DNA from: Arthrobacter alkaliphilus
GTDB lineage: Bacteria > Actinomycetota > Actinomycetes > Actinomycetales > Micrococcaceae
NCBI RefSeq assembly: GCF_021483235.1
Contig: NZ_JAKEEC010000005.1
Coordinates: forward strand, 1-64,000
Length of the DNA stretch: 64,000 bases
Direction of reading: 5' to 3'
Part shown: one piece after another, positions 1 through 64,000 of the stretch
Layout: every line of letters starts with the position of its first letter
Position numbering within the stretch: position 1 is the first letter of the stretch
Translations under genes and position numbers: made by a program
The notes under the pieces: model-generated
The model's database searches: none
Seen by the model: only the letters and a program-made list of their open reading frames with translations
What the model was told of the DNA's origin: nothing

Positions 1-95
1 GCACTGGCGGCAAGACCGGCAAGCACGGTGACGGAAGCGGCAACGGCCTCCACGGCCGCCGCGCTCTCCGCACCCCAGACTGTCCTTCGATCCAT
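1..95 (-). CDS. Partial hypothetical protein (N-terminus only)
   Basis: An open frame starts at ATG 93-95 on the minus strand, preceded by a purine-rich GAGGGTGGGGG stretch that can serve as ribosome binding site. It runs off the left edge of the window after 31 codons. The visible residues begin MDRRTVWGAESAAAVEAV and turn alanine/valine-rich, compatible with a signal or membrane segment but not diagnostic. No family can be assigned. It is divergent from the gene that starts at 288. Confidence 0.35.
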   Translation of the reverse strand, partial: MDRRTVWGAESAAAVEAVAASVTVLAGLAAS

Positions 96-275
96 ACCCC
101 CACCCTCACACGAGGCACCGACAATTTAGCGTCCAAGGCGTCAACGGCCCGGAAAATCGCCAAAAAACACCGCCGGGTACCGCGACCAAGGTTCCAAGGA
201 ACCATGGGATGTTTCTATAAGCGGCACGTAGTGATCTGTGTCGCTCAGTGGAACCTCTGTGATATGACCCGGTGG

Positions 276-281
276 TAGGTT
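276..281 (+). promoter_or_regulatory. -10 element (TAGGTT), leaderless type
   Basis: TAGGTT is followed by six bases (CGGCTC) and then the ATG at 288. This places the likely transcript start on the start codon. No ribosome binding site is present. Confidence 0.5.
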
Positions 282-287
282 CGGCTC

Positions 288-1217
288 ATGACCGACGAGG
301 ACGCTGCCCTGCCGCCTGAATGTTACGTTACGGACTGGCCCTGGCCCGACCGCTCGCGCCCTCCCATGCCGCCAGGGTGGTCAGTTAAAGGCTTCGCGGA
401 TGATTTCTGCTGGCTTGGCGAGGACGTCCTTATCAATGCCGAAACGGATGTCCTTCCGCCGGGCTGCGAGGACAGTGTCTGGATCCTTCACAATCAGTAC
501 GTTTGCCCACCTGGCATCGACCCCGGAGCGCTGGCTGACGAGGATAACCCCAACCCCTACCCTGTCGCCCCTCCGCCCGAATTTGTTCGGGTGAGGTGGG
601 AGGAAGTAGCGGACATAAAGGGTGTTCCACTACGGGGGACGTTCTGGGATGGACTTGAAGTTCCTCCGTGCTTCCGGTGGGACGCTTTCCTGAGTTGGCG
701 TGAAGCATCACTCATAATTCCGGGCGCTGAGTTTGTGTATCAGCCGGTGGATGCGACCATCGGCCACGTGGAGTTGGAGGCACTCCTGCCGCTGCTAAGG
801 GCTGCGACAACAGCGGACCGGATGGAGTCAATATTCCACGCTGAGGGCCTGTTCGAGGATCACACTTTGGGTTGTGTCCTCGATATAGACAGCGTGCTGC
901 ATCGGCGTGTCTTCTCCTTCAAGCTCGACGACTTGCTGCCCACCATGCTTAGACCAGACGCTCCAACCGTGACGCCAGAGTTCTGGTGGCCGGAGGACAG
1001 GGCGTGGGTTGTCTGGACTGATTGGGATCTGTCCGGCTCTAAGGTCTTTGGCAGCAAGAAACTGATCGAGGAACTGAGGCGGCATCCTGACCTCGAAACT
1101 CTTGACTGGCTCCCGGTCCGAGTGCACACGCCGTCATCGCCCCGGGCCTCCGAGCCATTGGGTAGTGAGCCCCGTGACACCCAGGGCACAACGGGGGGCC
1201 GGCGGCGTCTGGGGTAG
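288..1217 (+). CDS. Hypothetical protein, 309 aa
   Basis: This soluble acidic protein is rich in Trp and Pro, with no signal peptide or membrane segment. I do not recognise the family. A conspicuous late block, around residues 240-255, reads WVVWTDWDLSGSKVFGS and is followed by a helix ending in DLETLDW; such blocks occur in uncharacterised, immunity-like actinobacterial proteins, but that is only an impression. The last 30 residues are low-complexity (Ser/Pro/Gly/Arg) and may be a degraded tail. By eye its codon use looks less GC-biased than that of its neighbours, which could mean acquisition by transfer. It converges with the histidine kinase gene. Confidence 0.6.
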   Translation: MTDEDAALPPECYVTDWPWPDRSRPPMPPGWSVKGFADDFCWLGEDVLINAETDVLPPGCEDSVWILHNQYVCPPGIDPGALADEDNPNPYPVAPPPEFVRVRWEEVADIKGVPLRGTFWDGLEVPPCFRWDAFLSWREASLIIPGAEFVYQPVDATIGHVELEALLPLLRAATTADRMESIFHAEGLFEDHTLGCVLDIDSVLHRRVFSFKLDDLLPTMLRPDAPTVTPEFWWPEDRAWVVWTDWDLSGSKVFGSKKLIEELRRHPDLETLDWLPVRVHTPSSPRASEPLGSEPRDTQGTTGGRRRLG

Positions 1218-1310
1218 AGAGTCCCGAGCCCCGGGCTCCAGGGGCCCTCCCGCCGTCGGCCCCGTCCAACGCCGGTCCCGGAGGGCCGGCTGGTCTGCAT
1301 CAAGCCGTTG

Positions 1311-1331
1311 TGTTGATGTATTAATTCAACA
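1311..1331. other. Inverted repeat between convergent genes
   Basis: TGTTGA and TCAACA flank a 9-base AT-rich loop in the 200-base gap between the convergent gene ends at 1217 and 1421. The left part of the gap (about 1220-1290) holds GC-rich self-complementary stretches such as GAGCCCCGGGCTC. The gap probably carries transcription ends for both genes, but no clear U-tract terminator is seen. Confidence 0.3.
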
Positions 1332-1420
1332 TCTTTCCGCGCCCTAAGGCACGAGTGCCGCCTACTCGTTTTCCATGCACTGACGGCCGGACATGCCGGA
1401 AATCCTACGTGGGCACCCCA

Positions 1421-4189
1421 TCATCCAATGCCCTTTCGAGTCTCCTCGCCGGGCACCCAGCGATTCAGGGCCTCGCCGAGCGCTGCCAGGCCCACCGGTT
1501 TGCTGAGATAGTCATCCATTCCGGCTGCGAGGCATCGTTCGCGGTCTCCGTCCTGGGCGCCGGCCGTCATGGCGATGATGGGCAGGCGGACGGAGCCCAT
1601 CTCCCGTGCCCGAACGGCTCTGGTGGCCTCGAAGCCGTCCATGACGGGCATGTGGCAATCCATGAGCACAGCGGCATATGTACGGGCCGCGATGGCGGAG
1701 ATTGCCTCAGCACCATCCGAAGCGACCTCGGCGACGTAGCCCAGTTTGGCGACCATTTCACAGGCGACGAGCTGGTTCACCGCATTGTCCTCCACCACAA
1801 GGATCCTCCCTTTGGAGGGCCGGTCCTGCGTCGGAGGCTGCGTAGGTGCGGATGCAGGCCTCGATCTTGGGTTTTCCGCTACGAGCCGCGTCAGGCGGTC
1901 GAAGAGTTCCGAGCCGCGGACCGGCTTCGTCAGCCATTCACTGATTCCCGCGCTGGTCATTTCGGTCTTGGACAGCTGGGACCCGGAGGTCAGCATCATC
2001 AGCCGGATGCCCTGCAGCTCGGAGTCGCTCGAGAGCTTCTGGGCAAGCTCCAGGCCGTCCATGTCGGGCATGAACATGTCGAGCACGGCAATGTCGAAGG
2101 GTTTCCCTTCGGCTGCCGCCTCCTGTGACCGGTCGAGCGCCGTGCGGGCGTCGGCAACCGGTTCCGGTCGCAGGCCCCAGGTGTTCAATTGTGATTCCAA
2201 GACGAACCTGTTGGTGGCATTGTCGTCGACGACCAACACACGCAGACCTGCCAGCTGGCTAGGGACCGTGCGGCCGGGAACCGACGCGGGTTCCTCGGCG
2301 ATCGGCAATCGCAGGGAGAACCAGAACGTGCTTCCCTCGCCGGGAGTACTGGTCAAACCGATGTCTCCGCCCATCACTTCGGTCAGACGCCGGCAGATGG
2401 CCAACCCCAGCCCGGTTCCACCGTACCGACGCGTGGTGGAGGCATCCGCTTGCGAGAACGAGTCGAAAAGGCGCGAATGATCCGCAGCGTCGATGCCGAT
2501 ACCGGTATCGCTGACCTCGAATCGCACAAGCGCCGTTCGTGCGTCCTGGTCCTCGAGGGTTACCCGGATGGCAACTTCACCCGACGCGGTGAACTTTACG
2601 GCGTTTGAAGCGAGGTTCAACAGCACCTGGCGGATCCGGCCGGCATCACCGACCAATTGCGCGGGCACATCGGGGTGGCAGTACGCGATAAGTTCCAGTC
2701 CTTTGCCTTGGGCTGCTTCGGCAAGGAGCGAGGCGACTTCCTCCATCAGGTCCTGCGGATCGAAGGGCATGGTGTCGAGATCGATCTTGCCCGCTTCCAG
2801 TTTCGAGAAGTCCAAAATGTCGTTAATCAGGGTCAATAGAGCTCCGGCAGCGGTCTGGACCCCTTCGGCGTACTTGCGCTGCGTCTCATCGAGCGGGGTG
2901 TCCAACAACAGTGTTGTCAGGCCGATGACCCCATTCATGGGGGTGCGGATCTCATGGCTCATCGTGGCGAGGAACTCGGATTTCAACCTGCTCGATTCCA
3001 AGGCAGCCTCCCGGGCGGCCAACAGCTCCGCTTCCGCGGCACGCCGGGCGGTTATGTCCTGCTCGATGCTCGCAATTCCTATGACCCCCTTTTCGCCGCG
3101 GATCGGAGAGACCGTGAGGGACACGGGAACGATGGACCCATCCTTGCGCATCCGGTCTGTTTCGAAGCTGCGGGCCTGGCCGCCATTCCGGACAGCGGCC
3201 AGCATCTCATCGTCAGCTTGTAGGTATTCCGGAATGAGGAGCCGGACGTTCTGCCCGGTGGCTTCGGCAGCAGCGTAGCCGTAGAGCTTCTCCGCTGCGG
3301 GGTTCCAGCTGGTGATGAGCCCCGTGGGCGTCATGCCGATGATGGCGTCAGCCGACGACTCGACGATCGCCGCCAGGCCCTCCACCTGGGCGAGTGCCTC
3401 CCGCGCCTGGTCCTGTGCGCGCTGACGTAAAGTGACGTCACGGAAACTCCAGACCCGTCCCACGATCTCATCCCCGACCTGCTGGGGCCGTGAATAGCGC
3501 TCAAACGTCCGTCCGTCATGGAATTCCAGCATGTCCAGGCTCTCCGCACCCGGATCGGCGTACAGTTCCTGGACCTTGCCGATGAAGCCGTCGGGATCCT
3601 TGAGCTGTTCGAGGACGAAAGCCAACAACCGGCCGTCGTCGTGGGATTCCATAAGCTCGGCGGGGATGCCCCACAACTCGGCAAAGCGTTCGTTCGCCCC
3701 TGCGATTGTGCCGTCCGCGGCGACAACCAGAATGCCGTCGGCCGTGGACTCAAGGGTGGCACGGAGAAGGGAGAGGGCATCGCGCAGCTCGGCATCAACG
3801 CGGACGCGGTCACTTACTTCGCGGATGGAGGCTACGAGTTGCAGGTCCGGACCGGCGCCCAGGGGAGCGAAGCTGACCTCAATGGGAAATTCGGCGCCGT
3901 CCCGATGGCGTCCGAATAGTTTCAGGTCAGAACCGGCCCGGCGTCCTTCTGGATGGCGCTCGAAGAGGCCCCGGATGTCGACACGATGGCCCTCGAACCG
4001 CGCCGGAAGCAGCATCTCATAATGATTGCCGAGCAGCTCGCCACGCGAATAACCAAAAAGCCGCTGCGAATACGCATTACTGAACGTGATCTCACCGTTC
4101 GCGTCGATCACGAGCAACGCGTCCGGCACGGCCTCGACCAGTCCGCTCAAAAAGCCGGGCTGATCCAGCGGCCCCATTTCGTTTGTCAT
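1421..4189 (-). CDS. Hybrid sensor histidine kinase / response regulator with three PAS domains
   Basis: A cytosolic multi-domain kinase of about 922 residues. In order it has three PAS domains (roughly residues 15-390), a HisKA domain with the phospho-acceptor in SHEIRTPMNG (His about 412), and an HATPase domain with the N-box NLASNAVKF and the G-boxes DTGIGI and GGTGLGL. Two receiver domains follow: the first begins LRVLVVDDN and has its Asp in VLDMFMPDMDG; the second begins RILVVEDN and has its Asp in MDCHMPVMDG. There is no transmembrane segment and no C-terminal HPt domain, so phosphate must go to a separate protein. The start at ATG 4187-4189 (MTNEMGPLD) has a GGGGGC stretch just upstream. 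An in-frame ATG at 4291 would add 34 uncharacteristic residues. The signal sensed is unknown. Confidence 0.92.
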   Translation of the reverse strand: MTNEMGPLDQPGFLSGLVEAVPDALLVIDANGEITFSNAYSQRLFGYSRGELLGNHYEMLLPARFEGHRVDIRGLFERHPEGRRAGSDLKLFGRHRDGAEFPIEVSFAPLGAGPDLQLVASIREVSDRVRVDAELRDALSLLRATLESTADGILVVAADGTIAGANERFAELWGIPAELMESHDDGRLLAFVLEQLKDPDGFIGKVQELYADPGAESLDMLEFHDGRTFERYSRPQQVGDEIVGRVWSFRDVTLRQRAQDQAREALAQVEGLAAIVESSADAIIGMTPTGLITSWNPAAEKLYGYAAAEATGQNVRLLIPEYLQADDEMLAAVRNGGQARSFETDRMRKDGSIVPVSLTVSPIRGEKGVIGIASIEQDITARRAAEAELLAAREAALESSRLKSEFLATMSHEIRTPMNGVIGLTTLLLDTPLDETQRKYAEGVQTAAGALLTLINDILDFSKLEAGKIDLDTMPFDPQDLMEEVASLLAEAAQGKGLELIAYCHPDVPAQLVGDAGRIRQVLLNLASNAVKFTASGEVAIRVTLEDQDARTALVRFEVSDTGIGIDAADHSRLFDSFSQADASTTRRYGGTGLGLAICRRLTEVMGGDIGLTSTPGEGSTFWFSLRLPIAEEPASVPGRTVPSQLAGLRVLVVDDNATNRFVLESQLNTWGLRPEPVADARTALDRSQEAAAEGKPFDIAVLDMFMPDMDGLELAQKLSSDSELQGIRLMMLTSGSQLSKTEMTSAGISEWLTKPVRGSELFDRLTRLVAENPRSRPASAPTQPPTQDRPSKGRILVVEDNAVNQLVACEMVAKLGYVAEVASDGAEAISAIAARTYAAVLMDCHMPVMDGFEATRAVRAREMGSVRLPIIAMTAGAQDGDRERCLAAGMDDYLSKPVGLAALGEALNRWVPGEETRKGIG

Positions 4190-4328
4190 TTCGGCCCCCA
4201 GAGCTGAACGGATGACAAGCGCGGCCGCATCCGCGGACGCGTGGGGTGTGCCGGGGTGGCCCTCCCATGGACAGATTATCCGGGAAAGCACTCGAAAGCA
4301 TCAGATATCCGCCAGCTACTTCCGTCCC

Positions 4329-5249
4329 CTACAACCACCGCTGCCGTTTCGGGAAGGGAACCCGGTCCAAGTCGTTCGCGGCCATGACGGCGGCACCACC
4401 GGACCGCGCCCGGGCTTGCTCGGCCAGCCTTCCGACGTCGGGATAGCGCGACGAGAAATGGGTCAAGATGAGCATGCCCGCTTCGGCGGTGGCAGCCAAC
4501 GCACCGGCCTGTCCGGCAGTGAGGTGACGGTACTGCGCGGCGAGCCCGCCGTCGTCGTCGCTGAAAGTGGACTCAGCCACTAGAAGGTCCGCACCCGTGG
4601 CGAGCTCCTCGGCACCGTCGCATGGCGCCGTATCCATCACGAATGCGAAGCTCTGCCCGGGCCTCGGGACGCTCACGTCTTCCAAGCGCACCCCGCCCAG
4701 GCTCCCGTCCCGCTGCAGGCGGCCAATATCAGATCCGGTAATTCCGGCCGCCGCGAGCCGCTCCGGCAGAAGGCTGCGTCCCTCGGGCTCCACAACCCTG
4801 TAGCCGTACGTCTCGATTCGATGGAGCAGTGGGCGCACTTCCACCCCCTCGGCGATGGCACCGCCACTACCGTGGGGATGAAGCCGGAGGTCGACGCCGG
4901 GAGACGCCACGGCCACGAGCGCGCGGATCATGTCCTCCCCGGACGCGGGAAAGTGCAGGTGCACCGGGTGGTCCACCCCGTCCAGGGCCATGCGCGAAAT
5001 CACCCCCGGGAGCCCGAAACAATGGTCGCCGTGCACGTGGGTGATGCAGATGCGCGTGATCCGGCTGGCCGAGACGCCGGCTTGGATCATCTGCCGCTGG
5101 GTACCTTCTCCAGGATCGAAGAGCAGGCCCTCGCCATCCCAATGCAGCACGTATCCGTTGTGGTTGCGGGTCCGGGTGGGGACCTGGGAGGCGGTGCCGA
5201 GAACCACGAATTCACGCATGGAACCGAGTGTCTCATTACTTGGCACCAT
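4329..5249 (-). CDS. rnz: Ribonuclease Z (tRNA 3' processing endonuclease)
   Basis: A metallo-beta-lactamase-fold nuclease that trims the 3' trailer of tRNA precursors lacking an encoded CCA. The zinc-binding signature THVHGDHCFGLPG lies at about residues 70-82 (His71, His73, Asp75, His76), and the C-terminal HFSSRYPD block holds a further metal ligand. The length of 306 aa is normal for the bacterial form. The ATG at 5249 has a strong GAGGGGG binding site five bases upstream. Homologues usually begin at the equivalent of MREFVVLG, an in-frame ATG at 5219, so ten residues of the N-terminus are uncertain. Confidence 0.92.
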   Translation of the reverse strand: MVPSNETLGSMREFVVLGTASQVPTRTRNHNGYVLHWDGEGLLFDPGEGTQRQMIQAGVSASRITRICITHVHGDHCFGLPGVISRMALDGVDHPVHLHFPASGEDMIRALVAVASPGVDLRLHPHGSGGAIAEGVEVRPLLHRIETYGYRVVEPEGRSLLPERLAAAGITGSDIGRLQRDGSLGGVRLEDVSVPRPGQSFAFVMDTAPCDGAEELATGADLLVAESTFSDDDGGLAAQYRHLTAGQAGALAATAEAGMLILTHFSSRYPDVGRLAEQARARSGGAAVMAANDLDRVPFPKRQRWL

Positions 5250-5277
5250 CCAGGCCCCCTCGCTCCGCCCGGCCGGC

Positions 5278-5311
5278 GCTAGATCGAACCGCCGGAGCTA
5301 GATCGAACCGC
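5278..5311. repeat. 15-base direct repeat, two copies
   Basis: GCTAGATCGAACCGC occurs at 5278-5292 and again at 5297-5311. The right copy contains the TAG stop codon and last codons of the YhcG-type nuclease gene. The left copy repeats that gene end just downstream, which suggests a small local duplication. Confidence 0.6.
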
Positions 5312-6437
5312 GGCCGACGGCGGGCGCACGCCCCTCGGCCGGTTCGTCAGCCAGTTCCGCCTCGAGGAGTTCGATACTCGGCAAGCTCGAAGCGAGTTCC
5401 TCAGGGAGCGATTCGATGATCTTGCTTTGCCATTCCGATACGCCGATGGGCAGGTTGATTCCCCGCAACGCATACTCGGCCACCACGTTGTTCTTCTCCT
5501 TGCAGAGCAGGAGGCCGATGGTTGGCTTGTCATCCGGGTGTGCCAACAGATCGTCAACAGCGGCCATGTACATGCCTAGCTGGCCGACAAATCCGGGCTC
5601 AAACTTCACGGCCTTGAGCTCGATCACAACGTAGCAGCGGAGCTTCAAATGATAGAAGAGGAGATCCGCGAAGAACTCATCACCGTTGATTTCCAAACGG
5701 ACTTGCTCGCCGACGAAGGCGAAGCCTTGGCCCAGTTCCAGGAGGAACTTTTCCACATGCTGGACAAGTTGAAGTTCCAGTTCCCGCTCGTCGCGGCGGT
5801 CGGTCATCGCCACGAAGTCGAATACATACGGGTCCTTGGTGGCTTGTTGGGCAAGATCCGAGTCCGCCGGCATCATGGTGTTCTTGAAGTTGGTAATAGC
5901 CTGTCCGGAGCGCTCATGGAGGCGCGTTTCGATCTGATGGGCAAGAACGTTGCGCGACCATCCGTGTTCGACGGCGGCCGCGGCGTACCAGAGGCGGGTC
6001 GCGGCGTCGTCGAGCTTCTCAAGCAGTGCGATCTGGTGGTACCAAGGCAATGTTGCAAGCGGCGCTTGCAACATTGGGAACTCCGGCCAAGCCTGGGCGA
6101 AGGTCTTCATGTAGCGGAGGTTCCTCGGCGAGAACCCCTTCGAACCGGGGAACCGCGTTCGGATGTCCGCCGAGAGGCGGGTGACCACCTTGGAACCCCA
6201 GCCTTGCTCCGATTCCCGCTGTGCCAGTTGCCGGCCGATGGACCAGTAGGACGCGAGCAACGTTCTGTTCGCTGCGGAAATGGCCCGTGAGCGTCCTGTG
6301 CTTACTTCCCGGGAGACGCTGGCAAGCAGCTCCGGGTACCAGTCCGGCATGGAAGTTCGCGCAGGGGGAGCCGTAAATCCCGCGGCGGGTGCCGTGGGGG
6401 TCATTTCCGGTTTCAGTCCATGGCTTTGCACTGGCAT
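5298..6437 (-). CDS. YhcG/DUF1016-family PDDEXK nuclease
   Basis: A two-part protein of 379 aa. The N-terminal DUF1016 domain (about residues 35-190, including YWSIGRQLAQRE and FSPRNLRYMKTFAQAWP) precedes a PDDEXK-type nuclease domain. The catalytic set appears intact: an acidic residue in GEQVRLEING, Asp258 in FADLLFYH, and the E-x-K motif Glu273-Leu-Lys275. YhcG-like proteins are common on islands and near restriction systems, and their role is not settled. Here no methylase or specificity subunit is adjacent, so the gene stands alone. The start is uncertain: an AGAGGG site lies directly before the ATG at 6437, and a GTG two codons later is equally placed. Confidence 0.85.
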   Translation of the reverse strand: MPVQSHGLKPEMTPTAPAAGFTAPPARTSMPDWYPELLASVSREVSTGRSRAISAANRTLLASYWSIGRQLAQRESEQGWGSKVVTRLSADIRTRFPGSKGFSPRNLRYMKTFAQAWPEFPMLQAPLATLPWYHQIALLEKLDDAATRLWYAAAAVEHGWSRNVLAHQIETRLHERSGQAITNFKNTMMPADSDLAQQATKDPYVFDFVAMTDRRDERELELQLVQHVEKFLLELGQGFAFVGEQVRLEINGDEFFADLLFYHLKLRCYVVIELKAVKFEPGFVGQLGMYMAAVDDLLAHPDDKPTIGLLLCKEKNNVVAEYALRGINLPIGVSEWQSKIIESLPEELASSLPSIELLEAELADEPAEGRAPAVGRGSI

Positions 6438-6620
6438 CCCTCTTTTGTGGTGGCTCTACGCCGACGACGGTTTGTCAGGCGCTTCGTGAAAAAAGGTATG
6501 GGGGAGGGCAGACAATTTAGGAACATCGGCACGGAACCGCCAGGCCGCCCGGTTGGCCGTCCGCAGCCTGTTCCCACGACGGCCCAACGCTCGTAATCTG
6601 AATCCTGGGAGGTGGTTCCT

Positions 6621-6815
6621 GTGGAAGCAGCCCAGGGAGATCGGATCATCATTCATGGCAGAACGGTCGGCGCGTCCGACCGGCACGGCGAGATCATCGA
6701 AGTCCGCGGTGCAAATGGTGCGCCGCCGTATTTCGTGCGCTTTGACGACGGCCACGAGACCATCCTGTATCCAGGTGGTGATTTCACGATCGATCACACA
6801 AGCGGCGGGCGGTAG
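6621..6815 (+). CDS. DUF1918 domain protein
   Basis: A 64-residue protein that matches the DUF1918 pattern: a GDRIIIHGRTVG opening, then the GEIIEVRGANGAPPYFVRF core and a DGHETILYPG end. This is a small SH3-like beta-barrel fold found mainly in actinobacteria; its function is unknown. The GTG at 6621 is preferred because GGGAGGT lies seven bases upstream; an upstream in-frame GTG at 6612 overlaps that site. Confidence 0.85.
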   Translation: MEAAQGDRIIIHGRTVGASDRHGEIIEVRGANGAPPYFVRFDDGHETILYPGGDFTIDHTSGGR

Positions 6816-6945
6816 GCGCCCGTTCCTCTTCCTTGCCGGTTTGGCGGTCCGCCCGGGCGCGCGGCGCCTGCCGCATCGGGCGGCGGTGGCACCAGAAGAT
6901 ACAGTGGTTCTGAGTTCCACTACCGGACCGGCGAAAGGGCAGGCG

Positions 6946-7755
6946 TTGAGTATTGAGCTTCCGGACCTTGCGGAAGGCGACTTCTACTACGAATCCCTTG
7001 GGGGTGGGCGGTTCCGCTCAACCATCCATGCCCAGGGGGCGTGGAATCCGCACGAGCAGCACATGGCGCCGGCATCGGGCATCCTGGCGGACGCCCTGCT
7101 CCGGCATGAGCCGCGCGACGACGTCCGGATGGCCCGGCTCAGCTACGAAATCCTGGGATTGATCCCGGGCGGCGAATTCGAAATCACCACAACCACGCTC
7201 CGCCCGGGCAGGACGATTGAGTTGGTGCAGGCGGAACTCTCGGCGGCGGGGCGCGTGGCAATCCGCGCCACTGCCTGGCGCATGGCCACGAGCGACACGA
7301 GTGCGGTCGCCGCCGTAGAAGACGCCGCAATGCCCGCCCCGGACGAATGCAAGCCGTGGGACGGTGCCAGCGTGTGGCCTGGCGGCTACATCCGGTCCCT
7401 CGAAATGCGGATAGCGGAAGGACACCGGGCCGGCTCGGGAAAGGTCTGGATCCGCACGGAGCATCCGCTCACCGATGCGGCGGACAGCCCCGATGTTGCC
7501 AGGCTCGTTGGACTCGTGGACACCGCCAACGGAATTGCCGCGCGCGTCTCACCGGGCAAGAACAGCTATATCTTCCCCAACCTTGACCTGCAGATCCACA
7601 TGTACCGTGAACCGGCGGGGCAATGGCTCGGCCTGGACAACCTCGTCTCCTTCGGCACTGACGGCATCGGCCTCACGTCCACGGTCCTTCACGACATCAG
7701 TGGCCCTTTCGGCCGGGCGGAGCAGATCCTCACGCTGAGGAAGACAGATGGCTGA
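6946..7755 (+). CDS. Thioesterase-like (TesB/4HBT_3-type) protein
   Basis: A protein of about 269 aa with the double hot-dog layout of TesB-like acyl-CoA thioesterases. The N-terminal half begins GGGRFRSTIHAQGAWNP and runs through GGEFEITTTTLRPGRTIELVQAEL. The C-terminal half has DTANGIAARVSPGKNSYIFPNLDLQIHMYREP, which matches the second repeat. The substrate cannot be predicted. The start is uncertain: TTG 6946 (with AAAGGG upstream) gives the most natural N-terminus, and GTG 6904 is an alternative. The stop overlaps the start of the next gene by eight bases, so the two are probably translated together. Confidence 0.75.
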   Translation: MSIELPDLAEGDFYYESLGGGRFRSTIHAQGAWNPHEQHMAPASGILADALLRHEPRDDVRMARLSYEILGLIPGGEFEITTTTLRPGRTIELVQAELSAAGRVAIRATAWRMATSDTSAVAAVEDAAMPAPDECKPWDGASVWPGGYIRSLEMRIAEGHRAGSGKVWIRTEHPLTDAADSPDVARLVGLVDTANGIAARVSPGKNSYIFPNLDLQIHMYREPAGQWLGLDNLVSFGTDGIGLTSTVLHDISGPFGRAEQILTLRKTDG

Positions 7756-8524
7756 GGACCTTGCGCGCACACAGCGCAAGCTGACGGTAGTGCGCCAGGA
7801 AGAATCGCTTGGCGCCGCCGCTGACCTGGACTTCGGAATCGAGCTCCTCAACCGTGCCCGCAGGGGACTGCTCGGCCCAACGCTGCGGTTGTACCGGCCG
7901 CGGCCTACGGTGGCGTTCGGGCAACGCGATGCCAAGCTGCCGGGATTCCAAGCCGCGTCCGAGGCTTGCCGGGACTTGGGTTTCGAACCATTGATCCGCA
8001 AGGCGGGCGGCCGGGCAGCGGCCTACCATGAGGGCACCTTGGTGGTCGACCATGTGGAGCCGCACGCCGATGCGATTGCCGGGGCGAAGTCCCGCTTTTC
8101 CTTCTTTGGCGAGCTTCTCGCGGGGGCGCTCCGCCGCGTCGGGGTTCAGGCCGCCGTCGGGGAGATCCCGCGCGAGTACTGCCCGGGCGAGTTCAGCGTC
8201 CACGGCCTGGATCCCGATTTTCCGACGCACCAGATCAAGCTTGTCGGCACCGCCCAAAGGGTGGTCTCCGGGGGATGGCTCTTCAGCTCGGTGATCGTCG
8301 TCGAGAACTCGGCTCCCATCCGCGAAGTCCTCACGGCCAGCTACGCCGCTCTCGGACTCGACTGGGATCCCGCCACTGCCGGGGCGGCAAATGACCTCTT
8401 GCCACAACTGGACGTACCCATGGTGCAGGACGCCGTCCTCGCCGCATACGGGGAATACGCCGAACTCATCGACGGCGATTTCCAGAGCCTGCTCCCTCTC
8501 GAGAGCACCAGCTCGCCGTCGTAG
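7748..8524 (+). CDS. Lipoate--protein ligase-family protein
   Basis: A 258-residue BPL/LplA-fold protein. The expected blocks are present: a loop LIRKAGGRAAAYHEGTLVVD in place of the RR.GG motif, the GEFSVHG block, and the conserved lysine in KLVGTAQR that binds the acyl-adenylate. Family members attach lipoate or octanoate to the lipoyl domains of 2-oxoacid dehydrogenases and the glycine cleavage H protein. Whether this one is a ligase or an octanoyl transferase cannot be told. It overlaps the thioesterase-like gene, so both may act on fatty acyl groups (inference). Confidence 0.82.
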   Translation: MAEDLARTQRKLTVVRQEESLGAAADLDFGIELLNRARRGLLGPTLRLYRPRPTVAFGQRDAKLPGFQAASEACRDLGFEPLIRKAGGRAAAYHEGTLVVDHVEPHADAIAGAKSRFSFFGELLAGALRRVGVQAAVGEIPREYCPGEFSVHGLDPDFPTHQIKLVGTAQRVVSGGWLFSSVIVVENSAPIREVLTASYAALGLDWDPATAGAANDLLPQLDVPMVQDAVLAAYGEYAELIDGDFQSLLPLESTSSPS

Positions 8525-8552
8525 CCCTCCCGGATGACCCGGCTGCCGAGGA

Positions 8553-8810
8553 TCAGGCGGCGAGGCGCGCTTCGACTTCAGCTGCGGACGGGTTGGTGGC
8601 CGCGGTGCCGTCCGGGAAAAGGACCGTGGGTACAGTCTGGTTGCCGCCGTTCAGTTTTTCCACGAGTTCGGCGGTGCCCTCAACCTCTTCGATGTTGATC
8701 TCGTTGTAGCCGATGCCCTTGGCGTCCAGCTGCTTCTTCAGACGGTTGCAATAACCGCACCAGGTGGTCGAGAACATGGTGATGGTGCCGGATTCGGGGG
8801 TGAAGTCCAC
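8553..8810 (-). CDS. mrx1: Mycoredoxin (glutaredoxin-like, CGYC)
   Basis: A complete 85-residue thioredoxin-fold protein with the redox motif Cys18-Gly-Tyr-Cys21 in TTWCGYC, the TVPTV cis-proline loop, and a C-terminal helix. CGYC glutaredoxins in actinobacteria reduce mycothiol mixed disulfides on proteins. The start is GTG 8810 (MDFTPESG) with AGGAGAATCC directly upstream. A 14-base palindrome lies about 80 bases before the start codon. Confidence 0.9.
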   Translation of the reverse strand: MDFTPESGTITMFSTTWCGYCNRLKKQLDAKGIGYNEINIEEVEGTAELVEKLNGGNQTVPTVLFPDGTAATNPSAAEVEARLAA

Positions 8811-8885
8811 GGATTCTCCTGCTGTCGTTGATTTGAACTACTCGCGTCAACGGTAACCCGGCAGGCGCTATTCCTTCGCGCGCAT

Positions 8886-8899
8886 GTGTCACATGACAC
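8886..8899. promoter_or_regulatory. Palindrome upstream of mycoredoxin, possible operator
   Basis: GTGTCA and TGACAC flank a CA dinucleotide, giving a perfect 14-base palindrome in the 125-base gap before mrx1. Its position suits a regulator-binding site. I cannot name the regulator. Confidence 0.35.
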
Positions 8900-8935
8900 G
8901 CAAGGGCTAATCATGCATATATTCGGCGCGCGGTC

Positions 8936-9325
8936 CTAGAGCGCTTCCTCGACGGCGACGCCGGACTGGAACTCCCGGCCGTCGGCCTCACTGAAGGCCG
9001 TCATCACATGTCCCTGGCCAAGGCCGTTGATCGCCGAGATGGGGAAATGGCCTGTAATGACGTTCCCCGAGTGCTCGACACCCTTGAGGTCGTAGTTCTC
9101 CTCGGCGCTTTGGTCGTGGTTAAAGGAAAAGAAGGCGATCGCCTCCCCGTTCATGAATTCGATACCCAGTCTTCGTTGAGAGGAATAATCGGGAGTAGCC
9201 GCGACCAGGCCCACAACAAAGGCGCCGGAACCAGGGATGCTTCCCTCGATCTCGAACTTCGCCACGAGCGTGGCTTCCGTGGCGGTGACGCTGGCCTGCT
9301 TCAGAAGTGCCTCATGGTTGCTCAT
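8936..9325 (-). CDS. Hypothetical protein, 129 aa
   Basis: A small soluble protein without signal peptide, membrane segment or recognised motif. It looks beta-rich: FEIEGSIPGSGAFVVGLVAATP, LGIEFMNGEAIAFFSFNH and SGNVITGHFPISAI read as successive strands. The ATG start has an AGGATTGAG binding site. It may share a transcript with the genes upstream at 9379-11704, 53 bases away. Function unknown. Confidence 0.65.
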   Translation of the reverse strand: MSNHEALLKQASVTATEATLVAKFEIEGSIPGSGAFVVGLVAATPDYSSQRRLGIEFMNGEAIAFFSFNHDQSAEENYDLKGVEHSGNVITGHFPISAINGLGQGHVMTAFSEADGREFQSGVAVEEAL

Positions 9326-9378
9326 GGCTCAATCCTGCTCTGTGCGACCTCCGCCGTCCACCCCTGATCCTCGTTTTG

Positions 9379-10449
9379 TCAGGCCTTGCCCCGCGCCCGC
9401 GCGTGACGCCATCGCCTGAGCCGCAGGAGGCGCAGGACGATTCCCGCTGCGAACATGAGGACGCCCAGGCCTGCCGATAGGGGCGGAAGCGTCGCCACGA
9501 GGATCACGCAGGCCAGGGCTCCAAACACCTGGAGCACTTTGGGGTATAGGCGGTCCTGGGCCGGTTGGGTGAACGCGGCAATGTTTGCGACCAGGTAGTA
9601 GATGAGCACGCCGAACGAGGAGAAGCCGATCGCGCCCCGCAAGTCGGCAACCGCCACGATCACGCAGATCAGCACGGCCAGGGCGGCTTCGGCCCGGTGC
9701 GGGACCCGGTACCGCGGATGGACGGCGGCAAGCCAGTGTGGCAGGTCGTGGTGCCTGGCCATTGCCAGGGTGGTGCGGGCCAAACCGGCGATGAGGGCCA
9801 ACAGCGCCCCGAGGGAAGCCACCGCGGCTCCTCCGCGGACCACCGGCACCGCCCAGGCGAAGGTCCCGCCTCCGATCGCGGCGGCGAGCGGCGTCGGGGT
9901 GCCCGCCACCCGGTCCGGACCGAGCGCGGCAAGGAGAGTCACGGCGATGATGGCGTAGACGACGACGGTGATGCCCAAAGCGATTCCGACGGCACGCGGA
10001 ATCGCGCGGCGGGTCAGGCCGGCCGTGCGGGTCACCCCGTGATAGTTGACGACGGCGAGGACGGCGACGGCGGCGATGGCTACTGGACGTTCCCATCCCG
10101 GAGGGGCTGCGTAAGCGGCGAAAGTCATCGCCATGGCCGCCGCGCTGGCGGTCTTGCCGATGACGAAACCCCAGCCGGCGATGTAGCCGGCCCAGGGCCC
10201 CAGCCGTTCACGGCCGTAAATGTAGGTGCCGCCCGACGTCGGGTATGCGGCGGCAAGCTGGGCGGAGGACGTCGCGTTGCAGAATGCCACGGCAGCCGCG
10301 ACGACGAGCCCGATGAGCAGTCCTGATCCTGCGGCTGATGCGGCGGGAGTGAAGGCGGCGAACACACCGGCGCCGATCATCGAGCCCAGGCCAATTACGA
10401 CCGCGTCGAAGGTACCCAGCCGACGGGCCAGGGCCTGGGGGTTGCTCAT
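9379..10449 (-). CDS. APC-family amino acid permease with an internal deletion
   Basis: The N-terminal half is typical of amino acid/polyamine permeases, with the TM1 motif GLGSMIGAGVFAAFTP and the TSGGTYIYGRERLGP loop. The C-terminal half has the usual ARTTLAMARHHDLPHWLAAVHPRYRVPHRAEAA segment. The protein is only 356 aa where this family usually has about 420-450. Around residue 146 (DNA near 10011) the end of TM5 (VTRTAGLTR) joins directly to RAIPRAVGIALGITV, which in relatives follows TM6 and the GYARIATLGEE-type block. About 70 residues seem lost in frame, including TM6, which helps form the substrate site. Transport activity is doubtful. The gene begins four bases after mntH ends, so the two share a transcript. 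Confidence 0.8.
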   Translation of the reverse strand: MSNPQALARRLGTFDAVVIGLGSMIGAGVFAAFTPAASAAGSGLLIGLVVAAAVAFCNATSSAQLAAAYPTSGGTYIYGRERLGPWAGYIAGWGFVIGKTASAAAMAMTFAAYAAPPGWERPVAIAAVAVLAVVNYHGVTRTAGLTRRAIPRAVGIALGITVVVYAIIAVTLLAALGPDRVAGTPTPLAAAIGGGTFAWAVPVVRGGAAVASLGALLALIAGLARTTLAMARHHDLPHWLAAVHPRYRVPHRAEAALAVLICVIVAVADLRGAIGFSSFGVLIYYLVANIAAFTQPAQDRLYPKVLQVFGALACVILVATLPPLSAGLGVLMFAAGIVLRLLRLRRWRHARARGKA

Positions 10450-10453
10450 GTGC

Positions 10454-11704
10454 CTAGGACTTCCCCGTTACTGTCAGGACGATCAGGACGCAGTTCAGTC
10501 CCACAATAAGGCCGGCGCTGGTCCACCCGGCAATCCTCAATGCGGTGGAATCCGTGTGGATGCCCATGACCTCGCGCTTGCCGGTGAGGCGGATCAGGGG
10601 AATCAAGGCGAAGGGAATGCCGAAGCTCAGCAGGACCTGGCTCAGCACGAGTGCCAGGGTGGGTTCAATGCCCGCGCCGAGAACGAGCAAGGCCGGCATG
10701 AGCGTCATCACGCGGCGGAGCAGCAACGGTATGCGGATCTTGAGGAGCCCGCCCATGATGGTCGCGCCCGCGTAGCATCCAACGGACGTTGAAGCCAGGC
10801 CCGAGGCAAGCAGACCGACGCCGAAAGCCACTCCAATGACAGGGCCAAGGGCCGAAGTAACGGCGGCATGGGCCCCGGCAATAGTGTCCGTTCCTTCGAC
10901 TCCCCGGAGGCTGGACGCGGCCAAAAGCAGCATGGCGATGTTCACCACCCCGGCAAGGATCAAGGCGCCGGCGACGTCCATCCGGGTCGTCCTGATGAGC
11001 CTCGTCCGTTCAGCGGGGTCCTCCGCGAATCCATGGCGGTCGCGGGCCAGGGCAGAATGCAGGTAGATCGCATGCGGCATGACCGTGGCGCCGAGCATGC
11101 TCGCGGCGAGTAGGACCGTATCAGTGCCCTCGAACCGCGGCACCAATCCAGCCAGTACTCCACCGGTCGCAGGGGGATTGACGAAGAGACCCGAAACAAA
11201 ACCGACGGCGATGACTGCAAGGAGCATCATGATGGCGTACTCAAAGGACTTCTGGCCCCGCGACGATTGGAGCGCCAGGAGCAACATGGAAGCCACGCCG
11301 ATGATGACCCCGCCCATGAGAAGAGGCAGTCCGAAGAGGAGGTTGAGCGCTACCGCGCCGCCAATGACTTCGGCCACGTCGGTAGCCGCGGCCACCACCT
11401 CCGCCTGGACCCAGAACAGCCTGCGGTGGTGGTTTCCCAGGCGTTTGCCGAGTAGCTCCGGAAGGGTTTGGCCGGTGGCCAGGCCAAGTTTCGCCGACTG
11501 GTATTGCACCAGGACCGCCATGATGTTCGCCGCCACGAGGACCCAGACGAGCAGGTATCCGTAATTCGCTCCCGCAGTGAGGTTTGCCGCGACGTTGCCC
11601 GGATCCACGTAGGCGATTGCAGCCACAAAAGCCGGGCCCAGCAACAACAGCCGGGACTTCCACCGGGGTTTTCCCAGCGGGCGCTCAACCATCGTGGCAG
11701 CCAT
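10454..11704 (-). CDS. mntH: Nramp-family divalent metal (Mn2+) transporter
   Basis: A proton-coupled importer of Mn2+ and related ions in the cytoplasmic membrane, 416 aa with about eleven helices. The two signature metal-site motifs are present: DPGNVAANL in TM1 and MPHAIYLHS in TM6. The start is ATG 11704 (MAATMVERPLG) because GGAGGAAACC lies immediately upstream; an ATG four codons earlier sits before that site. A DtxR-type operator lies inside its promoter, so repression by a metal-loaded MntR or IdeR protein is likely. The APC permease gene follows four bases downstream. Confidence 0.94.
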   Translation of the reverse strand: MAATMVERPLGKPRWKSRLLLLGPAFVAAIAYVDPGNVAANLTAGANYGYLLVWVLVAANIMAVLVQYQSAKLGLATGQTLPELLGKRLGNHHRRLFWVQAEVVAAATDVAEVIGGAVALNLLFGLPLLMGGVIIGVASMLLLALQSSRGQKSFEYAIMMLLAVIAVGFVSGLFVNPPATGGVLAGLVPRFEGTDTVLLAASMLGATVMPHAIYLHSALARDRHGFAEDPAERTRLIRTTRMDVAGALILAGVVNIAMLLLAASSLRGVEGTDTIAGAHAAVTSALGPVIGVAFGVGLLASGLASTSVGCYAGATIMGGLLKIRIPLLLRRVMTLMPALLVLGAGIEPTLALVLSQVLLSFGIPFALIPLIRLTGKREVMGIHTDSTALRIAGWTSAGLIVGLNCVLIVLTVTGKS

Positions 11705-11737
11705 GGTTTCCTCCACTGCGGGGATACGGACATGATG

Positions 11738-11765
11738 AGGATACCGTTAAGTTAGGCGCACCGAA
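11738..11765 (-). promoter_or_regulatory. mntH promoter with embedded DtxR-type operator
   Basis: On the minus strand TTCGGT (-35, 11760-11765) and TATCCT (-10, 11738-11743) are 16 bases apart. On the plus strand 11747-11765 reads TTAAGTTAGGCGCACCGAA, which matches 15 of 19 positions of the iron/manganese box TTAGGTTAGGCTAACCTAA. The box covers the spacer and the -35, where a repressor would block RNA polymerase. Confidence 0.65.
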
Positions 11766-11808
11766 AAGTACTATTTAGGCCTGGCTGCATCGAAGGCCCC
11801 GCCCGGGC

Positions 11809-12786
11809 TCAGGCGTGGGTGGGTTCTTCCACGAGGGCCGTGGCAATGCTGTCCGCGTCCGCGAGCGCGGCGAGGTACCGTTCGGCATCGAGCGCCGCCG
11901 CGCAACCCGTGCCGGCTGCAGTAATGGCCTGCCGGTAGCGGTGATCCACGGCATCGCCGCAAGCAAATACCCCTGCGATGTTGGTAACGGTCGTGGGGGA
12001 GTCCACCTTGATGTATCCCTCGGCGTCGAGATCCACCTGGCCTGCCACAAGGTCCGTGCGGGGGACATGTCCAATGGCCACGAATATGCCCGTAGCCGCA
12101 TGTTCACGTGATTCGCCCGACCGCGTGTCTGTGAGGGTCACCCCGGTGACTTTGGTGTCGCCGTGGATTGCCGTGACGGCGGAATTCCACGCGAAGCGGA
12201 TTTTCGGATTGTCCTTGGCCCGTTGGGCCATGATCCGGGAGGCGCGGAGTTCTTCCCTGCGGACGACGACGGTCACGGACTTTCCGAACCGGGTCAGGAA
12301 CATCGCTTCCTCCATGGCGGAATCACCGCCGCCCACCACGATGATGTCCTGCTCGCGGAAGAAGAAGCCATCGCACGTGGCGCACCATGAAACGCCATGC
12401 CCGCTCAGTCTCTTCTCCTCGGGCAAACCGAGTTCCTTGTAGGCGGAACCTGTCGCAAGGATCACGGCCGGTGCCTCGTGGCTGTCCCCGGAGCCGGTGA
12501 CCACGTTCTTCAGGTGCCCGGCCAGCTGAACTTCAGTGACGTCGTCGAACACTATCTTGGCTCCGAAGCGCTCGGCCTGCTCCTGGAGGCCATCCATGAG
12601 TTCGGGACCCTGGATTCCGGAAGGGAAGCCCGGGAAGTTCTCAACCTCCGTGGTGTTCATCAGCGCGCCGCCGGCGGTGACTGCTCCGGCAAGGACAAGG
12701 GGGTGCAGGCCCGCCCGGGCCGCATAGATTGCCGCTGTGTAGCCAGCGGGGCCGGATCCGATGATGATCAGCTGCTCTTTGCTCAT
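11809..12786 (-). CDS. trxB: Thioredoxin reductase
   Basis: An NADPH-dependent flavoenzyme of 325 aa that reduces thioredoxin. It has the FAD-binding [17 protein letters not shown] at residues 10-26, the redox pair Cys135-Ala-Thr-Cys138 in [10 protein letters not shown], the NADPH fold [12 protein letters not shown] and the C-terminal FAD block [23 protein letters not shown]. Length is normal. The CATC pair separates it from mycothione reductase and ferredoxin reductases. No thioredoxin gene is adjacent, but mycoredoxin lies 3 kb away. Confidence 0.95.
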
Positions 12787-12866
12787 GGGACAAGTGCAAC
12801 AAGGTCAAGTGGATCAAGCAAGGGCTCGTCGTTCCAGATGCATAATCGTTGGAGCGCGGGCGCCAC

Positions 12867-13463
12867 CTATCCGGCCGCGTCCTCGTGCCCACGGGTGACG
12901 AACTGCTCAACGCGCCGATCCGGGACCAGCCAGATCAAGGCCACCACAGTGTACGCCGCGACAGCGAGCAAAGGATGGACAAGGCAGAGACCGAGGCCGG
13001 TCACGTAGATAAACGGCGACGACTTCCCTTTCCAGTCCCGGCCGATCGCCCGTGCGAGCGCACCCCGCCGCCCCTGTTGCCTGATCAACGACTGTTGCAG
13101 GACAAAATAGGCGACGGCGGCGCACACCAGGTTGAAACCGTACGCCAGTACGGGGACCTCGGCGAAGCCCGAGTCATCCATCCACCGCGTGCTGAACGGG
13201 AAGAGGGAGATCCAGAACAACAAGTGCAGGTTCGCCCATAGAATCCGGCCGTTGACGCGGTCAGCCAGATGGATCATGTGGTGGTGGTTGTTCCAGTAGA
13301 TCCCCACGTAGACGAAGCTGAGCATGTAGCTAAGGAACGTAGGAAATACGCCGAGCAAGGCATTCCAGCTCGGCTCCGGGGGGACCCGCAACTCAAGCAC
13401 CATGATGGTGATGACGATGGCCAGGACGCCGTCGCTGAATGCCTCGAGCCGGTTCTTGTTCAC
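12867..13463 (-). CDS. TMEM175-family potassium channel-like membrane protein
   Basis: A 198-residue membrane protein with about six hydrophobic segments. The TMEM175/DUF1211 signature is at the N-terminus: RLEAFSDGVLAIVITIMVLEL, with the (R/K)xxxFSDxxxAI motif, followed by WNNHHHMIHLADRVNGRILWANLHLLFW. Bacterial members form tetrameric K+-selective channels. The GTG start at 13463 has GAAGG upstream. It stands alone between trxB and an alcohol dehydrogenase. Confidence 0.88.
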   Translation of the reverse strand: MNKNRLEAFSDGVLAIVITIMVLELRVPPEPSWNALLGVFPTFLSYMLSFVYVGIYWNNHHHMIHLADRVNGRILWANLHLLFWISLFPFSTRWMDDSGFAEVPVLAYGFNLVCAAVAYFVLQQSLIRQQGRRGALARAIGRDWKGKSSPFIYVTGLGLCLVHPLLAVAAYTVVALIWLVPDRRVEQFVTRGHEDAAG

Positions 13464-13539
13464 AGGATTGCCTTCATGGGGCCATCATCGTCGGCGCGGA
13501 CGCCTATGGCCAAACTGACGTTAAGCCAGCCCTTCGCAC

Positions 13540-14583
13540 CTAGCCCAGCGTGGACGTGTCAATGACAAAGCGGTACCGCACATCGGAGGCGAGGACGCGC
13601 TCATAGGCATCGTTGATCTTGCCGGCCGGAATGACCTCGATTTCGGCTCCCAGTCCATGCTCGGCGCAGAAGTCGAGCATTTCCTGCGTCTCCCGGATGC
13701 CGCCGATCATGGAACCGGCGAAGGACCGGCGTCCGCCGATGAGCGCGAACGCGTTGACCGGCAGCGGTTCAGCCGGGGCGCCCACGTTCACCAGGGCGCC
13801 GTCGAGGCGCAGCAATTGAAGGTAGGAGCTGATCTCGAGCGAGGCGCTGACCGTGTTGATGATGAGGTCGAACGAGCCCGCCAGTTCCTCGAAGGTGGCC
13901 GGATCGGACGTGGCGTAGTAGTGGTCCGCGCCCAGGCGCAGTCCGTCTTCCATTTTCTTCAACGACTGGGACAGGACCGTGACTTCGGCGCCCATTGCGT
14001 GTGCGAGCTTGACGGCCATGTGTCCCAGGCCGCCGAGCCCGACGACGGCGATCTTCTTTCCGGGTCCGGCACCCCAATGCCGGAGCGGCGAATAGGTGGT
14101 GATCCCTGCGCACAGCAGGGGAGCGGCGGCGTCGAGGTCTATCCCTTCGGGGATCCGCACCACAAAGTCCTCGGTCACCACGACATGCGTGGAGTAGCCG
14201 CCCTGCGTGATGGTCCCGTCCCGGTCAACGGCGCCGTAGGTGCCGGTCATGCCTTTCAGGCAGTACTGCTCTTCGCCCTTGCGGCAGTTCTCGCATTCGC
14301 GGCACGAATTGACCATGCAGCCGACGCCGACCCGGTCGCCGACCTTGTGGCGGGTGACTTCGGAACCGATTCCGGTCACGATGCCGGCGATTTCGTGTCC
14401 CGGTGCGAGTGGGTAGGACTGCGGTCCCCAGTCGCCGCGGACGGTGTGGATGTCTGAATGGCAGATGCCCGCGTTCTTGATCTCGATCAGTACGTCGTGG
14501 GCGCCGACGTCGCGGCGCTCGATGGTGGTCGGAACGAGGGCTTCGCCAGCGGACGGGGCAGCGTATGCATTGACGGTGAGCAT
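13540..14583 (-). CDS. Zinc-dependent NAD(P) alcohol dehydrogenase (AdhC/cinnamyl type)
   Basis: A medium-chain dehydrogenase of 347 aa. The catalytic zinc ligands are Cys41 in GICHSD and His62-Glu63 in PGHE. The structural zinc is held by Cys94, 97, 100 and 108 in [16 protein letters not shown]. The Rossmann motif is [15 protein letters not shown]. Members of this subgroup reduce aldehydes with NADPH, but the substrate cannot be read from sequence. The start is ATG 14583 because ACAGGAG lies five bases upstream; an open frame upstream of that has no support. Confidence 0.92.
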
Positions 14584-14643
14584 TTTTCTCCTGTTGGTGG
14601 ACCGAGGATTGGCACTATCCATCCAACAGGAGAATGCCGGGTC

Positions 14644-14685
14644 GAGGGGGTCCCTGCTGGTAGGTGTTCCGGCAGGGACCCCCTC
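14644..14685. terminator. Hairpin between PHP hydrolase and alcohol dehydrogenase genes
   Basis: Two perfect 14-base arms (GAGGGGGTCCCTGC and its complement) flank a 14-base loop, starting 24 bases after the stop of the minus-strand PHP gene. A U tract is missing, so it is a strong structure but an imperfect intrinsic terminator. Confidence 0.55.
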
Positions 14686-14708
14686 AAGGGAATCGGATGC
14701 GTTGCAGG

Positions 14709-16271
14709 CTAGCTGGCGCCGAGGAAGATCGGGTTGGTCAACGCCGCCATGGGGCCGAGGGGGATGACGGATCCCATTTCGGTGCCGCTGCCGGATGTGC
14801 CGTCGAGCTTCGGGTGCCGGACCTCGGTGCGCACGTAGGCCGCGAGCTGCGGGGTGGTAATCCACGTGCTCGTTCCTTGGCCCGAGGCGGGAAGCGTGAT
14901 CTGCTGGGTCTGTCCTTCATCCGTGATAAAGCGCACGACGCCGTTCGGCACGCCGGAGACTTTCGCCGTCACGGTGACGCGGGCGTCCTTGGCGACGTTG
15001 AGCCGCTCGCCAACCGTGGCGCTCTTGCCGCCGGACGTGACCTGGAAGTCCACCGAGACGTCAGCCGACTCGGCGATCCAGCTACGGCCCTTGCGGATGC
15101 CGTCGAGGATGGCATCGCGGGACAGTGCCGCGGCGTTGACCACGTTGTGCGGGAAGCCGATGACCTGCGGGACGCTGTGGGCGTCGCTGTTGCCCATGGC
15201 CGGGAGCCACCGCTCACCCTTGCGTACGGATTGGGCGAGCATCGAATCCCAGGTGCTAACGGAGGTTTCGTCGTCCAGGGTCCAAGGGCCCGTCCATACC
15301 TCGACCGCGTCGGCGTCGTCATATCCGAACTTCCAGCGGCAGGCGACATATGGGCAGTACGGGTGGGCCGGAACAACAATGCCGCCCGAGGAGTGGATGC
15401 GCTTGGCTTCCTCTTCGAACCCCTTGTCACGGGCACGGTAGCGCCAGTCGATCCATTCGCCCGGCTCCAGGCCGAGCGCGAGGTAGTGGCCGTTTCGCGT
15501 GGTGACTTCTTCACCGGTGAGGATCAGCAGATCATTGCCGGCGAGCGGGCCCCAGGCGCCGTGCGATGCCGGGGTGTTGTGGTCCGTGGAGATCATGAAG
15601 TCGAGGTGCGCGGCGCGGGCGCCGGCTGCCACCTCGGCGGGGGTGCGCTTTCCGTCCGAGTAGACAGTGTGCAGGTGCGCGTCGCCGCGGTACCAGCCTG
15701 CGCCGCGGCCGGCGATCTGCTGCGGCGGGTACTGGGGCTTGTAAGGGGCGGCGTCGGGTCCGTACTCAAGGGTGACGTTCACGGTGTAGTCCAGGCCCTG
15801 CTCGGCCACCTGGTACGGGCCGAGAACAATGTTCCACGTGCCCTTTCCGATCGGCCCTGGCAGGTAGCCCGGCGTCGTTTCGCCGGCGGTGATGCTGAAT
15901 TCGGTGCGGAAACCGCCGGACCAGCCGCGGAATCCCTTGCCGGCAAGATCGGTGCCCTTCTCATCGAAGATTCCGATGTCGCAGGCGTTCGAGAGAAGGC
16001 CGGGGGTCACCTGGGGCTTGTTGTAGGAGTATGAAACGCTGATTTTGTTGACGCCCGCCGGGACCTCGATCGGCAAGTAGACGAAGTCGGCTGCGCCCGG
16101 ATCGAGATGTCCGGTGATCGTCTTGGTCTTGCTGGTGCCGGTATCGGCTGCAGCGAACGAAACCGGGGCCAGGGTCAGGGCCGCGCCGGTCAGTGCAGCG
16201 GCCAGGAAGCCGCGACGGGAAGGGGAAAAGGAGACATTGTCGCCCTCATGGGCTTTGCATGGTGAAGTCAC
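14709..16271 (-). CDS. Tat-exported CehA/McbA-type PHP metallohydrolase
   Basis: A 520-residue secreted protein. A twin-arginine signal ([19 protein letters not shown], Arg19-Arg20) is followed by a beta-rich domain (about residues 50-185). A PHP metallo-phosphoesterase domain comes next: [44 protein letters not shown] and GNSDAH carry its metal-binding His and Asp residues. A C-terminal beta domain closes the protein. The CehA name comes from carbaryl-type hydrolases, but the substrate here is unknown. The only in-frame start before the signal is GTG 16271. The Tat route fits a protein folded with metals before export. Confidence 0.88.
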
Positions 16272-16486
16272 TCGCTCGATACTGCACTTCGTTACTGAAC
16301 AGTAGGCAACGGAACCGAAAACGCAGCATGAAGGCCCGAGCTACGGCAAGCGGAGTCCATCCAGTGGACGCATCATCGTTTGCCCTTGCCACGAGCCATG
16401 CCCGGGCTTACTGTTTCTGGCATGCACCAGGTCTGGGGCGACGGCGCAAAACTTTCCCATGTACCGAACAGGACGGTGTGTTCCAG

Positions 16487-16747
16487 ATGTGCGATATCCC
16501 GGGTTTACTCGTTCGTCTTGAAGCCGAAGACCTCACGCGATTGCGCGAGGCAGGCACGGAAAACCCCTTGGAGCCGGGGATGATCGCCGCTATCGATGCC
16601 GCAGCCGGCGGCCCGGGCGAGGGCCGCGGTTACTACGTGGTCAAGGGTTCCCTTTATCCGGTCGAAGCCAGGGAATACCACCTCAGGGAGGATGTGGCGG
16701 AGGCGCTGCTCGCATCAGAAGGAACTTCTGCGGGCGTCGCCTCCTAG
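16487..16747 (+). CDS. Small hypothetical protein, 86 aa
   Basis: A short soluble protein starting MCDIPGLLVRLEAEDLTRLREAG and ending LLASEGTSAGVAS, with a central glycine-rich turn and the segment GYYVVKGSLYPVEAREYHL. No family recognised. Coding character and a clean stop before the convergent slipin gene support it. GTG 16478, with AGGACG just upstream, is an alternative start that adds three residues. Confidence 0.5.
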   Translation: MCDIPGLLVRLEAEDLTRLREAGTENPLEPGMIAAIDAAAGGPGEGRGYYVVKGSLYPVEAREYHLREDVAEALLASEGTSAGVAS

Positions 16748-16806
16748 GACTCGCCGAAAGCCGCCCGCCGAGGAGGAAGGCGCCCGCGCGGGCCCAGCTT
16801 TATCCC

Positions 16807-17634
16807 TTACCCTGCCATCGTCCGTCCTGTCATGGTCCTCGGCGGTTGCGCGGCTTTCGCGGCGGCGGTTTCGCGGGCGAGGAAGGCTCCGAGCTCGCCG
16901 ATGGTGCTCATCAAAGGCGCGGGGAAGACGACCGTGGTGTTCTTGTCCACGCCGATCTCCACCATGGACTGCAGGTTGCGCAGCTGCAGGGCCAAAGGGT
17001 GGGCCATCATCGTGTCCGAGGCCATGCCAAGTGCGGCGGCGGCCAGGGACTCGCCTTCGGCGGCGATGATCTTGGCGCGCTTCTCACGCTCGGCCTCGGC
17101 CTGGCGGGCCATGGCGCGCTCCATGCTGTCCGGCAGCTGGATGTCCTTGAGTTCCACGAGGGTCACCTCGACACCCCATTCCAAGGTCAGTCCATCCAGG
17201 ATCTGGCGGATGTTGGCATTGATGACATCCGTTTCCGCGAGCGTTTCGTCAAGTGTGTGCTGGCCCACCACCTTGCGCAGCGTGGTTTGTGCGATCTGGT
17301 CGATAGCGGCGTAGACATTTTCGATGGCAAGGACGGACTTGATGGCGTCCACCACCCGGAAATAGGCGACGGCGGAAATGTCCAGGCTGACGTTGTCCCG
17401 CGTGATGATGCCCTGTGACTGGATAGGCATGGTGACGATCCGCAGCGAGACTTTCCGCAGCCTGTCGATGAACGGAATGATGATCACAAGCCCGGGGGTC
17501 CGCAGCCCCTGGATCTTCCCAAGCCGCAACAACACACCCCGCTCATACTGGGTGACGATGTGCACGGCCATCGAGAACCAGATGACCAGCAGGACTATCA
17601 AGACAATCAGCCAGGTGATGGCGTCCGCTGTCAT
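16807..17634 (-). CDS. Slipin / stomatin-like SPFH protein
   Basis: A membrane-anchored SPFH protein of about 275 aa. One N-terminal helix (ITWLIVLIVLLVIWFSMAV) is followed by the SPFH domain (QYERGVLLRLGKIQGLRTPGL onward), which ends in a charged helix MARQAEAEREKRAKIIAAEGE typical of oligomerising slipins. Such proteins organise membrane microdomains and often pair with an NfeD protein; no NfeD is next to it. ATG 17634 (MTADAITWL) places the helix at the N-terminus as in relatives; upstream in-frame ATGs add only unconserved residues. Confidence 0.85.
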   Translation of the reverse strand: MTADAITWLIVLIVLLVIWFSMAVHIVTQYERGVLLRLGKIQGLRTPGLVIIIPFIDRLRKVSLRIVTMPIQSQGIITRDNVSLDISAVAYFRVVDAIKSVLAIENVYAAIDQIAQTTLRKVVGQHTLDETLAETDVINANIRQILDGLTLEWGVEVTLVELKDIQLPDSMERAMARQAEAEREKRAKIIAAEGESLAAAALGMASDTMMAHPLALQLRNLQSMVEIGVDKNTTVVFPAPLMSTIGELGAFLARETAAAKAAQPPRTMTGRTMAG

Positions 17635-17862
17635 GGCCGCACACCGGCTTCCTCGCATAGTGCTGACGCGTTCATGGCGGAAATCCTTAGGTTGCAGTGG
17701 AGGGAAAAGGGAGCCCACTTTCCGCAACGAGGCAGGCGAGCCCGCTTGTGTTGTATCTCCAGTAAATACCTTGGACCCGCCTTGTTATAGGGCCTAGGGG
17801 CCTGTCCGGGTGCCGGCCCACGAGGGCCAAGTCCAGTGGAAACCCGAGTGCCCCAAACAAAT

Positions 17863-17895
17863 GAAAGGAACGTCCCCAACGGGGACGTTCCTTTC
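17863..17895 (-). terminator. Intrinsic terminator
   Basis: Perfect 15-base arms (GAAAGGAACGTCCCC and its complement) with a 3-base loop lie just after the stop of the minus-strand small gene at 17907. On that strand the stem is followed by ATTTGTTT. Confidence 0.8.
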
Positions 17896-17906
17896 AATTC
17901 CGTGGT

Positions 17907-18092
17907 TTAGACCCTTTCGCGGGTCCGGTCGATAACCGGCTCCGGATCGTTCGTGAACTCACGGTGGCGGCGTGGGAAGGCCCAGAACGTGAAATCCTTC
18001 GCGTCCACCTTCGGCTCAGGGCGTTCCTTGGGTTCCTGTGAGGCATCTTTCCTGGTGTCCCGCCGGAAATCCTTGTTGTAGCCGTAGCACAT
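17907..18092 (-). CDS. Small conserved-looking protein, 61 aa
   Basis: A short, highly charged protein beginning MCYGYNKDFRRDTRKDA and ending in an arginine-rich tail. It has a textbook AGGAGG binding site six bases before ATG 18092 and an intrinsic terminator right after its stop, so it looks like a complete single-gene unit. No family or function is assigned. It is divergent from hrpB, sharing a 98-base intergenic region. Confidence 0.7.
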   Translation of the reverse strand: MCYGYNKDFRRDTRKDASQEPKERPEPKVDAKDFTFWAFPRRHREFTNDPEPVIDRTRERV

Positions 18093-18190
18093 CACAGACC
18101 TCCTTCTTGCAACTGCCTTTTAATCGTCCTCCTGATTCGGCGAGCAGTCCACCTTTCAGGGGCGCATCCGCATCTATGCACAATGGAGGG

Positions 18191-20923
18191 GTGAAATCCC
18201 CGATCGCTTCCCGGAACGCCGCGCTCGCATACCGCCCTTTCGACCTGGATGCGATCGGCGCGGGACTCGTCTTCGGAGAATCACTGCGGGAACTCGCCGA
18301 AGCCCTTGACGCCGGCGGAAGCGCGGGAACCGCCGTCGTGCAAGCGCCCCCGGGGACCGGAAAGACGACGCTCGTTCCGCCCCTGCTTGCCAACGCCCTG
18401 CTTGCCGGCACCGTGCGCGCCAACGGCGCCAGCAGCGTGCCCGCCAACGGCGGCGGCACCGGAGGGGAGCGTCCCCGGGTGATGGTGACCCAACCACGAC
18501 GGGTCGCCGCACGCTCAGCCGCACGGCGACTCGCCGCCCTCGACGGCAGCCGGCTCGGCGAGCGCGTCGGGTACACCGTCCGCGGCGAAAGCCAGGCAGG
18601 TCCCGGTACCATCATCGAGTTTGTCACGCCCGGAATTCTCCTCCGCCGACTGCTCGCGGACCCGGGGCTCGAGACCGCCGGGGCCGTGATCCTCGACGAG
18701 GTTCACGAACGCGGCCTGGAGACAGACCTGTTGCTCGGAATGCTCATCGAAGTCCGGGAGCTGCGGGAGGACCTGACCCTCGTCGCGATGTCTGCCACCC
18801 TGGACGCGCCGCGGTTTGCCGCCCTGATCGGGGGCGGAGCAGGAAAGCCCGACGGCGGCGCGGCAGCACCCGTCGTCGACTGCCCGTCCGCGCTTCACCC
18901 CTTGGAAGTGAACTGGGCCCCGGCAGCAGCTCCACGATTGGACGGGCGCGGGGTGACCCGCGCGTTCCTGGACCATGTCGCGGACACGGCCGCGGCGTCG
19001 TACACAGATGCGCACGCAGCCGATCCGGACATCGACGCCCTCGTGTTCGTCCCGGGTGCGTGGGAGGTCGCATATGTTGCTTCCCGGCTGCGTGCCCGCC
19101 TGAGTTCGGGGATGGCGGACCTGGAGGTACTGGAGCTTCACGGGCAGGCAAGCCCCGCCGAACAGGACCGTGCGGTCTCCGGCCGTGAGCCCGGCGGATC
19201 TCCCCGGATTGTCGTCTCCACGGACCTCGCGGAATCGTCCTTGACCGTTCCCGGAGTCCGGCTCGTCATCGATTCGGGGCTGTCACGTGAGCTGCGGCGC
19301 GACGCCAACCGCGGCATGTCGGGCCTCGTCACGGTCTCCTGCTCCCGGGCTTCCGCCGAACAACGCGCCGGACGCGCTGCACGCCAGGGCCCTGGACGGG
19401 TGGTCCGCTGCTACGAGCACAAAGCTTATGCTGCCGCGCCCGCCCACCCCACACCGGAAATCGCGGCTGCCGACCTGACCGGCGCCGCGCTCGTCCTGGC
19501 CTGCTGGGGATCACCGGGCGGCCGGGGGCTGGCACTTCCGGACGTTCCGCCCCGGGCAGCAATGGATGACGCGATCGAGGTCCTTCGGGAACTCGGCGCG
19601 ATAGGACCGGACGGGCTAGCCACGGACACGGGAAAGACCCTGGCCAAAATCCCCGCCGATCCACGACTGGCCCGCGCGTTGCTGGATGGTGCCGCCGCCG
19701 TCGGGACCGCCGCGGCTGCCGAAGCGGTCGCCCTCGTAGCAGGTGACCAGCGGGCTCCGGGAGCAGACCTGACGCGCCTCCTGGCCGCCCTCCGGACAGG
19801 CAAGGATCCGGCCGCCCGGCGTTGGGCGGAGGATGTCCGCCGGATGGAGGCGATCGCACGCCGGGAGGGATCCGCCGTCGGGCATTCCGGGACCGCAGCG
19901 CCTGGCCTGCCTTCACCCGCGGATCCAGCCGAAGCGTTGGGGTTCGTCGTCGCGCTCGCGTTCCCGGACCGAGTGGCGCGCCGCGTGCCAGGCACCGGCC
20001 CTGAACGCTACCTGCTGACTTCCGGAACACGCGCCGGACTTCCCACGGGCAGTCCGCTCGCCGGGCACGATTGGCTCGCCGTGGCTGAGGTGTCCCGTGC
20101 GGAGGGCCGGGACGCGGCAGGCACAGGCGCCGTCATCCGTTCAGCCGCGCCCTTGGCGGCGGATGCGGCGGAAGCTGCCGCGAGCCACCTCCTGAGCGAC
20201 ACGGTGCAAGCTGAATTCAAGCAGGGCCGGGTCACCGCCCGGCGGGAACGGCGGCTAGGAGCGATTCTGCTTTCGACGACGCCCGTGCGACCCTCCGTCG
20301 ACGACGGGCGCGCCGCCGTAGCCCGCGCCCTGGCGGAAGAAGGTCTCGGGACCATCGGATGGTCGGACGCAGCCGATGCCTTGCGCCGGCGGCTGGCTTT
20401 GCTGCACAGAGCCGTGGGCGATCCATGGCCGGACGTCTCCGAACCGGCGCTGCTGGCCCGGCTGGATACCTGGCTTTCGCCGGAGCTCGAAGCAATCGCC
20501 GGGGGCGCTTCGACAAGCACTATCGATCTGGCCGAGCCGTTGCGCCGGCTTGTGCCGTGGCCCGAGGGAGCCCGCCTCGCTGAGCTGGTGCCGGAATGGC
20601 TTGAGGTGCCGAGCGGTTCCCGGGTGCGGATCGACTACCCGGACGCGGCGGACGACGGCGGCCGGCCGGTTGTGGCGGTGAAATTGCAGGAGTGCTTCGG
20701 CTGGGCTGCGACGCCGCGTTTGGTCGGCGGACGCGTGCCGGTGCTGTTCCACCTTCTTTCTCCGGCCAGGCGACCGCTGGCCGTGACCGATGACCTGGCC
20801 TCCTTTTGGTCCGGCGCCTATGCCCAGGTCCGGGCGGAAATGCGCGGCCGCTATCCAAAGCATCCCTGGCCCGAGGATCCGTGGACGGCCCCCGCCACGG
20901 CTCGAACCAAGCGGACAATGTGA
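18191..20923 (+). CDS. hrpB: ATP-dependent helicase HrpB
   Basis: A DEAH-box helicase of about 910 aa. Walker A is APPGTGKTTLVPP, motif II DEVHER, motif III MSATLDA, and motifs V-VI read STDLAESSLTVPGV and QRAGRAARQGPG. The helicase-associated and HrpB C-terminal domains follow, ending near WPEDPWTAP. Its cellular role is not well defined in bacteria. Start choice: GTG 18191 is favoured because CACAAT stands six bases before it, resembling the leaderless pattern of neighbouring genes. ATG 18176 would add five residues. Confidence 0.9.
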   Translation: MKSPIASRNAALAYRPFDLDAIGAGLVFGESLRELAEALDAGGSAGTAVVQAPPGTGKTTLVPPLLANALLAGTVRANGASSVPANGGGTGGERPRVMVTQPRRVAARSAARRLAALDGSRLGERVGYTVRGESQAGPGTIIEFVTPGILLRRLLADPGLETAGAVILDEVHERGLETDLLLGMLIEVRELREDLTLVAMSATLDAPRFAALIGGGAGKPDGGAAAPVVDCPSALHPLEVNWAPAAAPRLDGRGVTRAFLDHVADTAAASYTDAHAADPDIDALVFVPGAWEVAYVASRLRARLSSGMADLEVLELHGQASPAEQDRAVSGREPGGSPRIVVSTDLAESSLTVPGVRLVIDSGLSRELRRDANRGMSGLVTVSCSRASAEQRAGRAARQGPGRVVRCYEHKAYAAAPAHPTPEIAAADLTGAALVLACWGSPGGRGLALPDVPPRAAMDDAIEVLRELGAIGPDGLATDTGKTLAKIPADPRLARALLDGAAAVGTAAAAEAVALVAGDQRAPGADLTRLLAALRTGKDPAARRWAEDVRRMEAIARREGSAVGHSGTAAPGLPSPADPAEALGFVVALAFPDRVARRVPGTGPERYLLTSGTRAGLPTGSPLAGHDWLAVAEVSRAEGRDAAGTGAVIRSAAPLAADAAEAAASHLLSDTVQAEFKQGRVTARRERRLGAILLSTTPVRPSVDDGRAAVARALAEEGLGTIGWSDAADALRRRLALLHRAVGDPWPDVSEPALLARLDTWLSPELEAIAGGASTSTIDLAEPLRRLVPWPEGARLAELVPEWLEVPSGSRVRIDYPDAADDGGRPVVAVKLQECFGWAATPRLVGGRVPVLFHLLSPARRPLAVTDDLASFWSGAYAQVRAEMRGRYPKHPWPEDPWTAPATARTKRTM

Positions 20924-20942
20924 CCCTCTGGTGATCACAGCA

Positions 20943-20972
20943 GCCTGTGAGGCGCTCACAGGCTTCTTCTTT
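20943..20972 (+). terminator. Intrinsic terminator after hrpB
   Basis: GCCTGTGAG and CTCACAGGC flank the loop GCG and are followed by TTCTTCTTT. The hairpin begins 20 bases after the hrpB stop codon. Its T-rich end runs directly into the -10 element of the next gene. Confidence 0.8.
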
Positions 20973-20977
20973 AGGAT
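20972..20977 (+). promoter_or_regulatory. -10 element (TAGGAT), leaderless type
   Basis: TAGGAT is followed by six bases and the GTG at 20984. No ribosome binding site is visible. Confidence 0.5.
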
Positions 20978-20983
20978 GCCACG

Positions 20984-21739
20984 GTGATGAACATCGAATT
21001 GCGACCTGCTGACCTGGCCAACGACTGGTGGCAGGCGGTGCTCCGGGGATTCACCACGCAAGGTGTCCCGACCCTCGCAACCCCGGTTGTCCTGGGCATA
21101 ATCGCCGCGGCCGTCGTCCTCAGTATCCCGCGGGCCACGTGGCGGTGGTTCGGCCTCTACGTCACCTTCGTGCATGAACTCGGCCATGCCTTCGCCGCGC
21201 TCATGACGGGGCGCTTTGTCCACGGGCTCCGTATCGGGCTCGACCACTCCGGACAGCTCCTGAGCAGCGGGCGCGGCAAGTTCGGCGCAGCCTGGTCCGG
21301 TTTCTGGGGGTATCCGAGTCCCGCGGTGGTAGGCGTGGCGCTGATCTGGTCCGTCTCGGCAGGGCGCTCGGGTGCGGCCATGTCCATCGGTGCGCTGGTG
21401 CTGCTGATCGCACTCATCTTTTTGCGGAACTTCACCGGAATCTTCGTGGCGCTCGTTAGCGCGGCGACCGCACAGTTGCTTGTCATGTTCGCCAGCGACT
21501 CGACGGTGAGCCATGTGGTGCTCGGACTCGGGATAGCCCTCGTGGTGGGCGCTGTGCGGGATTGGTTCAAAGTTGCTGCCGTTCACGTGCGTCGGCGGGA
21601 CCGGCTCGCGTCGTCGGACGCCTATATCTTGGCCCGTTCCACGGGGGTGCCGTCCTTGCTGTGGTTGGTGGCATTTGCCGTTGTCATCGGGGCAAGCGCG
21701 CTCTTTTCCATCCGCGTGGTGTGGGGCATGCTCGCCTAA
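20984..21739 (+). CDS. M50B-family membrane metallopeptidase
   Basis: A multi-pass membrane protein of 251 aa with the zinc motif His64-Glu-Leu-Gly-His68 (VTFVHELGHAFAAL) inside a helix, as in site-2 protease-like M50B peptidases. At least six further hydrophobic segments follow. The second-site metal ligand is not obvious. Target and role are unknown. GTG 20984 is chosen because a TAGGAT -10 element lies six bases before it; the ATG at the next codon differs by one residue. Confidence 0.85.
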   Translation: MMNIELRPADLANDWWQAVLRGFTTQGVPTLATPVVLGIIAAAVVLSIPRATWRWFGLYVTFVHELGHAFAALMTGRFVHGLRIGLDHSGQLLSSGRGKFGAAWSGFWGYPSPAVVGVALIWSVSAGRSGAAMSIGALVLLIALIFLRNFTGIFVALVSAATAQLLVMFASDSTVSHVVLGLGIALVVGAVRDWFKVAAVHVRRRDRLASSDAYILARSTGVPSLLWLVAFAVVIGASALFSIRVVWGMLA

Positions 21740-21852
21740 GTCCGTGGTTTCGGCGCAGAGCGGGCCGATTGCTCTTGCCGTGCGCCGGTGCAGGGTGTGG
21801 AATCGGTTAGCAAAGGACGCGGCCGATCCGGCTTCTACTCCAGGAGGTGCTC

Positions 21853-24030
21853 ATGTCGGTGAAAAGCCCGGGCAGTGCGGCCAAGGGATCGAGCCGGACA
21901 AACCCCGATCTTCGACGCGCGGACGCTTCCTCGGCGCCTGCCGATCGGCCCGAAAACATCCGGAACGTGGTCTTGATCGGCCGCTCGGGTGCGGGAAAGA
22001 CAATGCTCGTCGAATCACTCCTTTACGCTGCCGGGGTGGTGACCCGCATGGGTTCGATCGTGGATGGCACCACCGTGGGCGACTCGGAAGCGACGGCCAT
22101 CCACCAGCAGCGATCCATCGGGCTGTCCGCCGCGCCCCTGGTCTTCGACGACATCAAAGTGAATCTCCTCGACACCCCGGGTTATGCCGATTTCATGGGA
22201 GAGCTGCGCGCGGGGCTCCGCGCCGCGGATGCGGCGCTGTTCGTGGTGTCGGCGGTTGACGGCGTCGATGCCGGCACCATTGCCCTCTGGGGTGAATGCG
22301 AGCGCGTTGGCATGCCAAGGGCAGTGGTCATCAGCCGGCTTGACCATCCGCGGGCGAACTATGACGCCGTACTCGCTGAATGCCGGGCCGCCTTCGGCGA
22401 CTCCGTCCTTCCTTTGTATGTACCGGTGCGCAACGCCGACGCCGTTTCGGGAGTGCTCGGGCTGCTTTCGGGCTCGGTATCGGAGTACACCGCCGGGGAA
22501 CCACGGCCCGCTGTCCGGGCTGCGACAGCAGCTGAACTGGCTGGCGCGGAAGGTCTGCGCGGGGAACTTATCGAGGGCATCATTTCCGAGAGCGAGGATG
22601 AGACCTTGATGGACCGGTACCTCGGCGGCGAGGACGTCCCGATCGATACCCTCGTGGAAGATTTGGAGACCGCGATTGTCCGGGGGACGTTCTTTCCGGT
22701 GCTGGCCAGCTCTTCCATGACGGGAGTCGGCACGGCCGAGTTGCTTGAAGTGCTGACCCGCGCGTTTCCGCCTCCGACTGAGCGAAGCCTCCCCACGGTT
22801 ACCGACCTGGGCGGGACGCCCTTGGAACCCTTGGAATGCGATCCGGACGGTCCGCTCCTTGGCGAAGTGGTGCGCACCACCGTTGACCCGTTTCTGGGAC
22901 GGGTGTGCCTTGTCCGGGTCTTCTCAGGCACGCTTCGCGAGGACTCCGCCGTGCATGTGGGCGGCCACGGCCAGGCCGAGCGAGGGCACCCCGACCACGA
23001 CAGCGACGAGCGCATCACCCACCTTTACTCACCGTTGGGGTCAACCCTGCGTCCGGTACAGTTCGCCGTGGCCGGGGACATCTGCGCACTGGCGAAGGTG
23101 GCGAGCGCCGAAACGGGAGACACGGTTTCCGCACGCGAGGCTCCGCTGCTTGTGGAGACCTGGGACATGCCCGAGCCGCTGATGCCGGTGGCGATCGAGG
23201 CGGCCTCGCACGGCGATGAGGATGCGTTGTCAAAAAGCCTGGCCAAGGTGGCGGCCGGAGATCCGACCCTGAGGGTGGAGCGCAACTCGGAGACGCACCA
23301 GCTGGTCCTGTGGTGCATGGGCGAGGCCCACTCGGAGGCAGTCCTGGACCGCTTGCGCGAGCAGGGGGTGAAGCTGCAGACCGTGGACGTCATCACGCCG
23401 CTCCGGGAGACCTTTGCTGCCCCGGCCGCCGGCCACGGACGCTACGTCAAGCAATCCGGCGGCCACGGGCAGTACGCGATCTGCGATATCGAAGTGGAAC
23501 CACTTGAACGCGGGGGAGGCTTCGAATTCGTCGACAGGATTGTTGGCGGGGTCATTCCCGCCACGTATGTTGTTTCGGTCGAGAAGGGCGTCCGCGCCCA
23601 GATGGGCAAAGGGGTTCGGGCCGGTTTCCCGGTAGTCGACATCAGGGTGGTCCTGGTGGGCGGCAAGACACACAGCGTCGATTCGTCGGACGCCGCTTTC
23701 CAGGCCGCCGGGGCGTTGGCGTTGCGGGAGGCCGCCGCGGCGGGCAGCATTCAACTGCTTGAACCGATTTCGGCCGTGACGGTTTTGGTGGCCGACGAGC
23801 ACGTAGGCGCGGTCATGAGCGATCTGTCCTCCCGCCGCGGACGCGTCACCGGGACGACGTCCGTGGGCGGAGAGCGCACCGAGATCAGCGCAGAAGTTCC
23901 GGAACAGGAATTGCTGCGGTACGCAATCGTCCTGCGGGGACTGACGGCGGGCAGCGGCCGTTTCCGCCGGGAGTACTTGCGGCACGAACCGTTGCCCCCA
24001 GGCTTGGCCGTTGCGTCGGCCAAAGCCTGA
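21853..24030 (+). CDS. Elongation factor G-like protein EF-G2
   Basis: A 725-residue translational GTPase-like protein (the FusA2 type of mycobacteria). It has a P-loop GRSGAGKT near residue 43 and the G3 motif DTPGY. EF-G domains II-V follow; GHGRYVKQSGGHGQYAICDIEVEPL is the domain IV segment. The G4 motif that should be NKxD reads SRLD (VVISRLDHP), so guanine recognition may be altered. An EF-G2 role in translocation has not been shown. ATG 21853 has AGGAGGT four bases upstream. The stop is three bases from the stop of the convergent hydrolase gene. Confidence 0.88.
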   Translation: MSVKSPGSAAKGSSRTNPDLRRADASSAPADRPENIRNVVLIGRSGAGKTMLVESLLYAAGVVTRMGSIVDGTTVGDSEATAIHQQRSIGLSAAPLVFDDIKVNLLDTPGYADFMGELRAGLRAADAALFVVSAVDGVDAGTIALWGECERVGMPRAVVISRLDHPRANYDAVLAECRAAFGDSVLPLYVPVRNADAVSGVLGLLSGSVSEYTAGEPRPAVRAATAAELAGAEGLRGELIEGIISESEDETLMDRYLGGEDVPIDTLVEDLETAIVRGTFFPVLASSSMTGVGTAELLEVLTRAFPPPTERSLPTVTDLGGTPLEPLECDPDGPLLGEVVRTTVDPFLGRVCLVRVFSGTLREDSAVHVGGHGQAERGHPDHDSDERITHLYSPLGSTLRPVQFAVAGDICALAKVASAETGDTVSAREAPLLVETWDMPEPLMPVAIEAASHGDEDALSKSLAKVAAGDPTLRVERNSETHQLVLWCMGEAHSEAVLDRLREQGVKLQTVDVITPLRETFAAPAAGHGRYVKQSGGHGQYAICDIEVEPLERGGGFEFVDRIVGGVIPATYVVSVEKGVRAQMGKGVRAGFPVVDIRVVLVGGKTHSVDSSDAAFQAAGALALREAAAAGSIQLLEPISAVTVLVADEHVGAVMSDLSSRRGRVTGTTSVGGERTEISAEVPEQELLRYAIVLRGLTAGSGRFRREYLRHEPLPPGLAVASAKA

Positions 24031-24033
24031 GCC

Positions 24034-24705
24034 TCAGCCGTTCTTGCGAAGAAACGCCGATACCGGTGCCGCCAATGATGCCCCGACGTCCTCGGCGCTC
24101 TTTTTGACTCCCGCGCGTGCAAAGGAATGGTCGCCGCCTTCCCACCACTCGATGGTGGCGGTGGGTCCGATCCGGGCCACCACGTTTTCGAGGAGGTCGG
24201 GCGTCGCGAAGGTGTCCCGGGTGCCCTGCAGGAAGAGCATCGGAAGCGTGAGCCCGTAAAGGTGCTCGTCACGGAGTTTCTCCGGTTTTCCCGGCGCGTG
24301 CAGGGGGTAGCCGAGATAGACGAGTCCCGCGGCGGGCATGCCCTCGGCTACTGCCATCGATGCCATGCGGCCGCCAAAGGACTTGCCTGCTGCCCACAGC
24401 GGTTCGCCGTCTGATCGGGACGCGGCTTCCGCCATGACGGCCCGCCATGCTGCGATCGCCGCGGGCGGCCGGTCGGGGAACTTCTTGCCGGCTTCCCGGT
24501 AGGGGAAGTTGAAGCGCAAGGTGGCGACGCCGTCGTCATTCAAAGCGTGCGCGAGGCCGGCCAGGAACGGATGCTCCATGCCCGCCCCGGCTCCGTGGGC
24601 GAGAACGACGGTCGCGGCCGGTTTGTCCGGCCGGGCATAGATACCGGAGATCGGTGTGCCGTCGACGTCGATCGTGACAGGGGATTCGGCGGTACGCATG
24701 CTCAC
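24034..24705 (-). CDS. Alpha/beta hydrolase (KANL3/Tex30-like)
   Basis: A small alpha/beta hydrolase of 223 aa. The oxyanion region is VVLAHGAGAGMEHPF, the nucleophile elbow is GKSFGGR, and the Asp and His of the triad lie in LQGTRDTFA and GGDHSFA. No signal peptide. Substrate unknown. Its start (GTG 24705) overlaps the stop of the YciO-like gene by four bases (GTGA), so translation is coupled. Confidence 0.85.
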   Translation of the reverse strand: MSMRTAESPVTIDVDGTPISGIYARPDKPAATVVLAHGAGAGMEHPFLAGLAHALNDDGVATLRFNFPYREAGKKFPDRPPAAIAAWRAVMAEAASRSDGEPLWAAGKSFGGRMASMAVAEGMPAAGLVYLGYPLHAPGKPEKLRDEHLYGLTLPMLFLQGTRDTFATPDLLENVVARIGPTATIEWWEGGDHSFARAGVKKSAEDVGASLAAPVSAFLRKNG

Positions 24706-25322
24706 TCGAATCGGGAGGGATCGCCGGTGCCGCGCCTGACCACTTCCGCGGTGCCGCTCGAGAAGTCCACCACCGTGGTGGGCTCCGCGCCGGTGTCTCC
24801 GGAATCGATCACGGCTTCCACCAGGTTGTCCAAGCGTTCCTTGATCTCCCAGCCTTGGGTCAACGGCTCCTCCTCGTCGGGCAGCAGCAAGGTGCTGGAC
24901 AGGAGCGGCTCGCCCAGTTCGGCAAGCAGGGCCTGGACAAACCTATGGTCGGGAATCCGAACGCCCACCGTCTTCTTTTTGGGGTGCAGGAGCCGGCGGG
25001 GCACTTCCTTCGTGGCGGGCAAGATGAACGTGTAGGCACCCGGCGTGACTGCCTTGATGGTTCGGAACACATCGTTGTCGATCATGACGAACTGTCCGAG
25101 TTGCGCGAAGTCCTTGCACACCAACGTGAAATGGTGCTTGCTGTCCAGGTGCCGGATGGAGCGGATCCGGTCAAGGGCTTCCCTGTTGCCGATTTGCGCG
25201 CCGAGCGCGTAACAGGAATCGGTGGGATACGCGATGAGGCCGCCGGACCGGAGGATGTTCACTACCTGGGCGATTGCGCGTGGTTGGGGGTCCTGCGGGT
25301 GGACGTCGAAGAATCTTGCCAT
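24702..25322 (-). CDS. YciO/Sua5/YrdC-family protein
   Basis: A 206-residue YrdC-fold protein. The N-terminal segment GGLIAYPTDSCYALGAQIGN and the KxxR-type block RSIRHLDSKHHFTLVCKDF match the family that makes threonylcarbamoyl-AMP for the tRNA t6A modification. The spacing and the PKKKTVGVRIPDH block are those of the YciO branch, whose role in t6A is less certain than that of TsaC. It probably binds RNA and nucleotide. The gene begins an operon with the downstream hydrolase. Confidence 0.87.
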   Translation of the reverse strand: MARFFDVHPQDPQPRAIAQVVNILRSGGLIAYPTDSCYALGAQIGNREALDRIRSIRHLDSKHHFTLVCKDFAQLGQFVMIDNDVFRTIKAVTPGAYTFILPATKEVPRRLLHPKKKTVGVRIPDHRFVQALLAELGEPLLSSTLLLPDEEEPLTQGWEIKERLDNLVEAVIDSGDTGAEPTTVVDFSSGTAEVVRRGTGDPSRFE

Positions 25323-25328
25323 GCCATG

Positions 25329-25334
25329 AGCTTA
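25329..25334 (-). promoter_or_regulatory. -10 element (TAAGCT), leaderless type
   Basis: On the minus strand TAAGCT is followed by CATGGC and the ATG at 25320-25322. No ribosome binding site separates them. Confidence 0.5.
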
Positions 25335-25349
25335 CGGGCAGGCAGTTGT

Positions 25350-26195
25350 TCAGGACAGGACGTCCTTGCTCGTGAACCTGCCGTAAGCCAGTGCGCCGGC
25401 CGCCACAATGTAGGCCGCCTGCAGGAGGGCATTGTTGCCGAAACTTGTCCACGAAACTGGTTGCCGCAAAAGATCCGCGAAGCCCAGCCAGTAGTGGCTG
25501 AACAGCCACGGGTGCAGCCACTCCAATTGCGGCAGGTTGTCCGCAACCTGCGACACTACTGACAACACCACGGTCGCAGCCATGGCTCCGACCGGTACGT
25601 CCGTAAAGGTCGAAATGGCCAGCCCGATGGCGGACAGGCCCAACAGCGACACAGCGATATACGCGGCGATCAGCAGGGAACGCACCAGGGATTCGCCGAC
25701 GCCGACAGTGTCGCCGGAGAGCAGTGTGACGGGACCCACCGGGAAAAGTGCGACGCCGGCCAGCGCGCCGGCGGCGGCCACCGTCAAGGTCGCTGCCAGG
25801 CAGAAGGCCGCGGCGGACACGTACTTGATCAACAAGAGGCGGACGCGTCCGGCCGGGGCGACGAGAAGGTACCGGAGGGTGCCCAGGTTCGCTTCACCGG
25901 CAACCGTGTCGCCCGCAACCACTCCGACCGTGAGGGGAAGGAACAAGGGTACGGAGACGGTCATTGCCGTGACGGCGACGAAAAGTCCGTTTTGGGTGAT
26001 GCGGTCCAGGAATGGCGGACCACGCCCCGGTGCCACGGGATGGGAACTCAGCTTGACTGCCGCGGCGATGAGGAGGGGGATCGCCGCGAGCGCCAGAAGC
26101 ATGGCCCATGTGCGCAGCCGCCTGAACAGCACCGAGAGTTCGGAGGCCATGAGGGACCACGAACTTGATGGCCGGGCGTCCGGCGCGCCGGTCAT
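25350..26195 (-). CDS. ABC transporter permease
   Basis: An ABC-2-like membrane protein of about 281 aa with six hydrophobic segments, among them WAMLLALAAIPLLIAAAVKL, LFVAVTAMTVSVPLFLPLTVGVVAGD and the C-terminal LLQAAYIVAAGALAYG. The conserved turn DTVAGEANLGTLRYLLVAP is typical of NosY/ABC-2 permeases. It pairs with the ATPase gene directly upstream. ATG 26195 is preferred; an in-frame TTG at 26222 would overlap the ATPase gene. The exported substrate is unknown. Confidence 0.87.
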   Translation of the reverse strand: MTGAPDARPSSSWSLMASELSVLFRRLRTWAMLLALAAIPLLIAAAVKLSSHPVAPGRGPPFLDRITQNGLFVAVTAMTVSVPLFLPLTVGVVAGDTVAGEANLGTLRYLLVAPAGRVRLLLIKYVSAAAFCLAATLTVAAAGALAGVALFPVGPVTLLSGDTVGVGESLVRSLLIAAYIAVSLLGLSAIGLAISTFTDVPVGAMAATVVLSVVSQVADNLPQLEWLHPWLFSHYWLGFADLLRQPVSWTSFGNNALLQAAYIVAAGALAYGRFTSKDVLS

Positions 26196-26211
26196 GACTT
26201 CGGTTCCACGT

Positions 26212-27198
26212 TCAGCCGGCAATGTCGAACCCCTCTCCGGTCAGGGAGACGAAACGTTCCTCCAGGCTGGCGTTCTCCACCCAGAAACCCCGGACCCGTA
26301 CGCCGTTGGACACCAGGGCAGCCACGATCGCCTCCGGAGCCACGTCGTGCCCTGCGGGGCCGGTAGTGACGAGGCTCCGGCCGTCGCTTGCATAGGAGCC
26401 CGGCTGCGGGGGCGACAGTTCCGATTGCAGGCCCAGCCTGGTCAGGACACGGACGGCGGCCTCGATATCGGGCGTATGGAGCCGGACCGTGGCTTTTCCT
26501 GCCGCGCGCAGTTCGTGGAGTGTTCCTTGGGCTACGAGCTTGCCGACGCTCATGACGCCCACATGGGTGCACATCTGCTCCACTTCCGCGAGGAGATGGC
26601 TGGAAACGAACACGGTGGTACCCCCGGCGGCCAGGGAGCGGACCAAGCCGCGCACCTCGCGGGTCCCTTGCGGATCCAAGCCGTTGGTCGGTTCGTCCAG
26701 GACGAGCAGTTCCCTCGGTCGCAGCAAGGCATGCGCAATGCCAAGCCGCTGCTTCATTCCGAGGGAATAGGCTCGGACTTTCTTGGCGGCGGCATGGGAC
26801 AAGCCCACCCTTTCGAGGGCTTCGTCCACGCGGGCGGCCCTTGTCCGCGGGGAGGCGTGGAGGTCGGCGCTGTCCAAGCGGCGAAGGTTCGCCGCCCCGG
26901 ACAGGAAAGGGTAGAAGGCCGGCCCTTCCACGAGCGGCCCCACACGAGGCAGGACGGTTGCAAGTTGGCTTGGCATCTCGCCGCCGAGGACCCGGATGTG
27001 GCCGCTGCTGGCGGATGCCAAACCAAGCAGCAAACGGATGGTGGTGGTCTTGCCTGAGCCATTCGGGCCGAGGAAGCCAAAGACTGAACCGCGCGGCACC
27101 GCCAGATCGACGCCATCGACGACGGTGCGGTGCCCGAAGCGTTTGCTGAGGCCATCCGTCTCTATTGCCAGGTCAGCTGGCGGCGATCCCTCCGTCAT
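26212..27198 (-). CDS. ABC transporter ATP-binding protein
   Basis: A 328-residue ATPase with Walker A GPNGSGKTTTIRLLLGL, the signature YSLGMKQRLGIA, Walker B LLVLDEPTNGLDPQGTRE, and the switch His in VSSHLLAEVE. The layout is that of drug/polyketide-type (DrrA/CcmA-like) exporters, including a C-terminal regulatory extension of about 90 residues. Its start overlaps the stop of the LolA-like gene by four bases (ATGA). It ends 16 bases before the permease start. Confidence 0.92.
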   Translation of the reverse strand: MTEGSPPADLAIETDGLSKRFGHRTVVDGVDLAVPRGSVFGFLGPNGSGKTTTIRLLLGLASASSGHIRVLGGEMPSQLATVLPRVGPLVEGPAFYPFLSGAANLRRLDSADLHASPRTRAARVDEALERVGLSHAAAKKVRAYSLGMKQRLGIAHALLRPRELLVLDEPTNGLDPQGTREVRGLVRSLAAGGTTVFVSSHLLAEVEQMCTHVGVMSVGKLVAQGTLHELRAAGKATVRLHTPDIEAAVRVLTRLGLQSELSPPQPGSYASDGRSLVTTGPAGHDVAPEAIVAALVSNGVRVRGFWVENASLEERFVSLTGEGFDIAG

Positions 27199-28280
27199 CT
27201 TGCGGCGGCTACGGCCTGCAACCGCTCAAGTGGCACCATTCCCGCAAAGACGCGGCCGTCGTCGAGCATCAAGACAGTCACCAGGCTGGTCGTCAATGCG
27301 CGGCCACCCGCTACCGGCTGGGTGAGCTGCGCCAACATCGGCGCCGAACGGACGTCTGCCGGCACGGTGCCCGGGGGCAGGGCGACCACTGCGTCCCAAC
27401 CGGTGCCCGTGACTGTTGGCCGGACGGCTGGTGCCTTCACCGGCGGCGGCTGGCCGGACTTGCCCGGGAGGCCATGCAGTTGCGGTGTTGCCTTCTCTTC
27501 GACGGCGGCACCCCGGGGCGGGGTGAAATTGAACAAGGCGGCGTCTGGCGCCGACAGGGTCACGTCACTGAATGCGATCGAAAAGGCCGCTGCGGCGTGG
27601 TCCCGTGCCCGCACGTCGACGCCGAGCGGCAGGCCCGTGGCGGAGTCGACGGCGACTGTCACGGAATCGACGAGCGTGCCGGTAGTGCGCGGTTTGATTA
27701 CCAATTGGTAGGCGGTGCGGCCTGCCACCGTGGTTCCATCGCCCACGGTCACGTCAGTGGTGGGCCCGACGGCGGCGAGGAAGTGCCGGGCGACGGCGTC
27801 AGGCGTGGTCAGTCCCGGAGCCGGCGTCGCGTGCGGGGCCGCCGTGCGCGCAGGCTCTGCGGGCGCCGTCATGTGTGCCGCCGTGTTGTCGGCCGAGTTG
27901 TAGAGCCAGAGATCGCTGCCGTTGCGGACGAGGTCGCGCTCGGCGAGCATATCCATCACCTGGAACCTGGCCTTGGCAGGGCCGTCCAGGTAGACACGAA
28001 CCGTGTGCGAACCGCTCAAGAGCTCCATGACCGAAGCGGGGCCTTGGGTTGCCTTTGGTCCGGCGGAGGGAAGCTGGGGGAGCCCCAGATCGGAACTTTG
28101 CTGAAGTGTCCCGGACAGGGCATGGACGTCGGCCCGGCCGATCATCGCAATGACTTCCTCAGCCGTCTTGTGCGGCAGGCTGGTCGCGGCTCCTGCCTGG
28201 TAGGAACCAGCCAGGGCCGCCGCGGCCAGGGCTGCCGGAACCAGCGCGGCCGGCAACCAACGGAACCATGGGCGGGTCAT
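27195..28280 (-). CDS. Exported LolA-like (outer-membrane lipoprotein carrier-fold) protein
   Basis: A secreted protein of 361 aa. An N-terminal signal (TRPWFRWLPAALVPAALAAAALAG) is followed by a LolA/LppX-like beta region with VRVYLDGPAKARFQVMDMLAERDLVRNGSDLWLYNSADNTAAHM and later GRTAYQLVIKPRTTGTLVDSVTVAVDSATGLPLGVDVRA. Such domains carry lipid or lipoprotein in a beta half-barrel. The organism type lacks the outer membrane that LolA serves in Gram-negatives. Coupling to an ABC ATPase and permease suggests it handles a lipophilic substrate at the membrane surface (inference). ATG 28280 has GCGAGG just upstream. Confidence 0.8.
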   Translation of the reverse strand: MTRPWFRWLPAALVPAALAAAALAGSYQAGAATSLPHKTAEEVIAMIGRADVHALSGTLQQSSDLGLPQLPSAGPKATQGPASVMELLSGSHTVRVYLDGPAKARFQVMDMLAERDLVRNGSDLWLYNSADNTAAHMTAPAEPARTAAPHATPAPGLTTPDAVARHFLAAVGPTTDVTVGDGTTVAGRTAYQLVIKPRTTGTLVDSVTVAVDSATGLPLGVDVRARDHAAAAFSIAFSDVTLSAPDAALFNFTPPRGAAVEEKATPQLHGLPGKSGQPPPVKAPAVRPTVTGTGWDAVVALPPGTVPADVRSAPMLAQLTQPVAGGRALTTSLVTVLMLDDGRVFAGMVPLERLQAVAAAR

Positions 28281-28365
28281 GGCAACCTCGCGAACCATCC
28301 ACCATCGGAGAAGCTCATGGTTCCAGCGTACGCCTGGTACCTGAAGGGATCACCTGCCATCGCCC

Positions 28366-29259
28366 CTAAGCTTCCAGCGTCCTCCGCACGAAGTCCGCGC
28401 TCGGCCCTGAATAGGCGGCCACGAGGCGCTCGAACAGGGCGATTCCCGCCATGCCGGGCCAATCCACGGGAAGGAATTCCGCCGGCAGCCCCGGATCAAG
28501 GTACGGAATGATCCGCCAGCGGTCGATGCACCGGACATAACGGGCGAAGGCCTCGGCCGGGCCCGCGCCCCCGTCGGCACTGTTGCCTCTGCCGCCGTCG
28601 TCACTGCTGCCCCTGCCGCCGTCGTCTCGGCCGCCGTCGTCGGACGCCGTGCCGTGGTGCCTGATGAAGTCGCGATGCAGTTCCGCCACCGCCTCGAGGT
28701 CCCACCAGGTGGATGCGGCCTCGCGGAGGCTGCCGCCCACCATGGGGGTGTCCGTCACGAACACCGTGGCCATGCCGCGCAACTCCAGGTCCTCAAGGAT
28801 TTCCTCGACTTCCTCCCGCAGCGGGTCCGGGCAGATCCACAGCCCTGCTGCCACCGTGCCGCAGCCAATCCAGTGCAACCGCCGCCGCAACTGGTGCCGC
28901 TTTTCCCGTTCCGTTTCCGGAATGGAAAAGGACACGAGGCACCAGCGGTCCGCGGGGGACATCAGGCGGGGGGTGAAGATCCGCCGGTCGCCGCGGGCGA
29001 GCATTGCTGCCGCGCCCTCGGTGACGGCGAAACCGGGAACGCCCTGGCGCAGCTGCGGAAGGACGATGTCCTTTTTCTTCAACCGTGACAAGGCCGTGCG
29101 GGTAACAGCCGCGGTCACCCCGAGGGCCTCCATGAGGGCGATGATGTGCCTCGTGGCCATCCATCCGCCGGCATCGCGCAGGTACAGGCCGATCACTGTG
29201 CGAAGCAACGACGTCGTACTCCCCGGCCGGGAGTCCATGTCGTCGAGGACGGCACTCAC
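28366..29259 (-). CDS. PaaX-like transcriptional regulator
   Basis: A 297-residue regulator with the PaaX plan. An N-terminal winged helix (about residues 15-95) contains RTVIGLYLRDAGGWMATRHIIALMEALG and TALSRLKKKDIV. The PaaX C-terminal region includes RRRLHWIGCGTVAAGLWICPDP. A glycine/aspartate/arginine-rich linker of about 25 residues made of DDGGR-type repeats interrupts the C-terminal part before AEAFARYVRCIDRWR. The start overlaps the kynU stop by four bases, so it is the third gene of the kyn operon and may control it in response to a tryptophan catabolite (inference). Confidence 0.83.
   Translation of the reverse strand: MSAVLDDMDSRPGSTTSLLRTVIGLYLRDAGGWMATRHIIALMEALGVTAAVTRTALSRLKKKDIVLPQLRQGVPGFAVTEGAAAMLARGDRRIFTPRLMSPADRWCLVSFSIPETEREKRHQLRRRLHWIGCGTVAAGLWICPDPLREEVEEILEDLELRGMATVFVTDTPMVGGSLREAASTWWDLEAVAELHRDFIRHHGTASDDGGRDDGGRGSSDDGGRGNSADGGAGPAEAFARYVRCIDRWRIIPYLDPGLPAEFLPVDWPGMAGIALFERLVAAYSGPSADFVRRTLEA
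28575..28650 (-). repeat. Short tandem repeats encoding a DDGGR-rich linker
   Basis: Imperfect CCGCCGTCGT-type units recur on the plus strand within the PaaX-like gene. They encode a run of Asp-Asp-Gly-Gly-Arg blocks on the minus strand. Such units can gain or lose copies by slippage. Confidence 0.6.
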
Positions 29260-30494
29260 AGGAGTTCGCTGAGGGCATCCCGGATGGCGCTCACTCCCAG
29301 CTCAACCTCCGCGTAGCTGGTGCTGAGGGGCGAGAGCCCGATCCGCAGTCCATGCGGCGGACGGAAGTCCGGTATGACGCCCCGCTCCCAGAGTGCCTTG
29401 GTCACCTCGCCGAACAAGGGGTGGTCCACTGTGATGTGCGAGCCCCGCTCTGCGGGGTTGCGCGGGCTGACGATTTCGACGCCGAGGGGGACCAGCAGGT
29501 CCTCAGCCAAGGCGGCTGCGTACTCCGTCAGCTTGATGGACTTCTCCCGCACGGCGTCCATGCCCACTGATGCGATCAGCTCCACCATGTCCTTGAGCGG
29601 TTGCATGGCCAGCACCGGGGGAGTGCCGGTGATGAAGCTGCGGATCCCGCGTGCCGGTGTGTAGCTTTCCGCCATTCCGAAGGGGTTGTCGGCACCCATC
29701 CAGCCCCAGATCGGCTGCTGGAGGCGGTCCTGCTGCGAAGCGTTGACGTACGCGAACGCAGGGGAGCCCGGGCCGCCATTGAGGTATTTGTACGTGCAAC
29801 CGACTGCAAGGTCCACACCCCAGGCATCCAGTTCCAGCGGCACCGAACCCACCGAGTGGCACAGGTCCCAGAGCATGAGCGCTCCGGAGTCCTTGACCAT
29901 CGCGGTGATCGCCGCGGCATCGGCCAGGAAACCGGAACGGTACGCGACGTGGCTGAGCACGACGACGGCGGTCCGCTCGCCGAGCAGCCCTTCAAGGTCC
30001 GTAGTCCGGACGCCGCTGGCCGGATTGGAAGCGACCCATTTGATGCTGGCGCCCCTCTCGGCGGCGATGCCCTCGATGATGAAACGGTCCGTGGGGAAGT
30101 TGTCCCGGTCCACAACGATCTCATCGCGGCCCGCCTGGGCGTCGACCGCTGCCCGGATGAGCTTGTAGAGCAGGACGGACGTCGAATCGCCCACCGTCAC
30201 CTGGCCCGCGGCCGCGCCCAGTGTGACGACGCCGATCCGGTCGCCCACCGCGGTGGGCTCGTCCATCCACTGTTCGTCCCAGCCGCGGATCAGGCGGCTG
30301 CCCCATGCGTCCTCGACGAAGGATGCGAGCTTGACCGACGTTGCCTTGAGCGGCCTGCCGAGCGAGTTTCCGTCGAGGTAGGCGGTGAGCTGGCCGTCGG
30401 ACGGGACGTAAAAGGCCTCGCGCTGCCCGGCGAGGGGATCCGCCGCGTCGAGTTCGGCCGACGTTGGCCATTGCGTTTGCTGGGCGCTGTTCAT
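29256..30494 (-). CDS. kynU: Kynureninase
   Basis: A PLP enzyme of 412 aa that cleaves kynurenine (or 3-hydroxykynurenine) to anthranilate (or 3-hydroxyanthranilate) and alanine. Conserved family blocks are YLDGNSLGRPLKAT near the N-terminus, DSTSVLLYKL, LWDLCHSVGSVPLELD, the PLP lysine in GCTYKYLNGGPGSPAF, and PPHGLRIGLSPL near the end. The start has AGGAGAGAC directly upstream. It lies 41 bases after kynA and overlaps the regulator gene. No 3-hydroxyanthranilate genes are in the window, so the pathway continues elsewhere. Confidence 0.94.
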   Translation of the reverse strand: MNSAQQTQWPTSAELDAADPLAGQREAFYVPSDGQLTAYLDGNSLGRPLKATSVKLASFVEDAWGSRLIRGWDEQWMDEPTAVGDRIGVVTLGAAAGQVTVGDSTSVLLYKLIRAAVDAQAGRDEIVVDRDNFPTDRFIIEGIAAERGASIKWVASNPASGVRTTDLEGLLGERTAVVVLSHVAYRSGFLADAAAITAMVKDSGALMLWDLCHSVGSVPLELDAWGVDLAVGCTYKYLNGGPGSPAFAYVNASQQDRLQQPIWGWMGADNPFGMAESYTPARGIRSFITGTPPVLAMQPLKDMVELIASVGMDAVREKSIKLTEYAAALAEDLLVPLGVEIVSPRNPAERGSHITVDHPLFGEVTKALWERGVIPDFRPPHGLRIGLSPLSTSYAEVELGVSAIRDALSELL

Positions 30495-30535
30495 GTCTCT
30501 CCTGAAATGACCGATGGGGTTTCTTGGAATGCGGT

Positions 30536-31420
30536 TCAGTTGCCGATTTCGGTGCGCACGGCGTAGAGCTCCGGGAAGAAGGCCAGGTCAAGGGCCCTCT
30601 TGAGGAAGTCGACGCCTGAGGAACCGCCCGTACCCGCCTTGAAGCCGATGGTCCGCTGCACGGTACGCAAGTGGCGGAAGCGCCATGCGTGGAAATTGTC
30701 CTCGATGTCAACGAGGTCCTCGCAGGCCTCGTAGAAGCCCCAGGGCGTCGCTTCCGATTCGTAAATCTCGCGGAAGACCGGGACCAGGTCCTTCTGGAAC
30801 GTCCACGGTTCGCTCGTGTCACGTTCCAGGATTTCGGCGGGAACCGCATACCCGGCCCGGGCCAGCACCGCGAGGAAGGCGTCATACAGAGTCGGTTCTT
30901 CAAGGAGGGTGCTGAGCTGGCTGTGTGCCGCCGGATCGCTCTCGAAGACGCGGAGCATGCCGCGGTTCTTGTTGCCCAGCAGGAACTCGACCCCGCGGTA
31001 CTGGTAGGACTGGAAGCCTGACGAGCTGCCCAGGAAGCGCCGGAATTCGGAGTACTCGCGAGGCGTGAGCGTGCCCAGGACGGACCACTGCTCGGTCATG
31101 GTCCGCTGGATCGCCTTGACCCGGGCGATGCACTTGAGGGCTTTGGCAAGGTTGTCCACGTCAAGGAGCCGGCGGGCTTCAAGGAGCTCATGCAGGATCA
31201 GCTTGAGCCACAATTCGCTGGTCTGGTGCTGGATGATGAACAGCAACTCGTCATGGTGTTCCGGAGTGCTCAACGGGTGCTGGGCGTTGAGGAGGCGGTC
31301 AAGGTCCAGATACCCGCCGTAGGACATGGCCTGGCTGAAGTCGGTGCGGACCGATTCCTCGATGGGCCTGATGCCCCGGGCCCTGATGGTGCCTTCGGAG
31401 TGGCCGGTGCGGTTTTCCAT
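30536..31420 (-). CDS. kynA: Tryptophan 2,3-dioxygenase
   Basis: A heme enzyme of 294 aa that opens the indole ring of L-tryptophan to give N-formylkynurenine. The signature segments are present: HDELLFIIQHQTSELWLKLILHEL, SVLGTLTPREYSEFRRFLGSSSGFQSYQYRGVEFLLGNK and ACEDLVDIEDNFHAWRFRHLRTVQRTIGFKAGTGGSSG. The last block contains the heme-ligand region. It is the first gene of the kyn operon, and a promoter places transcription start at its ATG. The arylformamidase needed for the next step is not encoded nearby. Confidence 0.95.
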   Translation of the reverse strand: MENRTGHSEGTIRARGIRPIEESVRTDFSQAMSYGGYLDLDRLLNAQHPLSTPEHHDELLFIIQHQTSELWLKLILHELLEARRLLDVDNLAKALKCIARVKAIQRTMTEQWSVLGTLTPREYSEFRRFLGSSSGFQSYQYRGVEFLLGNKNRGMLRVFESDPAAHSQLSTLLEEPTLYDAFLAVLARAGYAVPAEILERDTSEPWTFQKDLVPVFREIYESEATPWGFYEACEDLVDIEDNFHAWRFRHLRTVQRTIGFKAGTGGSSGVDFLKRALDLAFFPELYAVRTEIGN

Positions 31421-31426
31421 GCATTG

Positions 31427-31454
31427 AGAATATCATTTCTGCGACGAGCGTCAA
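31427..31454 (-). promoter_or_regulatory. kynA promoter, leaderless type
   Basis: On the minus strand TTGACG (31449-31454) and TATTCT (31427-31432) are 16 bases apart. The -10 is followed by CAATGC and the kynA ATG at 31418-31420. Transcription should begin at or next to the start codon. Confidence 0.65.
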
Positions 31455-31533
31455 GATAGTGAATTTGAACATGGTCCCTCCGTCCGGCGCCTGCCGTACG
31501 CTGGCTATGTCGGCACCTACGGGAGGGGGCTGC

Positions 31534-32031
31534 ATGGCCACCGTGTCGCTGTATCTCGATGTGGACGGGGTGGTGAGCCCCGTCGGTCCCATGGGCTTCA
31601 CCGATTGGGGTACTGAATGGAAAATGGCCGACGCCGGAATCCTGGACGTGATGTACGCCGCGGAACTGGTCGACGAGCTCAATGGCCTGGCCGCGCACCC
31701 TGCGGCGAGGTTTGTTTGGCTGACCACGTGGCAGCGGCTCGCGCCCGAGTTCCTCTGCCCCGCCATCGGCCTCCGCGGTGAGCATTGGCCCGTCCTGAGC
31801 AGCGATGGCTGGGACCGGACCGCAGATTGGTGGAAGCTGGACGCCCTGCAGAAGGACGTCCAGGAATCCGGAGCCGAACGCATCGTTTGGATGGACGACC
31901 AGCTGAACCATGAAGCCGCGGCCCGGTCCTGGGCTGAATTCCTCGGCAACCGCGTGCTTTGGATCGCCCCGGACCCGCGGAGGGGGCTGACGAGGAGCGA
32001 GATCGCGACAGTCCGGCAATTCCTCGGCTGA
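31534..32031 (+). CDS. HAD-like hydrolase-fold protein, 165 aa
   Basis: A small protein with an N-terminal DxD motif (YLDVDGVVSP), a second-motif-like VWLTTWQRLAPEF and a C-terminal WMDDQLNHEA block, the order of HAD-superfamily motifs I, II and IV. Cap domains are missing. It resembles uncharacterised actinobacterial HAD proteins; no substrate can be given. ATG 31534 has GGGAGGGGG upstream. It is divergent from kynA. Confidence 0.75.
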   Translation: MATVSLYLDVDGVVSPVGPMGFTDWGTEWKMADAGILDVMYAAELVDELNGLAAHPAARFVWLTTWQRLAPEFLCPAIGLRGEHWPVLSSDGWDRTADWWKLDALQKDVQESGAERIVWMDDQLNHEAAARSWAEFLGNRVLWIAPDPRRGLTRSEIATVRQFLG

Positions 32032-32226
32032 GCCGGTTCCCCGGCCGGTCCCGGGCCACGCCAACGTTTGGCCACGCACGCAATGGCACGTAGGATTCTT
32101 AAGGTTTCACGCCTGCCATCGTTAATTCCGCCAGTGCATTCAGATGAACGGTTTCTGAACTGTTTGCGTCAGGCAGGCCCCGGAAAGTGGAACTGCGCAT
32201 CGTCGTCTCTGCAGATTGGGCACCAG

Positions 32227-33437
<1,211 letters not shown>

Positions 33438-33441
<4 letters not shown>

Positions 33442-33659
33442 AGTGGTTGGATCTGGCGCAAGTAGCCGGCGCGACGCTCGTGGCGGCGCTGCTCCTCGTG
33501 GTGCTGTATTCCCTCGGTGTCCGGCTGACGGCCGTCGCGGGCGACGCCCGGCAGAAGTCGCCGGTCTTGGTCCGGTCGCTTGCCTACGCGTGTTTCGCGG
33601 CCTGCGGAATCGCGGTGCTTTTCGGGATCTACCTGATCGTTCCGTACTTCTCGAAGTAG
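33438..33659 (+). CDS. Small membrane protein coupled to pit, 73 aa
   Basis: A two-helix membrane protein (VAGATLVAALLLVVLYSLGVRL and YACFAACGIAVLFGIYLIVPYF) starting at the ATG that overlaps the pit stop codon. The ATGA overlap is good evidence that it is translated with the transporter. No family name is recognised. It may be an accessory subunit (inference). Confidence 0.75.
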
Positions 33660-33683
33660 CTGTGAACGCCGCTGCCTGATGAG

Positions 33684-33689
33684 TAGGGT
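33684..33689 (+). promoter_or_regulatory. -10 element (TAGGGT), leaderless type
   Basis: TAGGGT is followed by GGGGCC and the ATG at 33696. Confidence 0.5.
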
Positions 33690-33695
33690 GGGGCC

Positions 33696-34292
33696 ATGGT
33701 GGATTTCCAGTATTACGTGGCGTCCTCGCTCGACGGGTTCATCGCCACGAAAGAGGACGATCTCGGCTGGCTGCTCCAGTTCGAAGACGCCGAGGGCGTC
33801 ACCGAAAGCTACGAAGACTTCATGGCCGGCATCGGCTGCATTGTCATGGGTGGCCAGACCTATCGCTGGCTCATGGAACATGAACCTGGCAAGTGGCCCT
33901 ACCCGGGTGTCCCATGCTGGATCTTCACCCACCGCGAGTACACCGCACCGGCCGGCGCGGACGTCACGTTCGTCCGTGGCGAGGTTGCGGAGTTCGCGCA
34001 GGACCTGATCTCCGACGCCGACGACAAGAACGTGTGGCTGGTTGGCGGCGGAAACCTCGTGGCCCAGTTCGCCAAGGCCGGCCTGCTGGACGAGATGATC
34101 GTCACGTTGATCCCGGTCGCGTTGGGCTCCGGCAAGCGGTTGCTTCCGGTAGAGAGCCCGACGGCGCCGCTTGAGTTGATCTCGTCCCGCACCCTCGGTG
34201 CCGCGGCAGTCGAGATGCGCTACAAGTTCCCCGCCCGCGCCGGTTCAGCGGGTCCTGTTCTCCCGGATCATGTTGGTAATACGGGCAGTTGA
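33696..34292 (+). CDS. Dihydrofolate reductase-like (RibD C-terminal) protein
   Basis: A 198-residue protein of the RibD_C/DHFR-like fold. It has the opening YYVASSLDGFIATKEDDLGWL, the nucleotide loop GCIVMGGQTYRWLM, and NVWLVGGGNLVAQFAKAGLLDEM. Members reduce pteridine- or pyrimidine-type substrates with NADPH, but this group is mostly uncharacterised. The last 16 codons overlap, on the opposite strand, the end of the convergent thioesterase gene. Confidence 0.85.
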   Translation: MVDFQYYVASSLDGFIATKEDDLGWLLQFEDAEGVTESYEDFMAGIGCIVMGGQTYRWLMEHEPGKWPYPGVPCWIFTHREYTAPAGADVTFVRGEVAEFAQDLISDADDKNVWLVGGGNLVAQFAKAGLLDEMIVTLIPVALGSGKRLLPVESPTAPLELISSRTLGAAAVEMRYKFPARAGSAGPVLPDHVGNTGS

Positions 34293-34712
34293 CAGCCGCC
34301 GGCCGTGATCGTCGGTCATGACGATCTCATGGGTGGCGAGCGTGCCGCCCAAGTGGATGGCCGTGCAGGTGCCGGTGACCAGGCCGCTCGCTATGGAGCG
34401 GTGGTGGGTGGCGCCCACTTCGATTCCCACCACGTGGCGTCCGGCGCCGGCATGCAGGGCAGCAGCAAAGGAGCCAAGAGTCTCGGCGAGGACCACATGC
34501 GCCCCGCCGTGGAGGATCCCGGCAACCTGGGTATTGCCTTCGACCGGCATGGTGGCGACGGTCCTTTCAGGGCTCAGTTCCAGGAACTTGATGCCCATCT
34601 TCGTTACGAGGGAGCCCACGCCGTAGCGGGAAAGCCAGCCGTGCAACTCCTGCGGAACCCCGGCGGCATTGAGTTCGTCGGTGAACGGTCCCGGCGTGAA
34701 ATTGTCCATCAT
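34245..34712 (-). CDS. PaaI-family hot-dog thioesterase
   Basis: A 155-residue hot-dog protein with the PaaI pattern: GIKFLELSPERTVATMPVEGNTQVAGILHGGAHVVLAETLGSFAA, in which the HGG turn and the following acidic residue form the acyl-CoA thioesterase site, then VVGIEVGATHHRSIASG. ATG 34712 and the next codon's ATG are both possible starts. It is divergent from polA with only 19 bases between the two start codons. Confidence 0.87.
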   Translation of the reverse strand: MMDNFTPGPFTDELNAAGVPQELHGWLSRYGVGSLVTKMGIKFLELSPERTVATMPVEGNTQVAGILHGGAHVVLAETLGSFAAALHAGAGRHVVGIEVGATHHRSIASGLVTGTCTAIHLGGTLATHEIVMTDDHGRRLSTARITNMIRENRTR

Positions 34713-34718
34713 GGCAAC

Positions 34719-34724
34719 TAGGCT
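34719..34724 (+). promoter_or_regulatory. polA -10 element (TAGGCT), leaderless type
   Basis: TAGGCT is followed by seven bases and the GTG start of polA at 34732. The element lies within the 19-base divergent gap. Confidence 0.5.
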
Positions 34725-34731
34725 GGCACCT

Positions 34732-37527
34732 GTGAGCGAAACAACCAAACCGGACCCGGTTCCAGCGGCAACGCCAGCGGCAGCAACAACAACAGCCATC
34801 GCGACGGCCGCCACCCCCTCGGCAACAGCCAACCCAAGCACAGCGGGGGAGGGCCGGCCCCGGTTGCTGGTCCTGGACGGCCACTCCATGGCTTTCCGTG
34901 CCTTCTACGCCCTCCCGGCGGAAAACTTCTCCACCGCCAGGGGCCAGCACACCAACGCTGTCCATGGCTTCACGTCCATGCTGATCAACCTCATCAAGGA
35001 CCAAAAGCCCACGCACGTGGCTGTGGCATTCGACGTCTCTGACGACACCACGTTCCGCAAGGCCGAGTACAGCGAGTACAAGGGCGGACGGAACGCCACG
35101 CCGCCGGAGTTCCAGGGCCAGATCGGCCTCATTGCCAGGGTCATGGAAGCGTGGGGCATCAGGACTATCGCCCTCCCTGGCTATGAAGCCGACGACATCC
35201 TGGCCACGCTGGCCGCCCAGGGCGACGCCGCCGGCTATGAGGTCCTGCTTGTGTCGGGGGACCGGGACTCGTTCCAGCTCATTAACGACAACGTCTTTGT
35301 GCTCTACCCCAAGCAAGGCGTCAGCAACATCCCGAAGCTGGATGCAGCCGCCATCGAGGAGAAGTACTTCGTGGCTCCTTCCTACTACTCGGACCTCGCC
35401 GCTTTGGTGGGTGAGTCTGCGGACAACCTCCCTGGCGTACCCGGAGTGGGGCCCAAGACCGCCGCCAAGTGGATCAACCTATACGGCGGTCTGGACGGCA
35501 TCCTGGAGAACATTGACGCCATCGGCGGGAAGGTGGGCGGCGCGCTCCGGGAGAACCTGGAGAACGTGAAGCGCAACCGCCGGCTGAACCAGCTCTTGCG
35601 GGACCTCGAACTCCCCGTCACCCTTGAGGACCTCCACGAACCGCGCCCGGACCGGCAGGCCGTGGAGGCACTGTTCGACGAGCTTGAATTCCGGACCCTG
35701 CGGACGCGCCTCTTCGACCTGTACGGCGACGACACCGCCGGAGCGGCCCCGGACACCATCGAGGCCCCGGCATTCGCCACCCTCACCGATGCCGAGGGCC
35801 TGGAGGCGTTCTTCGCGGCAGGGGCCGGAATGCGCTCCGCCCTCGCCGTGCAACTGGTCCCCGGCCGGATCGGTGACGACGCCGGCGCCCTGGCCATCGT
35901 GCGCAACAACAGTGCCGGCTACGTCGAGCTTTCCGGCCTCGACGCGGCGGCCGAGTCCGTGCTGGCCAAATGGCTGCAGGATCCCGAAGAAGCCAAGGTC
36001 ATGCACGAGTTCAAAGACGCCCTCAAGGCTCTGCGCAACCGTGGGCTGGGGCTTGAAGGCGTCGTCGATGACACCGCCATCTCGGGCTACCTGATCCAGC
36101 CGGACCGCCGCAGTTACGAACTCGCCGAGCTCGCCCAGCACCACCTGAGGATCTCTGTTGCCACTCCCGTTGCGCAGACGGGTCAGCTTGAATTCGAACT
36201 GGGAGGCACTCCGGACCAGACAGCCACCGCGCTTGTCCAGCACGCCGCCGTCGTGCACGCGCTGAGCAAGCACTTCGAAAAGGAACTCGTCGAGCGCAAA
36301 GCCGACGCCCTCCTGACCACGCTCGAACTTCCGGTGGCCCGCGTCCTGGCGCACATGGAAATGTCCGGCATCGGAGTCTCGATGGAGCGGATGAACGAGC
36401 AGTTGGCAGACCTCGCCAAGGTCATCGACAACGCCCAGGAGCAGGCTTTCGCGGCCATCGGCCACGAGGTTAACCTCGGTTCGCCCAAGCAACTTCAGAC
36501 GGTCCTCTTCGACGAATTGGGCCTGCCCAAGACCAAGAAGATCAAGTCCGGCTACACCACCGACGCCGCCTCGTTGAAGGCACTCCTGGAGAAGACGGGC
36601 CACGAGTTCCTCGTCCAGCTCATGGCGCACAGGGAGTCGTCCAAGCTTGCCCAGATGGTGGAGACGCTCAAGAAGTCGGTTGCCGAGGACGGGCGTATCC
36701 ACACCACGTATGCCCAAAACATCGCGGCCACGGGACGCATCTCGTCCAACAATCCGAACTTGCAGAACATCCCCGTGCGCAGCGAGGAAGGGCGCCGGGT
36801 GCGCGGCATCTTCGTGGTCAGCGAAGGGTTCGAATGCTTGCTCTCGGCCGACTACTCGCAGATCGAAATGCGCATCATGGCCCACCTGTCCGGCGACGCG
36901 GGCCTCATCCAGGCCTACAAGGAAGGTGAGGACCTGCACCGCTACGTGGGTTCGCGCATCTTCAATGTGGCGCCTGAAGAGGTCAGCAGCGCCATGCGCT
37001 CGAAGGTCAAGGCAATGTCATACGGCCTCGCCTACGGTTTGACCTCCTTCGGACTCTCCAAGCAGTTGGAAATCTCCGTGGACGAAGCGCGGACGCTCAT
37101 GAAGGATTACTTCGACCGCTTCGGCGCCGTGCGCGACTACCTTCGCGGAGTGGTGGACCAGGCCAGGATCGACGGCTACACGGCCACCATCGAAGGCCGC
37201 CGGCGGTATCTGCCGGACCTGACCAGCACCAACCGGCAAGCGCGCGAAGCCGCCGAGCGCATTGCCTTGAACTCGCCCATCCAGGGATCCGCCGCCGACC
37301 TCATCAAGCGCGCCATGCTCGGTGTGTCCGCGGAGCTGGCAAGCCAGGGGCTCAAGTCCCGCATGCTCCTCCAAGTCCACGACGAATTGGTGCTGGAAGT
37401 CGCACACGGAGAACGGGAGGCCGTGGAGAAGCTCGTAGCCGCGCAGATGAGTGGCGCCGCCGACCTCAAGGTGCCGCTCGACGTCCAGATCGGCGTCGGA
37501 TCAAGCTGGTACGAGGCTGGCCACTAG
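34732..37527 (+). CDS. polA: DNA polymerase I
   Basis: A 931-residue family A polymerase for repair synthesis and RNA primer removal. After a low-complexity Thr/Ala/Pro N-terminus comes the 5'-3' exonuclease domain (LLVLDGHSMAFRAFYALP to about residue 320). The central 3'-5' exonuclease-like domain lacks the acidic exo motifs, so proofreading is probably absent, as in other actinobacteria. The polymerase domain has motif A (SADYSQIEMRIMAHLS), motif B (RSKVKAMSYGLAYGLTSFGLS) and motif C (QVHDELVLEV). GTG 34732 is chosen because relatives begin MSETTKP. It acts with UvrABC, all encoded within 30 kb. Confidence 0.97.
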   Translation: MSETTKPDPVPAATPAAATTTAIATAATPSATANPSTAGEGRPRLLVLDGHSMAFRAFYALPAENFSTARGQHTNAVHGFTSMLINLIKDQKPTHVAVAFDVSDDTTFRKAEYSEYKGGRNATPPEFQGQIGLIARVMEAWGIRTIALPGYEADDILATLAAQGDAAGYEVLLVSGDRDSFQLINDNVFVLYPKQGVSNIPKLDAAAIEEKYFVAPSYYSDLAALVGESADNLPGVPGVGPKTAAKWINLYGGLDGILENIDAIGGKVGGALRENLENVKRNRRLNQLLRDLELPVTLEDLHEPRPDRQAVEALFDELEFRTLRTRLFDLYGDDTAGAAPDTIEAPAFATLTDAEGLEAFFAAGAGMRSALAVQLVPGRIGDDAGALAIVRNNSAGYVELSGLDAAAESVLAKWLQDPEEAKVMHEFKDALKALRNRGLGLEGVVDDTAISGYLIQPDRRSYELAELAQHHLRISVATPVAQTGQLEFELGGTPDQTATALVQHAAVVHALSKHFEKELVERKADALLTTLELPVARVLAHMEMSGIGVSMERMNEQLADLAKVIDNAQEQAFAAIGHEVNLGSPKQLQTVLFDELGLPKTKKIKSGYTTDAASLKALLEKTGHEFLVQLMAHRESSKLAQMVETLKKSVAEDGRIHTTYAQNIAATGRISSNNPNLQNIPVRSEEGRRVRGIFVVSEGFECLLSADYSQIEMRIMAHLSGDAGLIQAYKEGEDLHRYVGSRIFNVAPEEVSSAMRSKVKAMSYGLAYGLTSFGLSKQLEISVDEARTLMKDYFDRFGAVRDYLRGVVDQARIDGYTATIEGRRRYLPDLTSTNRQAREAAERIALNSPIQGSAADLIKRAMLGVSAELASQGLKSRMLLQVHDELVLEVAHGEREAVEKLVAAQMSGAADLKVPLDVQIGVGSSWYEAGH

Positions 37528-37592
37528 CTCGTGCCAGGGGCCCTGCGCCGGGCCACGCCGCCGCGATGGTGGCGTGGCCCGGGCCGTCTGGC

Positions 37593-37598
37593 TAGGCT
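37593..37598 (+). promoter_or_regulatory. -10 element (TAGGCT), leaderless type
   Basis: TAGGCT is followed by CGGGAC and the GTG at 37605. Confidence 0.5.
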
Positions 37599-37604
37599 CG
37601 GGAC

Positions 37605-38909
37605 GTGGCTGATCCCAAGGAAACGAAAGAAAAATACACGATCAAGCGCTTCCGTTCGGTAGGCAAGGAGAACCCGGACTACGGACAAGCGCGTGACTGG
37701 CTCCGCGCCGTGGGCTTTGGCTTCCACGATGAGCAGCGAAGCGATGAGCTTGTCGATAAGATCCTCGCGATGTACCAGGCGGACAACCGCGAGTTGACTG
37801 GCGTCTATGTCAACGACGAACCTCCGTTGCACGCGCTCAACCCTGGATTTCCGGTGGCGACGTTCGGCACCTTGGAAAACAAGCTCAATGTTGGCTTCGG
37901 CCAGGAACTGCGGACGCGCCAGATCACGGCGGTCACCGTGCGGGGAACGCACCGGCGGAATGGAATCCTCCGGGGGATGATGACCGCAGACCTCGCCGAC
38001 GCCAAGGACGACGGCTTCGCCATGGCCGCCCTGACCGCATCCGAAGCGTCCATTTACGGCCGTTTCGGTTTCGGCGTCGCAACGTTCGAGCGGAGCATCA
38101 AGGTGGACACCGGTCCGAGGTTCCGCCTGCGGCATGAGCCCGTCGGCCGCGTGGAGATCGCCGATCCCCGAGTCCTCCTGCACCTTGCGCCCGAGGTTTT
38201 CGAACGTGTCCACCACCGTACGCCGGGGTCCATCGTGCGGCAGGACGCCTACCGGCACCAGGTGTCCGGCGCGATGAAGCGCGACGGCAGCGAAGACAAG
38301 GCCATCAAATGCGCGCTCCATTACGCACCGGACGGCACCATCGACGGATACGTCTCATACAAGTTCGCGGGCTGGGACACGAAGCCGTACACGGTGGAAA
38401 TCGTGGACCTCGTGGCCGCGAGCGATTCCGCGTACCTGGAACTGTGGCAGTTCCTGGGCAGCATCGATCTCGTCGAACAAGTCTCGTGGCCAGACGCTCC
38501 CGTGGAAGACCCCCTTGCGTGGGCGCTCGAAGACGGGCGGTGCATTGCGTCCTCCGACTACCGCGACATGCTGTGGTTGCGGGTCCTGGACGTCCCCGCG
38601 GCCTTGTCCGCCCGCCGTTTTGGCGCCGATGGACGGTTGGTCCTGGAGGTCCGGGACCCGCTCGGCTTCGCCGACGGTAGGTGGGAATTGACGTCCGAAG
38701 GCGGCGTTCCCACCATCAAGGAGGCAGAAGGAGGGAACCCTGACTTGAGGATGGACATCACCGATCTGGGTTCGGTCTATTTGGGGGCCGTCAATCCTGT
38801 AACCTTGGTTTCGGCTGGCCGGATCCGCGAGCACACTCCAGGAGCTGCGCTGATTGCCCGGAACATGTTCGCCGTCGAACGTCCAGCCCACTGCCTGACG
38901 CACTTCTAG
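37605..38909 (+). CDS. Eis-type GNAT N-acetyltransferase
   Basis: A 434-residue protein with the three-part plan of Eis. It has an N-terminal GNAT domain with the acetyl-CoA loop VTVRGTHRRNGILRGMM and TASEASIYGRFGFG, a second GNAT-like domain (about residues 200-310), and an SCP2-like C-terminal domain. The protein ends in a free carboxylate Phe (THF), the residue that takes part in catalysis in Eis-type enzymes. Eis proteins acetylate amines, including aminoglycosides, at several positions; the natural substrate is not known here. Confidence 0.9.
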   Translation: MADPKETKEKYTIKRFRSVGKENPDYGQARDWLRAVGFGFHDEQRSDELVDKILAMYQADNRELTGVYVNDEPPLHALNPGFPVATFGTLENKLNVGFGQELRTRQITAVTVRGTHRRNGILRGMMTADLADAKDDGFAMAALTASEASIYGRFGFGVATFERSIKVDTGPRFRLRHEPVGRVEIADPRVLLHLAPEVFERVHHRTPGSIVRQDAYRHQVSGAMKRDGSEDKAIKCALHYAPDGTIDGYVSYKFAGWDTKPYTVEIVDLVAASDSAYLELWQFLGSIDLVEQVSWPDAPVEDPLAWALEDGRCIASSDYRDMLWLRVLDVPAALSARRFGADGRLVLEVRDPLGFADGRWELTSEGGVPTIKEAEGGNPDLRMDITDLGSVYLGAVNPVTLVSAGRIREHTPGAALIARNMFAVERPAHCLTHF

Positions 38910-38951
38910 GCACATCTCCAACCACGCACACGTTCTACAGAAGAGGATTCC

Positions 38952-39884
38952 ATGGGGGAATTCCAGCCGGGGGGCCACTCCGCCGGCCCATCAGGGCTGC
39001 TGCGCCGCCGGTCCTTGCTGGCGGCCGCCGCCGGCCTCGCGATGACCGGCCTGGCCGCTTGCGCCCAGGAACCGGCAGCCGCCCCCGTGCCAAGCCCCTC
39101 GGCGCCTTCAACGCCCGTAGTGAAAGACCCGCCCCACAATGCGGTGGCACCCGAAACGCGGCCCGCGCGGCCGTCGAAATCCCAGGTTGTAGCTGAGTTC
39201 TCGGCGCGCAAGCCCGTCGAATGGGGTCTTGATGTCAAAGGCGTGATCTCCAAAACGGATTCTCCGCACGCGGTTTTGACCTTCGATGCTTGCGGTGGCC
39301 CGCAGGGGTCGGAGTGCGATCAACGATTGCTCCAGACGCTCCGCAAGCTCAACGTTCCGGCCACCCTTTTCGTCAACGGCCGGTGGATCTCGGCCAATCC
39401 CGGGTTGGCGGCCGAACTCGCGGCCGATCCTTTGTTCGAGCTCGGAAACCACGGCTTTCGGCACCAGCCCTTGTCGGTCAACGGGCGCGCCGCATACGGC
39501 ATCCCCGGCACGGCCAACGCCGGCGAGGTATACGACGAAATCATGGCCAACCAGGACGCCCTGGAGCGGCTCTCCGGCAAGGCCCCCCGCTTTTTCCGGT
39601 CCGGAACCGCCTACTATGACGACGTTGCCGCGGCGATCACCAACGCCGTCGGGCTGGTCCCCGTCAGCTTCACGGTGAACGGCGACGGCGGGGCAACCTT
39701 CCCCGCCGCGACGGTCGCGGCCGAAGTGGGGAAAATTGCCGCGGGACGCGGCGCCGGCCAGATTGTGATCTCGCATTTCAACCGGCCCGCCGGCGGCACC
39801 GCAGATGGATTTGCCCGTGCGCTTCCGGGCCTCCTGGACCGTGGCGTAACGTTCGCCCGGCTTGGTGACACGCTGCCGCTTTGA
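38952..39884 (+). CDS. Polysaccharide deacetylase-like lipoprotein
   Basis: An exported protein of 310 aa. The signal LLRRRSLLAAAAGLAMTGLAAC has a lipobox ending at Cys37 and a twin-arginine-like start. A proline-rich linker leads to a NodB-type domain with AVLTFDACGGP, ELGNHGFRHQPL (the His pair of motif 2), PRFFRSGTAYYDD and QIVISHFNRPAGG. In motif 1 the usual TFDDG is TFDACGG, so one metal-binding Asp is replaced by Ala. Activity on peptidoglycan or another glycan is therefore uncertain. ATG 38952 has AGAGGATTCC upstream. Confidence 0.83.
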   Translation: MGEFQPGGHSAGPSGLLRRRSLLAAAAGLAMTGLAACAQEPAAAPVPSPSAPSTPVVKDPPHNAVAPETRPARPSKSQVVAEFSARKPVEWGLDVKGVISKTDSPHAVLTFDACGGPQGSECDQRLLQTLRKLNVPATLFVNGRWISANPGLAAELAADPLFELGNHGFRHQPLSVNGRAAYGIPGTANAGEVYDEIMANQDALERLSGKAPRFFRSGTAYYDDVAAAITNAVGLVPVSFTVNGDGGATFPAATVAAEVGKIAAGRGAGQIVISHFNRPAGGTADGFARALPGLLDRGVTFARLGDTLPL

Positions 39885-39910
39885 CCCTCCTTGAGGCAAA
39901 CGACTAGAAT
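39881..39910 (+). promoter_or_regulatory. rpsA promoter
   Basis: TTGACC (39881-39886) and TAGAAT (39905-39910) are 18 bases apart. The -35 overlaps the stop codon of the preceding gene. Transcription would start near 39917, leaving a leader of about 135 bases with self-complementary segments such as CCGTG and CACGG around 39977-40002. Confidence 0.6.
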
Positions 39911-40051
39911 GAACGGGCGCGTACTGCGTGCGCGTAAATTTACAATCCACCATTCAGGATGACCCGGCGATTTGCCGTGTCCTGCGGACCGGGCACGGAA
40001 AGCGGGCGGTTTGCCTGACCGATACTCTATCCACAACGGAGCCCCTACTAC

Positions 40052-41527
40052 ATGACCATCACCTCCACCGAGAAGCCCGGTACCCCCGTAGTCGCGATCA
40101 ACGACATCGGTACCGCTGAGGACTTCCTCGCAGCTGTCGACGCCACCATCAAATACTTCAACGACGGAGACCTCGTCGAAGGTACCGTCGTCAAGGTCGA
40201 CCGCGACGAAGTTCTGCTCGACATCGGTTACAAGACCGAAGGTGTCATCCCTTCCCGCGAGCTTTCCATCAAGCACGACGTTGACCCCGGGGATGTCGTC
40301 TCCGTCGGCGATCAGGTCGAAGCCCTGGTGCTCACCAAGGAAGACAAAGAAGGCCGACTGATCCTCTCCAAGAAGCGTGCTCAGTACGAGCGTGCCTGGG
40401 GCGACATCGAGAAGGTCAAGGAAGAAGACGGTGTTGTCACCGGTACCGTCATCGAGGTTGTCAAGGGTGGCCTTATCCTCGACATCGGCCTGCGTGGCTT
40501 CCTGCCCGCATCCCTCGTCGAGATGCGCCGCGTCCGCGACCTTGCTCCGTACATCGGCCAGCAGATCGAAGCCAAGATCATCGAACTGGACAAGAACCGC
40601 AACAACGTTGTTCTTTCCCGCCGTGCATGGCTCGAGCAGACCCAGTCCGAGGTTCGCTCCACGTTCCTCAACAAGCTGGAAAAGGGCCAGGTTCGTCCCG
40701 GCGTCGTTTCCTCCATCGTCAACTTCGGTGCATTCGTGGACCTTGGCGGCGTAGACGGCCTGGTTCACGTTTCCGAGCTGTCCTGGAAGCACATCGACCA
40801 CCCGTCCGAGGTTGTCGAGGTTGGCCAGGAAGTCACCGTCGAGGTTCTCGAAGTGGATCTGGACCGCGAGCGCGTGTCCCTGTCCCTCAAGGCCACGCAG
40901 GAAGACCCGTGGCAGACCTTCGCCCGCACCCACGCCCTCGGCCAGGTTGTTCCGGGTAAGGTCACCAAGCTGGTTCCGTTCGGTGCGTTCGTTCGCGTCG
41001 AAGACGGCATCGAAGGCCTCGTCCACATCTCCGAGCTGGCTGTGCGCCACGTTGAGCTTGCTGAGCAGGTTGTCTCCGTTGGCGACGAGCTCTTCGTCAA
41101 GGTCATCGACATCGACCTCGAGCGCCGCCGCATCTCCCTCTCCCTCAAGCAGGCTAACGAGGGCGTTGACGCTGACAGCACCGAGTTCGACCCGGCTCTG
41201 TACGGCATGGCCGCTGAGTACGACGAAGAGGGCAACTACAAGTACCCTGAGGGCTTCGACCCCGAGTCGAACGAATGGCTCGAGGGCTACGAGACGCAGC
41301 GCGCCGCTTGGGAGCAGCAGTACGCTGACGCCCAGGCTCGTTGGGAAGCCCACAAGAAGCAGGTTTCCCAGCACGCTGCTGACGACGCCGCTGCTGCCGC
41401 TTCCGGCGAGGGCGACTCCGGCGCCACCAGCTACTCCTCCGAGCCGGCTGCCACCGAGTCCAACGCGGGCACCCTGGCATCCGACGAGGCCCTCGCAGCT
41501 CTGCGCGAGAAGCTGACCGGCAACTAA
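40052..41527 (+). CDS. rpsA: 30S ribosomal protein S1
   Basis: An acidic RNA-binding protein of 491 aa that helps mRNA bind to the 30S subunit. Four S1 domains are visible, beginning near GTVVKVDRDEVLLDIGYKTEG, GTVIEVVKGGLILDIGLRGFLP, GVVSSIVNFGAFVDLGGVDGLVHVSELSW and GKVTKLVPFGAFVRVEDGIEGLVHISELA. The alanine/glutamate-rich tail is typical of the short actinobacterial S1. Codon use is strongly biased to a few codons, as expected of a highly expressed gene. It is followed by an intrinsic terminator. Confidence 0.97.
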   Translation: MTITSTEKPGTPVVAINDIGTAEDFLAAVDATIKYFNDGDLVEGTVVKVDRDEVLLDIGYKTEGVIPSRELSIKHDVDPGDVVSVGDQVEALVLTKEDKEGRLILSKKRAQYERAWGDIEKVKEEDGVVTGTVIEVVKGGLILDIGLRGFLPASLVEMRRVRDLAPYIGQQIEAKIIELDKNRNNVVLSRRAWLEQTQSEVRSTFLNKLEKGQVRPGVVSSIVNFGAFVDLGGVDGLVHVSELSWKHIDHPSEVVEVGQEVTVEVLEVDLDRERVSLSLKATQEDPWQTFARTHALGQVVPGKVTKLVPFGAFVRVEDGIEGLVHISELAVRHVELAEQVVSVGDELFVKVIDIDLERRRISLSLKQANEGVDADSTEFDPALYGMAAEYDEEGNYKYPEGFDPESNEWLEGYETQRAAWEQQYADAQARWEAHKKQVSQHAADDAAAAASGEGDSGATSYSSEPAATESNAGTLASDEALAALREKLTGN

Positions 41528-41560
41528 TTGCCACTGGCCCGGTTTTCCAGGCCTGATTGA

Positions 41561-41607
41561 AGCGGCCCCTGCGATTCATTCACGAATCGCAGGGGCTGCT
41601 TTGTTTT
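41561..41607 (+). terminator. Intrinsic terminator after rpsA
   Basis: A 17-base stem (AGCGGCCCCTGCGATTC pairs with 41584-41600 with one G-U) closes a 6-base loop and is followed by TTTGTTTT. Confidence 0.9.
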
Positions 41608-41613
41608 CCAAAC

Positions 41614-41668
41614 GCGGGGTCACTTACGGCCCATTCCGGTGCTTCGGATGGGCCGTAAGTGACCCCGC
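41614..41668. repeat. REP-like long palindrome
   Basis: Perfect 21-base arms, 41614-41634 and 41648-41668, begin GCGGGGTCACTTACGG and flank a 13-base centre that itself pairs as CCG/CGG. It stands seven bases after the rpsA terminator and has no U tract. The form is that of a repetitive extragenic palindrome; a genome search is needed to show repetition. Confidence 0.55.
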
Positions 41669-41692
41669 CTTTAACCCGGCGCAGCTAACTAA

Positions 41693-41760
41693 CTGATAAC
41701 GATCTATCAGATAGGTCCCACCTGTTATTCGAGATCCGCTAATCTCCGATTGGTAACCAA
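41693..41760. promoter_or_regulatory. Cluster of small palindromes before a small membrane gene
   Basis: CTGATA and TATCAG flank six bases at 41693-41710. GAGAT and ATCTC are paired around 41731-41746. TTGGTAACCAA lies at 41750-41760. Three spaced palindromes in 70 bases suggest regulator-binding sites upstream of the gene at 41803. Confidence 0.35.
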
Positions 41761-41802
41761 CGGCCCCGGAGTGGTCTCGTGCGGATGGGTGTGATCAGAC
41801 TT

Positions 41803-41991
41803 ATGAACCCCTTGGTTCCTACTTTTCCTGAGGCAGTACTTTCTTTTGCTCCGCTGGCTTTCCTCTTGCTGGCAGCTCTGGCCATCATCACGTTCTACGT
41901 CATCAAGTTGTTCCGAAGGGCAGGATCCAGGGCGCTCCCGCCGGGCTCAGACGGCATGACCGCATCGCGGAATGACCACGATCTGAAATAG
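41803..41991 (+). CDS. Small single-pass membrane protein, 62 aa
   Basis: Starts MNPLVPTFPEAVLSFAPLAFLLLAALAI as one hydrophobic helix, followed by a basic stop-transfer stretch KLFRRAGSR and a polar tail. No family recognised. Its elaborate upstream region suggests a regulated gene. GTG 41788 is an alternative start adding five residues. Confidence 0.5.
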   Translation: MNPLVPTFPEAVLSFAPLAFLLLAALAIITFYVIKLFRRAGSRALPPGSDGMTASRNDHDLK

Positions 41992-42066
41992 GCCGTTTGC
42001 CGGTTCAATGACTAATCCACCATGGGTTCCACCCCGCACAGCGCGCCCGATACCAGTGACACCCAC

Positions 42067-42145
42067 GGACATGCCCCTCCTTGCCAGCCTGGACTGGACA
42101 TATGCCCATTAAGTCCACTGCTCGCGACCAGAGGAGGGCATGTCC
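42067..42145. repeat. Long imperfect inverted repeat
   Basis: GGACATGCCCCTCCT at 42067-42081 pairs with AGGAGGGCATGTCC at 42132-42145, with one bulged C. The 50-base interior contains another pair, GGACT and AGTCC. It ends 11 bases from the yigZ stop, so it may act as its transcription end or be a repeated extragenic element. Confidence 0.5.
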
Positions 42146-42156
42146 CCGCGGAAAGG

Positions 42157-42846
42157 TCAGCCCTGGAGGTCCACCCACTCCGTTCCGCGCAGGTGGAGCT
42201 CCGAGGTGCCGCCCGTCATGGCCGCGAGGCGCTCGACGGCGTCGTCGATTGACGCCTGGTCATCAGGCAAGGCCAAGCGCAGGATGGTTTCTGCGGGTTC
42301 GTAGCTTGCGGCGCCCATGACGTAGCCCGCGGTGCGCAGCTCGTTTTCGAGCCTTCCGGCGGCGTGGTGGGCCACGGCGATATCGCAAATCCGCAAGCGT
42401 CGCCGCTGAACCAGGGGAGCGGCGTCCAACGCCGCCGAGACTGACTCGGAGTATGCACGGACCAGTCCGCCCGCGCCCAGGAGGATCCCGCCGAAATAGC
42501 GTACGACGACGGCACTCACGTCGCTGAGGTCGCTCACCCCGGGCTGTGTCTCGCGTCTGATGAGCGCCTCAAGCATGGGGATGCCGGCAGTTCCGGAAGG
42601 CTCGCCGTCGTCGTTTGATCGCTGGATGCTCCGGTCCGGGCCGAGGACGAATGCCGAGCAATGGTGCCGGGCATCGTGGAATTCCTTGCGCAGCTCCGCA
42701 ACCAGGGCGCGGGCGGCGTCTTCGTCGGGAACGCGGCGCAGCACGGTAATGAAGCGCGAACGCCTGATCTCCAGTTCGTGGCGGAAATCGCTTCCGGGCG
42801 CCAACGTTGTGTACGCGGTCGCCCGGCTTTCTTCCTGTTCTGCCAC
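42157..42846 (-). CDS. yigZ: YigZ/IMPACT-family protein
   Basis: A 229-residue protein of the UPF0029/IMPACT family. The signature block HHCSAFVLGPDRSIQRSNDDGEPSGTAGIPMLEAL is followed by VVVRYFGGILLGAGGLVRAYSESV, then a ferredoxin-like C-terminal domain. Family members bind nucleic acid or ribosomes; the bacterial role is unclear. GTG 42846 is the start. It is divergent from coaE, and the two -10 elements overlap. Confidence 0.9.
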   Translation of the reverse strand: MAEQEESRATAYTTLAPGSDFRHELEIRRSRFITVLRRVPDEDAARALVAELRKEFHDARHHCSAFVLGPDRSIQRSNDDGEPSGTAGIPMLEALIRRETQPGVSDLSDVSAVVVRYFGGILLGAGGLVRAYSESVSAALDAAPLVQRRRLRICDIAVAHHAAGRLENELRTAGYVMGAASYEPAETILRLALPDDQASIDDAVERLAAMTGGTSELHLRGTEWVDLQG

Positions 42847-42852
42847 CGACCC

Positions 42853-42862
42853 AGTCTAGTGT
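42853..42862. promoter_or_regulatory. Overlapping divergent -10 elements of yigZ and coaE
   Basis: On the minus strand TAGACT (42853-42858) is followed by GGGTCG and the yigZ GTG. On the plus strand TAGTGT (42857-42862) is followed by GGAGGG and the coaE GTG at 42869. The two hexamers share two bases, and both transcripts would be leaderless. Confidence 0.55.
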
Positions 42863-42868
42863 GGAGGG

Positions 42869-44089
42869 GTGCTGAAGATTGGACTGACCGGCGGGATCGC
42901 CTCCGGCAAATCGCTTGTGTCCGCGCGCCTGAGGGAATTGGGCGCTGTCTTGATCGACGCCGATGCGCTGGCCCGCGAGGTCGTGGAGCCGGGCACGCCA
43001 GGGTTGGCGGCCGTTGCCGCCGAGTTCGGTGAAGGAATCCTCGACGGCGACGGGCGCCTTGACCGGGCACGGCTCGGCTCGATTGTGTTCGCCCAGCCGG
43101 ATCGCAGGGAAGCGCTCAACGCGATTATCCATCCGCGCGTGCGGGAGCGGGCGGCTGCGATGCTCGGAACCGCGAAACCCGGCGACATCGTCGTCCAGGA
43201 TATTCCGCTGCTGGTCGAGACCGGGCAGGGCAGCAGTTTCCACTTGGTGCTGGTGGTTGATGCCTCGGACGAGGAACGGATCCGGCGCATGACGGAGATC
43301 CGCGGCATGACAGTCGAGGATGCGGTGTCCCGCATGGCCGCGCAGGCCAGCCGGGATGAACGCTTGGCGGCGGCCGACGTCGTGCTGGACAACTCCGGAA
43401 GTGTTGAGGATCTTACGGAGCTCGTGGACACCCTATGGGAAAAACGCTTGGCGCCGTTTGCCCGCAATCTCGCAGCAGGGCGCGCGGCACCAAGAGGGGG
43501 CGGCCCCGTATTGTCCCCGCCGAATCCCGACTGGCCGGCCCAGGCCGGGCGGCTCCTCGCGCGGATCCGGCGGGCAGCACCGGAGGTATTGGGCGCCGAC
43601 CATATCGGTTCGACCGCAGTACCGGGCCTTCCCGCCAAGGACATCATCGACCTGCAGGTGAATGTGTCCTCGCTGGAAGACGCAGACCGGATAGCAGGCG
43701 TCCTGGGTGAGGCCGGCTTCCCGCTGCAAGACCCCTCCGCCCGTGACACCCCCAAGCCGCCGGACCTTGACCCGTCTGTGTGGCAAAAGCGCTTCCATTG
43801 CAACGCGGACCCCGGGCGGCCCGCCAACGTCCATGTCCGGGTACTGGGGAGTCCGGGCTGGCGTTATGCGCTGTTGTTCCGGGATTGGCTCCGCGCCGAC
43901 GCCGACGCGCGGGCGATGTATGCGGCCCTGAAACAGGACCTCGCGGCGCTGCACGCGGACGCCGGCCGGACCTTGGAGTATGCGGAGGCCAAGGAGCCCT
44001 GGTTCACGGAGGTCGCCTGGCCGCTCATGGATGCCTGGGCGGGCAGGACCGGTTGGCAGCCGCCGTCGTACTCCGCGGCACGTGGCTAG
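42869..44089 (+). CDS. coaE: Dephospho-CoA kinase fused to a GrpB domain
   Basis: A two-domain protein of 406 aa. The N-terminal kinase (about residues 1-200) makes CoA from dephospho-CoA and ATP, with P-loop [11 protein letters not shown], substrate Asp in [11 protein letters not shown], and [12 protein letters not shown]. From about residue 210 comes a GrpB/UPF0157 nucleotidyltransferase-like domain: [17 protein letters not shown], then [20 protein letters not shown]. The same fusion occurs in mycobacterial CoaE, where the extra domain supports folding or regulation. The GGAGGG before the GTG start is too close for a normal binding site. Confidence 0.95.
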
Positions 44090-44098
44090 GCGCCAAGC

Positions 44099-44428
44099 AT
44101 GATCCGGAAACGCAGAATCACGCCACACCTCGAGGGACAGCGGCTAGGCGCGGTTCGATGGCTGGCATGGGCCGGCGTCGTCCTCATGGCCGCGGCGGCG
44201 CTGCTGTGGTTCCTGGCCGGCGGCCGCGAGGAGTTCGTCGCCGGGACCCAGCCGCCGACGTGGCGCGTCCTCGTCCCCGCTACGTCTTTCTGGCTCGCCT
44301 GGGCTGCCTGGCTGCTGTCCGGACTGTGGTTCGCCGTCAAGATGTTCCGCTCCATCATGGGGCGGCTCGACGATGGCTGGACCAAGCCCGGCGACGGCGC
44401 CGCGTCAGCCCGCGAACGCGGACAGTAG
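44099..44428 (+). CDS. Small membrane protein between coaE and uvrB, 109 aa
   Basis: A basic N-terminus ([10 protein letters not shown]) precedes two hydrophobic helices ([20 protein letters not shown] and [24 protein letters not shown]) and a charged tail. No family recognised. It starts nine bases after the coaE stop and probably shares its transcript. Confidence 0.65.
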
Positions 44429-44436
44429 CTGTCCGC
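44418..44436. other. Palindrome over the stop codon before uvrB
   Basis: GCGGACAG and CTGTCCGC flank TAG, the stop codon of the gene ending at 44428. It lies just upstream of the uvrB -10 element. It may be a terminator stem without U tract or an operator; it does not match the LexA box. Confidence 0.35.
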
Positions 44437-44445
44437 GGACGGGGG

Positions 44446-44451
44446 TACATT
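44446..44451 (+). promoter_or_regulatory. uvrB -10 element (TACATT), leaderless type
   Basis: TACATT is followed by GGATTC and the uvrB ATG at 44458. Confidence 0.55.
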
Positions 44452-44457
44452 GGATTC

Positions 44458-46545
44458 ATGAGTCTTGCCCAGGAGATCAACCGTGTGGTCGCGCCCTTCG
44501 AGGTCGTCAGCGAATTCAAACCGGCAGGCGACCAGCCAGCCGCCATCGCGGAGCTGACAGAACGCATCAACAACGGCGAGAAGGACGTGGTACTGCTCGG
44601 CGCCACGGGTACGGGCAAGAGTGCCACCACCGCCTGGCTCATCGAACAAGTCCAGCGCCCCACTTTGGTGATGGTCCAGAACAAGACCCTTGCCGCGCAG
44701 CTCGCCAACGAGTTCCGGGAACTGCTGCCGAACAACGCGGTGGAGTACTTCGTTTCGTACTACGACTACTACCAGCCCGAAGCCTACGTGCCGCAGACGG
44801 ATACCTTCATCGAGAAGGACTCGTCGGTGAATGAGGAAGTCGAACGGCTGCGGCACTCGGCCACGAACGCGCTGCTGACCCGCCGGGACGTTGTGGTGGT
44901 GGCCACGGTGTCCTGCATCTACGGCCTCGGCACCCCGGAGGAATACATCGCCGGGATGGTCACGCTCACCAAGGGCGCCGAACTGAACCGCGACCATCTC
45001 CTGCGCAAATTCGTCTCGATGCAATATGCGCGCAATGACATGGACTTCCACCGCGGCACCTTCCGTGTCCGCGGAGACACCGTGGAAATCATCCCCATGT
45101 ACGAGGAACTTGCCGTGCGCATCGAGTTCTTCGGTGACGAGATCGAGAACATCTACACCCTGCATCCCGTCACGGGCGAGGTCATCCGCGAGGAAACGGA
45201 GATGTACATCTTCCCCGCGTCGCACTACGTCGCCGGGCCGGAACGCATGTCCCGGGCCATCACCGCCATCGAAGACGAACTCGCGGAACGGCTCAAGGTC
45301 CTGGAGGGACAGAACAAGCTCGTCGAAGCCCAGCGGCTGCGCATGCGCACCACCTACGACCTTGAGATGATGCAGCAAATGGGGTTCTGCAACGGGATCG
45401 AGAACTATTCACGCCACATCGATGGCCGCGGCTCCGGCACAGCACCGCATTGCCTCCTGGACTATTTCCCGGACGACTTCCTGCTGGTCATCGACGAATC
45501 CCACGTCACGGTTCCGCAGATCGGTGCCATGTACGAGGGTGATATGTCGCGCAAGCGCACCCTCGTGGACCACGGCTTCCGGCTTCCTTCCGCCATGGAC
45601 AACAGGCCGCTCAAATGGGACGAATTCCTGGAGCGGGTGGGCCAGACCGTCTATCTTTCCGCGACCCCGGGCAAGTACGAGCTGGGCAAGGCTGACGGGT
45701 TCGTCCAGCAGATTATCCGCCCCACCGGCCTGATCGATCCCGAAGTGATCGTGAAGCCGACCAAGGGCCAGATCGACGATCTCCTTGGCGAGATCCGGAC
45801 GCGGGTGGAGCGCGACGAACGCGTGCTGGTCACCACCCTGACCAAGCGTATGGCCGAGGACCTCACCGACTACCTCCTGGGCCACGGGGTCAAGGTGCAA
45901 TACCTGCACTCCGACGTCGACACCCTCCGGCGCGTGGAACTGCTCCGCGAACTCCGGATGGGCAGCTTCGACGTCCTGGTAGGCATCAACCTGCTCCGTG
46001 AGGGCCTCGACCTGCCTGAAGTGTCACTCGTCAGCATCCTCGACGCCGACAAGGAAGGCTTCCTGCGCTCGGCCACTTCCCTCATCCAGACCATCGGGCG
46101 TGCGGCCCGCAACGTCTCGGGCCAGGTCCACATGTACGCCGACCGGATCACGGACTCGATGGCCCAGGCGATTGAAGAAACCAACCGCCGCCGGGAAATC
46201 CAGGTCAAATACAACACCGACAACGGTGTGGATCCGCAGCCTTTGCGCAAGAAGATCGCCGATATCACCGATCAGCTCGCCCGCGAAGACGCCGACACCC
46301 GCGAGTTGCTGGCCGCAACCGGAAAGGGTGGCCGGACCGGCAAGGGCAAGGGGGCGTCGAAGGTGCGCCAGGATGGCCTGGCAGCAGCTCCGGCCGAGGA
46401 CCTGGTGGGCCTGATCGAACAGCTGACGGAGCAGATGCACGCGGCTGCCGCCGAACTCCAGTTTGAGATCGCGGCGAGGATCCGCGACGAGGTGGGCGAC
46501 CTCAAGCGGGAACTCCGCCAAATGCAGTCCGCGGGGCACGCCTAG
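44458..46545 (+). CDS. uvrB: Excinuclease ABC subunit B
   Basis: A 695-residue damage-verification helicase of nucleotide excision repair. It has Walker A GATGTGKS, the beta-hairpin [21 protein letters not shown] that clamps DNA, the DEAH-like box VIDESH, motif [11 protein letters not shown] and a C-terminal UVR domain that contacts UvrC. Start ATG 44458 gives the standard N-terminus [20 protein letters not shown]. It works with UvrA (58597) and UvrC (63055) of the same window. Confidence 0.97.
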
Positions 46546-46547
46546 GG

Positions 46548-46718
46548 TAAAGTTGGGCCTACGTAGGGGAGTATCCCAAGCGCTACGTCCGTCAACACGC
46601 AAGGCATCGATGCCTCGCCGGGCGCAGCGGATCGCCGTTTTAACGTTGTTGCCTCAGGCAGGGACGCAGGCAGGTCGGAGAGACTTACGCCGTTTTGGCG
46701 TACCTGCGAAAGGCATTT
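46548..46718 (+). promoter_or_regulatory. Probable yybP-ykoY (Mn2+) riboswitch leader of terC
   Basis: After a -10-like TAAAGT at 46548-46553, the 160-base leader opens with ACGTAGGGGAGTATCCC. ACGTAG (46561-46566) pairs with CTACGT (46583-46588). The GGGGAGTA core is the hallmark of the yybP-ykoY Mn2+ aptamer, a class often found before TerC/Alx exporters. The leader ends in CCTGCGAAAGGCATTTTAG right before the ATG, so translation-level control is plausible. Confidence 0.7.
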
Positions 46719-46721
46719 TAG

Positions 46722-47756
46722 ATGCAACTCCCCGCTTGGTTTGAGATCGGCTCATTGGTCGTTCTCGGAATCATCCTCCTTGTCGATCTTCTCCTGGTCC
46801 TCAAGCGTCCGCACGAACCCTCCATGAAGGAAGCGGGCCTCTGGGTCGCCTTCTACGTCAGCCTCGCCTTGGTGTTCGCCGGAGCGATGTTCGCTTTTGC
46901 CGGCCCCGAGCTGGGCGGCCAGTTCATCGCGGGTTGGGTGACCGAGTACAGCCTGAGTATCGACAACCTGTTTGTCTTCATCATCATCATGGCCCGGTTC
47001 TCGGTGCCCCGCAGGTACCAGCAGGAAGTGCTCATGGTGGGCATCATTATCGCCCTCGTCCTGCGCGGCATTTTCATTGCCCTCGGTTCCGTGGTGATCG
47101 AGCAATACAGCTGGGTCTTCTACATCTTCGGTGCGTTCCTCCTCTGGACGGCCTGGAAACAAGCCACGGACAGGGGCGAAGACGAGGAAGACGGGTCCGA
47201 AAGCCCCCTGATCGCCCGCCTCCGCAAGGTTGTCCCGATGACGGAGAAGTTCGACGGCGGTAAGCTACGGACCACGGTCGACGGCAAGAAACTGTTCACC
47301 CCCATGCTGATCGTCTTCGTGACCATCGGCATGACAGACCTCTTGTTCGCAGTGGACTCCATTCCGGCCATCTTCGGGCTGACACAGAGCGCCTTTATCG
47401 TCTTCACTGCCAACATCTTCGCCCTCATGGGCCTGCGCCAGCTGTACTTCCTGCTCGGCGGCCTCATGAGCCGGCTGATCTACCTCAAGCACGCCTTGTC
47501 GATCATTCTCGCCTTCATCGGCGTGAAACTGGTCCTTCATGCCATGCACGTCAACGAACTGCCCTTCATCAACGGCGGCCACCATATTGAATGGGCTCCG
47601 GAGATCCCGACCTATGTGTCCCTCGCCGTGATCATCGGCACCATCGTGGTGGCGGTTGTCGCGAGCCTCCTGACCCCGGCGGCAAGCAAGTCCAAGCTGG
47701 ACGCCCGGCTCGAAGAAGATTCCCGCAAGAGCACGAACAGGGTTTCCGGGCACTAG
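46722..47756 (+). CDS. TerC/Alx-family membrane protein (metal exporter)
   Basis: A membrane protein of 344 aa with about nine helices. TerC signatures are WVTEYSLSIDNLFVFIIIMARF in the first half and VTIGMTDLLFAVDSIPAIFGLT in the second, each carrying conserved acidic residues within helices. Relatives such as Alx move Mn2+ out of the cytosol. The acidic loop EDEEDGSE lies between helices. The riboswitch-like leader supports a manganese role and makes it the counterpart of mntH. Confidence 0.9.
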   Translation: MQLPAWFEIGSLVVLGIILLVDLLLVLKRPHEPSMKEAGLWVAFYVSLALVFAGAMFAFAGPELGGQFIAGWVTEYSLSIDNLFVFIIIMARFSVPRRYQQEVLMVGIIIALVLRGIFIALGSVVIEQYSWVFYIFGAFLLWTAWKQATDRGEDEEDGSESPLIARLRKVVPMTEKFDGGKLRTTVDGKKLFTPMLIVFVTIGMTDLLFAVDSIPAIFGLTQSAFIVFTANIFALMGLRQLYFLLGGLMSRLIYLKHALSIILAFIGVKLVLHAMHVNELPFINGGHHIEWAPEIPTYVSLAVIIGTIVVAVVASLLTPAASKSKLDARLEEDSRKSTNRVSGH

Positions 47757-47830
47757 CGGCCGCACAGGAGGCACCCCGCGGAGGGGAACCGGCTCACAAG
47801 AGTGCCCGGGGCTGCCTCCCGCGGTGGGGA

Positions 47831-47836
47831 TATGCT
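47831..47836 (+). promoter_or_regulatory. -10 element (TATGCT), leaderless type
   Basis: TATGCT is followed by CGTGAA and the ATG at 47843. Confidence 0.5.
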
Positions 47837-47842
47837 CGTGAA

Positions 47843-49192
47843 ATGGCGTTGTCTTCTCCAACAACCGTTGAGTCCGCGGCGATCCAGCGGCGCACTGTCC
47901 GATTGCTCGCTGCGGCCCAATTGCTCAGCGGAATAGGCAACGGCGCCACGTTGTCCATTGGATCGCTCCTTGCGGTGCAGCTCAGCGGATCGAGTGCGTG
48001 GGCCGGCTCTGTCACCACCATCCTCACCCTCACCGGAGCGGTCTCGGCACTTCCCCTTGCCGGCCTTGCCGAACGCCGGGGGCGCAGGGTCGGCCTCGTT
48101 ACCGGCCTGGTGGCGGCGATGCTGGGTGCGATCCTCGTCATCGTGTCGGCAGCAAGCGGTGTATTTGCCGTGCTCTTGCTGGGCGGGGCCCTTCTGGGTC
48201 TTGGCACGGCGTCGAACCTTCAGGCCCGTTTCGCCGCCGTCGACCTCGCGGCGCCGGAGAGCCGCGGGCGCTCCCTGGCGACGGTGGTGTGGGCGATCAC
48301 GATCGGCGCCGTGGCGGGTCCGAACCTCATCCAGCCCGGCGCGGTCGTCGGGGCGGCCTTGGGCCTGCCCGCCATCGCCGGGCCATTTGTGTTCTCTGTC
48401 GCCGGACTGCTGCTGGCCGCCGTGTTGCTGACGGCAGGACTGCGCCCGGATCCGCTCCTGCTGGCGAGGCGGCTGGCCGAGGAGGCGGACGACGCCGGCG
48501 GACGGCCCGCGGCTACGGAACCCCGGCGACGGTCCCTGACCGAGGGCCTCCGCGCGGTGAGGGCGTCGCCGCGGGCGATGCTTGCCTTGGTTGCGGTGGT
48601 CGCGGCGCACGGAATCATGGTGGCGGTCATGTCGATGACGCCGCTGCATTTGCAGGAGCTTGCCAACGTTCGGGCGGCGGGCAACCCAATGGGCCACGCC
48701 GGCCACGACATGGGTACTGACGCCTTGGTGATCATTGGATTCACCATCTCGCTCCACATTGCCGGAATGTATGCCCTGTCCCCGCTGATGGGGTGGTTGA
48801 CGGACCGGGTGGGCAGGATCCAGACGATCGTGCTTGGCTTTGTGCTGCTCACGGTGGCTGTGGGCGTCGCAGGTTTTGGACAGCAGGATCCCGTGCTGGT
48901 GACGGTCGGGCTCATCATTCTCGGCCTCGGGTGGTCGGCCGCGACCATTTCGGGATCGACCCTCCTGGCTGAAAGCGTGGGCCAGCGGCAACGGGTTGTG
49001 GTCCAGGGCGTCTCTGACACGCTCATGGGCGCGGCCGGGGCGCTCGGCGGCGGGCTGTCCGGCGTGGTGCTGAGCTGGGTGGGGTATCAGGGACTCAACA
49101 TGGCGTCCGGTGCTCTGGCAGTTGCCGTCCTGGCCGTCGCCGCCGCCGCAGGCTTCAGTTCGTCCCGCGCGCCATCCCCAAGAGCCGGTTGA
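47843..49192 (+). CDS. MFS transporter
   Basis: A 12-helix major facilitator of 449 aa. The loop-2 motif reads GLAERRGRRVGLVTGLVAAMLGA and its second-half counterpart is GWLTDRVGRIQTIVLGFV. A His/Met-bearing loop NPMGHAGHDMG lies near residue 285 between helices 7 and 8, which may touch a metal or be a simple spacer. Substrate unknown. The last 38 bases overlap, on the opposite strand, the end of the aminopeptidase gene. Confidence 0.88.
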   Translation: MALSSPTTVESAAIQRRTVRLLAAAQLLSGIGNGATLSIGSLLAVQLSGSSAWAGSVTTILTLTGAVSALPLAGLAERRGRRVGLVTGLVAAMLGAILVIVSAASGVFAVLLLGGALLGLGTASNLQARFAAVDLAAPESRGRSLATVVWAITIGAVAGPNLIQPGAVVGAALGLPAIAGPFVFSVAGLLLAAVLLTAGLRPDPLLLARRLAEEADDAGGRPAATEPRRRSLTEGLRAVRASPRAMLALVAVVAAHGIMVAVMSMTPLHLQELANVRAAGNPMGHAGHDMGTDALVIIGFTISLHIAGMYALSPLMGWLTDRVGRIQTIVLGFVLLTVAVGVAGFGQQDPVLVTVGLIILGLGWSAATISGSTLLAESVGQRQRVVVQGVSDTLMGAAGALGGGLSGVVLSWVGYQGLNMASGALAVAVLAVAAAAGFSSSRAPSPRAG

Positions 49193-50519
49193 AGATTCCT
49201 TCGCCGTCTTCGCCGATTCCGTCGTGGTGGAAGTCCCCTGTGGTCCAGGCCTGCAGTCCGCGCACCGCGGCCGCGGTTTCCATGGAGAGCTGGAAGTCCA
49301 CGTAGATGTCGTCACGGTAGACGGCGGCCGCCACCGGGACCGTGTTCGCGGCCAGTTGAGCCACGTCGTAAAGCGGCTTCCAATCGGGCTTGCCGGCCAG
49401 GAGCGACGCGACTTCCTGCAGGGGCGCAAGCGCCGGATCCTGTTCGAAATACCAGGGATAGACCATTTCGCCGGTCAGGAGCGGCTCGGCCGCCTCGGGC
49501 TGGAACTCCGGAAACTCCGCGAGCACGCGCCACGCCGCCCAGTCCGTGGCCTGCCCTTGGCCGTAGATGGCCTCATGCAGGACGGCATAGAGGGGATTCG
49601 AGGCCCGGGAAACAAGGCCGTGGACCTGTTCGAGGAAGGTGTCGGAGAGACGGGCCCCGTCCGGGGAGGGTACGAAGGCGTCCTCGAGGAGGCTGTGCAA
49701 GGCATCAACGCGGGTGTTCCCGCCGAGGAACGATCCCACCATCTGGAAGCGCTCCGGCGTGAGCCGTTCGCCGCTGGGCAGGCGCTCTTTCGTGGCCTCC
49801 AGATGCCGCGCGATCCGGGTGACGATGTCGCGGTCCTCCGGGTACCACTCGAAGTATTCCGCATTACGTTCGGCGACCCGTTGGAAGGTGGCCCGGTAGA
49901 CGCGATCCGGCGGACCTTCCAGCGGTGCGAGGCCGCCGGTGATGAGTACTTCCCTGAGGCCTTCCGGCGCGAACGAGAGGTAGGTCAGGGCGCAGAAACC
50001 GCCGAAGCTCTGGCCAAGGACGGTCCACGGTTCCGAACCCAGGATCTTCCGGATGAGTTCGGCGTCGGCCACGATCGAGTCCGCCCGGAAATGCGTGAGG
50101 TAGTGCGCCTGTGCAGCGGCATCGCCCCGGAGCGGCAAGGTGTTGCGGTCCGCCGGCGTGGACAAGCCCGTGCCCCGTTGATCCAGCATCAGGATGCGGA
50201 AACTCCTCGCGGCAGCCTTCATCCAACCGGACAAGGACGTGGTCCGGATTCCGCGTCCGCCGGGCCCGCCCTGGAGGTAGAGCAACCACGGCAACTTGGC
50301 TGCTTCCTCTTCCGCGTGCTCAGCGGAGACAAACTCGCGGGCGAAGACGGTGATCGTTTCCGCGGTCCCGTCAGCCCCGGCACCATCGGAGCCCCAATGG
50401 TCGAGGGGGACCGTGAAGAAGTGCTCGGTGGTGCGGACACCCCGGAATTCGTGGCGTGCGCGGATGGTGTGCGCCGTGTCCTCAACCACGCGCTCAGCCA
50501 CGAGCCATGACCTTGTCAT
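49155..50519 (-). CDS. Proline iminopeptidase-like alpha/beta hydrolase (S33)
   Basis: A 454-residue serine peptidase. It has the oxyanion segment LYLQGGPGGRG, LMLDQRGTGLSTP, the nucleophile elbow GQSFGG and a late His in GDFHHDG. These are the marks of prolyl aminopeptidase-type S33 enzymes that release N-terminal residues from peptides. No signal peptide, so it is cytosolic. ATG 50519 (MTRSWLVAE) is chosen; a GTG five codons upstream is also open. The start lies inside the end of the GNAT gene, so the two are cotranscribed. Confidence 0.88.
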   Translation of the reverse strand: MTRSWLVAERVVEDTAHTIRARHEFRGVRTTEHFFTVPLDHWGSDGAGADGTAETITVFAREFVSAEHAEEEAAKLPWLLYLQGGPGGRGIRTTSLSGWMKAAARSFRILMLDQRGTGLSTPADRNTLPLRGDAAAQAHYLTHFRADSIVADAELIRKILGSEPWTVLGQSFGGFCALTYLSFAPEGLREVLITGGLAPLEGPPDRVYRATFQRVAERNAEYFEWYPEDRDIVTRIARHLEATKERLPSGERLTPERFQMVGSFLGGNTRVDALHSLLEDAFVPSPDGARLSDTFLEQVHGLVSRASNPLYAVLHEAIYGQGQATDWAAWRVLAEFPEFQPEAAEPLLTGEMVYPWYFEQDPALAPLQEVASLLAGKPDWKPLYDVAQLAANTVPVAAAVYRDDIYVDFQLSMETAAAVRGLQAWTTGDFHHDGIGEDGEGIFNRLLGMARGTN

Positions 50520-50994
50520 CGCTGCCGAAGGCACCCAGCGCTTCTCCGGTCAGCCGGAACGTCGACCAGCCGTCCATGGGGATGGCGCCGAGGCTGCGGT
50601 AGAAGTTGATGGATGGCTCGTTCCAGTCCAGGACACTCCATTCCACCCGTGCATAACCGCGTTCCACGGCGGTCGCGGCCAAGTGCTGCAGGAGCGCCTT
50701 CCCGTGGCCCTCGCCCCGGGCGCCGGGCGTGACGTAGAGGTCCTCGAGGTAGATGCCGTGGACGCCTTCCCAGGTTGAGTAATTCACGAACCACAAAGCA
50801 AATCCCTGGACGTCTCCGGCCGCGTTTTCGGCCATGTGCGCGTACACCCGGGGATTCTCGCCGAACAGGGCTTCGGTGAGCTTTTCGGGCGTGTTCTTAA
50901 CGGCGTCGGGCTCTTTTTCGTAGGCCGCAAGTTCATGGATCATCTGCAGGATCGCGGGGACGTCGGACACTCTGGCTGGGCGGATAACACTCAT
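50494..50994 (-). CDS. GNAT N-acetyltransferase (diamine acetyltransferase-like)
   Basis: A 166-residue acetyltransferase. The acetyl-CoA motif is LYVTPGARGEGHGKALLQHLA, and the blocks ILQMIHELAAYEKEP, VHGIYLEDLYV and WSVLDWNEPSINFYRSLGAIPMDGW match the spermidine/spermine (SSAT-like) branch. The actual amine substrate is not certain. It overlaps the downstream peptidase gene by 26 bases. Confidence 0.9.
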   Translation of the reverse strand: MSVIRPARVSDVPAILQMIHELAAYEKEPDAVKNTPEKLTEALFGENPRVYAHMAENAAGDVQGFALWFVNYSTWEGVHGIYLEDLYVTPGARGEGHGKALLQHLAATAVERGYARVEWSVLDWNEPSINFYRSLGAIPMDGWSTFRLTGEALGAFGSDDKVMARG

Positions 50995-51000
50995 GATCCG

Positions 51001-51006
51001 AGCTTA
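51001..51006 (-). promoter_or_regulatory. -10 element (TAAGCT), leaderless type
   Basis: On the minus strand TAAGCT is followed by CGGATC and the ATG at 50992-50994. Confidence 0.5.
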
Positions 51007-51016
51007 CTCGGCGGCC

Positions 51017-53542
51017 CTAGAGGCGGTTGACTGCCGTCACCCTCACCACGGCCGTCCCGCTCTCGTCCGAGGCTGCCAAATCCACTTCGGCGGATATACC
51101 CCAGTCATGGTTGCGGGCCGGGTCGTCGAAAATCTGCCGCACCCGCCAGATGCCGGGTTCCTCCTTGATCATGAGGAGTCCCGGACCCCGCGCGTCGGGG
51201 CCGGTTCCGATGTCTTCGTGTTCGTCGAAGTAGTCGTCCAGGGCGTCTTCCCAGCGCTCCACGTCCCAGCCGCTGCCGGCGTCGAGCTCGCCCAAGGCGG
51301 CCGCGTCCTCGTCCGCGAACAACTCAACACGCCTGAACATCTCGTTTCGGACCATGACCCTGAAGGCACGGATGTTTGACGTGAGCGACGGCGGCGGGGG
51401 AGGCGGAGCGTCGTGCGGCGTCGGAGCCGCCCCGGAGGTGAGCTCTTCCCACTCGTCGAGCAGGCTGGAGTCGACCTGGCGGACCAGTTCACCCAGCCAG
51501 GCGATGAGGTCCGCGAGGTCTTCGCGGAGCGCATCCTGCGGCACGGTCTGACGCAGGGCCTTGAATCCATCGGCCAAGTACCGCAGCACGATTCCTTCGG
51601 AGCGGGCCAGCCCGTAGAACTGTACGAATTCGCCGAAATTCATGGCGCGTTCATACATATCGCGGACCACCGACTTCGGAGCCAGCTCAAAGTCGCCCAC
51701 CCAGGGTGCGGCCTTGCGGTAGACCTCGAACGCTTCTGCGAGGATCTCCGCGAGGGGCTGCGGGTAGCTGACCTCCTCGAGCATCGCCATGCGCTGGTCG
51801 TAATCGATGCCGTCGGCCTTCATCGCCGCGACGGCCTCCCCGCGTGCCTTCTTCTGCTGCGCGGAGAGGATCTGCCGCGGCTTCTCGAGGGTTGCTTCGA
51901 TCACGGACACGACGTCCAGGGCGTACGACGGCGACTCCGGGTCCAGGAGTTCCAACGCGGCAAGCGCAAACGGCGAAAGCGGCTGGTTCAGGGCGAAGTT
52001 GGCTTGCAGGTGCACGGTCAGCCGGACGGATCGTCCTTCCTTTTCCTGCTCGGCCTCGGGAATGCGTTCAACCACTCCGGCCGCCAACAGCTCGCGGTAG
52101 ATGCCCAGGGCCTTCTTCATGAGGCGCAGTTGGGCGGGCCGTGTTTCGTGGTTCTCGGTGAGCAGACGCCGGGCGGCAGCGAACGGGTCGCCTGGACGCT
52201 CCATCAGGTTGAGCAGCATTGCGTGCGTCACCGTGAAACTCGAGGTCAACGGCTCCGGCACGGATTCCACCAAGCGCCTGAACGTGGGCTCCCCCCAGGA
52301 GACGAAACCTTCCGGCGGCTTCTTCCGCACCACTTGGCGCAGTTTCTTCTGGTCGTCGCCGAACTTTGCGGTGGCCTTTGCCATCGCCTTCGCGTTCTCC
52401 ACGACATGTTCGGGAGCCTGCACCACAACCGTGCCGGCCGTGTCGTAGCCCGCGCGGCCCGCACGGCCGGCGATCTGGTGGAATTCCCGCGAGTTCAGCA
52501 GCCGGGTGCGGACGCCGTCGTACTTGCTGAGCGCGGTCAGCAGGACCGTGCGGATGGGAACGTTGATTCCGACGCCGAGCGTGTCGGTGCCGCAAATGAC
52601 CTTCAGGAGCCCGGCTTGCGCCAATTGCTCCACAAGGCGGCGGTATTTGGGCAACATGCCGGCGTGGTGGACGCCGATGCCATGGCGGACCAGGCGGTTG
52701 AGGGTCTTGCCGAAGCCGGCGGCGAAACGGAAACCGGCGATCAGCTCCGCGATCTTGTCCTTTTCCTCGCGCGTGCACATGTTGACGCTCATGAGGTTCT
52801 GGGCGCGCTCAATGGCCTCGACCTGGCTGAAATGCACCACGTACACGGGAACCTGCTTCGTGCTCAGCAGTTCTTCGAGGGTTTCGTGGACCGGCGTTTC
52901 CTGGAAGTAATAGTGCAGCGGAATCGGCCGTTCGGCGGAACTGACGGTGGTGGTGGGCCGTCCGGTGAGTGCGCTCATGCCGGTTTCGAAGCGGCTGACG
53001 TCTCCCAGTGTGGCCGACATCAGCAGGAACTGGGCCTGGGGGAGTTCCAAGAGTGGAACTTGCCACGCCCAACCGCGCTGGGGATCGGAGTAGAAGTGGA
53101 ATTCGTCCATGATGACCGTGCCGAGCTCCGCGTCCTTGCCTTCGCGCAAAGCGATATTGGCGAGGATTTCAGCAGTGCAGCAGATGATCGGCGCGTCTTG
53201 GTTGACTCCGGAATCTCCGGTGATCATGCCGACGTTTTCGGCTCCGAAAATATCGCAGAGCGCGAAGAACTTCTCGGAGACCAAGGCCTTGATGGGGGCG
53301 GTGTAGTAGCTGCGCAGGCCGCGGGACATTGCCTCGAAGTGCGCGGCGATTGCCACGAGGGACTTTCCGGAGCCGGTAGGGGTTGCCAGGATGACATTCG
53401 CACCGGACGCGAGTTCCATGATGGCCTCGTCCTGGGCGGGGTAGAGGTGGAGTCCGCGGCTCTCGGTCCATTCAACGAATCGTGTGTAGATTTCGTCAGG
53501 GTCAACGCGTCCGCCGTCGGGGAGCTGCTCAAGAAGTTTCAT
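51017..53542 (-). CDS. Ski2-like DEAD/DEAH helicase with DUF3516 C-terminus
   Basis: A helicase of 841 aa. The N-terminal RecA pair has a Q-motif region YPAQDEAIMEL, Walker A ATPTGSGKSLVAIAAH, motif II IMDEFHFY, motif III LMSATLGD and motif VI QIAGRAGRAGYDT. The second half is the actinobacterial DUF3516 region with a polyproline stretch near residue 725. It probably acts on RNA, but the substrate is untested. ATG 53542 has GGAGG upstream and is the natural start; a longer reading frame would run into the divergent methyltransferase gene. Confidence 0.92.
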   Translation of the reverse strand: MKLLEQLPDGGRVDPDEIYTRFVEWTESRGLHLYPAQDEAIMELASGANVILATPTGSGKSLVAIAAHFEAMSRGLRSYYTAPIKALVSEKFFALCDIFGAENVGMITGDSGVNQDAPIICCTAEILANIALREGKDAELGTVIMDEFHFYSDPQRGWAWQVPLLELPQAQFLLMSATLGDVSRFETGMSALTGRPTTTVSSAERPIPLHYYFQETPVHETLEELLSTKQVPVYVVHFSQVEAIERAQNLMSVNMCTREEKDKIAELIAGFRFAAGFGKTLNRLVRHGIGVHHAGMLPKYRRLVEQLAQAGLLKVICGTDTLGVGINVPIRTVLLTALSKYDGVRTRLLNSREFHQIAGRAGRAGYDTAGTVVVQAPEHVVENAKAMAKATAKFGDDQKKLRQVVRKKPPEGFVSWGEPTFRRLVESVPEPLTSSFTVTHAMLLNLMERPGDPFAAARRLLTENHETRPAQLRLMKKALGIYRELLAAGVVERIPEAEQEKEGRSVRLTVHLQANFALNQPLSPFALAALELLDPESPSYALDVVSVIEATLEKPRQILSAQQKKARGEAVAAMKADGIDYDQRMAMLEEVSYPQPLAEILAEAFEVYRKAAPWVGDFELAPKSVVRDMYERAMNFGEFVQFYGLARSEGIVLRYLADGFKALRQTVPQDALREDLADLIAWLGELVRQVDSSLLDEWEELTSGAAPTPHDAPPPPPPSLTSNIRAFRVMVRNEMFRRVELFADEDAAALGELDAGSGWDVERWEDALDDYFDEHEDIGTGPDARGPGLLMIKEEPGIWRVRQIFDDPARNHDWGISAEVDLAASDESGTAVVRVTAVNRL

Positions 53543-53606
53543 TGCCCTCCAGCTTAGTGTGGGTGGAGCAGGCCGCGGAGACGGAGTATGGAGGATGTAC
53601 GTAGCG

Positions 53607-54386
53607 ATGAAGTGGGATCCAGCCAGGTATATCGAGTTCGGAAACCACCGCGACCGGCCGTTTTTTGACCTGACCACGAGGATTCTCGCGGAGCAGCCCC
53701 GGCACGTCGTCGATCTGGGCTGCGGCCCCGGCAAGCTCACGGCCACCCTCGCAACGCGATGGCGGGGTGCCGCCGTCGTCGGGCTGGACTCCTCGGCCGA
53801 AATGCTGGCAAAAGCCCAGGTCCTCGCTGCAGCGCATCCCGGCCTTGCGTTCGTCCAGGCAGACATTGCCGGCTGGGCACCGGACGCGGACACCGACGTC
53901 GTGGTCAGCAACGCCGCACTGCAATGGGTGCCGGGGCACTTGGCGATGCTCGCCGGGTGGCTCGAAGCGCTGAAACCGGGCGCCTGGTTTGCGCTCCAGG
54001 TCCCCGGAAATTTCGGTGCGCCCTCCCATGTGCTCATGCGCGAGCTGGCCGCTTCGCCGGAATGGTCCGGAAGGCTGTCCGGCGTGCTCCGCCACGACGA
54101 CGCCGTTGGTGAACCTGCCGACTACCTGCGGATCATGCTCGACGCCGGATGCGACGCAGATGTATGGGAAACCACCTACCAACAGCTTCTGCCCGGAGCC
54201 GACCCCGTCCTCGAATGGGTGCGGGGGACCGGGTTGCGTCCAGTGCTCGCCGCCCTCCCGGAAGACGAAGCGCGCGCCTTTGAAAACCAGTACGCAGCCG
54301 CACTCCGGGAGGCCTATCCACGGGACCGGCACGGGACCGTGTTTGCCTTCCGCAGGATATTTGCAGTGGCGCGGAAGCGGGGATGA
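53607..54386 (+). CDS. tam: Trans-aconitate 2-methyltransferase-like SAM enzyme
   Basis: A class I methyltransferase of 259 aa, close to Tam in layout. The N-terminus MKWDPARYIEFGNHRDRPFFDL is characteristic, followed by the SAM motif I VVDLGCGPGKLTATLA, LDSSAEML and VVSNAALQWVPGH. Tam methylates trans-aconitate, an inhibitor of aconitase. ATG 53607 matches the family start; an ATG four codons earlier is closer to the GGAGG but gives a poorer N-terminus. Confidence 0.87.
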   Translation: MKWDPARYIEFGNHRDRPFFDLTTRILAEQPRHVVDLGCGPGKLTATLATRWRGAAVVGLDSSAEMLAKAQVLAAAHPGLAFVQADIAGWAPDADTDVVVSNAALQWVPGHLAMLAGWLEALKPGAWFALQVPGNFGAPSHVLMRELAASPEWSGRLSGVLRHDDAVGEPADYLRIMLDAGCDADVWETTYQQLLPGADPVLEWVRGTGLRPVLAALPEDEARAFENQYAAALREAYPRDRHGTVFAFRRIFAVARKRG

Positions 54387-54435
54387 GCGGTCCCGCGTCC
54401 AAAGCACGCCGGATGTGCGGCGATGACAAGTTTCG

Positions 54436-54457
54436 CATTGTGTTGTGAATTACAATG
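54436..54457. promoter_or_regulatory. ABC exporter promoter with palindromic operator
   Basis: CATTGT (54436-54441) and ACAATG (54452-54457) are inverted repeats. Inside them TTGT-N5-ACAA forms a second palindrome at 54443-54455. The right arms cover a consensus-like -10, TACAAT (54451-54456). A repressor bound here would block the operon; the GntR protein at its end is the natural candidate. Confidence 0.5.
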
Positions 54458-54522
54458 GCAACGCGATCCCGGGGTGGCATCGCGGGGGTCCGCTGCTCCG
54501 GAGGCCAACGATTGGAGGCGGT

Positions 54523-56268
54523 GTGCTGGCATCCTTGCTGTTGCAGCGTCTCGTCCCCTACAAGCCGCACGTGCTGGCCATTGTGCTCCTGCAGCTTGTC
54601 CAGACCGGCGCCACACTCCTCCTGCCCACCTTCAACGCCAAGATCGTCGATGACGGCCTTGTTGCCGGGAACAGCGAGGTAGTCCTGCGCCTGGGCGCCT
54701 GGATGCTGCTCCTGACGCTGGTGCAGGTCCTCGCCGCGATACTCGCCGGCTACCTCGGGGCGGTCGTCGCCATGAAGGTTGGCCGCGGGCTGCGGCAGGA
54801 TCTCTTCGACAAGATCCACTCCATGCCCAACCAGGACATCGCGGCCTTCGGACCGGCAAGCCTCGTGGTCAGGACAACGAATGACGTCCTGCAGTTGCAG
54901 AACATCACAGTGCTCGTTTTCGGCATGCTCGTGGTAGCGCCCGTCATGGGTGTCGGAGGGGTGATCTTGGCTGTCGAACAGGACGTTGCCCTGTCCTGGA
55001 TCGTTTTTGGCATCCTTCCCGTGCTGCTCGTCATCATGCTGCTGATTGTCCGCAAGCTCGTCCCGCTCTACCGCGAAGGCCAAGGCCTGGTGGACCGGAT
55101 CAACGGCGTGCTCAGGGAGCAGATCCTGGGGACCGCCGTTATCCGCGCGTTCGTGCGCCAGCCGTTCGAGATGAAACGGTTCGAGGCCGCGAACGACGCA
55201 CTCACAAAGAACAATCTCCGTTCGGCCAGGATCGTCGCGGCGATGCTTCCGCTGGTCATGACGGTGGTCAATCTCTCGTCCGCGGGCGTGGTCTGGCTCG
55301 GCGGGCGCCGCATCATCGCCGGAGACATGCAGTTGGGTGCGCTCACCGCATTCATCGCCTACATCATGCAGATCCTCCTCGCGATCATGATGGCAATGTA
55401 CGTGTTGAGCACGGCTCCCCGGGCGGCTGTCAGCGCTGAACGCGTCACCGAGGTGCTCCGGACGGAACCGGAAATGACGCTGCCGGGAAACACTGCCGGC
55501 GGGGAGGCGGCGCACCCCTCGCGGGCGGAAGGCCTGTACTTCGACAATGTCGTTTTCGCCTACCCGGGAGCCGAAACACCTGTCGTGGAAGGCATCACTT
55601 TCCACGCGGCTCCGGGAAGCACGACGGCGGTCATCGGCTCCACGGGAAGCGGCAAGTCGACCATCGTCAGCCTCGTGCCGAGGCTGCTTGAGGCAAGCAG
55701 CGGAAGCATCTCGATCGACGGCTGGAACATTGCCGACGTTCCCCTGGGCACGTTGCGCAAGCAGCTCAGCGTCGTGCCCCAGGAGAATTGGCTGTTTCGC
55801 GGAACCGTCGCTGAAAACCTGCGGATTTCCTTGCCGTCCGCGACGGACTCGCAGTTGTGGCACGCCCTTGAGACGGCCCAGGCAGCGGATTTCGTGAGCG
55901 AGCTGCCCGAAGGACTGGAAACCACATTGTCCCAAGGCGGGACCGGCCTGTCCGGCGGCCAGCGGCAGCGTTTATGCATAGCCCGTGCCCTTCTCCGCCC
56001 CGCATCCGTCTACCTGTTTGACGACAGCTTCTCTGCGTTGGACACCGTGACGGAAGGCAGGCTCCGTGCCGCGCTGGAACCGGAACTCCGCGGGGCGGCC
56101 GTCATCATTGTCGCCCAGCGCGTCAACACCGTGGTGTCGGCGGACCAGATACTGCTGATCGACGAGGGCCGCTTGGTCGCCCAGGGCACCCATGACGAAC
56201 TTCTTGCGTCCTCGGAGACCTACCGGGAAATCGTTGCCTCCCAGCTGGAAACGGACGACGCCGCGTGA
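54523..56268 (+). CDS. ABC exporter half-transporter (degenerate ATP site subunit)
   Basis: A 581-residue membrane-ATPase fusion. Six helices (residues 1-310, starting LLLQRLVPYKPHVLAIVLLQ) precede the ATPase with Walker A GSTGSGKSTIVSL and signature LSGGQRQRL. Walker B is LFDDSFSALD, where Asp replaces the catalytic Glu. Such a change marks the non-hydrolysing site of heterodimeric exporters. GTG 54523 has GGAGG four bases upstream; the frame is open to 54445 but that part overlaps the promoter. Its stop overlaps the partner gene (GTGA). Confidence 0.9.
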   Translation: MLASLLLQRLVPYKPHVLAIVLLQLVQTGATLLLPTFNAKIVDDGLVAGNSEVVLRLGAWMLLLTLVQVLAAILAGYLGAVVAMKVGRGLRQDLFDKIHSMPNQDIAAFGPASLVVRTTNDVLQLQNITVLVFGMLVVAPVMGVGGVILAVEQDVALSWIVFGILPVLLVIMLLIVRKLVPLYREGQGLVDRINGVLREQILGTAVIRAFVRQPFEMKRFEAANDALTKNNLRSARIVAAMLPLVMTVVNLSSAGVVWLGGRRIIAGDMQLGALTAFIAYIMQILLAIMMAMYVLSTAPRAAVSAERVTEVLRTEPEMTLPGNTAGGEAAHPSRAEGLYFDNVVFAYPGAETPVVEGITFHAAPGSTTAVIGSTGSGKSTIVSLVPRLLEASSGSISIDGWNIADVPLGTLRKQLSVVPQENWLFRGTVAENLRISLPSATDSQLWHALETAQAADFVSELPEGLETTLSQGGTGLSGGQRQRLCIARALLRPASVYLFDDSFSALDTVTEGRLRAALEPELRGAAVIIVAQRVNTVVSADQILLIDEGRLVAQGTHDELLASSETYREIVASQLETDDAA

Positions 56269-58148
56269 GCAGCGAGGGCGGACACCCCACAGTCCCGGCG
56301 AAGCCAGCGCAGTCGCTCCTCCGCCTGGCGGCCCTGATGAAGCCCTCGCGCGGAACCATGGCAGCCGCGATCCTGTGCATCTGCGGCTTCGTCGCGCTCA
56401 ATGTCGCCGCCCCCAAAATCCTCGGGGACGCCACCGATGTCATCGCGGCCGCAGTGTTCGGGGCACAGTTCGACTCCGCGCGCTTCGGTTTCCTGCTGCT
56501 CTTGGCCGCGGGCATGTATTGCGTCACCTCGCTGCTGAACTGGGCGCAGGGCCGCCTCAACGCCCTCGCCGTCCAGCGCCTTGCACACGGCCTGCGCGAA
56601 GCCGTTGAGGGGAAACTGCATCGCATTCCCCTCGTCTATTACGACGACCGCCCCCGGGGCGACGTCCTGAGCCGCGCAACGAACGATCTCGAAAACGTGT
56701 CGCAGACACTCAACCAAATCCTTTCCCAGCTCCTGACCTCAACGCTGATGGTCATGGGTTCGCTCGCGATGATGCTGCTGCTGTCGCCGCTCCTCGCCGC
56801 CGTGTCCTTGCTCGCCGTTCCGGTTTCGGCGCTGGCGTCGATTATCGTGTCGCGACGCACGCAGAAATACTTCGTCCGGCAGTGGGAAGCCACTGCCGAC
56901 GTGAACTCCCTCGTCGAGGAAACGGCTACGGGCCACGAGACCATCAAGCTTTTCAATGCCCAGCAGGCGATGGCGGTCCGTTTCGCCGACCACAACGACG
57001 GGCTTTACGCTGCCAGCTCCAAGGGACAGTTCGCTTCAGGGCTGCTGGCACCCCTCATGGCCTTCGTGTCGAACGCCAGCTACGTGGGCGTTGCCATTGT
57101 CGGCGCCCTCCAGTTCCTGGCGGGGGCAATGAGCATTGGCGGCATTCAAGCCTTTATCCAATTCAACCGGCTCTTCAGCCAGCCGCTTGGCCAGATCGGC
57201 GGAATGGCCCAGATCCTGCAATCGTGCGCCGTTTCCGCCGGCAGGGTCTTCGAGCTGCTGGACACCCCTGAGCTTCCACAGGAACCCGCGGAACAGGGCG
57301 CAGGCGCGCGTGCCGGTGCCGGTTTGGGCCTTGAGGAGCCGTTCGAGACACCGTCGGGACGGGTTGCCTTCGAGCACATCTTCTTCAGCTACAGGCCGGA
57401 GGCGCCCCTGATCGAGGACCTGTCCTTCCATGTGGAACCCGGACAGACAGTGGCCATCGTGGGGCATACCGGAGCAGGAAAGACCACCCTGGTCAGGCTC
57501 CTTATGCGCTTCCACGAACTCGGCTCCGGGCGCATCACCATCGACGGCGTCGACATCGCCGGCATGCGACGCGACGCGCTCCGCCGGAATTTCGGCGTCG
57601 TCCTGCAGGATCCGTGGATCTTCACCGGCACCATCCGGGAGAACATCGAATATGGACTTCCGGGCGCCAGTGATGCGGAGATCGTGGCGGCAGCCGAGGC
57701 GAGCCACGTTGACCACTTTGTCCGCTCGCTGCCCCACGGGTACTCGACCATGCTCAGCAACGGCGGTGAGCCCCTCAGCCAGGGCCAGAGGCAACTGCTG
57801 AGCATAGCGCGGGCACGGCTCTCGGGCCGCCCCATCCTGATCCTGGACGAGGCGACAAGTTCGGTGGACACGCGCACGGAGGTCCTCATCCGCCAGGCGA
57901 TGCACAGGCTTCGGAGCAACAAGACGTCATTCGTCATCGCCCACCGCTTGTCCACCATCCGCGACGCTGATCTAATTCTCGTCATGGACCACGGACGGAT
58001 CGTTGAACAGGGCACGCACCATTCGCTGTTGCAGCTTGGCGGGCACTACGCCCACCTGCATGAAGCGCAATTTGCCGCTGGAGGCGGCGAACTCGCCGCG
58101 ATGCCGGTGAGGTCGGCGAAGCACCGCGCCGAGCAAGGGGAGAAGTGA
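56265..58148 (+). CDS. ABC exporter half-transporter (catalytic ATP site subunit)
   Basis: The partner half-transporter, 627 aa. The membrane domain opens after SLLRLAALMKPSRGTMAAAILCICGF and ends near residue 350. The ATPase has Walker A GHTGAGKTTLVRLL, signature LSQGQRQLLSIAR and a complete Walker B ILILDEATSSVD with the catalytic Glu, plus the switch IAHRLST. Coupling to the upstream gene by GTGA and the asymmetric ATP sites support one heterodimer exporting a drug, lipid or peptide. Substrate unknown. Confidence 0.92.
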   Translation: MSSEGGHPTVPAKPAQSLLRLAALMKPSRGTMAAAILCICGFVALNVAAPKILGDATDVIAAAVFGAQFDSARFGFLLLLAAGMYCVTSLLNWAQGRLNALAVQRLAHGLREAVEGKLHRIPLVYYDDRPRGDVLSRATNDLENVSQTLNQILSQLLTSTLMVMGSLAMMLLLSPLLAAVSLLAVPVSALASIIVSRRTQKYFVRQWEATADVNSLVEETATGHETIKLFNAQQAMAVRFADHNDGLYAASSKGQFASGLLAPLMAFVSNASYVGVAIVGALQFLAGAMSIGGIQAFIQFNRLFSQPLGQIGGMAQILQSCAVSAGRVFELLDTPELPQEPAEQGAGARAGAGLGLEEPFETPSGRVAFEHIFFSYRPEAPLIEDLSFHVEPGQTVAIVGHTGAGKTTLVRLLMRFHELGSGRITIDGVDIAGMRRDALRRNFGVVLQDPWIFTGTIRENIEYGLPGASDAEIVAAAEASHVDHFVRSLPHGYSTMLSNGGEPLSQGQRQLLSIARARLSGRPILILDEATSSVDTRTEVLIRQAMHRLRSNKTSFVIAHRLSTIRDADLILVMDHGRIVEQGTHHSLLQLGGHYAHLHEAQFAAGGGELAAMPVRSAKHRAEQGEK

Positions 58149-58153
58149 GGATC

Positions 58154-58531
58154 ATGAGCCCGCTTGAGTTTCCCGGTTCGTGGCGCCCCAATCAGTCCAG
58201 TTCCGTCGCCCTGTACGAACAGCTTCGGCTCCGCGTCATCGAGTTGGCCGACGGCGGCATCCTGGCTCCCGGTACCAAACTCCCCGCGGTGCGCAGCCTG
58301 GCCGAACAACTGGATGTCGCCCCGCACACAGTGGCCAGGGCATACAAGGAACTCGAAGCTGCCGGAGTGGTGGCGACCCGCGGCCGTAACGGAACAGTTG
58401 TGTGTGCCCGGGATGACCGTTGGAGCGCTTTGGCGGCCGTGGCCGCGAGCTACTCGGCGGCGGCCAAAGCGCAGGGCGCCAGTTTCGCGGAGGCCGTGCA
58501 GCTTCTGGCGGCCGCCTACGACGCCGATTGA
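58154..58531 (+). CDS. GntR-family (YtrA-like) regulator of the ABC operon
   Basis: A short regulator of 125 aa. The N-terminal winged helix includes VALYEQLRLRVIELADGGILAPGTKLPAVRSLAEQLDVAPHTVARAYKELEAAGVV, a clear GntR signature. Only about 45 helical residues follow, as in the YtrA subgroup, which controls ABC transporter operons. It is the last gene of the exporter operon; GTG 58145 overlapping the exporter stop is an alternative start. It likely binds the palindrome at 54436-54457 (inference). Confidence 0.88.
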   Translation: MSPLEFPGSWRPNQSSSVALYEQLRLRVIELADGGILAPGTKLPAVRSLAEQLDVAPHTVARAYKELEAAGVVATRGRNGTVVCARDDRWSALAAVAASYSAAAKAQGASFAEAVQLLAAAYDAD

Positions 58532-58567
58532 TACCCGCCGGTAGGCCACGGGAGGCCACATGGAAAT

Positions 58568-58583
58568 TCGAAGAAGTTTTCGA
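58568..58583. promoter_or_regulatory. LexA-type SOS box before uvrA
   Basis: The 16-base site has TCGAA and TTCGA arms around six bases. The actinobacterial/Bacillus-type LexA box is TCGAAC-N4-GTTCGA; ten of its twelve fixed positions match. It lies directly before the uvrA -10 element. Confidence 0.6.
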
Positions 58584-58584
58584 T

Positions 58585-58590
58585 TAGCAT
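58585..58590 (+). promoter_or_regulatory. uvrA -10 element (TAGCAT), leaderless type
   Basis: TAGCAT is followed by TAGTGG and the uvrA GTG at 58597. Confidence 0.55.
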
Positions 58591-58596
58591 TAGTGG

Positions 58597-61524
58597 GTGC
58601 CTAAAGCCGTAGCTGAAGTCCCCGCCGTCGAATCCTTCGCAAGCATTTCCGAGCAGCAAGCTGCCACGCCCGTACGACATGATCTGTCCAGGCTTGTGGT
58701 CAAGGGAGCGCGTGAACACAACCTCCGCAACGTCGATCTCGATCTTCCCCGCGACGCCATGATCGTTTTCACGGGCTTGTCGGGGTCGGGCAAATCGTCG
58801 TTGGCCTTCGACACAATCTTCGCCGAGGGACAGCGCCGGTACGTGGAGTCCTTGTCGGCCTATGCCCGCCAGTTCCTTGGCCAAGTGGACAAACCGGATG
58901 TGGATTTCATCGAGGGCCTTTCGCCGGCGGTCTCCATCGACCAGAAGTCGACGAGCAAGAACCCGCGCTCCACAGTGGGCACCATCACCGAGATCTACGA
59001 CTACATGCGCCTGCTTTGGGCACGCGTCGGCCGGCCGCATTGCCCTGTGTGCCACGAGCCGATCACGCGGCAGACCCCGCAGCAGATTGTCGACCAGTTG
59101 CTCGAGCTTGAATCCGGCACCCGCTTCCAGGTCCTGGCCCCGGTGGTCCGCGGACGCAAGGGCGAATTCATCGAACTCTTCAAGGAGCTCACTGCCAAGG
59201 GCTACTCGCGTGCCCGCGTGGACGGAGATCTCGTCCAGCTGAGCGATCCGCCCAAGCTCGGCAAGCAATTCAAGCACTCCATCGAAGTGGTTGTGGACCG
59301 GCTGGTGGTCAAGGAAGGGATCAGCCAACGGCTGACGGACTCCATCGAAACCGCGCTGCGGCTTGCGGAAGGCCGTGTACTGGTTGAGTTCGTGGACCTC
59401 GGCGCCGAAGACCCCGCACGGATCCGGGCCTTCTCCGAGAACCTGGCCTGCCCCAACGAGCATCCGCTGGCCATCGACGAAATCGAACCGCGTTCCTTTT
59501 CCTTCAACAACCCCTTCGGCGCATGTTCGGCATGCAGCGGCATCGGGACGAAGCTCGAAGTCGATGAGGAGCTGGTTGTCCCCAACCCGGAACTTTCCCT
59601 GAGCCAGGGTGCCATCGCGCCCTGGTCCCTGGGTACCGCCACCACGGAATACTGGAACAGGCTCCTCGAAGGCCTTGCCCTGGAGCTCGACTTCTCCATG
59701 GAGACCCCGTGGGAGAAGCTGCCGCAGGAAGTCCGGCAGACCGTCCTGCACGGCAAGGACCACAAAGTGGTGGTCCAGTACCGCAACAGGTTCGGCCGGG
59801 AGCGGAAGTACAGCACCGGCTTCGAAGGCGCCATCCAGTACGTTCACCGCAAGCACGGCGAAACGGACTCCGACTGGGCCCGTGACCGCTACGAAGAGTA
59901 CATGCGCCAGGTTCCCTGCCCGGCATGCAACGGCGCCCGGCTCAACCCGGCGTCGCTGTCCGTGCTGATCAACGGCAAGTCCATCGCCGAAGTAGCGGCC
60001 CTTCCAATGCGCGATTGTGCCGATTTCCTCGGTAACCTCACGCTCACCGACCGCGAGGCCCAGATCGCCCACCAGGTCCTCAAGGAGATCCAGGCGCGCC
60101 TGACCTTCCTGCTGGACGTCGGGCTCGAATACCTGAACCTCGAACGTCCGTCCGGGACCTTGTCCGGCGGCGAAGCGCAGCGCATCCGGCTCGCCACCCA
60201 GATCGGGTCCGGCCTGGTGGGCGTCCTGTACGTCCTGGACGAGCCGTCCATCGGGCTGCACCAGAAGGACAACCGGCGGCTCATCGAAACGCTCACCCGG
60301 TTGCGCGATCTCGGCAACACGCTGATTGTGGTGGAGCACGACGAAGACACGATTCACGAGGCCGACTGGGTAGTGGATATCGGACCCGGCGCCGGTGAGC
60401 ACGGCGGCCAGGTGGTGCACTCCGGTTCCTATAAGGAACTCCTCGAGAACACGAACTCGCTCACCGGCGACTACTTGTCCGGGCGGCGCAAGATCGAGGT
60501 CCCGGCCAAGCGGCGCAAATACGACAAGAAGCGCGAGCTCAAGGTCATCGGCGCACGCGAAAACAACCTGAATAACGTTGACGCAACGTTCCCGCTGGGC
60601 CTCTTCACGGCCGTCACTGGCGTCAGTGGCTCGGGGAAGTCCACCTTGGTGAACGAGATCCTTTACAAGGTTCTCGCCAACAAGCTCAACGGCGCCAAGC
60701 AAGTCGCCGGGCGGCATCGCTCCGTGGCGGGACTGGAGCACCTCGACAAGGTGGTCCACGTGGACCAGAGCCCCATCGGGCGCACCCCGCGCTCCAACCC
60801 TGCCACCTACACCGGAGTCTTCGACAACATCCGGAAGCTCTTCGCGGAAACTACTGAAGCCAAAGTCCGCGGATACCAGCCCGGCCGCTTCTCGTTCAAC
60901 GTCAAAGGCGGCCGCTGCGAGGCGTGCTCGGGCGACGGCACCCTGAAGATCGAGATGAACTTCCTGCCTGATGTCTATGTTCCGTGCGAGGTGTGCCATG
61001 GTGCCCGGTACAACCGCGAGACCTTGGAGGTCCACTACAAGGGCAAGACCATCGCGGACGTCCTCAACATGCCCATCGAGGAGGGGGCCGAATTCTTTGC
61101 CGCGTTCACTCCGATCGCCCGGCACTTGAACACCCTCGTCGACGTCGGCCTTGGTTATGTCCGGCTCGGCCAGCCCGCCACCACGCTTTCAGGCGGAGAG
61201 GCGCAGCGCGTCAAGCTGGCCTCGGAGCTGCAGAAGCGTTCGAATGGCCGCAGCGTCTATGTCCTGGACGAGCCCACTACGGGCCTCCATTTCGAGGACA
61301 TCCGGAAGTTGCTCATGGTGCTGCAGGGCTTGGTGGACAAGGGCAATACGGTCATCACCATCGAGCACAACCTTGACGTCATCAAGTCCGCGGACTGGAT
61401 TGTGGACCTTGGCCCCAATGGCGGTTCAGGCGGCGGGCGCATCGTGGCAACGGGCACGCCCGAACAGGTTGCCAAATCCGCAGAAAGCCATACCGCAACC
61501 TTCCTGGCGGAGATTTTCGGCTAG
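58597..61524 (+). CDS. uvrA: Excinuclease ABC subunit A
   Basis: The 975-residue damage-sensing ATPase of nucleotide excision repair. Two ABC modules are present, with P-loops [12 protein letters not shown] and [13 protein letters not shown] and signatures [12 protein letters not shown] and [12 protein letters not shown]. Zinc-finger cysteines are found in [16 protein letters not shown] and [27 protein letters not shown]. It loads UvrB on damaged DNA. A LexA-type box in its promoter suggests SOS induction. Confidence 0.97.
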
Positions 61525-61535
61525 CACTGCGTAAA

Positions 61536-61579
61536 CGGCCAGGGAATATTTCGGCGCTGGGCGAAGTATTCCTTGGCCG
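61536..61579 (+). terminator. Hairpin after uvrA
   Basis: An 18-base stem (CGGCCAGGGAATATTTCG with 61562-61579, two G-U pairs) closes an 8-base loop 12 bases after the uvrA stop. There is no U tract. Confidence 0.55.
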
Positions 61580-61624
61580 GCATGTGAGTTTCAGGCATGC
61601 CTCAACTCGTGAGAAACTAACCCG

Positions 61625-62341
61625 GTGACTCAATCAACGGTGCCCGTAATCTTTGATCTGGACGGCACCCTTGTCGATCCTGCAGGTGGCATAACGGGCG
61701 GCATCGCCGCGGCCATGGGCGAAATGGGCCTCCGTGTCCCGGACCAGGCCGTGCTGGACTCCATGGTCGGGCCCAGGCTCGGCGATGCCCTCGAACACAT
61801 TGCCGGAGTTCCCGCGGAAAAGGTCGACGACGTCATCCGGCTTTACCGCAGCTACTACCGTTCGGTGGGAATCGGCCAAAGCCGGCTCTATCCAGGCATC
61901 CGCGATCTCCTGGAGTTGTTCGCGGAATCGCGGCGGCCGGTTGCCGTAGCCACCCAGAAACCCCAGGGCTTGGCGCACATCGTGCTGGAGCACCACGGCA
62001 TCGCCGGTTTCTTTGCCGCCATCTGCGGCTCTCCGGACGATGAATCAATCGCCGCCACCACCAGTCCGGGCAAATCGGCAATCGTTGGTGCGGCCCTGGC
62101 GTTGTTGCAATCCCAGCCGGCGGTGATGGTCGGCGACCGCCACCAGGATGTTGCCGGTGCGATGGCCAATGGCCTGGACTGCATCGGGGTCAGTTGGGGA
62201 TTTGCTTCCGACGGCGAGCTTCAGGAGGCAGGCGCCGTCGCCGTCGTGGACACCGCGGCTGAGCTGCTGAAGAAGATCGAAGAACTTGATGCTGTCCGCG
62301 CGGCGGCCCTGAGCGAGGTGCAGAACGATGGAAGCCTTTGA
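61625..62341 (+). CDS. HAD-family phosphatase (phosphoglycolate phosphatase-like)
   Basis: A 238-residue HAD hydrolase with motif I VIFDLDGTLVDPAG, a helical cap, motif II VAVATQKPQG, motif III Lys in SPGKSAIVG and motif IV MVGDRHQDV. The cap type is that of Gph/PpaX phosphatases. Substrate not determined. GTG 61625 is the start, six bases after the -10-like GAAACT. It overlaps the acyltransferase gene by 14 bases. Confidence 0.9.
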   Translation: MTQSTVPVIFDLDGTLVDPAGGITGGIAAAMGEMGLRVPDQAVLDSMVGPRLGDALEHIAGVPAEKVDDVIRLYRSYYRSVGIGQSRLYPGIRDLLELFAESRRPVAVATQKPQGLAHIVLEHHGIAGFFAAICGSPDDESIAATTSPGKSAIVGAALALLQSQPAVMVGDRHQDVAGAMANGLDCIGVSWGFASDGELQEAGAVAVVDTAAELLKKIEELDAVRAAALSEVQNDGSL

Positions 62342-62996
62342 CATCATCCGCTGGACCACCCGCGGACTGATTTCCAGCACGTGCCGGCCCACGGTCATTG
62401 GGCTCGAGAACGTGCCCAAGGAAGGGCCCTTCATCGTGGCCCCGAACCATTTGTCGTTTCTGGACAGTGTCATTGTGCAAGCGCTGATGCCGCGCCCGGT
62501 GGGCTTCTTCGCCAAGGCCGAGTACTTCACCACCAAAGGGCTCAAGGGCCGCGCGATGAAAGCATTCTTCCAGGCGGTTGGCTCCATCCCGGTGGAACGC
62601 GGAGAACAAGCCGCCAGTGTGCAGGCCCTCAAGACCCTCTTGGACATCCTGGAGAACGGCAGGGGAATCGGCATCTATCCGGAGGGGACCCGCTCGCGCG
62701 ACGGTTTGCTCTACCGCGGGCGCACCGGCGTCGGTTGGCTTGCCTTGACCACGGGAGCGCCCGTGGTGCCGGTTGGCCTGATCGGCACGGACAAGCTGCA
62801 ACCGGTGGACCGCAACACCGTTCGTCCGCAGCATTTCACCATGAAGGTCGGCGAGCCGCTGTACTTCGAAAAGACCGGTCCGGACCACTCCCTGCCGGCC
62901 AGGCGCGAAGTCACTGACAAGATCATGGATGCCATTGCGGCATTGAGCGGCCAGGAACGTTCCACGAGCTACAACCAGAGCAAGTCCGCGGGGTAG
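62328..62996 (+). CDS. Lysophospholipid (1-acylglycerol-3-phosphate) acyltransferase
   Basis: A 222-residue PlsC-type acyltransferase at the membrane face. The catalytic HX4D motif is NHLSFLD. Motif III is YPEGTRSRDG and motif IV GAPVVPVGLIGTD. It adds the second acyl chain in phosphatidic acid synthesis, or acts on a related acceptor. It overlaps the upstream phosphatase gene, so the two are cotranscribed. Confidence 0.9.
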   Translation: MEAFDIIRWTTRGLISSTCRPTVIGLENVPKEGPFIVAPNHLSFLDSVIVQALMPRPVGFFAKAEYFTTKGLKGRAMKAFFQAVGSIPVERGEQAASVQALKTLLDILENGRGIGIYPEGTRSRDGLLYRGRTGVGWLALTTGAPVVPVGLIGTDKLQPVDRNTVRPQHFTMKVGEPLYFEKTGPDHSLPARREVTDKIMDAIAALSGQERSTSYNQSKSAG

Positions 62997-63042
62997 CATC
63001 GGCGGGCTGTCCGATCCGTACGGGGGAGCGTAATTCCCTTAC

Positions 63043-63048
63043 TAGACT
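63043..63048 (+). promoter_or_regulatory. uvrC -10 element (TAGACT), leaderless type
   Basis: TAGACT is followed by GGATCT and the uvrC GTG at 63055. Confidence 0.55.
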
Positions 63049-63054
63049 GGATCT

Positions 63055-64000
63055 GTGGCAGATCCAGCTAGTTATCGACCCCAGACCGGAGAAATCCCCA
63101 CCACCCCCGGCGTCTATCGGTTCCGGGATCCGCACGGCCGTGTCATCTACGTGGGCAAGGCGAAAAACCTCCGCTCCCGGCTGAACTCGTACTTCGCCAA
63201 CCCGGCGGGTTTGCTGCCGAAGACGCATGCGATGGTGCACGCTGCCAGCAGCGTCGAGTGGACCGTGGTGGGCAGCGAGCTTGAGTCCCTTCAGCTCGAA
63301 TACACCTGGATCAAGGAATTCAAACCCCGCTTCAACGTGGTCTTCCGCGATGACAAGACCTATCCGTACCTTGCCGTGAGCATGGGGGAGAAGTTCCCGC
63401 GTGTGCAGGTCATGCGCGGGGAGCGCCGCAAGGGCACGCGCTACTTCGGGCCATACACAGCCGGGGCCATCCGGGAAACCATGGACACCCTGCTTCGGGT
63501 CTTTCCGGTCCGTAGCTGCAGTCCGGGCGTGTTGAAGCGCGCCCAGGCCAGCGGCCGGCCATGTTTGTTGGGCTACATCGACAAGTGCTCGGCCCCGTGT
63601 GTCGGCCGTGTCAGCGCCGAAGAGCACCGGGCCATCGCTGAAGACTTCTGCTCGTTCATGGGCGGAGAAGCCAAGCGCTTCATCACCCGCCTCGAAAAGG
63701 ACATGGCCGCCGCCGTCGCCGAACTGGACTACGAGCGGGCGGCGCGGCTCCGGGACGACATCATCGCACTGCGCAAAGTGTTCGAACGCAACGCCGTGGT
63801 GCTTTCCGAAGACACCGACGCCGATGTCTTCGCCCTGTACGACGACGACCTTGAGGCTTCCGTGCAGGTGTTCCACGTCAGGGGCGGCCGGATTCGCGGC
63901 CAGCGGGGCTGGGTTGTGGAAAAGGTCGAAGACGCGACCACCCCGGAACTTATCGAGCACCTGCTGCAGCAGGTGTACGGAGCGGACAGCGACAACGACG
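63055..64000 (+). CDS. uvrC: Excinuclease ABC subunit C (partial, 3' end outside window)
   Basis: The first 315 residues of UvrC, the dual-incision nuclease of nucleotide excision repair. The N-terminal GIY-YIG domain begins [28 protein letters not shown] and includes the catalytic Tyr and Arg. The Cys-rich segment [31 protein letters not shown] follows. The UVR segment ([23 protein letters not shown]) binds UvrB. The RNase H-like and HhH domains lie beyond the window. Confidence 0.97.

Follow-up and report, generated by a model that had tools for sequence, protein, structure and literature searches.

The yigZ-coaE gap and its surroundings

The window, that is the whole 64,000-nucleotide stretch of DNA from the soil bacterium Arthrobacter alkaliphilus analysed here, contains two divergently oriented genes whose GTG start codons are separated by the short sequence CGACCCAGTCTAGTGTGGAGGG (Table 1). 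A Pfam scan assigned UPF0029, which we take to be the YigZ/IMPACT family, to the minus-strand gene, and CoaE plus GrpB to the plus-strand gene, the CoaE proteins of named relatives (Arthrobacter sp. efr-133-TYG-118, A. bambusae and Arthrobacter sp. Hiyo8, among others) being 89-92% identical. The plus-strand gene upstream of the pair (40052-41527) is, by eye, presumably that of a ribosomal protein S1-like product; since yigZ runs in the opposite direction, read-through from this gene into coaE is unlikely, and coaE would be expected to need a promoter of its own.

Table 1. Features of the divergent gap, numbered by position in the window
Feature	Position	Strand	Basis or remark
Whole non-coding stretch between the start codons	42847..42868	none	22-base divergent gap
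yigZ (UPF0029), GTG start	42157..42846	-	ORF and Pfam; transcript start predicted at 42846 (inferred)
coaE (dephospho-CoA kinase, GrpB domain fused), GTG start	42869..44089	+	ORF and Pfam; transcript start predicted at 42869 (inferred)
TAGTGT, predicted coaE -10 element	42857..42862	+	5' end 12 nt ahead of start codon
TAGACT, predicted yigZ -10 element	42853..42858	-	5' end 12 nt ahead of start codon
TA step common to both hexamers (their -12/-11 bases)	42857..42858	none	same two bases in all 67 loci of 23-nt spacing
A at -16 of coaE, the sixth base of the yigZ hexamer and used by that hexamer only	42853..42853		conservation

The sequence-only reading from which this analysis started had described two hexamers, TAGTGT and TAGACT, with two bases in common and each six bases from a GTG, a description that is exact: the spacers occupy 42863-42868 on the coaE side and 42852-42847 on the yigZ side. 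Taken alone, the gap of a single genome is suggestive only, the chance that any one gap contains the four specified A/T bases being roughly 0.001 at the window's G+C content of 0.647. The strict layout, CAY-N6-ANNNTANNNT-N6-RTG, was present at two places in the organism's own 4.12-Mb genome as against one for a reversed control pattern, and at the second of these places (L240) a gene begins on just one side, leaving a true gene pair at one of the two. The notion that the layout is abundant in this genome was dropped, there being no enrichment over the control; the own-genome count proves little by itself, and it is conservation that lifts the layout above chance.

Several further elements were recorded between the S1-like gene and the gap. 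About 35 bases past the stop codon of that gene, at about 41562-41608, a GC-rich hairpin followed by TTTGTTTT looks terminator-like by eye, and was not picked up by a consensus scan of 41500-43000. A perfect 19-base inverted repeat (GGGGTCACTTACGGCCCAT...ATGGGCCGTAAGTGACCCC) lies downstream at 41616-41666, and the 66 bases around it have 17 matches in the same genome when the repeat's own position is counted, every one of them on both strands (34 rows), a result which identifies it as a dispersed palindromic repeat. By eye, a short open frame (about 62 residues) that starts MNPLVPTF and includes a hydrophobic stretch was also apparent at 41803-41991, between the S1-like gene and yigZ. A search of 41400-44400 against Rfam returned no match at the gathering score.

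Conservation and separation of the two boxes in relatives

Related coaE loci were gathered from part of the 146 and 196 matching genomes, giving 239, in 232 of which a start was found by script; the seven that were dropped, lacking a start or motif, were all from Micrococcaceae. Loci identical over 210 bases were removed before counting, and groups were assigned from record titles. The box TANNNT was present at -12/-13 of coaE in 154 of the 158 Micrococcaceae loci, the window included, and in 31/34 loci from other Actinomycetes (Streptomyces, Kitasatospora, Sphaerisporangium, Dietzia, Brevibacterium and Corynebacterium), and in neither of the two Acidimicrobiia loci nor any of the 19 from outside the phylum. 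Among the exceptions within Micrococcaceae, comprising the four misses and the seven dropped loci, the hexamer was located at an alternative start in three and was absent in eight. It was retained in Streptomyces and others in which yigZ was not found alongside.

A divergent yigZ lies upstream of coaE in 138/158 Micrococcaceae loci, and in 134 of these 138 an in-frame yigZ start with TANNNT at -12/-13 was identified, leaving four without. As the motif itself contributed to the choice of start, the fair figure is that for loci with a single in-frame start candidate, 99 of 101 of which carried the box; the corresponding frequency for control CAC/CAT triplets inside the yigZ coding sequence was 13/1996. 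This comparison bears out the claim of a pair of -10-like hexamers that overlap, stand at leaderless spacing and are each conserved in Micrococcaceae, and it makes it credible that both act as leaderless -10 elements.

The 134 loci divide equally: a start-to-start distance of 23 nt with overlapping hexamers is found in 67, and distances of 24-878 nt in the other 67. Loss of either hexamer in relatives that keep the gene pair had been named as refuting the sequence-only reading, and both hexamers are present in all 67 loci with the 23-nt spacing. These 67 represent 35 distinct 22-base gaps, across which no change is seen at the TA, at the outer A and T or at a few adjacent bases, whereas several positions of the spacers differ. 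When extended to the other spacings, the proposed Micrococcaceae comparison upheld a box at each start, TANNNT being present at both in 65/67 separated loci, but not the overlap, which is absent in nearly half of the relatives. All these counts come from related genomes, which are not independent samples.

Where the starts are apart, the base required solely by the partner's box is mostly lost on either side. Among loci with a coaE box at -12, the A at -16 of coaE was found in 67/67 at 23 nt, in 1/55 beyond 30 nt and in 1/15 without yigZ (Fisher p about 3e-34 for 67/67 versus 1/55, uncorrected for relatedness). Likewise, the T on the yigZ side that completes a box of the coaE type was present in 67/67 loci at 23 nt versus 5/67 at other spacings. 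At the narrowest of those spacings (L213, 24 nt) the TA is still common to both boxes and the yigZ box lies one base further from its start. With the addition of only 11 bases the boxes are already apart (L118), AGTCTAGT adjoining yigZ and TAGTCT adjoining coaE; in another separated locus (L017), AGTCTAGT likewise adjoins yigZ, and CTAGTCT adjoins coaE. The TAG or TAA of the hexamer at -12 doubles as an in-frame stop codon for the gene served, both in the window (42853-42862) and in relatives; both boxes always begin TAG or TAA in the 67 loci at 23 nt, and some separated coaE boxes begin TAC or TAT.

Inspection by eye of the longer gaps revealed REP-like repeats of the type GGGCCCACG...GGGTTCCC...GCGGTGGGG, single or in tandem, in L015, L017, L022, L031, L042, L048, L049 and L149. 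These repeats separate the two promoters, a TANNNT box flanking them on either side, which gives the appearance of insertion at the shared CTAG accompanied by a short duplication. In the organism's own genome, a comparable repeat has its end at GGGGACTAG (L240, about 1440-1486).

The history of the register was traced on a quick, single-gene, midpoint-rooted YigZ tree of 133 of the 134 loci, the short L048 being left out. Treated as a two-state character (23 or not), the register required at least 11 changes, resolved as three gains and eight losses at equal costs and identically at a gain cost of 1.5; more lopsided costs gave losses and gains of 11/2, 0/16 and 27/0, the split being dependent on the costs and on the root. 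It appears that the overlap around this CoA-synthesis gene has been gained and dissolved several times, providing a natural series for asking what it costs or benefits either gene to share a -10 element.

The gap as a candidate bidirectional promoter

Bidirectional promoters have been defined as those with divergent starts 7-25 bp apart in PMC10268837, and the commonest distance is given as 18 bp, with 10 and 23 also common, in PMC12825309. Leaderless genes, which according to PMC3160421 make up over a fifth of Actinobacteria genes, are marked by TANNNT about 12 bp before the start, and TANNNT is described as the common -10 element of M. tuberculosis, with no -35 motif, in PMC3898074. Both the 23-bp register and TANNNT as a sign of leaderless expression are thus already known.

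Set beside these precedents, the gap is most probably, at roughly 0.8, one bidirectional core promoter in the 23-bp register, both of whose products are predicted to be leaderless. RNA polymerase with the primary sigma factor would bind in either of two orientations; as the -12/-11 bases of both -10 elements are the same TA step, melting would begin from one place and open outwards in both directions. The transcripts are predicted to start at the respective GTG codons or no more than one or two bases away, and both would then be translated without a leader or a Shine-Dalgarno step. The binding events would exclude each other, yet at ordinary activity both genes would probably be expressed, and strong activation on one side could depress the other. 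It follows from the pattern that, for a pair of opposed TANNNT boxes each at -12, specified bases coincide and agree only at start distances of 23 (sharing TA) or 18 (as TANNNTA), and that the boxes conflict at 14, 19, 22 and 24; other close spacings would also work, all six bases then being required.

The location of the -35 regions inside the opposite coding sequences, also put forward by the sequence-only reading, holds as a matter of geometry, but their existence as recognisable elements was not borne out: the separated promoters showed no obvious conserved block resembling a -35, and when 41500-43000 was scanned for the sigma-70 consensus, with a TTGACA-like element 16-18 bp upstream of the -10, no promoter was reported. 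At the overlapping loci the -35 stretch also codes for the other gene, so that its conservation there says little.

Four other readings of the same evidence were weighed. Next to no credence attaches to the coaE hexamer being the only promoter and the yigZ hexamer a by-product of the TA and chance. Given the coaE hexamer, its minus-strand counterpart admittedly needs just one further base, the A at -16, together with a start codon at the right distance; however, the incidence of that A (67/67 at 23 nt against 1/55 and 1/15 otherwise) argues against coincidence, as do the separated yigZ genes, which keep a TANNNT of their own. A regulator's operator, with the CTAG-centred near-palindrome taking the place of two -10 elements, would accommodate the near symmetry of CAGTCTAGTGTG, the invariance of the extra bases C-17, G-15 and G-10 in loci at 23 nt, and the recurrence of the CTAG core at the yigZ box in 43/67 separated loci and of the whole AGTCTAGTGT in five of those 67, one of them the 24-nt locus L213 in which it still overlaps the coaE box. 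Beyond 30 nt, however, only 4/63 loci have the ten-base element at the yigZ box and 1/55 have the yigZ half of it at the coaE box, whereas the boxes stay at their starts, and the coaE hexamer is kept where no adjoining yigZ was found; the operator was rejected as very improbable, since the boxes persist at separated starts while the ten-base element is mostly lost. It is decidedly unlikely, too, that these are real promoters whose transcripts start a few bases upstream, the purine-rich GGAGGG serving in ribosome binding on a very short leader. That sequence stands directly before the coaE GTG and can be read as a misplaced Shine-Dalgarno, but by abutting the start it lacks the usual spacing, and its bases vary in relatives (TGGAGG, GGTGGG, TGAGGA, GTAGGT, GGAAGC) while the hexamer spacing is constant; GGAGGG as a Shine-Dalgarno was accordingly rejected on both spacing and variability.

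The remaining reading concerns the purpose of the overlap. The footprint of RNA polymerase extends from about -55 to +20, placing the two predicted complexes at 42814-42889 and 42826-42901, overlapping over most of their length, and it follows from this geometry that two polymerases would be unable to occupy the site together, as had been proposed. The step from there to mutually exclusive expression of CoA synthesis and YigZ found no support, and there is no evidence of an exclusive switch. That the overlap was selected in order to act as one is unlikely, although the footprints must overlap and the 23-nt register with both hexamers recurs in 67/134 loci, with three origins on the tree at equal costs. 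We know of no functional opposition between the CoaE and YigZ proteins. The register is lost in many relatives, with eight losses on the tree at equal costs and both boxes kept in 65/67 separated loci, which speaks against a required switch. In E. coli, the basal activity of all five bidirectional promoters tested was too low for them to compete, the partner being repressed once one direction was substantially activated, as set out in PMC12825309; and the divergent leaderless pair prpD/Rv1129c of M. tuberculosis, whatever its spacing, is reported in PMC3898074 as upregulated on both sides in starvation.

The gap is thus better described as a promoter of a known kind, conserved and predicted to be doubly leaderless, than as a switch that silences one gene while the other is on. 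Like the bacterial bidirectional promoters of Warman, Grainger and colleagues, it has opposite-strand -10 elements that overlap, here by two bases, and starts which, as predicted from the start codons, are 23 bp apart and so inside the 7-25 bp range. It differs from them in that both products are predicted to be leaderless, so that the register is set by start codons and readable from DNA, in having a register of 23 as opposed to the commonest 18, and in that its starts are predicted, not mapped. With the leaderless genes of Actinobacteria (PMC3160421, PMC3898074) it has in common the TANNNT about 12 bp before the start and, as in M. tuberculosis, no conserved -35; in the parts of those accounts available such genes are treated one by one, whereas here two would be interlocked back to back. 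The close divergent promoters of M. tuberculosis are likewise actinobacterial and, in prpD/Rv1129c, leaderless, although the -10 overlap itself is not described in the sections available of PMC3898074.

No description of doubly leaderless interlocked promoters was found in the open-licence literature; the founding bidirectional-promoter paper of 2021, outside that scope, may contain one. Within the same literature, the combination of coaE with leaderless starts yielded nothing beyond work on another organism, and no Arthrobacter transcript-start map was apparent in titles or abstract openings. What was not found described in it is an entire intergenic region consisting of two interlocked -10 elements and their spacers, with the register visible as the distance between start codons. 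Bidirectional promoters have so far been found by mapping transcript starts; doubly leaderless pairs would fix the register in the protein-coding annotation, and its evolution would therefore be traceable from sequence alone.

The layout at other gene pairs of the class

When 148 genomes of the class were scanned, 243 sites matched the strict 23 layout and 119 its reversed control; for the strict 18 layout the numbers were 136 and 143. Because reversal turns TA into AT, the control is biased, and the bias is greater for the 18 pattern, which contains two TAs; the registers are therefore not ranked by these counts. The list of 23-layout sites gave 75 of the 243, and all 72 listed from outside the window's family, of 240 such, were fetched. 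Coding-like open reading frames of at least 80 residues flanked 43 of these 72 listed sites on both sides, compared with 16 of 120 control CAY-N22-RTG pairs from the same loci that lacked the two boxes.

The first 20 sites of each register were examined further, having been picked by hand from the lists and not at random. In the 23 register, Pfam families were recognised on both sides in 10 of the 12 pairs scanned, among them LytB with the exonuclease VII large subunit, a pyrroline-5-carboxylate reductase-type protein with a cation efflux protein, YqeY with a calcineurin-like phosphoesterase, a lipoyl ligase-type protein with a GFO-IDH-MocA oxidoreductase, and two pairs of IS200-type and OrfB-IS605 transposases. 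For the 18 layout, open reading frames lay on both sides in 10/20 of the hand-picked sites versus 1/77 control pairs from the same loci, and eight of those ten pairs had Pfam families on both sides.

The occurrence of the layout at these other gene pairs lends support to its being a recurrent architecture. Whether interlocked, doubly leaderless divergent promoters are a standard arrangement of gene pairs in Actinomycetes, with starts 23 (shared TA) or 18 (TANNNTA) apart, which come into being, endure and are broken up by insertions after which each gene retains a TA to itself, is a proposition to which we would give even odds. If it is true, the distance from start to start would read out bidirectional promoters directly from genome sequence, and their gain, loss and cost would be open to study across thousands of genomes without RNA.

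Two observations arose from individual sites. In two genomes belonging to a single actinomycete family (L253 and L254), the IS200-type and OrfB-IS605 transposase genes diverge from a layout of 23 nt with a shared TA. At an 18-nt TANNNTA site (L281), a tetrahydrodipicolinate succinyltransferase-type gene is paired with one for an M20 peptidase, and near-identical site sequences are present in three other genomes of the same family (G361, G380 and G413).
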